Shown: positions 1-33,558 of the stretch, in pieces
How the letters are laid out: every line of letters begins with the position of its first letter
Position numbering within the stretch: position 1 is the first letter of the stretch
DNA from: a virus
Direction: 5' to 3' (one strand)
IMG/VR virus record: IMGVR_UViG_3300045135_000761
Location: 1 to 33,558 of that record
DNA: 33,558 nt
Notes under the pieces: model-generated
Databases searched by the model: none
Told to the model about the DNA's origin: nothing
What the model saw: the letters and a program-made list of their open reading frames with translations, nothing else
Translations under genes and position numbers: made by a program

Positions 1-1701
1 GATCAACAAAATTACCAGTGTAGTTTTCTAGAATGACCTTGGTGAAGTCGCCCGTATAATTTTCATTAACCAGTTCATTAATAAATTCCCCAGTGTAATC
101 TTCAGCTTGATTCTCATTAATAAACTCACCAGTATAATTCTCTGTCAAATTTTCGTTGATAAACTCGCCAGTATAATTCTCGGTGTTCTGATCAACGAAA
201 TTGCCTGTATAATTCTCTAAAATGACCTTGGTGAAGTCGCCCGTATAATTTTCATTAACCAACTCGTTGATGTATTCACCAGTGTAATCTTCAGCTTGAT
301 TCTCATTGATAAACTCACCAGTATAATTCTCTACGAGCGTTTCATTGATGAATTCGCCAGTGTAGTTTTCAGTATTTTGATCAACAAAATTACCAGTGTA
401 GTTTTCTAGAATAACTTTAGTGAAGTCGCCAGTGTAATTTTCATTAACCAGTTCATTAATAAATTCCCCAGTGTAATCTTCAGCTTGATTCTCATTAATA
501 AACTCGCCAGTGTAGTTTTCTGTCAAATTTTCATTAATGAATTCGCCTGTATAGTTTTCAGTATTTTGATCAACGAAATTACCTGTGTAATTCTCTAAAA
601 TGACTTTGGTGAAGTCGCCAGTGTAATTTTCATTAACCGACTCGTTGATGTATTCCCCAGTGTAGTCTTCAACTTGATTTTCATTGATAAACTCACCTGT
701 GTAATTCTCAACTAGGTTCTCATTAATAAATTCCCCAGTATAATTCTCGGTGTTTTGATCAACAAAATTACCAGTGTAGTTTTCTAGAATAACTTTAGTG
801 AAGTCGCCCGTATAATTTTCATTAACCGACTCGTTGATGTATTCGCCAGTGTAATCTTCAGCTTGATTTTCATTAATGAATTCGCCAGTGTAGTTTTCTG
901 TCAAATTTTCATTAATAAACTCGCCAGTGTAGTTTTCTGTGTTTTGATCTACAAAGTTGCCAGTGTAGTTTTCTAGAATGACTTTAGTGAAATCACCTGT
1001 ATAATTTTCATTAACCGACTCGTTGATGTATTCGCCAGTGTAATCTTCAGCTTGATTTTCGTTAATGAATTCGCCAGTGTAATTCTCAACTAGGTTCTCA
1101 TTGATGAATTCACCAGTGTAGTTTTCTGTGTTTTGATCTACAAAGTTGCCAGTGTAGTTTTCTAGAATGACCTTGGTGAAATCACCTGTGTAATTTTCAT
1201 TAACCAGTTCATCGATGTATTCACCAGTGTAGTCTTCAGCTTGATTTTCATTGATAAACTCACCTGTGTAATTCTCAACTTGATTCTCATTAATGAATTC
1301 GCCAGTGTAGTTTTCTGTGTTTTGATCAACGAAGTTGCCTGTATAATTCTCTAAAATGACCTTGGTGAAATCACCTGTGTATAATTCATTAACCAGTTCA
1401 TCGATGTATTCACCAGTGTAGTCTTCAGCTTGATTTTCATTAATGAATTCACCAGTGTAGTTTTCAACTAAGGTCTCATTGATAAACTCACCAGTATAAT
1501 TCTCGGTGTTTTGATCAACGAAATTACCTGTGTAATTCTCTAAAATGACCTTGGTGAAATCACCTGTGTAATTTTCATTAACCAACTCGTTGATGTATTC
1601 ACCAGTGTAATCTTCAGCTTGATTCTCATTAATGAATTCACCAGTGTAGTTTTCGACGAGAGTTTCGTTAATGAATTCCCCAGTGTAGTTTTCAGTATTT
1701 T
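1..1701 (-). repeat. Nine tandem 189-bp units (63 codons each)
   Basis: The block beginning tgatc[at]ac recurs with its first base at 189, 378, 567, 756, 945, 1134, 1323, 1512 and 1701, an exact 189-bp period, and the window itself opens at the same phase. Each unit encodes five submotifs of 13, 13, 13, 12 and 12 residues. In protein order they are ENYTGEFINE, ENYTGEFINE, EDYTGEYINE, ENYTGDFTK and ENYTGNFVDQ, with linkers such as NT, TLV, NQA, LVN and VIL. Units differ mostly by silent changes and linker swaps. A tenth, nearly complete copy continues to about 1880. The array extends beyond the left edge. Confidence 0.95.
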
Positions 1702-4700
1702 GATCAACAAAATTACCAGTGTAGTTTTCTAGAATAACTTTAGTGAAGTCGCCAGTGTATAATTCATTAACCAGTTCGTTGATGTATTCGCCAGTGTAAT
1801 TCTCTGACTGGTTCTCATTAATGAATTCGCCAGTGTAGTTTTCGACGAGAGTTTCGTTAATGAATTCACCAGTGTAGTTTTCTGATAGATCTTCATTAAC
1901 GTATTCTCCAGTATAGTTTTCAACTTGGTTCTCATTAATGAATTCGCCAGTATATAATTCAACATCATCACCAATGTAATTACCAGTATATAATTCTTCA
2001 ACGACGCCTGTATACTGGCCAGTGTAATCTATCGATATAGTTCCTGTATACGAACCAATATAATAAACCACTTCTTCACTGGTAAAATCCCCCGTATAAA
2101 GTTCTTCAATAACACCAGTGTATTCACCGACATATAATTCTTCCGAAACGCCTTCATAATCACCAGTGTATGGTTCAACAATGACTCCTTCATACTCACC
2201 CGTGTATAATTCTGGATCTTCTCGACCATAATCACCAGTGAAATTTTCTGGGTCTTCGCGATTATAGTCACCAGTATAAAGTTCTTCAATAACACCAGTA
2301 TATTCACCTACATATAATTCTTCAATAACACCAGTGTATTCACCAGTATATGGTTCGTTAGCGTCACCAGTATAATTTCCAGTGTAAGGTTCATCTATGA
2401 CACCAGTATATTCACCAGTATATGGTTGTTCGATAACACCACCATACTCACCAGTGTAAAGTTCGCTAGCATCACCCGTATAGTTTCCAGTGTAAGGTTC
2501 ATCTATGACACCAGTATATTCACCAGTGTAAAGTTCTTCTAATGCGCCTTCGTATTCGCCAGTGTATGGTTCAAGTTCCTCACCCGTATAGTTTCCAGTG
2601 TAAGGTTCATCTATGACACCAGTATATTCACCAGTGTAAAGTTCTTCTTCGGCACCCTCATAATCTCCCTCATATAATTCAAGGTCTGTACCTTCATAGT
2701 CACCAGTATAAAGTTGTTCTATAGCCCCCTCATATTCACCAATGTAAAGTTCTTCTTGCAAGGAACTATAGTCACCCGTAAAGTCACCCGTAAAGTCACC
2801 CGTAAAGTCACCAGTAAAATCTTCTGGATCTTCTCGACCATAATCCCCAGTGTATAATTCTGGATCTTCTCGACCATAATCACCAGTGAAATTTTCTGGA
2901 TCTTCGCGAGTATACAGTTCAATAAGATCTTCATTTACGTAAATACCTTCATAGTCGCCAGTGAAAGGTTGTTCTATAGCCCCCTCATATTCACCAATGT
3001 ACAATTCTGGATCTTCTCGGCCGTAGTCACCAGTATAAAGTTCTTCAATAACACCAGTGTATTCACCGACATATAATTCTTCAATAACACCTTCGAAGTC
3101 GCCGGTGTAAAGTTCTTCAATAACGCCACCGTACTCACCAATGTAGTCCGAATTGTAATCACCAATATAGTCGCCTGTAAATTCAGCAACATAGGCAGTT
3201 TCATAATCTGTCTCATAGTCGCCAGTATACGTTTCATTGTAGTTGCCTGTGTATATGATACCGTCAAAATTTTCTAAATCGGTCGAACTATAGTCACCAG
3301 TGTAATCACCAGTGAAAAAGTCTTCATATTCAGAAGTATAAATTTCACCATCGTATGTGGATGTGTAATCATCCAAATATTCGCCACTGTAGTCAGTTGC
3401 ATAATCACTGGTGTAGTTACTTGTGTATACATCGTCAACGTAGGTTTCTGAGTAGTCACCTGTAAATTCAGTTCCGATATACGGAGTCTCATACAACTCG
3501 TCTTGCGAATCTCCAGTGTAATCTGCGGTGTACTGTCGAGTATAGTTACCCGTATAGATGTTTAAAAGATAGTCGGACGCATATGCACCTTCATACTCTT
3601 CAATGTAATCAGTTGCATAGTCGCCTGTATACGAACCTTCGAAGTTACCTGTGTAGATCGATACGAACTCACCCTGATATTCACCAGTAAACGGGGTTTC
3701 ATAATCCTGAATATATTCTGCTTGATAGTCCGCAACGAATTCTGGTGTGTAGTTACCAGTATATTCGTTTTCATATTCTGCGGGGCCTGTATAGCCAGGG
3801 TCATCAAAGAACGTTCGACGTGTGTCGGTTGCAGTACCACGCGGAACCCATGTCCCTGCGTCCGTAGGCGCGCCTTCAGTCGACGATCGTAACTGGTACG
3901 TTCCAACACCAGTGTCCATGATAACTTTCTTGATACGTTCCCCAAAGGTGAAACGCATATCCGCATCAGACATCGCACGAAGACCTGCGAATACACCATT
4001 CTCACGGAACACCGAGATAGGGTTGACCTGCGTAGGAACAGTTCCACTCGAACGTACCCAAATACTGTATGTGTTTACAACGATCGAACCACGTGTGTCT
4101 TGGAAAACATTGGGTAGAAACTCTGTCCATTCTGGTGATGGTTGAGTCGCAGATAAACGGAAGACGCCAGGAAGTTCATTTGCGATGATCTTCGAAACCA
4201 GACGCGTACACAATACTTCCAACTCTGCATCGGACATTTCTTTTAGTCCAACACCACCTTCTCTTCTCCAGTATACAGGATTTTTCTTATTGGCACCTAT
4301 CTCTTGTATTGGACTCTCTTCAGGTGTGTTTTGATAAAGAAACGTCTCTTCTTCTATAGTGTTAGGTGGACGCGTTAACTGAACGCCAATCGTGTTAAAG
4401 ACGACCGCATCATTTGCACCAGAAGTTGGGTTTTCATTATCAACCGAACTTACGTTGAATGTGAGGTTCAAACTACCAACGTCTATCAGTGTCAAACGAA
4501 ACGTTGCATTAAATGTTCCTGATAAGGTTGGATCAACGAAGTCCTGCCAAACCACCTCGGTGGAAGTCAGAGTGACTGGAGTAGGGTTTGCACTGGAAGT
4601 CGCAGTAAATGTGGCTGTACCACTTGTAGTGAGAGTGTAGTTGATCGTCTCAAAACCATTTCCAGTGGACGTTGCAGTACCACCAATTTGAATCTCAATG

Positions 4701-5017
4701 ATATCATCGACATAGAGAGTTTCTGGTAATCCACCATTCGACAAATCAATGGTATGGGTTGATGTCGTTGGATCTGATTCTATAACTGGTGTAATTGTGA
4801 CCGAAGCGGTGATGGGATTCGCTTCACCAGAAGAGAATGTGGTATTAGTGTATGATCCAATAGAGTTACTACCAGCAATCCGAGTAAGAGCAGAACTCTC
4901 ACTCGAATCCATCAGACTTAATCCTACCCCTGCTTGATATGCGAGGTAATCTTCTTCAGGTAGTTGAAGTTCTTTCAACTCTCCTGCGGACAGATTTTTT
5001 AAAGGACGAAAAGGCAT
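1..5017 (-). CDS. Giant YTG-repeat virion protein, probable tail fibre (3' end outside window)
   Basis: I followed one open frame from the ATG at 5017 to the left edge: 1672 codons, no stop, C-terminus missing. Residues 1-250 are Thr/Ser/Asn-rich and beta-like (start MPFRPLKNLSAGEL). About 250-310 and 345-410 are two diverged copies of one domain (GLKEMSDAEL and GLRAMSDADM). From about 413 on, the protein is an acidic, aromatic chain of short [YF]TG[DEN][YF] motifs. These are irregular at first, then interspersed with VIEEL and REDPE segments, and finally form strict 63-residue units. It is the last gene seen of the late operon, after a large baseplate protein and a small coiled-coil protein, which suits a tail fibre or whisker-like appendage. 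A CATAAATA late-promoter-like box lies 30 nt upstream and an AGAG element sits 4-5 nt before the start. I know of similar YTG repeats in marine phage structural proteins, but the exact role is inference. Confidence 0.8.
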   Translation of the reverse strand, partial: MPFRPLKNLSAGELKELQLPEEDYLAYQAGVGLSLMDSSESSALTRIAGSNSIGSYTNTTFSSGEANPITASVTITPVIESDPTTSTHTIDLSNGGLPETLYVDDIIEIQIGGTATSTGNGFETINYTLTTSGTATFTATSSANPTPVTLTSTEVVWQDFVDPTLSGTFNATFRLTLIDVGSLNLTFNVSSVDNENPTSGANDAVVFNTIGVQLTRPPNTIEEETFLYQNTPEESPIQEIGANKKNPVYWRREGGVGLKEMSDAELEVLCTRLVSKIIANELPGVFRLSATQPSPEWTEFLPNVFQDTRGSIVVNTYSIWVRSSGTVPTQVNPISVFRENGVFAGLRAMSDADMRFTFGERIKKVIMDTGVGTYQLRSSTEGAPTDAGTWVPRGTATDTRRTFFDDPGYTGPAEYENEYTGNYTPEFVADYQAEYIQDYETPFTGEYQGEFVSIYTGNFEGSYTGDYATDYIEEYEGAYASDYLLNIYTGNYTRQYTADYTGDSQDELYETPYIGTEFTGDYSETYVDDVYTSNYTSDYATDYSGEYLDDYTSTYDGEIYTSEYEDFFTGDYTGDYSSTDLENFDGIIYTGNYNETYTGDYETDYETAYVAEFTGDYIGDYNSDYIGEYGGVIEELYTGDFEGVIEELYVGEYTGVIEELYTGDYGREDPELYIGEYEGAIEQPFTGDYEGIYVNEDLIELYTREDPENFTGDYGREDPELYTGDYGREDPEDFTGDFTGDFTGDFTGDYSSLQEELYIGEYEGAIEQLYTGDYEGTDLELYEGDYEGAEEELYTGEYTGVIDEPYTGNYTGEELEPYTGEYEGALEELYTGEYTGVIDEPYTGNYTGDASELYTGEYGGVIEQPYTGEYTGVIDEPYTGNYTGDANEPYTGEYTGVIEELYVGEYTGVIEELYTGDYNREDPENFTGDYGREDPELYTGEYEGVIVEPYTGDYEGVSEELYVGEYTGVIEELYTGDFTSEEVVYYIGSYTGTISIDYTGQYTGVVEELYTGNYIGDDVELYTGEFINENQVENYTGEYVNEDLSENYTGEFINETLVENYTGEFINENQSENYTGEYINELVNELYTGDFTKVILENYTGNFVDQNTENYTGEFINETLVENYTGEFINENQAEDYTGEYINELVNENYTGDFTKVILENYTGNFVDQNTENYTGEFINETLVENYTGEFINENQAEDYTGEYIDELVNELYTGDFTKVILENYTGNFVDQNTENYTGEFINENQVENYTGEFINENQAEDYTGEYIDELVNENYTGDFTKVILENYTGNFVDQNTENYTGEFINENLVENYTGEFINENQAEDYTGEYINESVNENYTGDFTKVILENYTGNFVDQNTENYTGEFINENLTENYTGEFINENQAEDYTGEYINESVNENYTGDFTKVILENYTGNFVDQNTENYTGEFINENLVENYTGEFINENQVEDYTGEYINESVNENYTGDFTKVILENYTGNFVDQNTENYTGEFINENLTENYTGEFINENQAEDYTGEFINELVNENYTGDFTKVILENYTGNFVDQNTENYTGEFINETLVENYTGEFINENQAEDYTGEYINELVNENYTGDFTKVILENYTGNFVDQNTENYTGEFINENLTENYTGEFINENQAEDYTGEFINELVNENYTGDFTKVILENYTGNFVD
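1702..3790 (-). repeat. Degenerate YTG-motif repeat region
   Basis: This stretch is in the same frame as the ordered array but has no fixed long period. It consists of [YF]TG[DEN][YF] motifs separated by variable acidic linkers, including recurring GVIEELYTG, GREDPELYTG and GVIDEPYTG blocks. Toward 3790 (the N-terminal side of the protein) even these become irregular, with YTG replaced by forms such as YTS, YAS, YIG or YEG. Confidence 0.85.
2771..2818 (-). repeat. Four 12-bp tandem copies coding for FTGD
   Basis: The 12-mer gtcacccgtaaa starts at 2771, 2783 and 2795, and a one-base variant (gtcaccagtaaa) starts at 2807. On the coding strand this gives four successive FTGD tetrapeptides. It is the shortest and most uniform repeat in the giant gene. 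Confidence 0.9.
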
Positions 5018-5045
5018 TAAACTCTACACTCAAAAAACGTTTCTT

Positions 5046-5279
5046 CTATTTATGGGTTTTTTGAAGTAACAAATTCAATGCCTCCTTTATTTCAGATATA
5101 TCTTTTTCAAGGGATTCCAATCGTTCTCGATCTTTATTCTCTTGAAGTTTCTTTTCTTGTCGTATACGTTTTCTCTCCCGTGCTTGTTGAATAGCGGAGC
5201 GATTCGTATTAAGAATCGCCCCACTTTCCATGTCACGGACTAGATCTGGATAACCTTCCACAGGTACATAACGAGACAT
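5046..5279 (-). CDS. Small conserved coiled-coil protein (77 aa)
   Basis: A charged 77-residue protein. The N-terminus (VPVEGYPDLVRD, then GAILNTN) resembles a small protein family I know from marine T4-like phages. Residues about 30-70 are rich in Arg, Lys and Glu with heptad-like Leu/Ile spacing, predicting a coiled coil. The start is supported by an AAGG element six bases before the ATG. It sits between two very large structural genes in the late operon, so a role in assembling or attaching the neighbouring fibre or wedge protein is plausible. That role is inference from position; I cannot name a function. Confidence 0.75.
   Translation of the reverse strand: MSRYVPVEGYPDLVRDMESGAILNTNRSAIQQARERKRIRQEKKLQENKDRERLESLEKDISEIKEALNLLLQKTHK
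5047..5054 (-). promoter_or_regulatory. Late-promoter-like box CATAAATA
   Basis: On the minus strand the sequence is CATAAATA, one base from the T4 late box TATAAATA. It lies 30 nt upstream of the giant repeat gene and overlaps the last codons of the 77-aa gene. The spacing matches the other three late boxes in this operon. Confidence 0.5.
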
Positions 5280-5291
5280 ATATTACCTTAT

Positions 5292-8200
5292 CTATGTTGC
5301 CATAAATTTAACCGAGATACCTTTCAGTGCAGGGGGTTGATACCCCGATCTCATCACATGTTTGACTTGTGCTTTGTAGAACGGTTTGAGTGTACCCGCT
5401 ACACCGCCAGGCATGTGTTCCACTTCCTGAAAATAATCTTTGTCATTATTGTTAGGAATTGGTTTCATAGGTGCTTGTAATACCCATTCTTGATCATTGA
5501 TATTTTCATCTGGGCCACAAGTACGATAGTAGACATCAACTTCTGCATCGTCTGGTAGACTCACCATTGTTTTAACGTTGATACCAACCGCAGGTTCCAT
5601 CAATTCCACAGGGGTAGAAACGTGTTGAGACTGTGTAGATGATCCACTGGGTAGAGTCTCTGATTTAAATACAATTGGTTCCAGATTTTCAAATTCTGCG
5701 TCAGGAGCAGGATTTGCAGCCGGTTTGTCAATTCCAAATCCAGCAGTAATCATCGATGTCCTTTGTAAATCGATAATCGGAGACACATAGTCATCGCCAG
5801 ATCGGAAATCTACCTTGACATACAATGATCGAACACCCGCACCAAGATTCGCCTCTTCTAGGTCATTACTATAGATTGCACGTGGATCGATAAAGTCGAT
5901 GTTCTGTGCAGGAGTAATTCGACCGTATTGTGCATCCTGAACAAAACGAGTCTGATTCCCACTGACCAAACTACCCGAAGTGAACTTAGCAGATGTGTCA
6001 ATCGACGTAGATCGTGGAATCGAATGTTCTAACTGTAAGTTTGCAGTCTGGAAAATATAGTTCTCAGGAGAAAGAACCTGATCCGTGCCTGCATATCCAG
6101 TTGCGGTAGCGTTTGTTGTGATAACACTTTGAGTTAGACCACCAATAACAATGTGGTATGCGTTCACATACTTCACAACATGAGTATTATTCAATTCATT
6201 CGCAGGTATACCATTGACAGCAGAAGGAATACCTGATAGAGTAATAGAATCCCCCGCCTTATAACCATGATGTTCTTGTCGAATAACAACACTGGTTGTA
6301 CCAGCAGAAGTGTATATAGAATTGACTTCTAGTTCACGTTTAGGTAGGATTGCATTCTTCAGAATGACCGATCCATTACCATTAGTAAACTTCGCACGAG
6401 TTAAACGATACATCAAATCTTGATCCTTAGACTCTTTCCATGTTGTACCATTTGCAGGTAAGAACATAGAGCCTGGGATCGGTTGAGTCGTAACCGTTCG
6501 CGAAGTAGAACCATATACAGGTTGTTGCGTCTGTGCACTGAACAATTCATATTCAGTAGATGTAGACTTGATGCAAATCGCATACTTTTGATATGGTTGC
6601 AAAAAGACAGGTTCTTCAAACTCAAACGTTGTTGGTCTTTCTTGAATTGTAGACAACACAGGATCTGTTCCGATAGCATCAACTTGTGATGGGGTCAAGA
6701 ACACCTGAGAGTCAGGAACAATTGTATCTTCCGCAGGTTTACCATTAACCACGGGTCTGATTTCAATTGACACTGGTATAGAGTTTGTGTCTTTTGATCG
6801 GAAGAATAAGTCGAGTTTGGTCAACACAACACCAAACGGATTGTCGACATAGAATGTCTGTGACAATGGGTTTTCTGGTGCTAACTGTGGCGCAACCGTA
6901 CTTGACGACTGTTGATTCTTATTCACGGTAATGTAATCAGAAAGAACCTTCGACATTGTGTTTGTCGATGCTATAAGATTCAAATCTGCACCAGTCAGTG
7001 GTGTAGTGATACCACCAAACTGGCCTGTCAGCTGAGGTTCTATCAGATTAATATTACCAGACGAAATCTTATCCAGACGATCCTTGATCTCTTTTGCACT
7101 TAAAATACGTGCACGTCGAGCAAGGTACGAATATGGATAGGGTGAATGTGCCCATCGAGTCCAATGCCATCTCCAGAGACCGAATCCCCATCCAAATACA
7201 GTATAGTAATTGAACGCTTTGCTTCCAGCCTCTTCCCAATCGGGTGTGTTGATATCCAACAACATGAACTCACGAACACCAGCACGGAATCTTAATCCGA
7301 TGTACTTGAACCTTCCAACCTTTCTGAATCCTAATTTACCCAGTTTTCTGAGTTGTATTTGTTCACGAATTGAAGGAATGAAGAACGATCCAATGATTTC
7401 ACCGTTGGCATCAGCAATCAATTCTGACGTACCATCAGGGTGTTCTGTCAGAGTTGTATAACCGTACTGGTTTCCAATCTCGTCGTCACGATCCGCCCAA
7501 CGGACAAAGGTGGTTTCTTCGCGACACCATGCACTCACGTCAACACCGTCAAAGAACGGAGTAAACTTAGTTCCTGGCTTCAGACCTTTCGCATGGAAAT
7601 AAATCTTTCGAGAACGAATCCAAGGCATCAGTGCGTAGTCAACGTAACGATTACCAAATCGTGCACGAAGTGTTTCTGAAGCGACCACGCGTGAGATGTG
7701 TTTCGAAGATCCCGTAACGCGACCACCATTCGAAGAACTAGATGTAAACCGATCAGAAGGATCTGAGTATGTGGTAGTATTACTGGTATCTACACCATAG
7801 TCGGTTTGTGCTTGTTCTCTTTCATCGGCAGATCGTCCAATCCAGTTCCATTGCCAGTTGTTCCAGAGGAATGCCTGTTTGGTTGACAGTTTGTTATTAC
7901 CTTTAATCACGCGATTTGCACGAGAGAAACTGTCTTTCCATTCATCCGACGAGGGTGATAACTTGAGTGTTCCGATGTTGTGTGAACTACCGAAAGGATT
8001 AACCTTCACATAAGTTGATGCAAGATCCTGATAAGCCCACTCCTCACTGTCATACGCCAAGTAAACATTGTCACCTTTCTTGACAACACCTGACGAAAGA
8101 CTCTCATCCAATACCAGACGAATATTGTTTTCGACGGCACACGGACGAACTACGTTACCTTCGGGGTCAATCGATGCGCAGTGATCTGGGTTTTCTGTAT

Positions 8201-10718
8201 CTGTTCGACTGTGATCACTATGATCGTCCACAATGATTCCAACTTCGACCCGTTCGTTACCATCACTGTCAAACAGAGGTGCGATACGTTGGTTCAATTC
8301 TTGAATAGACAATCGAGTATATTCTTCTAGACGATCAACCTTTGCCTCCAACGCAGCAATGTCCTTCATCGTGTAATGAGGATGTTCTATCTGCGTATAC
8401 GACAAATCTTCTTCGTCAAGTGTATTGGGATTCATTCGAATCTTATACAGTTCAAGTGCATTGTCGGGGGTAGGTTTGAACTGAGGATTGGGAGCCTGTT
8501 GTCCCATCAACAATTGAATCTCACCATCAACGGTAACCAATAACTTGTCATTACGTGGCAGATAGTATTCGATATCTGCGGTAATGTCATCACCATTCTT
8601 AGGAAGAAGGTTTATGTTTGTGAATGTACCGTTTACTTTGTCTGATCGGAAATCGACGAAGTTAAACAGGTTGAGTTCTTGTCCCTTTGCAGTTAAGTGC
8701 GTTGGGATCTGATTATAGTCAAGACCATTGTATGATGGCGCAGCAAAGAAATCACCAGTCGCACCGTGAGCAAGTCTCGAATAATTCACATAGATCTGCG
8801 CAGGAGCACTGTCATTAGCGTTCAAGATCAAACGACCTTGATCATAATAATTGTCTCGTTGACCGTCATCCAATTGGAATCTAGACAACATGTCAATACC
8901 TGAAGCATTGGTGTTGCGCACCGAATCGATTTCAAAAATATCGACGTGATCAAACTTGTAGTACCGTACACCGTCACTTTCGATTAAGTCAAGAGTATCG
9001 GTGATACCACTGGTCAATGTCTTGGTTCGAAGTGAACCTGTCTTTTGAACATAGTACAACACTTCAAGTTGGATACCGTTCAGTGCCGTATCAACAGTGA
9101 CTACACCAGACGATACAGTGTGAGGAACGAATGCATTGTTAGGTTCTGATACAATCCAATTAGTGGTATCAACAAATGTTTCACCTACTCCTAGTTCAGA
9201 GTTGATATCAACTTGTCCACCAGAAACGGCAGATGTGAGAACACGGCGTTGTTGTCGAAGTACGATGTCACCTATCGACGCAAGACGAGGACGGGTTGTC
9301 TGAAACAGTGCAGTACTACCTTTGGTGTCGTTCAATATTGCGCGGGTGTTGTTCAGACGGATTTTGTACAAATTATTCGCAGATGTACCAATACTTCGCG
9401 CCAGAGATATATCGGCACCAGAGTCGATATTTACATCGAACAAATACACCTTGTGTGTTGCACCATCCAACAGACCTTCATTGCCTGTTAACTTCTCGAC
9501 AGTACGGATTCGTGCAGTACCGATAGTGTTACTTGATGGATCTGTTGCACTGGTACTAAAATTTACTGTACTGTAATCAAAATCAGGTGCACCTCGACCT
9601 GAATCTACAAGAAGGAAGTTACCATACGAAATGGGAACCACGTCATTGTTATAGTTCTCTGTCTCTTGTGGTTTGGGTACAGTCAATTTAATGGGTGATG
9701 GATTATCTACACGATAACCCTTGACATATGCTGTGCCTGCTGATACAATTAGATTGAGAGTGTCTTCATCATCAGTATTTTCTTCGTAGTGAATAGTGAA
9801 AGGATTGACCAGATAATCACCAGACTCTTCACCTGTTCGAGTTGCAAGGAGGTCATTGATCTTGTTATAAGCATCATCCTCTTCAACTTCTTCTGTTATC
9901 TTAGAGTTCTCGATATTTGCTAAGAATAAGAACGTGTCGTCTGTGGTCGTGTCTGCTTTGTCAACCAGTGTCAAGGAAATACGATATCGATCTGCGCCAG
10001 GAGATGAAGTGTTGACAATACCACCAGTATTATCATACAACGAGTTGTCATCATTAACCGTGACAACTTCCTGAATAACTTTGAATCCAACCGAACCAGT
10101 AAACGTTTGACCATAAGGATTTAGAATAATTGATTGTTTTGATGCGTTAACAAATCGACCAAGGACAAAGAAGTCGCCAGTTTCCACATCAAACCGAACA
10201 GCACGACCAGCTGCGTTCGGGGTGTCCGTTACAAGTTCATATCCACCACCAGACTGATCAAAAAGGGTGACTCCATCACCGAAACGAGTAGTGGTACCAC
10301 TGATCGTATCACCACCTGCATCGATGTATTGAATGTAAAGGGTGTCGTTTGTGAATCCAAGTGTTGTGTTTCTCTGTCGAACTTCTAGTACTCGTGCTTC
10401 AACTTCGGTGTTTAAATCACGAAAGACTGTACCGACAGGAATGTCTTTGAATTCACCACCAGCGTTAGTCGATGCGACCTTAACATATTCATAAGAAGAG
10501 TTAATGGCCATTCCACCAGATGAAACCGCCGCACCTTCCTTGAAGATGTTTCGACCAAATCGTCCCAACTCCTGATAGATAAGAGTCTGAAGTTGTGTCA
10601 GTTCTCGTGCTTGTAGTGCACGACCGCTATTGAATAGTATTTGATGAAAATGCTTATCTTTATCAAAGTCATCATCGTATGAACCATTCAAGGTTGCGGA
10701 TGTGAATGTAGTTGGCAT
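5292..10718 (-). CDS. Large baseplate/tail structural protein (1808 aa, DUF4815-like N-terminus)
   Basis: The N-terminus has the motif RALQARELTQLQTLIYQELG followed by RFGRNIFKEG, which I recognise from the DUF4815-type structural proteins of marine T4-like phages. Around residues 1030-1050 and 1175-1190 there are very Trp-rich segments (NNWQWNW; WGFGLWRWHWTRW). A later part (around residue 1260) begins PLSQTFYVDNPFGVV and continues with a beta-rich domain typical of these proteins. The C-terminal 200 residues contain a further beta-rich part (VDFRSGDDYVSPIIDLQR). It follows gp8 by three bases, where T4 carries gp9 and gp10; gp7, which precedes gp8 in T4, is also not seen separately. This suggests a wedge or fibre-connector role. 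Assignment to the family is firm; the precise role is inferred. Confidence 0.8.
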   Translation of the reverse strand: MPTTFTSATLNGSYDDDFDKDKHFHQILFNSGRALQARELTQLQTLIYQELGRFGRNIFKEGAAVSSGGMAINSSYEYVKVASTNAGGEFKDIPVGTVFRDLNTEVEARVLEVRQRNTTLGFTNDTLYIQYIDAGGDTISGTTTRFGDGVTLFDQSGGGYELVTDTPNAAGRAVRFDVETGDFFVLGRFVNASKQSIILNPYGQTFTGSVGFKVIQEVVTVNDDNSLYDNTGGIVNTSSPGADRYRISLTLVDKADTTTDDTFLFLANIENSKITEEVEEDDAYNKINDLLATRTGEESGDYLVNPFTIHYEENTDDEDTLNLIVSAGTAYVKGYRVDNPSPIKLTVPKPQETENYNNDVVPISYGNFLLVDSGRGAPDFDYSTVNFSTSATDPSSNTIGTARIRTVEKLTGNEGLLDGATHKVYLFDVNIDSGADISLARSIGTSANNLYKIRLNNTRAILNDTKGSTALFQTTRPRLASIGDIVLRQQRRVLTSAVSGGQVDINSELGVGETFVDTTNWIVSEPNNAFVPHTVSSGVVTVDTALNGIQLEVLYYVQKTGSLRTKTLTSGITDTLDLIESDGVRYYKFDHVDIFEIDSVRNTNASGIDMLSRFQLDDGQRDNYYDQGRLILNANDSAPAQIYVNYSRLAHGATGDFFAAPSYNGLDYNQIPTHLTAKGQELNLFNFVDFRSDKVNGTFTNINLLPKNGDDITADIEYYLPRNDKLLVTVDGEIQLLMGQQAPNPQFKPTPDNALELYKIRMNPNTLDEEDLSYTQIEHPHYTMKDIAALEAKVDRLEEYTRLSIQELNQRIAPLFDSDGNERVEVGIIVDDHSDHSRTDTENPDHCASIDPEGNVVRPCAVENNIRLVLDESLSSGVVKKGDNVYLAYDSEEWAYQDLASTYVKVNPFGSSHNIGTLKLSPSSDEWKDSFSRANRVIKGNNKLSTKQAFLWNNWQWNWIGRSADEREQAQTDYGVDTSNTTTYSDPSDRFTSSSSNGGRVTGSSKHISRVVASETLRARFGNRYVDYALMPWIRSRKIYFHAKGLKPGTKFTPFFDGVDVSAWCREETTFVRWADRDDEIGNQYGYTTLTEHPDGTSELIADANGEIIGSFFIPSIREQIQLRKLGKLGFRKVGRFKYIGLRFRAGVREFMLLDINTPDWEEAGSKAFNYYTVFGWGFGLWRWHWTRWAHSPYPYSYLARRARILSAKEIKDRLDKISSGNINLIEPQLTGQFGGITTPLTGADLNLIASTNTMSKVLSDYITVNKNQQSSSTVAPQLAPENPLSQTFYVDNPFGVVLTKLDLFFRSKDTNSIPVSIEIRPVVNGKPAEDTIVPDSQVFLTPSQVDAIGTDPVLSTIQERPTTFEFEEPVFLQPYQKYAICIKSTSTEYELFSAQTQQPVYGSTSRTVTTQPIPGSMFLPANGTTWKESKDQDLMYRLTRAKFTNGNGSVILKNAILPKRELEVNSIYTSAGTTSVVIRQEHHGYKAGDSITLSGIPSAVNGIPANELNNTHVVKYVNAYHIVIGGLTQSVITTNATATGYAGTDQVLSPENYIFQTANLQLEHSIPRSTSIDTSAKFTSGSLVSGNQTRFVQDAQYGRITPAQNIDFIDPRAIYSNDLEEANLGAGVRSLYVKVDFRSGDDYVSPIIDLQRTSMITAGFGIDKPAANPAPDAEFENLEPIVFKSETLPSGSSTQSQHVSTPVELMEPAVGINVKTMVSLPDDAEVDVYYRTCGPDENINDQEWVLQAPMKPIPNNNDKDYFQEVEHMPGGVAGTLKPFYKAQVKHVMRSGYQPPALKGISVKFMAT

Positions 10719-10721
10719 ATT

Positions 10722-12092
10722 TTACCCTTCTTGTCCTAGATCAATGACAATTTTAATGTCTTCGGTTTGTGTTGAAGTGCGGTCAATTGCAGTTTCAAGG
10801 TTATTTATGTAAAGAATTTGACCCGAATATCGATCAACGTCTGGATCTTTAAGTCCTGTTCCTGTGATATTTGCAGTACACTGCGGCGACTGGGTCGTAC
10901 TGTTAATTGATTGACCCGCAATAAAATCACCAAATCCTGTGGTATGATTCTGTGTATAATACAGTCTTTCTGGAGTAGATACGGTGTCGTGCCAGTACAC
11001 TTTTGCTTGTGCGGTAAATGTACTATTTTCAATTATCTGATCCGCAGTGAATGGGCCATTACCCACGTTCTCAATTTCTAGGTAGTTCATCGCATTCCCT
11101 GCATTTGCAGTAAATGCAGAATCCGCAGTCGTTCCAAATACAAGTGGATTGCGAATCAACATCACCTGTTTGAAATCATTTGTCGGATCAGCAAGTGGTA
11201 TCGCACCAGACTCATCGTCTTGAATTTCTGTGTTGATCATAAATTTATCGGCACGTAGCGTTTGGACAGGATCTTCATTAACTCCCTTTCGAGGCCCTAA
11301 CACTGCGCGAAGAGATGCATCTCCACTACTTACCACAACCTGTGCATAATCGTAACCACTACCATGCGCGATTCCACTGACATCTGAATCAGCGGTTATT
11401 CTGACAATTCTTCCGTTGTCAATGGTTGCTGTAAATGATGCGCCAGATCCGTTGCCGAAGATATCGATTCGGGGTGCAAAGTTATATCCAGTGCCACCAG
11501 AATCAATTGCAATACTCAGAATTTCACCCGCAGTTGCATTGTCTTGTAGATTTTTTTGTTGCAGTTCTTCTGAGATCAGACTTGAGTTGTATATCTTCTG
11601 AACAGGGATATAAGAGATTGTTTTAAAATTGTTTGTGGAAGCTGCTGTCAACGTATAAAGATAACGCCAGATGTAATTGTCTGAAGTTCGAAATGACTTT
11701 CTGATTGAGTCATATTCAGTTGCTAATGTTGTGGTAGGTTGAACGGTCGATCCTAGTTTAGTACCGTCTGTATCTTTTGCGGTCTGTATACACAAGAAAA
11801 CCTGATTTGTACTGTTGACTACGTAAAACTGCGTTTGATTCAGATCATTATCGTCATACGCATTGTAGACAACACCAGATGTCCATGTGTAATTATCGAG
11901 AACAAAGGATTTAGAACTGATAACCTTAACAAAGTTCATTTCGTTCCGTGCTTGGTTTTGTCCATACAATCCACCCGATGAAGAGTCTGCACTGGATATT
12001 CCAAGATATAACGACGTAGAAGTGTCTTCGATATCCTGTCTGAAGAGATCAAAGAGAACGTTTTTACAGTCGGTTGTTACGAAACTTGTCAT
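10722..12092 (-). CDS. 8: Baseplate wedge protein gp8
   Basis: A 456-residue protein whose N-terminal half carries the gp8-like pattern: FVTTDCKNVLFDLFRQDIED at the start, then a segment with YVVNSTNQVFLCIQ, then SDNYIWRYLYTL near residue 150. T4 gp8 has 334 residues, so this one is about 120 longer, with extra beta-rich, Gly/Asp-rich sequence in the middle. gp8 is part of the peripheral wedge that holds gp10 and gp7. The gene directly follows gp6, and a perfect late box lies 27 nt upstream of the ATG, so it probably has its own late transcript start as well as read-through from upstream. Confidence 0.85.
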   Translation of the reverse strand: MTSFVTTDCKNVLFDLFRQDIEDTSTSLYLGISSADSSSGGLYGQNQARNEMNFVKVISSKSFVLDNYTWTSGVVYNAYDDNDLNQTQFYVVNSTNQVFLCIQTAKDTDGTKLGSTVQPTTTLATEYDSIRKSFRTSDNYIWRYLYTLTAASTNNFKTISYIPVQKIYNSSLISEELQQKNLQDNATAGEILSIAIDSGGTGYNFAPRIDIFGNGSGASFTATIDNGRIVRITADSDVSGIAHGSGYDYAQVVVSSGDASLRAVLGPRKGVNEDPVQTLRADKFMINTEIQDDESGAIPLADPTNDFKQVMLIRNPLVFGTTADSAFTANAGNAMNYLEIENVGNGPFTADQIIENSTFTAQAKVYWHDTVSTPERLYYTQNHTTGFGDFIAGQSINSTTQSPQCTANITGTGLKDPDVDRYSGQILYINNLETAIDRTSTQTEDIKIVIDLGQEG

Positions 12093-12118
12093 TGTTGCCC
12101 ACTCTTAATTTATTGAAC

Positions 12119-12126
12119 TATTTATA
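12119..12126 (-). promoter_or_regulatory. T4-type late promoter TATAAATA
   Basis: A perfect match to the T4 late -10 box on the minus strand, overlapping the last codons of gp6 and 27 nt upstream of the gp8 ATG. The late sigma factor gp55 and the coactivator gp33 would be expected to use it; gp33 is encoded at 29509-29766. Confidence 0.75.
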
Positions 12127-13924
12127 ATGAACTACTCAGTACTGCCGAGGCAATAGATTCTTCCGCATCATATCGTAGGATATTGTTTCGTTGCGGAGTA
12201 ATCGTTGCTTGGTTGGCTGGTACTGCACGAATTTTAACAGACGATCCTGACACTAGACTAATTCTGAACTCTTCTAGATTTAGTACACCAGAAGAAGGAT
12301 CATATGAACCGATATTGTCTACTGCTAACTTACCCGTGACCACGTTATATATTTCTAACACAGTTGAATTCAATCGGTTTCTAAGGTAACATAGATTCCC
12401 GTTGTATCGGAAATTATTACTTTCAATAATGTAGATTTGATCATCAGGACTTGCAATAGAAGTAGGGAATGTTACTGAATAGTTTCCTCTTCCAGTTACG
12501 GGTGTAAACCTCTGTTGCATTACAATCGATGCACGAGAGGAAAGAACCGATGGGTCTACATCATCAATTTGTGTTAGTAGATTAGATCTGCGGAATGACT
12601 GATCAAAGTCACCCAAATTATCTGTGAAGTAAGTTGCCATGGCATTTTTAACTCTGTTCTCGATAACCGACTGAGAAGCAGATGTCAGATTAGGATTGAA
12701 CTGAAAGAACACTCTCGCTTCGATGTATGTTTCAATCGGATCAACAAACTCGATGTCAAACGATACAACTGAAAGATCAGTAAACGCGTCTCGAATATTA
12801 TCTTTTGTGTTCTGTATTACAGATGCATCTGTGGTGTTTGAAACGAGTGACATGAATACAGTGCCATACTTGGGTGGAATATTATCCTGACCACCCCATG
12901 ACTTTACGTCTGTGACAACGTTACGGAATTCACGCAACACCAATGCAGAATAGTCTTCTGCGGTTACGGCACGATTCTGAGATGCATATTGGTAAGGTGC
13001 ATTCTTTCTAATCGATTCGATGCTTTCTTTAAGAGATCCACCAGAAGATATAGTGGTTGTTGTGATATTTAAGGTTCTACCATTCACTGTGGCATCAGTA
13101 GAGAATGATCTTGCACCATTTGCATCAGGGCCTGATACTATATCATATAGAACTTCAATTCTGTTTCCTGACTGTGGTGAGATACCCAATCTAGATCCAT
13201 TACTAAAGGTGATCTCATAGAATCCGTTTGGTGTTTCCTTGACTACGAATAATCTTGAGTTAGAGTTAATATTGGTAGTAATATTTAAGTTTGTGTAAAC
13301 AGTATAAGCGGTGTCTGTAACGCTATTATACACTCTTACTTCAACCGTGTCAAGATCTATTCGCGTTTCTGGTATAACATATGAGTCATTTTCTGCGGTT
13401 GGGCCTGCAATGAAAGTCTTGGTACGAGACTGTCCTTCGTAAATAGGAACATTTGTGTCGTTGTCAGATGAAAAATAATACAGACCATTCCCATCATCTG
13501 TTGCAATCAACACCTCTCTTGTCTTGAAAGTAAAAGTACGATTGTCTACCGATGTGGTGAACGAAGTTCCCTTTGGAAGAGTCACTGAGCCAGGACGGTC
13601 AATGACACCAGTAGATGAATAGTCAACATACATTCGTAGAACTGCCTTTGATGCAACCCTAGATCCTACAGAGTAACCCAATGAACTTGCAAGTCCTACC
13701 ATTGACGAACGAAGTTGTGCAGTAGAAAGATAAGACTCGTTCAGTGCAAAGTTCGCAAGCAATGCGTTGTAGTGTGTGTTGTATGCCAAAACATCCAACA
13801 GATTGGAAATCCCAGACGCTTCGAAATTATAATCCGAAAACTGTTCTTTCTGTGCAAGAAACAATTTTAGATTATTCTTGATTTGTTCGAAATCTAACTC
13901 TGTCGATTTAATGGTAGTCGCCAT
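12122..13924 (-). CDS. 6: Baseplate wedge protein gp6
   Basis: A 600-residue protein, close in length to T4 gp6 (about 660). The start is typical of gp6 in T4-like phages: LDFEQIKNNLKLFLAQK, a short spacer, then SNLLDVLAYNTHYNALLANF and NESYLSTAQLRSS. gp6 forms the inner iris of the baseplate that holds the wedges together and is related to P2/Mu gpJ. A central YQYASQNRAVTAEDYSALV segment also fits the J-like core. An AAGG element sits 7 bases before the ATG, and gp25 ends 11 bases upstream. Confidence is high. Confidence 0.93.
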   Translation of the reverse strand: MATTIKSTELDFEQIKNNLKLFLAQKEQFSDYNFEASGISNLLDVLAYNTHYNALLANFALNESYLSTAQLRSSMVGLASSLGYSVGSRVASKAVLRMYVDYSSTGVIDRPGSVTLPKGTSFTTSVDNRTFTFKTREVLIATDDGNGLYYFSSDNDTNVPIYEGQSRTKTFIAGPTAENDSYVIPETRIDLDTVEVRVYNSVTDTAYTVYTNLNITTNINSNSRLFVVKETPNGFYEITFSNGSRLGISPQSGNRIEVLYDIVSGPDANGARSFSTDATVNGRTLNITTTTISSGGSLKESIESIRKNAPYQYASQNRAVTAEDYSALVLREFRNVVTDVKSWGGQDNIPPKYGTVFMSLVSNTTDASVIQNTKDNIRDAFTDLSVVSFDIEFVDPIETYIEARVFFQFNPNLTSASQSVIENRVKNAMATYFTDNLGDFDQSFRRSNLLTQIDDVDPSVLSSRASIVMQQRFTPVTGRGNYSVTFPTSIASPDDQIYIIESNNFRYNGNLCYLRNRLNSTVLEIYNVVTGKLAVDNIGSYDPSSGVLNLEEFRISLVSGSSVKIRAVPANQATITPQRNNILRYDAEESIASAVLSSSL

Positions 13925-13934
13925 TTCTTATACC

Positions 13935-14600
13935 TTAAACTTGGTTAATTATGATTACGGTTTCGCTTTGTGTCAACAACTGGTTTTCATCTGGTACCGT
14001 CAGAATCGCACCATCAACAATATCCAGTTCATCCGCACGTAATAACAGACTGTCAAACGTAAGTAATCGTTCGTTTGCTTCTGTTTTAATAATTTCGTCT
14101 GGTAACACCTCGGGTGTGACAGGTAATACAGGCGTTGCAGCTGCAACAGATTCTGTCAGTTTTACTTTTAAAGTATCTGATATCTGAGTGTTAACAACTC
14201 TAAATTCTAATGTAACCGAAACCGAATTATAGTTGGGGGTTGCATTAACACGAATGTCTAGAATCTTTGCTCTCGGTTCATAAGTCTCAATTGCATTTAT
14301 GATTCGATCAATAATTTCATCACCAGTCGTGGTGTCAATTAACTCAAAGAGTAGTTCACTGAGGTTTGCACCAAAACGTGGTTGATAGGGTTTCTCAAAT
14401 CGATTCGTCAACAACAATGTCTTGATAGACTGTTTGACCGAGGCTGCATCAGTTTTACGCAGAATATCCCCATCACCATTCGGATAGGTAGGAGACACCC
14501 TTGCATCTAAACTAAGGTCAATGTCCGAATACAGTCGCGTTCGTGCAATACGAATACTACTGTTCAGATTGCCGTCGTCTCTGGAAAAAACCTTTGCCAT
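13935..14600 (-). CDS. 25: Baseplate wedge protein gp25 (with C-terminal extension)
   Basis: The core contains the GPW/gp25 signature KPYQPRFGANLSELLFEL followed by a TTGDEIIDRI helix and EPRAKILDIRV. gp25 is a sheath-initiator-like wedge subunit related to the T6SS component TssE. At 221 residues it is much longer than T4 gp25 (132): about 80 residues after the core (VAAATPVLPVTPEVLPDE onward) have no T4 counterpart and may contact neighbouring wedge proteins. I chose the ATG at 14600 over the TTG one codon upstream because AAGG lies 8 bases before it. A late promoter box lies 20 nt upstream. Confidence 0.9.
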   Translation of the reverse strand: MAKVFSRDDGNLNSSIRIARTRLYSDIDLSLDARVSPTYPNGDGDILRKTDAASVKQSIKTLLLTNRFEKPYQPRFGANLSELLFELIDTTTGDEIIDRIINAIETYEPRAKILDIRVNATPNYNSVSVTLEFRVVNTQISDTLKVKLTESVAAATPVLPVTPEVLPDEIIKTEANERLLTFDSLLLRADELDIVDGAILTVPDENQLLTQSETVIIINQV

Positions 14601-14619
14601 CAATGAAACCTTTTCTTTT

Positions 14620-14627
14620 TATTTATA
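14620..14627 (-). promoter_or_regulatory. T4-type late promoter TATAAATA
   Basis: A perfect late box on the minus strand, 20 nt upstream of the gp25 ATG and inside the last codons of the preceding gene. It should start a late transcript covering gp25 and gp6. Confidence 0.75.
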
Positions 14628-15258
14628 ACGTTACGGTAGAATCTGGTAGAATCTCTAACAACTCGTTGCGAGTCTGCAACGCACCATTGTAAGTTGTTTT
14701 CAAACCATAACTGAATTGAACTTCGAAACTCTCAGGAACTTCTGGCATAGTGAGAAGAATAGACGCAGTCAAGTCACCACTGGGGTCGAAGGTATCATAG
14801 GCCAGTTCAAGTTCATTATAATCGATATAATCTTTCCAAAACACTGCCAGTTCATATGTCTTGGATGGATCACTCTTACCGTTACGATCAATTAGTTGGT
14901 AACCAATACCCCGTCCAAATCGTCGTTCCTCGTTGAATCCAGAAGGACGTTCACCTCGATATCCATCTGAGTTAAAATCCTGATATGGTTCATATACGCC
15001 GTCAGACACGATCAATCGATGTTGTGCAAAATCTATATTAGAAAATACAGTATTCATTGCATTTGCGTGAAGTATCAGATTCCTTGCGACTTGTGCGCGA
15101 TCGACGGGGCCTGAAAATCCCTGATCATACAGTCGATCAAACTGGGTTCGCGATCCAATTGCACCAAGGAACTTGGCACATGTGATTCCTGTTCCTAACT
15201 TAGTCGCAGATGTGATATCCCCAGTTGGATTGTATTGTGGGTCAACGAGTATCTTCAT
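14623..15258 (-). CDS. Unknown baseplate-operon protein (211 aa)
   Basis: I do not recognise this protein. It is 211 residues, starts MKILVDPQYNPTGDI, is rich in aromatic and acidic residues and has no clear signal peptide or membrane segment. The middle contains VFSNIDFAQHRLIVSDGVYEPYQDF and the C-terminal third looks beta-stranded (ASILLTMPEVPESFEVQFSYG). Its start overlaps the end of the spike gene by four bases and it ends just before gp25, so it is translated with the baseplate genes. A structural or spike-tip accessory role is possible. I saw no PAAR motif and no convincing peptidase motif. Confidence 0.7.
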   Translation of the reverse strand: MKILVDPQYNPTGDITSATKLGTGITCAKFLGAIGSRTQFDRLYDQGFSGPVDRAQVARNLILHANAMNTVFSNIDFAQHRLIVSDGVYEPYQDFNSDGYRGERPSGFNEERRFGRGIGYQLIDRNGKSDPSKTYELAVFWKDYIDYNELELAYDTFDPSGDLTASILLTMPEVPESFEVQFSYGLKTTYNGALQTRNELLEILPDSTVTL

Positions 15259-16730
15259 TTTGTATTCACCTTGAATCGTTTACTACGTGTATCAGCAGGA
15301 TTGTTTCCAATCAACTCCATACCAAATCTCAATGTACCTTTCCTACTTGCCGTTCTTCCAATGTTCGTAGGTAAGTTCTTCTTGAAGTCAGAGTTCAACT
15401 TGCCTTCACCGACCAAGTAACTCGTGAATTCACCGTTGTTTAGATTTGCGGTATCACGTAACTTGGATCGAATTTCATGAATAGAAGGATCATGACTGAA
15501 CAACTCTTTATAGTCGTCCGACTTCTTGATCTTGTTTTCTAACTCAGAGTCTATCGATACTCCACGAATGCCATACTTAGACGTAGACAACTGCAACTCA
15601 ACGATCGCTGGGTTGGGTAATGGTGCGGTTGCAGGTACAGGTAAATATGGCATGATACCCATCTTCGGCGTAGGAATCGTGATAGTAGGTTTCGGGCCAC
15701 CTTCTTTAACAGCAGTTATCGACTGCATTGCCCCCTTTGCACTTGTTGCAAATTGGGCAAAAGAAGACTGGATTGCATAATCTGCATGAATTGCTTCAGT
15801 AGCACGACCAACCAGAGTACCATAAAATGTCGATAGGTTGGTAATGCCGCCAGGCAGACCACCATACGTTTTGCCATAGTAGTCGTGCATCGGGCCACCG
15901 AACGTACCTTTATGTCCAATCATCGACACAGTTCGCGCAGTGACGTTTGCAGTTGACGCAGCACACACCCACTCATTCACTGCGGTAGTGATTAGATCAG
16001 TTCCAGTGAGTATTTCGGTCGATGCCTGCGTATACATTTTCATGTCACCCTTCGTGACCTGATATCGATCACCAAGTACAGTATCGACACTCTGACCCAC
16101 AACCTGAGTTCCTCGTGTACCACGTATGGTATGGTTCTGATCACGGTTTACCGTTTTGGTGTGTCGTCCTTTGATCTCTTCTTTTTTATCTCCTGCAACA
16201 TTGATATTATAATCGCCACCAACATCAATATTGAAATCCCCGTCCACACGTAAATTGACATTGCCTTTGTAAACAAGATCCCCTTGTCCCTCCACGATTA
16301 CCTTCGAATCACCACCCACGACTTCGACTCGTTGTCTACGGGTAGAAATAAGAACAGAACCATCTGCACGAAGTTCAATTCCCGCACCAGTTCGATGTTT
16401 GATAAGTACACGTTCACCGCCAGGGGTGTCGTCCATTTCGAACGAATGTCCAGACGGCGTTTCTTGTATCTGGTTAAATGGAAAGATCGATGGTTCCTGA
16501 TCGGGTAGATCAAGATCGACACCAACATCACCACCACCCATTGAGAGATTGTTCTGTTTCTCTCCAGTTGCGGCTTTGTTTATTGACGTATCATAGAAGT
16601 ATTCGCGTTTTGGAAATTCACCTGACGCATCCACAAACCCTTGTTTGGGAACACCTTCGGTTACTTCTTTACCAATACCAGATCCATCTGGTTTGATGCG
16701 TGCTAAATATTCGTCTGAAAAATTAGTCAT
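15255..16730 (-). CDS. Central spike beta-helix protein (gp5 C-terminal domain as a separate gene)
   Basis: A 491-residue protein. After a 90-residue lead comes a VgrG/gp5-like segment (TPSGHSFEMDDTPGGERVLI, then HRTGAGIELRADGSVLI). Octads of the form V-x-G-x5 follow, with the first hydrophobic residue at about 146, 154, 162, 170, 178 and 186. That octad is the hallmark of the triple-stranded beta-helix needle of T4 gp5. The last 250 residues are Ala/Thr/Pro-rich, then charged. In T4 this needle is the C-terminal part of gp5; here it is its own gene, overlapping the amidase gene by four bases. It should form the membrane-piercing spike. Confidence 0.85.
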   Translation of the reverse strand: MTNFSDEYLARIKPDGSGIGKEVTEGVPKQGFVDASGEFPKREYFYDTSINKAATGEKQNNLSMGGGDVGVDLDLPDQEPSIFPFNQIQETPSGHSFEMDDTPGGERVLIKHRTGAGIELRADGSVLISTRRQRVEVVGGDSKVIVEGQGDLVYKGNVNLRVDGDFNIDVGGDYNINVAGDKKEEIKGRHTKTVNRDQNHTIRGTRGTQVVGQSVDTVLGDRYQVTKGDMKMYTQASTEILTGTDLITTAVNEWVCAASTANVTARTVSMIGHKGTFGGPMHDYYGKTYGGLPGGITNLSTFYGTLVGRATEAIHADYAIQSSFAQFATSAKGAMQSITAVKEGGPKPTITIPTPKMGIMPYLPVPATAPLPNPAIVELQLSTSKYGIRGVSIDSELENKIKKSDDYKELFSHDPSIHEIRSKLRDTANLNNGEFTSYLVGEGKLNSDFKKNLPTNIGRTASRKGTLRFGMELIGNNPADTRSKRFKVNTK

Positions 16731-18691
16731 GAATTTATCTCATCCACAGTAAATGGTTCCTGATTCACAGGATCAGTGAACTTAGAATCCTTGTCAAAGT
16801 TTGCCTTAACGTATGCACGAACGTCAAAGCCAGGATCACTTGCAAGTTCATCAACATCCGAGTGACCTACGATCTGACCACCCGCAAAGGTATTATAAAA
16901 TGCACGACAGAAATGATCAAAGGTATTGAACTGACTTCGTGTCAATGACTGAACCGAAAGGTAATCCAATAGATTGGGTGTTTCACTGGGAACATTAATG
17001 CCACCCACAAACACAATACCTATGCTTCGTTCGTTGTGTGAGTTTTTTACTGCATGTTCACCCACAAGATTTATTGGTCGACCACGTTGCAACGATCCGT
17101 CACGACGAATTACATAGTGATAACCGATACCATTTAGATTTCTTTCTAAATGTTGTTCATGTATTTCCTCTGATCCAATGTTTTTATTGGTAGGAGTTTC
17201 TGACCAGTGAACAACCACCTCAGTGATTTCTCGTTTTGCATTTCGAAGTTCGGCCTGCAACTCTTCGACCGATGAGATATATGGAAACACAATCCCAGAT
17301 TCCGCCTTGAATTGTTCTGCAAACGATCCGATAACATAGGGTTCATCAAACACGGTTTCTGATAAATCAGGTGCGGTTGCCTTTGTGATGGTAGTATCAA
17401 TTGTCTTGAGGAATGCACGTATTTCTTGTGCAGATTTACCTGTCGCTTGAAACAACAACTCAACCGCCTGTGAGAAGTCCGCAGAGTTACCCTGCGATAA
17501 ATTGATCACACGATTGACATCCGCACTTGTAAGACTCGGTGCGAACTCCTTGACTTGTTTACGAATGTCTGTTAGAGTTTCTGTACTCAACTCTTGAATA
17601 ATGCCGTTAGAACCACCCCCAGCAACTCGTGTTTGTACCATCGAGTTTCTTTCTTCCTGTAGTGCGGCGTACTGGTTTCTGAGGTTGGTTTGAGTTTGCA
17701 CAGACTTTATGACTTGTTCACCATCCTGACCTCCAGACAACTGAGAGAAGTCTCTTTTTGCGGCCGCACTCGTGAGGTTCTGTCGAATTTCGGATTCAGG
17801 TCTAACTAGATTGTTCAACGATGCGAGTGGTTCAGTTTTGATATTATTCAATGCAGAACTCCACTCGTCAGCAAGTGAAGGCATGTTTGTCGCATTGATG
17901 ACACCATTGGTCACTTCACCAAAGGTTGGACTAGTATCGTCATCATCTAATGAGATGGGAAGTGTCATCGACTTGTTAATGTCTGCCGCAGTATTTACCA
18001 AGGTTTCGAGTTCATTGGTTACACTAGTGACTGCATCTGTTGCGAGTGAGTTAATGGTCGTTGCACTAAACCCACCGATTTTTCCTGCAAGATCTTTTCC
18101 TGCTTTAAGTAGTCCAGCGGGTGATGCATCTACCACGGCTGCCTGTAAAGTGCCTGCAAGGTCGGTCGCTTGAGCCGCAAGATCCCCTGCCGCATCTGTT
18201 GCGATCTGTGTGATTTCACCTGTGAGCGCATCTATTGAGGTGACACCCAAACCAGTGATCAACTGAATTACACTAGAGAGTGCACCTGATACACCACCTG
18301 TTGCATCAAGACTTGATGTGTCGGGCAACGTAATAGTCTGACCATCAACCGTGACTTCACTAAACGAAATTTCTACCTTCGCGCCAAACGCTCCAGATAT
18401 CTTTGACACTGCCTGATTGACCAGATCACTTTTCAAATTCTCCACACTGGCAGAAGCATCACTCAACAAACCTTCGGTGGTCGTGTTGTTGAGAATGTTT
18501 TGTGCCTTGTCAAACTTTTGCGTGAGAGACTGAACACCACCATTGATTTCGTTTGCAATAGCTCCTGCGGTGGTTTCTAATGACGTTCTTTGTGCATTGA
18601 TTACTTCAGTTGCTTTGTTCTTTATCTCAGTCGTACCAGTAAGTTTTTGGTTCGCCTGTAACTGTTGTTTGATTTTATCTACATTACTCAT
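16727..18691 (-). CDS. Hub-associated N-acetylmuramoyl-L-alanine amidase (654 aa)
   Basis: Residues 1-460 are Ala/Thr/Ser/Asp-rich with long helical, coiled-coil-like stretches. The C-terminal domain (about 487-645) is a zinc amidase of the Amidase_2/PGRP family: VVVHWSET (His 495), GYHYVIRRDGSLQRGRP, NERSIGIVFVGG, IVGHSDV (His 610) and ASDPGFDV (Asp 619). The His/His/Asp set matches the zinc ligands of AmpD-type amidases. The enzyme would cut the amide bond between MurNAc and L-Ala in the cell wall during entry. It lies between the gp5-like hub gene and the spike gene with four-base overlaps on both sides, so it is probably carried in or near the hub. The catalytic assignment is strong; its place in the particle is inferred. 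Confidence 0.85.
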   Translation of the reverse strand: MSNVDKIKQQLQANQKLTGTTEIKNKATEVINAQRTSLETTAGAIANEINGGVQSLTQKFDKAQNILNNTTTEGLLSDASASVENLKSDLVNQAVSKISGAFGAKVEISFSEVTVDGQTITLPDTSSLDATGGVSGALSSVIQLITGLGVTSIDALTGEITQIATDAAGDLAAQATDLAGTLQAAVVDASPAGLLKAGKDLAGKIGGFSATTINSLATDAVTSVTNELETLVNTAADINKSMTLPISLDDDDTSPTFGEVTNGVINATNMPSLADEWSSALNNIKTEPLASLNNLVRPESEIRQNLTSAAAKRDFSQLSGGQDGEQVIKSVQTQTNLRNQYAALQEERNSMVQTRVAGGGSNGIIQELSTETLTDIRKQVKEFAPSLTSADVNRVINLSQGNSADFSQAVELLFQATGKSAQEIRAFLKTIDTTITKATAPDLSETVFDEPYVIGSFAEQFKAESGIVFPYISSVEELQAELRNAKREITEVVVHWSETPTNKNIGSEEIHEQHLERNLNGIGYHYVIRRDGSLQRGRPINLVGEHAVKNSHNERSIGIVFVGGINVPSETPNLLDYLSVQSLTRSQFNTFDHFCRAFYNTFAGGQIVGHSDVDELASDPGFDVRAYVKANFDKDSKFTDPVNQEPFTVDEINS

Positions 18692-19539
18692 ACAAAAACC
18701 TCATCATATGCAGTTTGTGCAAGACTCTCGGTGTTCCTGTAAGACTCAAGATAGTAACGATTGACCGCCTCACTTGCAGATTTTATTTCGTTTGTGTTCA
18801 GAAGTTTACGGTTAGCATTACTGTATCGAGTTCTTAATTCAAATAACACATACTGCAACTGTATGGAATACAAACGCCAATCAGACACTGGTTGAAAACT
18901 TTGAGAGAATCTCAAAAGACCATTCCATCTACTACCAGACTCAGACGATCGAATCCAGTTTGCAATTCCAATCCTATCACCAAGATCGGCGTTTGTTGTC
19001 TGGAATCTAGATGCACCCTGAAGAGCACCAGTGATTGCAGCTGCGTGTATAGGACGATAACCATTGTCTAGGAAAAACTTCATGGCCTGTTGTCTTCTTA
19101 ACTGTACTGAGGTACTTGCAACGTCATCGTCTTTCAGTACGGTAGTGACTGAATTTTGTAATCGAGTGTTGGTTTCTGTAGTACCAAACCTACCAAGTTG
19201 AATCTCTGACGGAAACTCAACACGCGGAAGTGAACCCATCACGAGAGGAATCTGGGAAGCTGCACCATCAAGAAAAACTCCAAAGACAAAAGATCCTGCC
19301 ATGAGTTGTGGAACCCGTCCATAACCCGATACACCACCTTCTGTCGTAGGGATCAACACCTGTGCCCACGGCAGATCTTTCTCTGGAATGTCTTCTGTAC
19401 TGGGACTATGAACGCCTCGAATACGAACCTTGACCCGTCCCTCTAACCCAGCGGGTGGGTGTGCGTTAACGACTGTGCCAAAAAACCATCGGTAGTCATC
19501 CCCGTAGAATTCCTTGTTGATTGGTCTTAATACATTCAT
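18688..19539 (-). CDS. 5: Baseplate hub protein gp5-like: OB-fold plus degenerate tail-lysozyme domain
   Basis: Residues 15-110 form the gp5/VgrG-type OB-fold (YRWFFGTVVNAHPPAGLEGR, KVRIRGVHS, LPWAQVLIP, GSFVFGVFLDG). Residues about 150-275 resemble the phage tail lysozyme family (Phage_lysozyme2): FFLDNGYRPIHAAAITGAL, GIANWIRSSESGSRWNGLL and a helical C-terminus. The family motif GNLxxES reads GALQGAS at 171-177, so the conserved Glu is Ala 176. The enzyme is therefore probably inactive as a lysozyme. The T4 beta-helix part is missing here and is encoded two genes downstream. It overlaps both the gp27-like gene and the amidase gene by four bases. OB-fold call firm; lysozyme relation moderate. 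Confidence 0.8.
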   Translation of the reverse strand: MNVLRPINKEFYGDDYRWFFGTVVNAHPPAGLEGRVKVRIRGVHSPSTEDIPEKDLPWAQVLIPTTEGGVSGYGRVPQLMAGSFVFGVFLDGAASQIPLVMGSLPRVEFPSEIQLGRFGTTETNTRLQNSVTTVLKDDDVASTSVQLRRQQAMKFFLDNGYRPIHAAAITGALQGASRFQTTNADLGDRIGIANWIRSSESGSRWNGLLRFSQSFQPVSDWRLYSIQLQYVLFELRTRYSNANRKLLNTNEIKSASEAVNRYYLESYRNTESLAQTAYDEVFV

Positions 19540-20897
19540 AGTGAGAAGTCGCTCGGTAAATCGCCCAGTTTAATCAGTCGTGCAGAGACACGATGTGATT
19601 CATTACTTAGACGATGTGAAATATTGGTTAACAGATAATCACCAGATTTACGTGTATCTACACTCTTGTCTAGTTCCGCATTGTCACCAGCGGTATTTGG
19701 ATTCAGAAAGATGATACGCATCCTTCGACTAGGTGATATTTTCTTTTTGAAAAAGAGTCTGCCGTCCATCTCAATATCGATAGTATTCTTTTTGAGAATT
19801 TGACGTATCACCTTATTCCGAATCTTGAGTCGTGATTCTGTAATCGCATCGTCAAAAAACTGAGGTTCTTCGTCATGATAACTCTTGAACTGATTGTATG
19901 TATTACTTGAAGTTACTTGATGTATATTCAATGAGTTATATTCATCGGAAGGTTTTCCATCGATGATCAACGAAGGGTCGAAGATAGATTGTCGGGTTGT
20001 TTGTGAAATCAATCCATTGGTATAAAAATCATCCAGTATGGTTCGAACTGTGATGTGTGACTCAAAGGTTTGTCCTGTGCCTGCATCAATGTTAGCATAC
20101 ATCGAACCAATTGCACCCTCTTCATACAGGGCGAGTGAATCTTCAGCATCGAGTTCTTCGAACTGTTTGATCTGATAATAAACCTTCTGTGCCTCTTGTT
20201 CTTCGTCTCCACTACTACTGGCAGTGTTATAACGAAGTGGTAACTTCTCGTTCACCACATTCTCTTGCAGTAGTCCATCAAGGCCTGACATGAAAATGTC
20301 GTTACTGTAAAGATCTCCGTGCACATATATGGGCGAACCCGTTTTGGTTGTCATTCGATCTTTCAACCACGTCATGGCCTCTAGAGGACTGAGATAAGGT
20401 ATAATCACCTTTCGAACGTTTTGTGCAGACTTATCAAAGTAGGCCGTCTTGATGACTCTTCTACCAAGATCTCGATCTGCAATGTCGATAATCATATCCT
20501 CAAGGGTCTTGGTATAGGATCGACTAATAGATTTAATTGCATTGACGTATACATGTTCTTCCACAAGATCAAGGGAAAGAACCTCGGCACGTTCGTTAGT
20601 CTTCTCTATATCATTGATCTTAGAGAAAAAGAATGTTTTGTTGATGACTGCTGAGTTCGGATCGTCCGAATGACCGATGACCAGATTGATTCGTTCAGTA
20701 CCTTGAATTGACAAATCATTTCGAAAACCAAAGTCATCTAACATAACAATACGTGCATCAACGTATGATTTGTTTATACTTTCAAAGAACACGATCTCGA
20801 CTATACTATTTTTGATATCAACGAGTCGAACCCTTCCGTCTGTTCCTGACAGAATAATATCTGCATTGATAATAGTATAACTGGATTGGTTTAACAT
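19536..20897 (-). CDS. 27: Baseplate hub protein gp27-like
   Basis: A 453-residue, beta-rich protein with an N-terminus (IINADIILSGTDGRVRLVDI, then VEIVFFESINKSYVDARIV) like the hub proteins of marine T4-like phages. It precedes the gp5-like OB-fold gene with a four-base overlap and follows gp53 by a TAATG junction. In T4, gp27 (391 aa) forms the trimeric torus that joins the spike to the tail tube; gene order and length fit. The middle is more helical and acidic (QIKQFEELDAEDSLALYEEG). The end (HRLSNESHRVSARLIKLG) looks like a tube-fold strand pair. Sequence identity to T4 gp27 cannot be judged by eye, so the name rests on family feel and position. Confidence 0.7.
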   Translation of the reverse strand: MLNQSSYTIINADIILSGTDGRVRLVDIKNSIVEIVFFESINKSYVDARIVMLDDFGFRNDLSIQGTERINLVIGHSDDPNSAVINKTFFFSKINDIEKTNERAEVLSLDLVEEHVYVNAIKSISRSYTKTLEDMIIDIADRDLGRRVIKTAYFDKSAQNVRKVIIPYLSPLEAMTWLKDRMTTKTGSPIYVHGDLYSNDIFMSGLDGLLQENVVNEKLPLRYNTASSSGDEEQEAQKVYYQIKQFEELDAEDSLALYEEGAIGSMYANIDAGTGQTFESHITVRTILDDFYTNGLISQTTRQSIFDPSLIIDGKPSDEYNSLNIHQVTSSNTYNQFKSYHDEEPQFFDDAITESRLKIRNKVIRQILKKNTIDIEMDGRLFFKKKISPSRRMRIIFLNPNTAGDNAELDKSVDTRKSGDYLLTNISHRLSNESHRVSARLIKLGDLPSDFSL

Positions 20898-21643
20898 TAT
20901 TGTGCCAATAACCTTTTAAGTTCACCCACCAATTGTCTTGCAGTTTCCTTTTTCAACACCCTGATTGTTTTAACTGCATCGTTTTCACTTTCGAGGAAAT
21001 CAAGGTTAGTAACTACCGTCGCCCCTTCAAGATTGTCAAAGAACTTGTCTAACCACTCTGCGGAATCGTTTTCATAATGATGCGTACCCTCATACTCGTA
21101 GACTGTGTTTGTCAGAGATGCACCAATGGTCTGTGGATTTGTTGTAGGTGTCTTGTATGCAAGTGTGACACTACCTGTAATATCTGAATCTGCCGCAACA
21201 ACAATCTCACCTAGATCCAGATTCTTTCGAATGACGGTTCCTTCTTTACCACTCACTAGAACTTCAGTTCCAACAGGATAGAGATTTGAAAATTCTGCCG
21301 CAGAATCCGCAGTTGACAGATTAAGTTTACATGTGTAGTTCTTAAAGAAAACCGTCTGTGCCTTTTCGACCAACTGCAATTGTGTGAGAGGCCATCCACA
21401 CTCTCTCAGAAGAGGATTCATCAGAAAGAATGTAAAGTCATATTCACCTTTACCATACAAACGATATGCAAGTGTGTCGGGACGGTCTCCATCTCGAATC
21501 TCGTATTCTAGATAAGCAGCTGCATCGTCCGAATAAATGTCGATGATATCAGAATACTGTGAGAGTTTCTGAACAATGACAGGTGACTTTTCATCACCAA
21601 AAAGATACGGGACTTTGGGAAATGTAGAAAAATAATTTGACAT
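20897..21643 (-). CDS. 53: Baseplate wedge protein gp53
   Basis: A 248-residue protein. The N-terminus (YFSTFPKVPYLFGDEKSPVI) and the following LysM-like block (YEIRDGDRPDTLAYRLYG, then YDFTFFLMNPL) are characteristic of gp53 in T4-like phages. gp53 joins the wedge to the hub and to neighbouring wedges; T4 gp53 has 196 residues. The C-terminal half (about 110-248) is a mixed beta domain not obvious in T4. AAGGA lies 7 bases upstream of the ATG, and its stop overlaps the gp27-like start (TAATG). Confidence 0.85.
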   Translation of the reverse strand: MSNYFSTFPKVPYLFGDEKSPVIVQKLSQYSDIIDIYSDDAAAYLEYEIRDGDRPDTLAYRLYGKGEYDFTFFLMNPLLRECGWPLTQLQLVEKAQTVFFKNYTCKLNLSTADSAAEFSNLYPVGTEVLVSGKEGTVIRKNLDLGEIVVAADSDITGSVTLAYKTPTTNPQTIGASLTNTVYEYEGTHHYENDSAEWLDKFFDNLEGATVVTNLDFLESENDAVKTIRVLKKETARQLVGELKRLLAQ

Positions 21644-22792
21644 TTAGTATCCTTGATCTCTGACCTTTGCCTTATCGAGTGCGGTGATTTCTTTGAAACT
21701 CAATGCGATATCAACTTCAACGAACTCTTCTCCGTCATACATTCCTGACGCAGTCGCATTGTAAACTGTCTGAACAGATTCAAGGTAACACCGTTGAATT
21801 TTAGGTGCGGGTTCTTTCTTGCTTTTATTTTCAATTCGAATATCGAACACATTAGGGAACTCGTATGCAAAGGGCAACCCATCATCGGTAATCCTAATTG
21901 CCTCTGGATAAAGTTCTTCGCGGAAGAACTGAACAATGTTTTTTATCTGTTGTTGTTCTGGTCGATTCCGTGCAATCATTTTGAAAGTAAAATTAAATGA
22001 TCTCAGATTGACTCTATCGAACTGTGTTCTTTGGTTGGGTGCAACAGAAACTCGTGATGCTGCTTTTGCCGCGGCAGCTGCTTGATCTCCAATTGCATTA
22101 CCACCAATAGCACCGGCCAGAAATCCAGGCCCTTGCGCGGCAGCTGCACCGACTCCAGTACCAAGAGCAAGACCTGCCGCCTTTGCCGCCAACTGAGAAC
22201 CCAGTGCTTTTGCGGCACCGGTAAGACGACCATTATCCATTGAAATTTCACCGGCATCTGGTAGAGCACCAATGACTCCTAACTCAGCTTCATTGTAAGT
22301 TACACCATCCGCAAAGGTAAGGGATTTTTGTAAAGGTAGGGTAACAGAACCCAATCTAGTTCCACCCGATTCGTTTTTATAACTTTTAAGAAATCCACCT
22401 ACAGCACCCGCCACATTTTTTATATCGGTGAGAAGAGAAGTATACTCTTCGTCTTCTGCTACCGCTTGTTGTTCTTCTTCTTCTTGTTGAGCTTGTTCAT
22501 TAGATGATACTTCATCCAATGGAAAGAAAGGTTCAATCTTGTATGCGGCAAAGGTTATTCGTGCAGGTGCAGTATCCAATCCAGACAACGGGTATTGATA
22601 TTTCCTTGTCCTTGCTTTATCTTCCTTGGGTACATCTTCGGGGGTTTCTTCGGTCGAAGCGGTTCTCCGTGCGATTTCAACGCCCTCTTCCTGACCTCGG
22701 CGACCCAGTTCACGCATCTGTTCTGCGGTGAGATACTGACCCTCTTGTGCAGTGTCAAGACTCGTTGCATAGACCTTTTGTTCGTCTGCCAT
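21644..22792 (-). CDS. 48: Baseplate tail-tube cap gp48
   Basis: A 382-residue protein, close to T4 gp48 (364). The recognisable parts are RTQFDRVNLRSFNFTFKMI, EQQQIKNIVQFFREELYPEA, AYEFPNVFDIRI, IQRCYLESVQTVYNAT and FVEVDIALSFKEI near the end, which form the tube-like fold that caps the hub and starts tail-tube growth. Unusual insertions are a Gln/Glu run at about 98-116 and a Gly/Ala-rich hydrophobic segment at about 193-246. It is the first gene of the minus-strand late operon, with a perfect late box 35 nt upstream. Confidence 0.88.
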   Translation of the reverse strand: MADEQKVYATSLDTAQEGQYLTAEQMRELGRRGQEEGVEIARRTASTEETPEDVPKEDKARTRKYQYPLSGLDTAPARITFAAYKIEPFFPLDEVSSNEQAQQEEEEQQAVAEDEEYTSLLTDIKNVAGAVGGFLKSYKNESGGTRLGSVTLPLQKSLTFADGVTYNEAELGVIGALPDAGEISMDNGRLTGAAKALGSQLAAKAAGLALGTGVGAAAAQGPGFLAGAIGGNAIGDQAAAAAKAASRVSVAPNQRTQFDRVNLRSFNFTFKMIARNRPEQQQIKNIVQFFREELYPEAIRITDDGLPFAYEFPNVFDIRIENKSKKEPAPKIQRCYLESVQTVYNATASGMYDGEEFVEVDIALSFKEITALDKAKVRDQGY

Positions 22793-22801
22793 AATTGAAC
22801 T

Positions 22802-22808
22802 CTAAATA
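22802..22808 (+). promoter_or_regulatory. Possible late promoter CTAAATA for gp4
   Basis: CTAAATA on the plus strand, 34 nt before the gp4 GTG. T4-like cyanophages are described as using this weaker form of the late box. It lies in the same 50-nt gap as the leftward box, so the two late units would diverge from here. Confidence 0.45.
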
Positions 22809-22826
22809 AATGAATTATTGTAGATG

Positions 22827-22834
22827 TATTTATA
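22827..22834 (-). promoter_or_regulatory. T4-type late promoter TATAAATA for gp48 operon
   Basis: A perfect late box on the minus strand in the short divergent gap, 35 nt upstream of the gp48 ATG. It is the first box of the whole leftward structural operon. Confidence 0.75.
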
Positions 22835-22842
22835 GGGAAACT

Positions 22843-23325
22843 GTGGCATATAAAGGCAAATTCACACCCAAGAATAAACACAAATATGAAGGTGACCCCT
22901 CGAACATTATTTATCGTTCATTGTGGGAACGTCATTGTTTTCGATGGTGTGATGAAAACCCCAAGGTTAAAAAGTGGAGTAGTGAAGAGGTTGTCATACC
23001 CTATCTCTATGAAGTCGATAGACGTATGCATCGGTACTTCATGGATCTTAAAATTGTCTTTGAGGACAAGACCGTGTTGGTTGAAATCAAACCAGAGTCC
23101 CAAACAAAACCACCCACTGGTGCGAGACGAACAAAACGGTATATCTCTGAGGGTTACACCTATGTCAAGAACATGAATAAGTGGGAGGCTGCAAACGAGT
23201 ACGCAAAAGACCGTGGGTGGGAGTTTCAGATATGGACAGAGAAGACCGAACCACTCAAGTCCATGATTGGTAAACCGTTGAAGAAACTCAAACCCATGCC
23301 AAAATACTCTAGGAAAAAGAAATGA
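22843..23325 (+). CDS. 4: Head completion nuclease-like protein gp4
   Basis: Strongly like T4 gp4: AYKGKFTPKNKHKYEGDP at the start, then IIYRSLWERHCFRW, VVIPYL, YFMDL and LVEIKPE. The spacing of Glu 29, Asp 68, Glu 81 and Lys 83 fits the TnsA/restriction-endonuclease fold known for this family. gp4 acts late in head maturation, before tail joining. T4 gp4 has 150 residues; this has 160. I chose the GTG at 22843, with AGGG five bases upstream, over the in-frame ATG at 22810, because the T4 protein starts exactly there with MAY. The C-terminal tail (IGKPLKKLKPMPKYSRKKK) is partly repeated after the next gene. Confidence 0.92.
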   Translation: MAYKGKFTPKNKHKYEGDPSNIIYRSLWERHCFRWCDENPKVKKWSSEEVVIPYLYEVDRRMHRYFMDLKIVFEDKTVLVEIKPESQTKPPTGARRTKRYISEGYTYVKNMNKWEAANEYAKDRGWEFQIWTEKTEPLKSMIGKPLKKLKPMPKYSRKKK

Positions 23326-24053
23326 AAGTTGCAGTAATTTTTAGTGGTCAATATAGGGGCAATGTTGATCGAAATCTATATTTGTTTAGTCTAGCATTTC
23401 CGAATTATGATTTTTATTTCACTGCATGGGAAAATTCTAAGATCACAGATCCTCAGATCGTGCAACTAAAAGAACCTGAAGATATATTTCCCGCGTATGA
23501 ATTTGACCTTGAAAAACAACGGTACGTCCATAACACACCCACTTCGGTCGCAAGTAAAAAAGGATGGTGTTGTAAACAACATCTAGGTCACGCTCTCGCA
23601 GTAGAGATGTTTGGCAAAGGTTATGATATGATTGTTCGCGCACGATATGACTGTGTCATCAATCCCGAAATCAATTGGGAAGTTTTGGTACAGTATTCAT
23701 TCTATTTTAAAACAATTATTGGCATAGGGCCCGCCAATAGTGGTCAGGTTTCCACCAGTAAAGGGAACTTATGGAAAAGAATTAGCAATCCAGATCCATT
23801 CTATGGTTTTATTAAATGGCCTGATAAGTGGCCTCATTTTGGTCATGGACTTAGTGATGTCATAATTCTACATCCTCCATCTATGATAGATGTAAATCGT
23901 GTGACAGAACTTTATGAAAAAGAACTATTGCGCGAGAACGAATTCGGGTGGTGGCAAATTCTTGTAGAAGAGAATCGTGGTTCGGTGCATTATACTAAAG
24001 ATCCTACCCTTAATTATCGTGGTGGTGTAATACTTGATCGCAACTATGATTAA
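23322..24053 (+). CDS. Putative glycosyltransferase-like protein, inserted cassette gene (243 aa)
   Basis: The N-terminus MKVAVIFSGQYRGN and the central GYDMIVRARYD (Asp 110) resemble GT-A-type glycosyltransferases of capsule/LPS loci and some phages, where a R-x-R-x-D motif precedes the catalytic region. It also contains HFGHGLSDVIILHPPS and ends RGGVILDRNYD. It would transfer a sugar in the cytoplasm, but donor and acceptor are unknown. Its ATG overlaps the gp4 stop (AATGA), and a copy of the gp4 tail follows it, marking it as an insertion into a conserved structural block. It looks more A/T-rich at third positions than its neighbours. It may modify a host glycan or a virion protein. Confidence 0.6.
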   Translation: MKVAVIFSGQYRGNVDRNLYLFSLAFPNYDFYFTAWENSKITDPQIVQLKEPEDIFPAYEFDLEKQRYVHNTPTSVASKKGWCCKQHLGHALAVEMFGKGYDMIVRARYDCVINPEINWEVLVQYSFYFKTIIGIGPANSGQVSTSKGNLWKRISNPDPFYGFIKWPDKWPHFGHGLSDVIILHPPSMIDVNRVTELYEKELLRENEFGWWQILVEENRGSVHYTKDPTLNYRGGVILDRNYD

Positions 24054-24060
24054 TTATAAA

Positions 24061-24116
24061 GATTGGTAAGACCTTGAAATCCACACCAAAATACTCTAGG
24101 AAAAAGACTAAATAGA
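24061..24116 (+). pseudogene. 4: Stranded remnant of the gp4 C-terminal tail
   Basis: After the glycosyltransferase stop, this stretch reads IGKTLKSTPKYSRKKTK then TAG in one frame, matching the true gp4 end (IGKPLKKLKPMPKYSRKKK). A 22-nt block is identical between 23299-23320 and 24086-24107. It has no start codon or upstream coding sequence in this frame. It is best read as the original gp4 3' end left behind when the cassette came in. Confidence 0.85.
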
Positions 24117-24119
24117 TTC

Positions 24120-24701
24120 ATGGCAAATTTATTTCAGAAAGTATCGTATGACGCATTCCGTGCGGGGATCACACCTCGAACGCGGCAATCCCGTGCATGG
24201 TTTAGAAAGAGAGTTCAGAATCTCAGGGTTAATCGACGTGAGTTGATGGCGGACGAACCCATCGAAAAGAAACCTCGAACCATCATTGGTAACATGTACA
24301 TGTTTTTCTATGATGCAAAGATGAGGGATACACTTCCATACTGGGATGCGTTTCCGTTGATCATTGCGATGGGGCCTGCACCAAAGGGAATCTATGGTAT
24401 GAATCTTCACTACCTACCAATCCCCCTTCGTGCAAAGTTTCTAGATAACTTGATGGACATCACAAATAACAATAGATTTGATGAGACAACCAAATTCGAA
24501 GTGTCTTATCAAATGATGAAGTCAGCATCTAAAATGCGTTACTTCAAACCTTGTTTCAAACATTACCTGACAAGTCAAATCGAAGGACAGTTTGCATACA
24601 TCCCTCCCCCCGAATGGGAGATTGCAACCTTTCTACCGGCCGCACAATGGCAAAAGGCAGGACAGTCTGCGGCGTACAGAGATTCTAGGAGAATGATTTA
24701 A
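24120..24701 (+). CDS. Conserved T4-like phage protein of unknown function (193 aa)
   Basis: I recognise the pattern from marine T4-like phages but not a function: ITPRTRQSRAWFRKRV near the start, GNMYMFFYDAKMRDTLPYWD at about 57-76, GMNLHYLPIPLRAKFLDNLM, then YFKPCFKHYL and PPEWEIATFLPAAQW. It is basic at the N-terminus, with no membrane segment. No good ribosome binding site lies near the ATG; AGGAAAAAG is 13-22 bases upstream, inside the gp4 remnant. Its stop overlaps the next start (TAATG). The context (head completion gene before, tail-tube genes after) suggests a virion or assembly role. Confidence 0.8.
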   Translation: MANLFQKVSYDAFRAGITPRTRQSRAWFRKRVQNLRVNRRELMADEPIEKKPRTIIGNMYMFFYDAKMRDTLPYWDAFPLIIAMGPAPKGIYGMNLHYLPIPLRAKFLDNLMDITNNNRFDETTKFEVSYQMMKSASKMRYFKPCFKHYLTSQIEGQFAYIPPPEWEIATFLPAAQWQKAGQSAAYRDSRRMI

Positions 24702-25453
24702 TGAAGATCCCAACTATTGACGATCTTAAAGCAAAGATAGGTGCGTCGGGTGGTTACGCAAACCCTAGTCTATATTATGTCAGTCTACCCACACTCAACC
24801 TGAACAGCGAACAGAAACAATCCATCGAGTTCTTTGTCAAATCAATCTCTCTACCTTCGCGGTCACTATTAACTATAGAACGAGAGATGGGAACAGACAT
24901 GACCAAGGTTGCATATGGTTATCAAAACGATGATATCACCATGACTTTTTTAGTCATGAACGACCACCTCACTCGGCAGTACATCGAAAACTGGCAACAA
25001 TTCATTGTCAAAGACTACAATCCGAATGTAGAGAACAACTTTGCGATTGGTTACCCCGATGACTACATGAGAGATATTCGAATCTTTCAACTAGACCGTG
25101 GTGCAGGATTTCCTATTGTTAACACTCAGAGAAGGGTCGATGCAGGTATTATAAATATCAATCTTGGTGCAAAGGTTGACCTTCGTCAGAGTGCGAGTGT
25201 CAAGTACACTTGGCATCTAATGGATGCATTCCCGATTGCGTTTCAACAAGAGACGTTATCGAATGATGCAACTGGGACAATCAGTGAAATCACTGTGACA
25301 TTCTCTTATCGTAAGTGGAAGGGATATCAGTTACAAGGCGGTAGAACAACTGGCATTGATGTGAGCACAAGCGTCACCACCGACATAGGCCAACAGATAG
25401 GTGGTAAGATTTACGACGTGATTGGAAGAGTAAAACGCGGCTTAAGAATTTAA
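24701..25453 (+). CDS. 54: Baseplate tail-tube initiator gp54-like (tube fold)
   Basis: A 250-residue protein with the tail-tube fold pattern: FFVKSISLPSRSLLTIERE near the start, a middle strand set (DDITMTFLVMNDHLTRQYIENW) and a C-terminal AFPIAFQQETLSNDATG followed by ISEITVTFSYRKWKGY. In T4, gp54 (320 aa) sits on gp48 and starts polymerisation of gp19 tube rings. Its place beside gp26, gp51 and gp29 fits the T4 order 29-48-54. It could alternatively be a diverged tube protein gp19. AGGAG lies nine bases before the start. Confidence 0.65.
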   Translation: MKIPTIDDLKAKIGASGGYANPSLYYVSLPTLNLNSEQKQSIEFFVKSISLPSRSLLTIEREMGTDMTKVAYGYQNDDITMTFLVMNDHLTRQYIENWQQFIVKDYNPNVENNFAIGYPDDYMRDIRIFQLDRGAGFPIVNTQRRVDAGIININLGAKVDLRQSASVKYTWHLMDAFPIAFQQETLSNDATGTISEITVTFSYRKWKGYQLQGGRTTGIDVSTSVTTDIGQQIGGKIYDVIGRVKRGLRI

Positions 25454-25469
25454 TTATTGGAGATAAATC

Positions 25470-26159
25470 ATGGCATTACCAACTCTGAATGAGTTACCAA
25501 AATATACATTAACAGTACCTTCGACCGGTAAGAAACTAAATTACCGTCCTTATCTGGTTAAGGAAGAAAAGGTTCTACTTGTCGCATCGAGTTCTGAAGA
25601 CCCCAAACAGGTCATGAATGCGATTTACGATACCATCAAGGCCTGTGTTGAGGACATTGATGTATCGACATTGACCACATTTGATTTGGAGTACATCTTC
25701 ATTCAGTTAAGAATGCGTTCAACCGGTGAAACAAGTGAGGTTGTTATTCGATGTCCAAGTTGTAATGAACCTAACAACAAGATTATACCATTGATGGAGA
25801 TTGAGTGCACGAAATCCGATGCGAATCCAATCATTCCGATTAGTGACACCGTGACGGTCGAGATGAAGTATCCTAGTTATATGGATTTACCAGACAACAT
25901 GGATGAAACAGAGATTGGTTTTGGATTGGTTGCGTCAAGTATCAAGACGGTAATCAGTGGGGACGAAAAGATTGATGTGGCCGATGAACCAATTGAGTCC
26001 GTCATGGCGTTCCTTGAGTCTATGACCCAAGAACAGTTTAAAAAGATTACAGACTTTTTTGAAGATACACCAACGGTCAAATATGACTTAGAACTAGACT
26101 GTAAAGAGTGTGGTGAACATTCGACAATTGAAATTAAGGGGATGCAAAGTTTTTTTTGA
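25470..26159 (+). CDS. 26: Baseplate hub assembly protein gp26 (tail chaperone-like)
   Basis: A 229-residue protein matching the T4 baseplate hub subunit family (T4 gp26, 208 aa): LPKYTLTVPSTGKKLNYRPY, then KEEKVLLVA and a helical middle. Two Cys pairs (CPSC at 95-98 and CKEC at 211-214) probably form one zinc ribbon. It ends in MQSFF on a run of eight T residues that forms a perfect slippery heptamer. A -1 shift there would join it to gp51, giving a protein of about 295 residues. It helps hub and tape measure assembly and is usually not part of the finished tail. GGAG lies nine bases before the ATG. Confidence 0.85.
   Translation: MALPTLNELPKYTLTVPSTGKKLNYRPYLVKEEKVLLVASSSEDPKQVMNAIYDTIKACVEDIDVSTLTTFDLEYIFIQLRMRSTGETSEVVIRCPSCNEPNNKIIPLMEIECTKSDANPIIPISDTVTVEMKYPSYMDLPDNMDETEIGFGLVASSIKTVISGDEKIDVADEPIESVMAFLESMTQEQFKKITDFFEDTPTVKYDLELDCKECGEHSTIEIKGMQSFF
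26150..26156 (+). promoter_or_regulatory. Slippery heptamer T TTT TTT for -1 frameshift
   Basis: The last sense codons of gp26 are AGT TTT TTT before TGA, so bases 26150-26156 are X XXY YYZ with all T, in the correct phase for a -1 slip. The next codon after slipping (TTG at 26156) opens the gp51 frame. A short hairpin (ATGC/GCAT stem, five-base loop, 26161-26173) follows within five bases but is weak. Confidence 0.65.
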
Positions 26160-26356
26160 TATGCCTCGCGCATGAAGAACTGTCCAATCACTTTAAGGTG
26201 AACTTTCTGCTACAGAGGCATCACAAATATACGTTGACAGAACTAGATAATATGATACCTTGGGAAAGGGAAGTTCACACCATTTTAGTAATACAGGCGT
26301 TAGAAGAAGAAAAACAAGCAAGAGAGAAGGCTAGAAATGGCAATAACACTGGATGA
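26156..26356 (+). CDS. 51: gp51-like hub assembly factor, probably made by frameshift from gp26
   Basis: An open frame of 66 codons in the -1 frame relative to gp26. The sequence NFLLQRHHKYTLTELDNMIPWERE is like the small gp51/tail-chaperone proteins of marine T4-like phages. No ATG exists before the conserved part (the first is in NMIPWE), and there is no ribosome binding site at the TTG at 26156. This favours translation as a gp26 extension by frameshift. The C-terminus overlaps the gp29 start by 20 bases. Like the lambda G/GT pair, the two products would chaperone the tape measure. A separate TTG- or GTG-initiated protein is the alternative. Confidence 0.7.
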   Translation: MICLAHEELSNHFKVNFLLQRHHKYTLTELDNMIPWEREVHTILVIQALEEEKQAREKARNGNNTG

Positions 26357-28181
26357 CGTAGTATTAGAACAGATGCAAACCAACGAGACGTTGGGGATTC
26401 TTGTCGACAAAACAAATGTAATGATTGAGTTACAAGAGTCTGGATTCGATGGGTTCATATCGCAACTCAAAGAATTGTATCTGTTCATGGTGAACGATGC
26501 GTATACTCAGAATCGTCTTTCACGAGAACGACATCGTGAGTTAATGTCACGTCAAGAACAGGCACCTATAGTGGGTGGTGGAGGCGGTGATGATACTACA
26601 CCACCCCCAGTCGACGATTCATCCACTCTTCTCAAGGCAGGTATCTTCTCCGCTAGTGCACTTGCAGTCACAGAATTTGTTAAGGGATTTTCTCAATCTG
26701 TTAGACGTGACTTTGCACGACTGCGGAGTCGGGGTGGTATTCTTGGCAAAGATATTCTCAAACCTGTCAAAGACCTAAATGCCGCAGTAAAAGACCTATA
26801 CAAACGTAGAGGCACTGGTCAGTTTAATTTAAAATCATTAAAAACACTAGGTGCACAAAATACTCGAAGACTACAATCTTTCTTCGAAGGTATCAAAAAA
26901 ATAGAAGATGGTCTCAGTGGTTTCTTTAAAGCACTCAAACCACAATTCCTATTTGACATTGTAGATGATATCAAAGGTGCGGGCAGTAGGATGAAAGACT
27001 TCTTCACCAACAATCGGTTGGTGCAAGGAATTAAAAGTATTTTCTCTGGCACAGGCATGAGTCGATTCATGGGCGCACTGGGTGGATTCTTTAATGTCTT
27101 GGGTAGGATTGCATATCCTATTCTACTCGCATACGAAGTAATCACTGGAAGCATGAAAGAAGTAGAAGAACAGGGTGAAAATGCCAGTCTGCTTGAAAAG
27201 GTGCTGGCAGGGTTTATTGGTGCAGCTAAAGGTGTGTTTAGATTTGTCTTCGGATTCTTTGACCTTCTAAAAGATGTCACTTCTTGGATTGCGGAGAAAC
27301 TTGGGTTCCTCGACTTTGCGAAATTCCTAGATTCGTTCTCGTTTGCAGAAGGTGCAATCGACCTTATATTTGGCACAGCAGATAAAATTGGTAAATGGTT
27401 GGGTGGTGCAATCTTTGATTTGGTTCAATGGTTTGGTTCAATTCCAGAAAAGATTGGTAATCTGTGGGATTCGTTACCTTCCCTCAGTGACGTAGGAAAC
27501 GCACTGTCCGAAGCAACGAAATCGATGGTGAGAGCAATCCTACCACCCGCTGACTTTGCAAAGTTTGAAATACCTAAACTCGACACATGGTTCGGAACCA
27601 TTGGTGGTGGTACAGTAGACCTGAATCCAATACCAGACGCTCTGTATGAGTGGGCAAATTCTCCAGCACCTAAACGAGAATCAGTTGCACCGCCTGCACC
27701 GGCCGGTGAAACGACTGCAACTTCGGGGGTGACTTCGGGGGCAACTTCGGGGGTGACTTCGGGGGAGACTTCAGGTACGTCCGCTGAGGAAATGGTTGAT
27801 ACTATGATACGAGGAGCAGAAAGACCGACGACTCAAGAAAGAGTAAGACAAGCGAGACAAGCGAGCGAGGATAGTCCACAAGAAAATCTGAGTAGTCCAA
27901 CAACCGGTTCGTATAGTGTAGAGATTAAAAATCCAGATGGTTCAAGAAGTATGGTTCAGGGAATTCTCGAAGCACCTGAGTATGACCCAAGTAAAGATAG
28001 GTATACCAACGATTTGTTTGATGAAAGCCAGTTCCAATCAATGGCACCAATAACCAATATCATTGATAGTTCGGTGAATACTTCGAATCAACAGAATGTT
28101 AGTGCAGGAGGAGGGTCTCGCCCGATGTCGTCACCATTGAATGACAATCGAACACGGGCGAGTGCATGGTCAGGACTTTAA
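26337..28181 (+). CDS. 29: Tape measure / hub protein gp29
   Basis: A 614-residue protein, close to T4 gp29 (590 aa), directly after gp26/gp51. The N-terminus is charged and helical (VLEQMQTNETLGILVDKTNV). Hydrophobic helices typical of tape measures lie at about 97-120, 240-265 (GALGGFFNVLGRIAYPILLA) and 280-315 (LAGFIGAAKGVFRFVFGFF). A Pro/Thr/Ser/Gly linker follows from about 440, with five TSGx tetrapeptides at about 462-481. gp29 sets tail length and may be ejected ahead of the DNA. AAGG lies eight bases before the ATG. Confidence 0.85.
   Translation: MAITLDDVVLEQMQTNETLGILVDKTNVMIELQESGFDGFISQLKELYLFMVNDAYTQNRLSRERHRELMSRQEQAPIVGGGGGDDTTPPPVDDSSTLLKAGIFSASALAVTEFVKGFSQSVRRDFARLRSRGGILGKDILKPVKDLNAAVKDLYKRRGTGQFNLKSLKTLGAQNTRRLQSFFEGIKKIEDGLSGFFKALKPQFLFDIVDDIKGAGSRMKDFFTNNRLVQGIKSIFSGTGMSRFMGALGGFFNVLGRIAYPILLAYEVITGSMKEVEEQGENASLLEKVLAGFIGAAKGVFRFVFGFFDLLKDVTSWIAEKLGFLDFAKFLDSFSFAEGAIDLIFGTADKIGKWLGGAIFDLVQWFGSIPEKIGNLWDSLPSLSDVGNALSEATKSMVRAILPPADFAKFEIPKLDTWFGTIGGGTVDLNPIPDALYEWANSPAPKRESVAPPAPAGETTATSGVTSGATSGVTSGETSGTSAEEMVDTMIRGAERPTTQERVRQARQASEDSPQENLSSPTTGSYSVEIKNPDGSRSMVQGILEAPEYDPSKDRYTNDLFDESQFQSMAPITNIIDSSVNTSNQQNVSAGGGSRPMSSPLNDNRTRASAWSGL
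27720..27779 (+). repeat. Five 12-bp tandem copies coding for TSGx in gp29
   Basis: Copies of acttcggggg plus two variable bases start at 27720, 27732, 27744 and 27756, with a weaker fifth at 27768. They encode TSGV, TSGA, TSGV, TSGE and TSGT in the linker of the tape measure protein. Confidence 0.9.
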
Positions 28182-29075
28182 TTAATCCTCTGCGGCGAGT
28201 TTGGAGAAGAACGACATTGTATCTTCGTCGTCATCTGCCGTACTGGATCGAAGTTCTGGAGCAGGTTGGCTACGCATTGGCGCTGCCTCACGTACAGTTT
28301 CCAGTTCCACCTGTTCACGAACGGAAACAGGCGCAGACTTCTCACCAAGAACCATTGAAAGACGTGCCTTCAACTCATCATAAGTCTTGTAGTTCGCAGG
28401 ATCAACAAACTCATTGAGATCATACAAGTTGTTGTAGATCGCTTCGAGTTCGTCATCATCACCACCCAAAAGAGGTGTAGGTGAAGCAAATTCTGACTTA
28501 TCGTAGTTACGATATCCCTCAACGTTACGGATCTTCAGTTTGAATGAAGCACCTTCCCAGAAGTCGAAAGGATCGACAGGGGTCTCGTCTTGGAATTGTG
28601 GTTGCATCATATCCATCAACTTATCAAAGATCTTCTTACCGAATGTGTATAAGAACACCTTACCTTCATTCTCAGGATTAGATGGATCAGACTCAACGTA
28701 GATATTGGTCACATAGTGAAGTCGACGTTTACGTTCACGCACAAGAGCACGCAATTCATCCGACTCGGTTGCCCAGAGTTCACTGTTCATTTCAGAGACA
28801 GGATCTTGTTGACCGATAGATGTCAGTGACTTCTCGATGTACCATTGACCAGTTGGGCCTTTGAAACCGTGATCCCAGTATCGCACAAACGGTACTTCAC
28901 CCGCACGTGCAGGTAGGAATCGAATCACAGCATAACCATTCCCTGCCTTGTCCACCGTGGGTTTCCACTGGCGTTCATCGACATAGGATGACTTATCTGT
29001 TTTGGTTTCGGGGTTTGCTGCTGCAACCAAGTCAGCGATTGAATTACGGTTGCGTTTTAGATCTGCAAAAGACAT
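28182..29075 (-). CDS. 32: Single-stranded DNA-binding protein gp32
   Basis: A 297-residue protein (T4: 301). The N-terminus LKRNRNSIADL fits the basic LAST motif for cooperativity. The core shows GNGYAVIRFLPA, GFKGPTGQWYIEKSLTS, NEGKVFLYTFGKKIFDKL, FDFWEGASFKLKIRNVEGY and NYDKSEFA, all typical of marine gp32. The C-terminus is acidic (STADDDEDTMSFFSKL), the usual docking tail for replication partners. There is no cysteine in the protein, so the zinc site of T4 gp32 is absent. The stop codon directly abuts the gp29 stop. AGAGG lies eight bases before the ATG, below a leader that may fold. Confidence 0.95.
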   Translation of the reverse strand: MSFADLKRNRNSIADLVAAANPETKTDKSSYVDERQWKPTVDKAGNGYAVIRFLPARAGEVPFVRYWDHGFKGPTGQWYIEKSLTSIGQQDPVSEMNSELWATESDELRALVRERKRRLHYVTNIYVESDPSNPENEGKVFLYTFGKKIFDKLMDMMQPQFQDETPVDPFDFWEGASFKLKIRNVEGYRNYDKSEFASPTPLLGGDDDELEAIYNNLYDLNEFVDPANYKTYDELKARLSMVLGEKSAPVSVREQVELETVREAAPMRSQPAPELRSSTADDDEDTMSFFSKLAAED

Positions 29076-29128
29076 ATGAGTTTCCTCTGTATAGTTTCTA
29101 GTTTGTTTGTTGTCACTGTATACGTGAC
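29076..29128 (-). promoter_or_regulatory. 32: gp32 mRNA leader with hairpin/possible pseudoknot
   Basis: On the minus strand, GTCAC (29128-29124) can pair with GTGAC (29116-29112), leaving the loop GTATACA. Loop bases GTATA (29123-29119) can pair with TATAC at 29093-29089, just before the AGAGG ribosome binding site. An A-rich unpaired stretch lies between. T4 gp32 is known to repress its own mRNA from a leader pseudoknot and an unstructured region; this arrangement is similar, but the fold is my inference. Confidence 0.4.
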
Positions 29129-29147
29129 ATAATATATAGTACCAAAA

Positions 29148-29564
29148 CTATTCGGACTTTTCAAGCGGTTTCCAAACAGAATCAGCGGTATATACATAAG
29201 ACCCTAAGCATTCTTGATCCGTCCATCGTTCGGGTTCAATTAGACTTAGGATAGTTTTACCATTACTTGTGCGGTATAAATGGTAATTCTGTCCAACGCG
29301 AGGAACAAAGTTGTACTCCGCATTGTAGAGTGCCTCGTTAAGTTTCGAGAGTTCCACGAGTTTCTGATACTCCTGATTGAGTAACTCTAATTTGTTTTCG
29401 AAATAATTACGTGCGAGTGACCCCCGTTCTGTCTGGAATAGTTTAGTATCAGGCAGTTCGATAGGGGGTGCGGCATTGTTATCGCCATAGGGAAGTAACG
29501 CACGTCTTTTAGTCAAGGGGTAAGACCGAATCTCCGCCTTGAATGTATCGCAGACGCATGGCAT
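29148..29564 (-). CDS. DUF2452 family protein (138 aa)
   Basis: The core matches DUF2452: LPYGDNNAAPPIELPDTK, a helical middle (LNQEYQKLVELSKLNEAL), then FVPRVGQNYHLYRTSNGKTI and LSLIEPERW. The family occurs in bacteria, eukaryotes and phages, with no known biochemical role. The gene overlaps gp33 by 56 bases if the ATG at 29564 is used (GGAAG lies just upstream). A TTG at 29516 would leave only an eight-base overlap but lacks a good ribosome binding site. Its place between gp32 and gp33 suggests expression with replication and late-transcription genes. Confidence 0.8.
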   Translation of the reverse strand: MPCVCDTFKAEIRSYPLTKRRALLPYGDNNAAPPIELPDTKLFQTERGSLARNYFENKLELLNQEYQKLVELSKLNEALYNAEYNFVPRVGQNYHLYRTSNGKTILSLIEPERWTDQECLGSYVYTADSVWKPLEKSE

Positions 29565-29766
29565 CAGCTTCCAGTTTGTCTTTGATCACTGGACTAATAT
29601 ACTTCTTTGCATCTTCTACTTCTATCTTGTATTTCTCGCACAGATAGACAATAGCATCCAAGTAGTTGATTGATAGGTCTCGAACAGCAGTTTCAATGAG
29701 ACCCTGAAACTTTTTCTTGGTCATCGTCAGGTTTTGTAGTTCGTCGTTGTTGTTGTTTATTTCCAT
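29509..29766 (-). CDS. 33: Late transcription coactivator gp33
   Basis: An 85-residue helical protein (T4: 112). The core INYLDAIVYLCEKYKIEVED, then AKKYISPVIKDKLEADAM, aligns by eye with the T4 gp33 region that contains MSYLEATTAFLEEN and AKFIPSGIIEKIQSEAI. gp33 binds the beta flap of host RNA polymerase and links gp55-bound polymerase to the sliding clamp at late promoters. The C-terminus ends in LPLD; in T4 a short hydrophobic C-terminal motif binds the clamp. AGGA lies six bases before the ATG. The T4 order 32-59-33 is partly kept. Confidence 0.82.
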   Translation of the reverse strand: MEINNNNDELQNLTMTKKKFQGLIETAVRDLSINYLDAIVYLCEKYKIEVEDAKKYISPVIKDKLEADAMRLRYIQGGDSVLPLD

Positions 29767-30419
29767 ATAATTCCTAAGTCGGGATAAAAAACACCCTTGG
29801 TTCGTTTTGCGATCCCATCACGATCAAATGCAAGGGCCACACAGATAGGAACCGATTTATGTTCGCGGTTCAAACCATAGTGAGTATCCAACCAGACACC
29901 TGTTCTTAGGTAAGTCTGCATGTTCGACACGTATTGTTTTGACGTTATATCAGAGTTCTTCTTCCAAGCGGCAATCCAGACCTTCACTTTATCTGGATGA
30001 AACTTGTGATCTGGTTCTAACTGAGCAACTGACGGATGTAGTGTTGGTTCATAATACATCTTGTCACGGAGTACTTCGGATCGTTGGTATAGAGGTAGAA
30101 GATTCTCCCTCAACGATTTTTCTACCTGTTCAGGCATGAATCCCAGACGGAAAAACTTCCATCCTTGTTTTGCAAAGGATAGAAGGTAAACATCAGGTAG
30201 AGTAGAAATATCAACTTCCCATCCACTATGATCCCGAACCCACTTCTTCATCGAATGAAGATATTCTTTATCAGTCACTTCATAGTGTACAAAATCTTCA
30301 CACGCAAGAAAAGCGTTGTATCGTTCTTGTTCAGTTTTTGCCTTCGATAGTTTATCCCACTTGGGTTCTGGAACAAGCGTCTTGATTTTACGGGGCGTTG
30401 GTTTTCTTACCTTTGACAT
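29757..30419 (-). CDS. Conserved hypothetical protein (220 aa)
   Basis: I do not recognise a function. The protein is basic and Trp/Tyr-rich. It starts with a Lys/Arg/Pro segment (KVRKPTPRKIKTLVPEPKWD), has a helical body (YLHSMKKWVRDHSGWEVDIS; LGFMPEQVEKSLRENLLPLY) and ends in a beta-like domain (VPICVALAFDRDGIA). It overlaps gp33 by ten bases. In T4 the gene next to gp33 on the gp32 side is gp59, the helicase loader. This protein has a similar length, but I see no convincing gp59 motif, so I do not make that call. Confidence 0.75.
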   Translation of the reverse strand: MSKVRKPTPRKIKTLVPEPKWDKLSKAKTEQERYNAFLACEDFVHYEVTDKEYLHSMKKWVRDHSGWEVDISTLPDVYLLSFAKQGWKFFRLGFMPEQVEKSLRENLLPLYQRSEVLRDKMYYEPTLHPSVAQLEPDHKFHPDKVKVWIAAWKKNSDITSKQYVSNMQTYLRTGVWLDTHYGLNREHKSVPICVALAFDRDGIAKRTKGVFYPDLGIIWK

Positions 30420-30421
30420 GA

Positions 30422-30592
30422 CTACTCGGTCTCGTCAAGTTTCAATGTCCAAGAACCATCACCATTATCTTCCCACTTCAGGACATCACCCACATGCCAG
30501 TTCATTTGTTCCATTACTTCCATAGGGAAACTCAAGACTAGATCATCACCATCTTGTTCGAGTGGTAATGTGTATGATGTTTTAATTTCCAT
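30422..30592 (-). CDS. Small AbrB/SpoVT-like protein (56 aa)
   Basis: A short frame from ATG 30592 to TAG 30422. It contains DDLVLSFPMEVMEQMNWHVG, DVLKWEDNGDGSWTL and a short acidic tail. The pattern of a leading beta strand, LSFP, a helix with NWHVGD and a final strand matches the swapped-hairpin AbrB/MazE fold, and this small protein recurs in marine T4-like phages. It overlaps the dehydrogenase gene by 11 bases and ends two bases before the next start. DNA binding is possible but not shown. Confidence 0.75.
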   Translation of the reverse strand: MEIKTSYTLPLEQDGDDLVLSFPMEVMEQMNWHVGDVLKWEDNGDGSWTLKLDETE

Positions 30593-31373
30593 TGTTCTCA
30601 CCTCTGTATTTGTCGTTTGCTCTCAACATGGATTCGAGAAAGTCTACATCCGCACCGTTGTATTTACCCATGTTCATCAGAGCGTTCACGTCCTTGGGTA
30701 GACAGTGACCACCAAACCCTTGTTTACCGTCAGGGCCAGGAACCTGTGAGTGACTGGTACCGATACGAGGATCAACACCAATTGCATCAACCATCACATC
30801 AAAATCTTCATAACCCATTGCATTGTAGATTTCGTACATCTGATTCCAGAACGTTACCTTCATCGCAAGGAAGTTGTTCTCAACGTACTTGGCAAACGCG
30901 GCCTGATCGCGTGAACAAAACTTTACCTCTTTGAGATTCGGCAGTACGGGTTTGAATAACTCGTGCCAGTAACGCATTGAACCCCCACCATAGATGGCGA
31001 ATGTTTGGTTCAGAAACTCATCGGTTGGTGAACGATTAGAATTTGAACTTGCAAGGAACTCGGGACTCACCGTAATATCGAAATGATCATTGGTTTCGAG
31101 AATGTCAGGCGTGACCGCACTCTTGATCAGATACTTGACGTAACCATACTTCTCGAATACTGCCTCTACGTTTTTACGTTCACAAAAACCTGCATCGTTC
31201 ATCGGTGTTGCCACACAGACAATCACACCGTCAACAGGATCACCGAAGTTGGGATCGTAATTGTAACCCTTGTACGGATCATCGATATACAGATCCACAC
31301 CCGCGTGTTTAAACAACGCAGCTTCTACCGCTTGACCTACTGGCCCATATCCTGCAATAACAATCTTCTGCAT
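30582..31373 (-). CDS. Short UDP-glucose/GDP-mannose dehydrogenase-like protein (263 aa)
   Basis: An NAD-binding Rossmann start (GYGPVG at 8-13), SPEFLA at 103-108, AKYVENNFLA with Lys 162 and Asn 166, and QGFGGHCLPKD with catalytic Cys 224 are all present, as in nucleotide-sugar 6-dehydrogenases. The protein stops about 40 residues after the Cys motif, so the third, C-terminal domain that helps bind the UDP-sugar is missing (usual length 390-450). I chose the ATG at 31373, which overlaps the previous stop (TGATG), over the in-frame ATG at 31409. It would make a sugar acid (uronate) if active. Substrate unknown. Confidence 0.8.
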   Translation of the reverse strand: MQKIVIAGYGPVGQAVEAALFKHAGVDLYIDDPYKGYNYDPNFGDPVDGVIVCVATPMNDAGFCERKNVEAVFEKYGYVKYLIKSAVTPDILETNDHFDITVSPEFLASSNSNRSPTDEFLNQTFAIYGGGSMRYWHELFKPVLPNLKEVKFCSRDQAAFAKYVENNFLAMKVTFWNQMYEIYNAMGYEDFDVMVDAIGVDPRIGTSHSQVPGPDGKQGFGGHCLPKDVNALMNMGKYNGADVDFLESMLRANDKYRGENNGN

Positions 31374-31582
31374 CAGTCTACCGTTCCATCTTCTTTCATG
31401 CCACACCAATTACACGGTTCACCTACGGCGATCGCGTGTTCTCCATTATGTTTACACACATGCGACCAAAACCCATCAGGAATTTTGGGCGGTTCTTCTT
31501 TTTTAAATACCTTATCCCAGTTTGATCCGAAGGTATCTTGATCAACCGAAAAAGGTCTCGGCTTGCTTCCCTTTCCGTTCAT
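31373..31582 (-). CDS. Small Cys/His-containing protein (69 aa)
   Basis: From ATG 31582 it starts MNGKGSKPRPFSVDQDTFGS, a pattern I know from small proteins of T4-like phages, and ends with a likely metal site (VCKHNGEHAIAVGEPCNWC: one Cys, two His and two Cys). An in-frame ATG at 31627 would lengthen it by 15 residues but leaves an 86-base overlap with the neighbour. With 31582 the overlap is 41 bases. Its stop overlaps the dehydrogenase start. Function unknown; zinc binding is inferred from the residues only. Confidence 0.7.
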   Translation of the reverse strand: MNGKGSKPRPFSVDQDTFGSNWDKVFKKEEPPKIPDGFWSHVCKHNGEHAIAVGEPCNWCGMKEDGTVD

Positions 31583-32129
31583 AGTTTTGCCACCATTCAG
31601 GTTTATCTCGACGCGTCCACGTTGCAAAGGATTTCTTGTCTGCCCAATAGAACTGTCGATACGAGGTTAATGAATCACCCTCAACAATGCATTGTGGATA
31701 CTGCGCCATTGCAGGGGTGGGTTGTGTAAATGGTTTATCACTTGCATTTGCTGGAGGCAACATCAAAAAGTATTCCAGTTTGGTTTTCGTCAAGTGTTCT
31801 CGTCCATAACGATATGTATACTCTTCGCAAAGGTAAGACCACAATTCATACAACCATGAGTAGTTTGCCGCAGACTCGCGCACCCACTTGGCGGATGGAT
31901 GATTGATGTGACACGCTTTGTAGAGTTCAGTATTCATCAATGAGTCAGGGTGCATGAATCGTTTGATTCGACGACCCGCTGTTGTACGACCTTCCCATTC
32001 GTGACCATCGAGCACACGATGTGCGGTAGACATCAACTGTGCATACTCAACAATCATTTTGACAACGTGTTTGTCAACGTGTTGTTGTGCACACACTTCA
32101 GGGTTTTCGTCGAGATAGAATATGTTCAT
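31542..32129 (-). CDS. Conserved phage protein, possibly DenV-like (195 aa)
   Basis: It starts MNIFYLDENPEVCAQQHVDK, then HVVKMIVEYAQLMSTAHRVL, a family common in T4-like marine phages. The middle is helical and aromatic (SAKWVRESAANYSWLYELWS; EEYTYRYGREHLTKTK) and the end basic (WTRRDKPEWWQNYERK). The His-rich helical start and helical body faintly recall T4 endonuclease V (a pyrimidine dimer glycosylase), but I cannot confirm the catalytic residues. It overlaps thyX by four bases (ATGA), and GGAG lies five bases upstream. Confidence 0.7.
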   Translation of the reverse strand: MNIFYLDENPEVCAQQHVDKHVVKMIVEYAQLMSTAHRVLDGHEWEGRTTAGRRIKRFMHPDSLMNTELYKACHINHPSAKWVRESAANYSWLYELWSYLCEEYTYRYGREHLTKTKLEYFLMLPPANASDKPFTQPTPAMAQYPQCIVEGDSLTSYRQFYWADKKSFATWTRRDKPEWWQNYERKGKQAETFFG

Positions 32130-32830
32130 TTTTCTCCATTCAATTCAGTTACTGCACTACATACATTAGGAAAGTGATATTGTAACACATCCCAGCACTG
32201 TTGTGCAACCACCATGTGCTCTTTTTGTGTCCCATTTGCCATGCGCAGATCACAGTAGTGAATCCACGAACGAAGTGTACCAGCCATGTACAATGTCGTC
32301 TCTGTATTGCCTTCGGGTAACACTGCACGTGCCTGTTCCTTTGCAATACCATTATCAAGCGCCCAGTCATATGCAACACGTGCAGTCTCGATCACTTGTT
32401 TTTGCATCATATTCCACTTTTCAAGCAGACGGGATTCGGGAGTTGATATTGAGTCCTTCGAAGGTTCTTGTTTCTCAATGGGTATTGAGTTCTGACGGTT
32501 CTTGGGATCCTGTAAGCGTGCCTGACGCAAAGTAAATGCTTCGCTTACCGCATACCTTTGACTGAACTCCTGAAACGAGAACGACCTATGGCGCAGGATC
32601 TGACGCGATATATCACGTGTTGTTCGAATCTCCATCGTGACCGATACCATCTCGAATGGTGACCAATGTTTCTCACGAATTAGATACTTGATCAGACGTT
32701 GTGCGGTCTCGGTGTTATTTTGATTTGCAGGATTACTGACACGTGCCGCATATGCGATAAAGTCTTCTGCGGTATGACACTCAGTGGTTACACTGGGTTT
32801 CGACAATGCAACCAATTTAACTTCACTCAT
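32126..32830 (-). CDS. thyX: FAD-dependent thymidylate synthase ThyX
   Basis: The ThyX signature RHRSFSFQEFSQRY (about 80-93) is complete, including RHRxxS and the following SQRY. ERIK-type context (HWSPFEMVSVTMEI), EGNTETTLYMAGTLRSWIHY and a C-terminal EHMVVAQQCWDVL helix are also present. Length 234, as usual. It makes dTMP from dUMP with methylene-THF and reduced FAD, replacing the T4 td enzyme. GGAG lies six bases before the ATG. The gene overlaps a small membrane protein gene by eight bases and sits with dCMP deaminase, which supplies its dUMP. Confidence 0.95.
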   Translation of the reverse strand: MSEVKLVALSKPSVTTECHTAEDFIAYAARVSNPANQNNTETAQRLIKYLIREKHWSPFEMVSVTMEIRTTRDISRQILRHRSFSFQEFSQRYAVSEAFTLRQARLQDPKNRQNSIPIEKQEPSKDSISTPESRLLEKWNMMQKQVIETARVAYDWALDNGIAKEQARAVLPEGNTETTLYMAGTLRSWIHYCDLRMANGTQKEHMVVAQQCWDVLQYHFPNVCSAVTELNGEK

Positions 32831-32993
32831 TATTTTCTCCGTTAATTAACTTATCAAGGCGTCGACCACCTTCTGTGTCAACCCACTGAGCACCCTTATA
32901 CAGGTACGTGATACCAGTATACAGGATGTCCCACAAAAGTGCAATGGGGACTAACACAACATACTTAAGAATTTTAACAAAATCAATATTCAT
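32823..32993 (-). CDS. Small single-pass membrane protein (56 aa)
   Basis: A short frame from ATG 32993 to TGA 32823. It starts MNIDFVKILKYVVLVPIALL, continues WDILYTGITYLY and ends with a soluble acidic/basic tail (VDTEGGRRLDKLINGE). Residues about 8-32 can span the membrane. Similar tiny proteins occur near nucleotide-metabolism genes of marine T4-like phages, with no assigned role. It overlaps the dCMP deaminase end by 11 bases and the thyX start by 8; AGGTG precedes it. Confidence 0.75.
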   Translation of the reverse strand: MNIDFVKILKYVVLVPIALLWDILYTGITYLYKGAQWVDTEGGRRLDKLINGENNE

Positions 32994-33462
32994 TTGGATT
33001 CACCTTTTCTACATGTATACCGCACGTTTTCAAAAAATCAAAACCACAACCTTTATTCGCTTCGTAGTCTTGTCCATAGTAAACCGTATCTATACCGGCT
33101 TGATAAATTAGTTTCGCACACTCGATACAAGGGGTGTGAGTCACAAATATCGATGCACCCTCACCTGATTCGGCACATCGCGCAAGTTTTGTGATGGCAT
33201 TTGCTTCTGCATGTAACACTTCGGGTTTGGTCTTGTAGACGTTGTAATGTGCATAGTCGTCTGGATGCATCCAATCTTGGATTAGGAATTTGTTGATTGT
33301 TTCACACTCATTACTCCAACCTGACGGCATACCATTGAAACCAATAGAGATGATGCGATTATCCTTGACGATGATCGCACCCACTTGTAGTTTTTTGGCA
33401 TATGAGAGACCCGCAGTTTCTTCCGCGATTCTCATATAGTAGGATTTCATTTTAGGTTTCAT
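32983..33462 (-). CDS. cd: dCMP deaminase
   Basis: The zinc site of the cytidine/deoxycytidylate deaminase family is complete: HAEANAI (His 84, catalytic Glu 86) and PCIEC (Cys 112 and Cys 115). GFNGMPSGWSNEC upstream is typical of dCMP deaminases. It converts dCMP to dUMP, the substrate of ThyX. T4 Cd has 193 residues; this has 159. I chose the ATG at 33462, with GGAA upstream, because the longer in-frame ATG at 33498 lies inside the terminator stem. Confidence 0.92.
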   Translation of the reverse strand: MKPKMKSYYMRIAEETAGLSYAKKLQVGAIIVKDNRIISIGFNGMPSGWSNECETINKFLIQDWMHPDDYAHYNVYKTKPEVLHAEANAITKLARCAESGEGASIFVTHTPCIECAKLIYQAGIDTVYYGQDYEANKGCGFDFLKTCGIHVEKVNPNEY

Positions 33463-33476
33463 ACATTTTCCATAAT

Positions 33477-33530
33477 AAAAAACAGCGACAACACTCATAG
33501 CAATTCATAGCAATCTTCGTGTGTTGTCGC
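33477..33530 (-). terminator. Rho-independent terminator for an upstream gene
   Basis: On the minus strand a perfect ten-base stem (33521-33530 with 33485-33494, GCGACAACAC and its complement) closes a 26-base loop and is followed after two bases by six T residues (33482-33477). It ends transcripts coming from beyond the right edge, just before the dCMP deaminase gene. The loop holds two exact tandem copies of tcatagcaat (33495-33514). Confidence 0.8.
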
Positions 33531-33558
33531 CCAAGTCCTCCTAGAATGTTAAGTCACG
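33531..33558. other. Right edge, no gene identified
   Basis: These 28 bases hold stop codons in all three minus frames and an AGGAGG element with no following usable start. They probably cover the very end of a leftward gene outside the window. Confidence 0.4.

Follow-up and report, generated by a model that had tools for sequence, protein, structure and literature searches.

A predicted -1 frameshift on a poly-T heptamer links gp26 to a gp51-like domain at the tail chaperone locus of a T4-like virus

How does a T4-like virus make a gp51-like protein segment that lies in the -1 frame directly behind gp26 and has no ATG of its own? We analysed this locus in a 33,558-nucleotide stretch of viral DNA (IMG/VR record IMGVR_UViG_3300045135_000761, positions 1 to 33,558), which we refer to as the window. 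A preliminary description had proposed a programmed -1 frameshift in the manner of lambda G/GT, joining gp26 to the gp51-like part, and this is the best reading across tests of the heptamer, frame, start codons, coding character and homology. Judging from sequence, we consider it very likely that the locus encodes the tail assembly chaperone of a T4-like myovirus, and that a -1 slip of some ribosomes on T_TTT_TTT yields, beside gp26, a 295 aa long form (TAC-NC).

All features of this locus lie on the plus strand. The gene order is tail tube, gp26, -1 ORF and probable tape measure, the last assigned by position and weak similarity. The tail tube protein gene (gp19/gp54-like, 24701-25453; PHROG 45, E 1.6e-36) stands directly upstream of gp26, and the first 20 nt of the tape measure candidate (614 aa, 26337-28181) lie within the 3' end of the -1 ORF. 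That a tape measure gene follows directly had been claimed before: its position agrees, and its identity comes from a match to PHROG 1272 (tape measure) at E 0.021, with no detectable match to T4 gp29. The candidate also carries a short tandem repeat, GVTSGATSGVTSGETSG, at 27720-27785. Elsewhere in the window, a gp4-like head closure gene (22810-23325) contains a strong TnsA-like endonuclease domain (PF08722, E 1.9e-19).

gp26, the short chaperone (TAC-N), occupies 25470-26159, encodes 229 aa and matches Pfam T4_baseplate PF12322 (E 2.8e-57) and PHROG 150 (E 6.9e-59, profile positions 5-232 of 282). Its 3' end reads AAG GGG ATG CAA AGT TTT TTT TGA, with zero-frame codons AGT at 26148-26150, TTT at 26151-26153 and TTT at 26154-26156, followed by the stop codon TGA at 26157-26159. 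The run of eight T residues (26150-26157) thus holds an in-phase T_TTT_TTT heptamer at 26150-26156 with the stop directly 3' of it, confirming the ending given in the preliminary description. Codon shuffling of the window's genes places the chance of an in-phase T_TTT_TTN at about 0.0006 per codon. The range first assigned to the signal, 26142-26356, therefore spans the end of gp26 together with the -1 ORF.

In the -1 frame a TAA at 26135-26137 is followed by open sequence from 26138 through the heptamer to a stop ending at 26356. Counted from 26156, the C-terminal part (TAC-C, gp51-like; 26156-26356) comprises 66 aa, so that the predicted frameshift product has 229 + 66 = 295 aa. This part matches PHROG 634 at E 7.8e-22, a family annotated as baseplate hub assembly catalyst (gp51), and a second match covers positions 227-278 of PHROG 150; tblastn found it in 587 phage records. 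An immediately open, gp51-like -1 frame with no ATG before its conserved region had been described at the outset, and both points are borne out. GTG is absent there too, and the sole nominal start is a TTG at 26156-26158 that the slip site itself creates.

The preliminary description had pointed to heptamer conservation in relatives as a check on the frameshift. Two IMG/VR scans with window proteins gave 160 loci, and further junctions came from isolate genomes and three more gp26 scans; one entry (L185) was left out as a wrong match, with 24% identity and an unrelated downstream ORF. In all 161 loci tested, the window's copy included, the gp51 part lies in frame -1 with respect to gp26. An in-phase TTTTTTN near the gp26 stop occurs in 174 of 174 distinct junctions outside the distant groups considered below. 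The window-type group accounts for 151 of these and keeps the heptamer position in every one; the rest belong to phiM12-, Astolliot-, KVP40/nt-1-, Ah1- and YB07-type phages. N may be T, C, A or G, giving Phe or Leu in the zero frame, so the hexamer is kept and a slip would still be possible while the zero-frame residue changes.

Clustering at 60% gp26 protein identity reduced the 174 junctions to 69 clusters, in which codon 1 of the site is always TTT and the base before it always T. Elsewhere in the same genes TTT makes up 63% of Phe codons, and TTC and C-ending codons are common. The joint log10 P of -24 for codon 1 and the preceding T treats the 69 clusters as independent and is hence overstated. 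With all 174 junctions retaining the site and its synonymous positions constrained, the heptamer is conserved beyond coding needs. Past the heptamer the -1 segment has a median of 66 codons and a minimum of 58 across the 174 loci, compared with a median of 5 codons for the +1 frame past the stop. By its pattern of variation the -1 segment evolves as coding sequence, with third positions of the -1 frame the most variable (0.56 vs 0.36 and 0.21).

These comparisons bear on other ways of expressing the C-terminal part. The -1 ORF could be a separate gene (gp51) whose translation is coupled to gp26 termination, either by re-initiation or from TTG 26156 or another weak start. That TTG is nominally available, and GenBank records often annotate a short gp51 apart; the distant relatives L173, L175 and L177 use a TAATG overlap without a heptamer, and KVP40-type and YB07 phages combine the heptamer with TAATG or TGATG. 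However, the TTG exists only when TGA follows the heptamer directly, which holds in 11 of the 69 clusters, the stop being TAA or TAG in the other 58; its spacing of 14 nt from a Shine-Dalgarno (SD)-like AAGGGG is also far for initiation. No ATG, GTG or TTG precedes the conserved part in the -1 frame at 120 of the 174 loci. Since the TTG depends on the TGA stop and most relatives are startless, the C part is unlikely to be expressed on its own. A free ORF would, moreover, not explain why TTTTTT is kept in gp26, and T4 has the same domain only within an N+C protein. We consider a separate gene highly improbable here.

A slip by RNA polymerase, adding a U on the T8 run so that normal translation gives the fusion, is a little less probable again. 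The window's run is eight T residues long, and an added U would give the identical peptide (SFFLICL), so mass spectrometry alone cannot tell ribosomal from transcriptional slippage. Yet 97 of the 174 junctions have only 6 T, as in T TTT TTC, and retain the in-phase tandem slippery pattern. Six T residues are too short for efficient polymerase slippage. Least credible is a sequencing or assembly error that splits one continuous gene: homopolymers are prone to such errors, but exactly 8 T appear in all 15 distinct sequences with at least 55% gp26 identity (window included), which come from separate assemblies and so make a read error unlikely, and many other junctions have TTTTTTC or TTTTTTA and an unchanged frame relation, in agreement with isolate genomes.

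Ribosomal frameshifting, the reading we favour, also fits the relation of the two parts to T4 proteins. T4 gp51, a single gene product of 249 aa, matches PHROG 150 in one piece at positions 13-280 and PHROG 634 with its C-terminal part, whereas the PHROG 150 match of T4 gp26 ends at 235. In profile comparisons with hhalign, whose E-values are single-pair and not database-wide, window gp26 matched the T4 gp26 family at E 2.5e-28, and the -1 part matched the gp51 C-terminus (columns 200-253) at E 1.6e-9. The in-silico frameshift fusion aligned with the T4 gp51 family over 235 columns, almost end to end (E 3e-22, single pair), and T4 gp26 aligned with the N-terminal part of T4 gp51 (E 7e-18, single pair). 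Because the fusion resembles the one-gene T4 gp51 and T4 gp26 resembles its N-terminal part only, gp26 corresponds to TAC-N and the predicted frameshift product to TAC-NC. On these profile alignments, the long N+C form in T4 is the product of gene 51, and gene 26 supplies the short one. The earlier statement that T4 makes gp26 and gp51 separately therefore stands as to there being two genes, but gp51 is the whole N+C protein, and the -1 ORF matches only its C-terminal part.

The AlphaFold model of gp26 (pLDDT 86) matched predicted T4-like gp26 proteins in BFVD with E-values down to 1e-18, including gp51 of Acinetobacter phage ZZ1. NCBIfam offered no informative family, a PDB sequence search with the gp26 profile gave no match, and the model had no significant match among PDB structures. 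The highest-probability PDB match listed was the HK97 tail assembly chaperone 2OB9_B, a weak hit (probability 0.41, E 1.2, TM (target) 0.38) that would be faintly in keeping with a chaperone.

Candidate stimulatory elements flank the heptamer on both sides; were both under selection, the site would be a dnaX-type signal made up of 5' SD, heptamer and 3' stem. The SD-like AAGGGG at 26136-26141, 8 nt 5' of the heptamer, is a possible 5' stimulator: its predicted duplex with the anti-SD tail reaches -7.0 kcal/mol, the site is locally strong (-5.6 vs a gene mean of -0.4 kcal/mol), and a purine-GG is near universal at this position among relatives. As an independently selected stimulator the element did not stand out from a coding control of K/E/R/Q-Gly positions in gp26 (p 0.09). 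Other such positions reach similar energy, so the motif is at most a candidate for selection.

On the 3' side, a 61-nt hairpin (26161-26221, fold z -2.2) begins 4 nt after the heptamer. Its outer helix pairs AUGCCUC (26161-26167) with GAGGCAU (26215-26221), and inner helices pair 26170-26177 with 26203-26210 and 26188-26192 with 26197-26201. Within the window's clade (38 sequences), pairing stands at 90% in the outer helix, 87% in the second and 75% in the third. Three pairs of the outer helix show changes on both sides within this clade, such as AUGUCUC/AGACAU in L027 and L121 and GUGCCUG/CAGGUAU in L026. Double-sided changes occur in 30 cells, compared with 13 in shuffles, and the clade's covariation score exceeds those of all shuffles and slides. 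Codon choice is skewed in the same places: Arg is AGG at the 3' arm in 34 of 42 cases (background 45 of 419, 11%), CTC is used at the stem arms in 41 of 42 cases (8% background), and TGC accounts for 36 of 38 Cys codons there (26% background).

Across relatives, downstream folds have greater stability than shuffles (mean z -1.5 vs -0.3 in gp26 controls). A structure common to the whole family was also sought: no single one is shared, and the covarying stem occurs in the window's clade only. RNAalifold on its own gave a weak consensus of just 3 pairs, and cyanophage-type relatives do not have the clade's stem; for these two reasons we regard the stem as suggestive, not proven. This downstream stem-loop, conserved in the window's clade with compensatory changes, may be new. 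Long stems also follow the heptamer in Astolliot (L169; GCAAGCCGA/UCGGCUUGC, 7 nt after it) and in Ah1 (L170; GACCCUC/GAGGGUU, 4 nt after it). As these sequences are unrelated and place their stems similarly, they suggest that a downstream stem recurs in other lineages.

Other phage groups depart from this arrangement. The heptamer is absent from 15 junctions, those of Ackermannviridae-type phages, Vibrio D506 and Pseudomonas Cygsa01. A TAATG takes its place in Dickeya phage Coodle, D506 and Cygsa01, and free expression of the C part seems to have replaced frameshifting in these distant groups. Most Ackermannviridae-type loci (L195-L208, e.g. L195 near 2304) have neither heptamer nor ATG. Their junction reads GA(A/G) ATT TTC ATT TAA TTT TTG AAA, and the C part lies in the -1 frame. 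TAATG occupies this position in their closest relatives, in Coodle (L175, also L193 and L194); the junction without it might work through an AUU start or through a single-tRNA slip on T_TTC. The phages nt-1 (L172), KVP40 (L191) and YB07 (L179) combine a T_TTT_TTC heptamer with a TAATG or TGATG overlap, which could allow the C part to be produced as a fusion and also on its own. In Syn19 (L162), S-CAM1 (L163) and S-CAM4 (L164) the C part appears as a truncated hypothetical gene or is unannotated, and no frameshift is annotated in those records.

We tentatively suggest, with rather less confidence than we attach to the frameshift itself, a broader picture. The marine clade would carry a three-part signal of AAGGGG, T_TTT_TTT and the 61-nt stem-loop with its covarying outer arms. 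T4-like phages would have at least three routes to the chaperone pair, namely a frameshift, a coupled start-stop overlap or duplicated genes; in KVP40-type phages the heptamer and TAATG occur together.

For the window, we infer the following course of events. Most ribosomes would stop at TGA 26157 and release gp26. A minority, perhaps helped by the SD-like motif and the stem, would slip back one base on the heptamer at 26150-26156, where both tRNA-Phe could re-pair with UUU. These ribosomes would then read the -1 frame to 26356 and produce the long form, which gains the 66 aa of the gp51-type C-terminal domain. If the pair works as lambda gpG/gpGT does, the tape measure protein would be coated by many copies of the short chaperone and few of the long one, and the extra domain of the long form would recruit tail tube subunits.

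If so, many marine T4-like genomes are probably misannotated where gp51 is listed as a gene of its own or is missing, and the real product of the gp51 locus is probably a frameshift protein, of 295 aa in the window. The junctions collected here form a large comparative data set in which one chaperone pair is encoded differently within a single phage superfamily, and make it possible to test directly how evolution led from frameshifting to duplicated genes in T4.

Among known systems, lambda G/GT resembles the window in that TAC-N has an X_XXY_YYZ heptamer in phase close to its 3' end and the -1 frame stays open beyond it. The window differs in having its zero-frame stop directly after the heptamer, and in its poly-T slippery site, that of lambda being G_GGA_AAG. 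In T4, genes 26 and 51 are separate, divergently transcribed from opposite strands and without frameshifting, whereas the window would produce short and long forms from one locus by a frameshift, the long form being known here from sequence alone. The abstract by Vladimirov and colleagues reportedly states that frameshifting is conserved in several T4-like groups and that T4 uses genes 26 and 51. A 2016 review described G-T frameshifting as conserved 'except T4' (PMC5009743). T4-like chaperone genes were identified by Vladimirov, Gautam and Davidson (Virology 2022), as cited in passages of PMC10885494 and PMC12846349; going by those passages, they are of the same gene family as the window's, with TAC-N/TAC-NC and poly-T slippery sites. 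The relevant part of PMC10885494 notes that some T4-like phages have a short gene and a longer fused gene in place of frameshifting, and that of PMC12846349, citing the 2022 study, treats poly-T as a known -1 signal in TAC-N genes of T4-like phages. The connection between the T4 and lambda systems drawn in the preliminary description thus holds but, from what these passages relate, is not new, having been proposed in 2022. As poly-T frameshifting was already reported for T4-like phages, the window carries a correct but known type of signal; what may be new is the covarying stem, together with the mixed states seen in other families. In a different phage lineage, phage Adele and the Vandenendeviridae and Andersonviridae have a conserved -1 frameshift like the window's in their tail chaperone, with an invariant GTTTTT at the end of TAC-N (PMC12846349).
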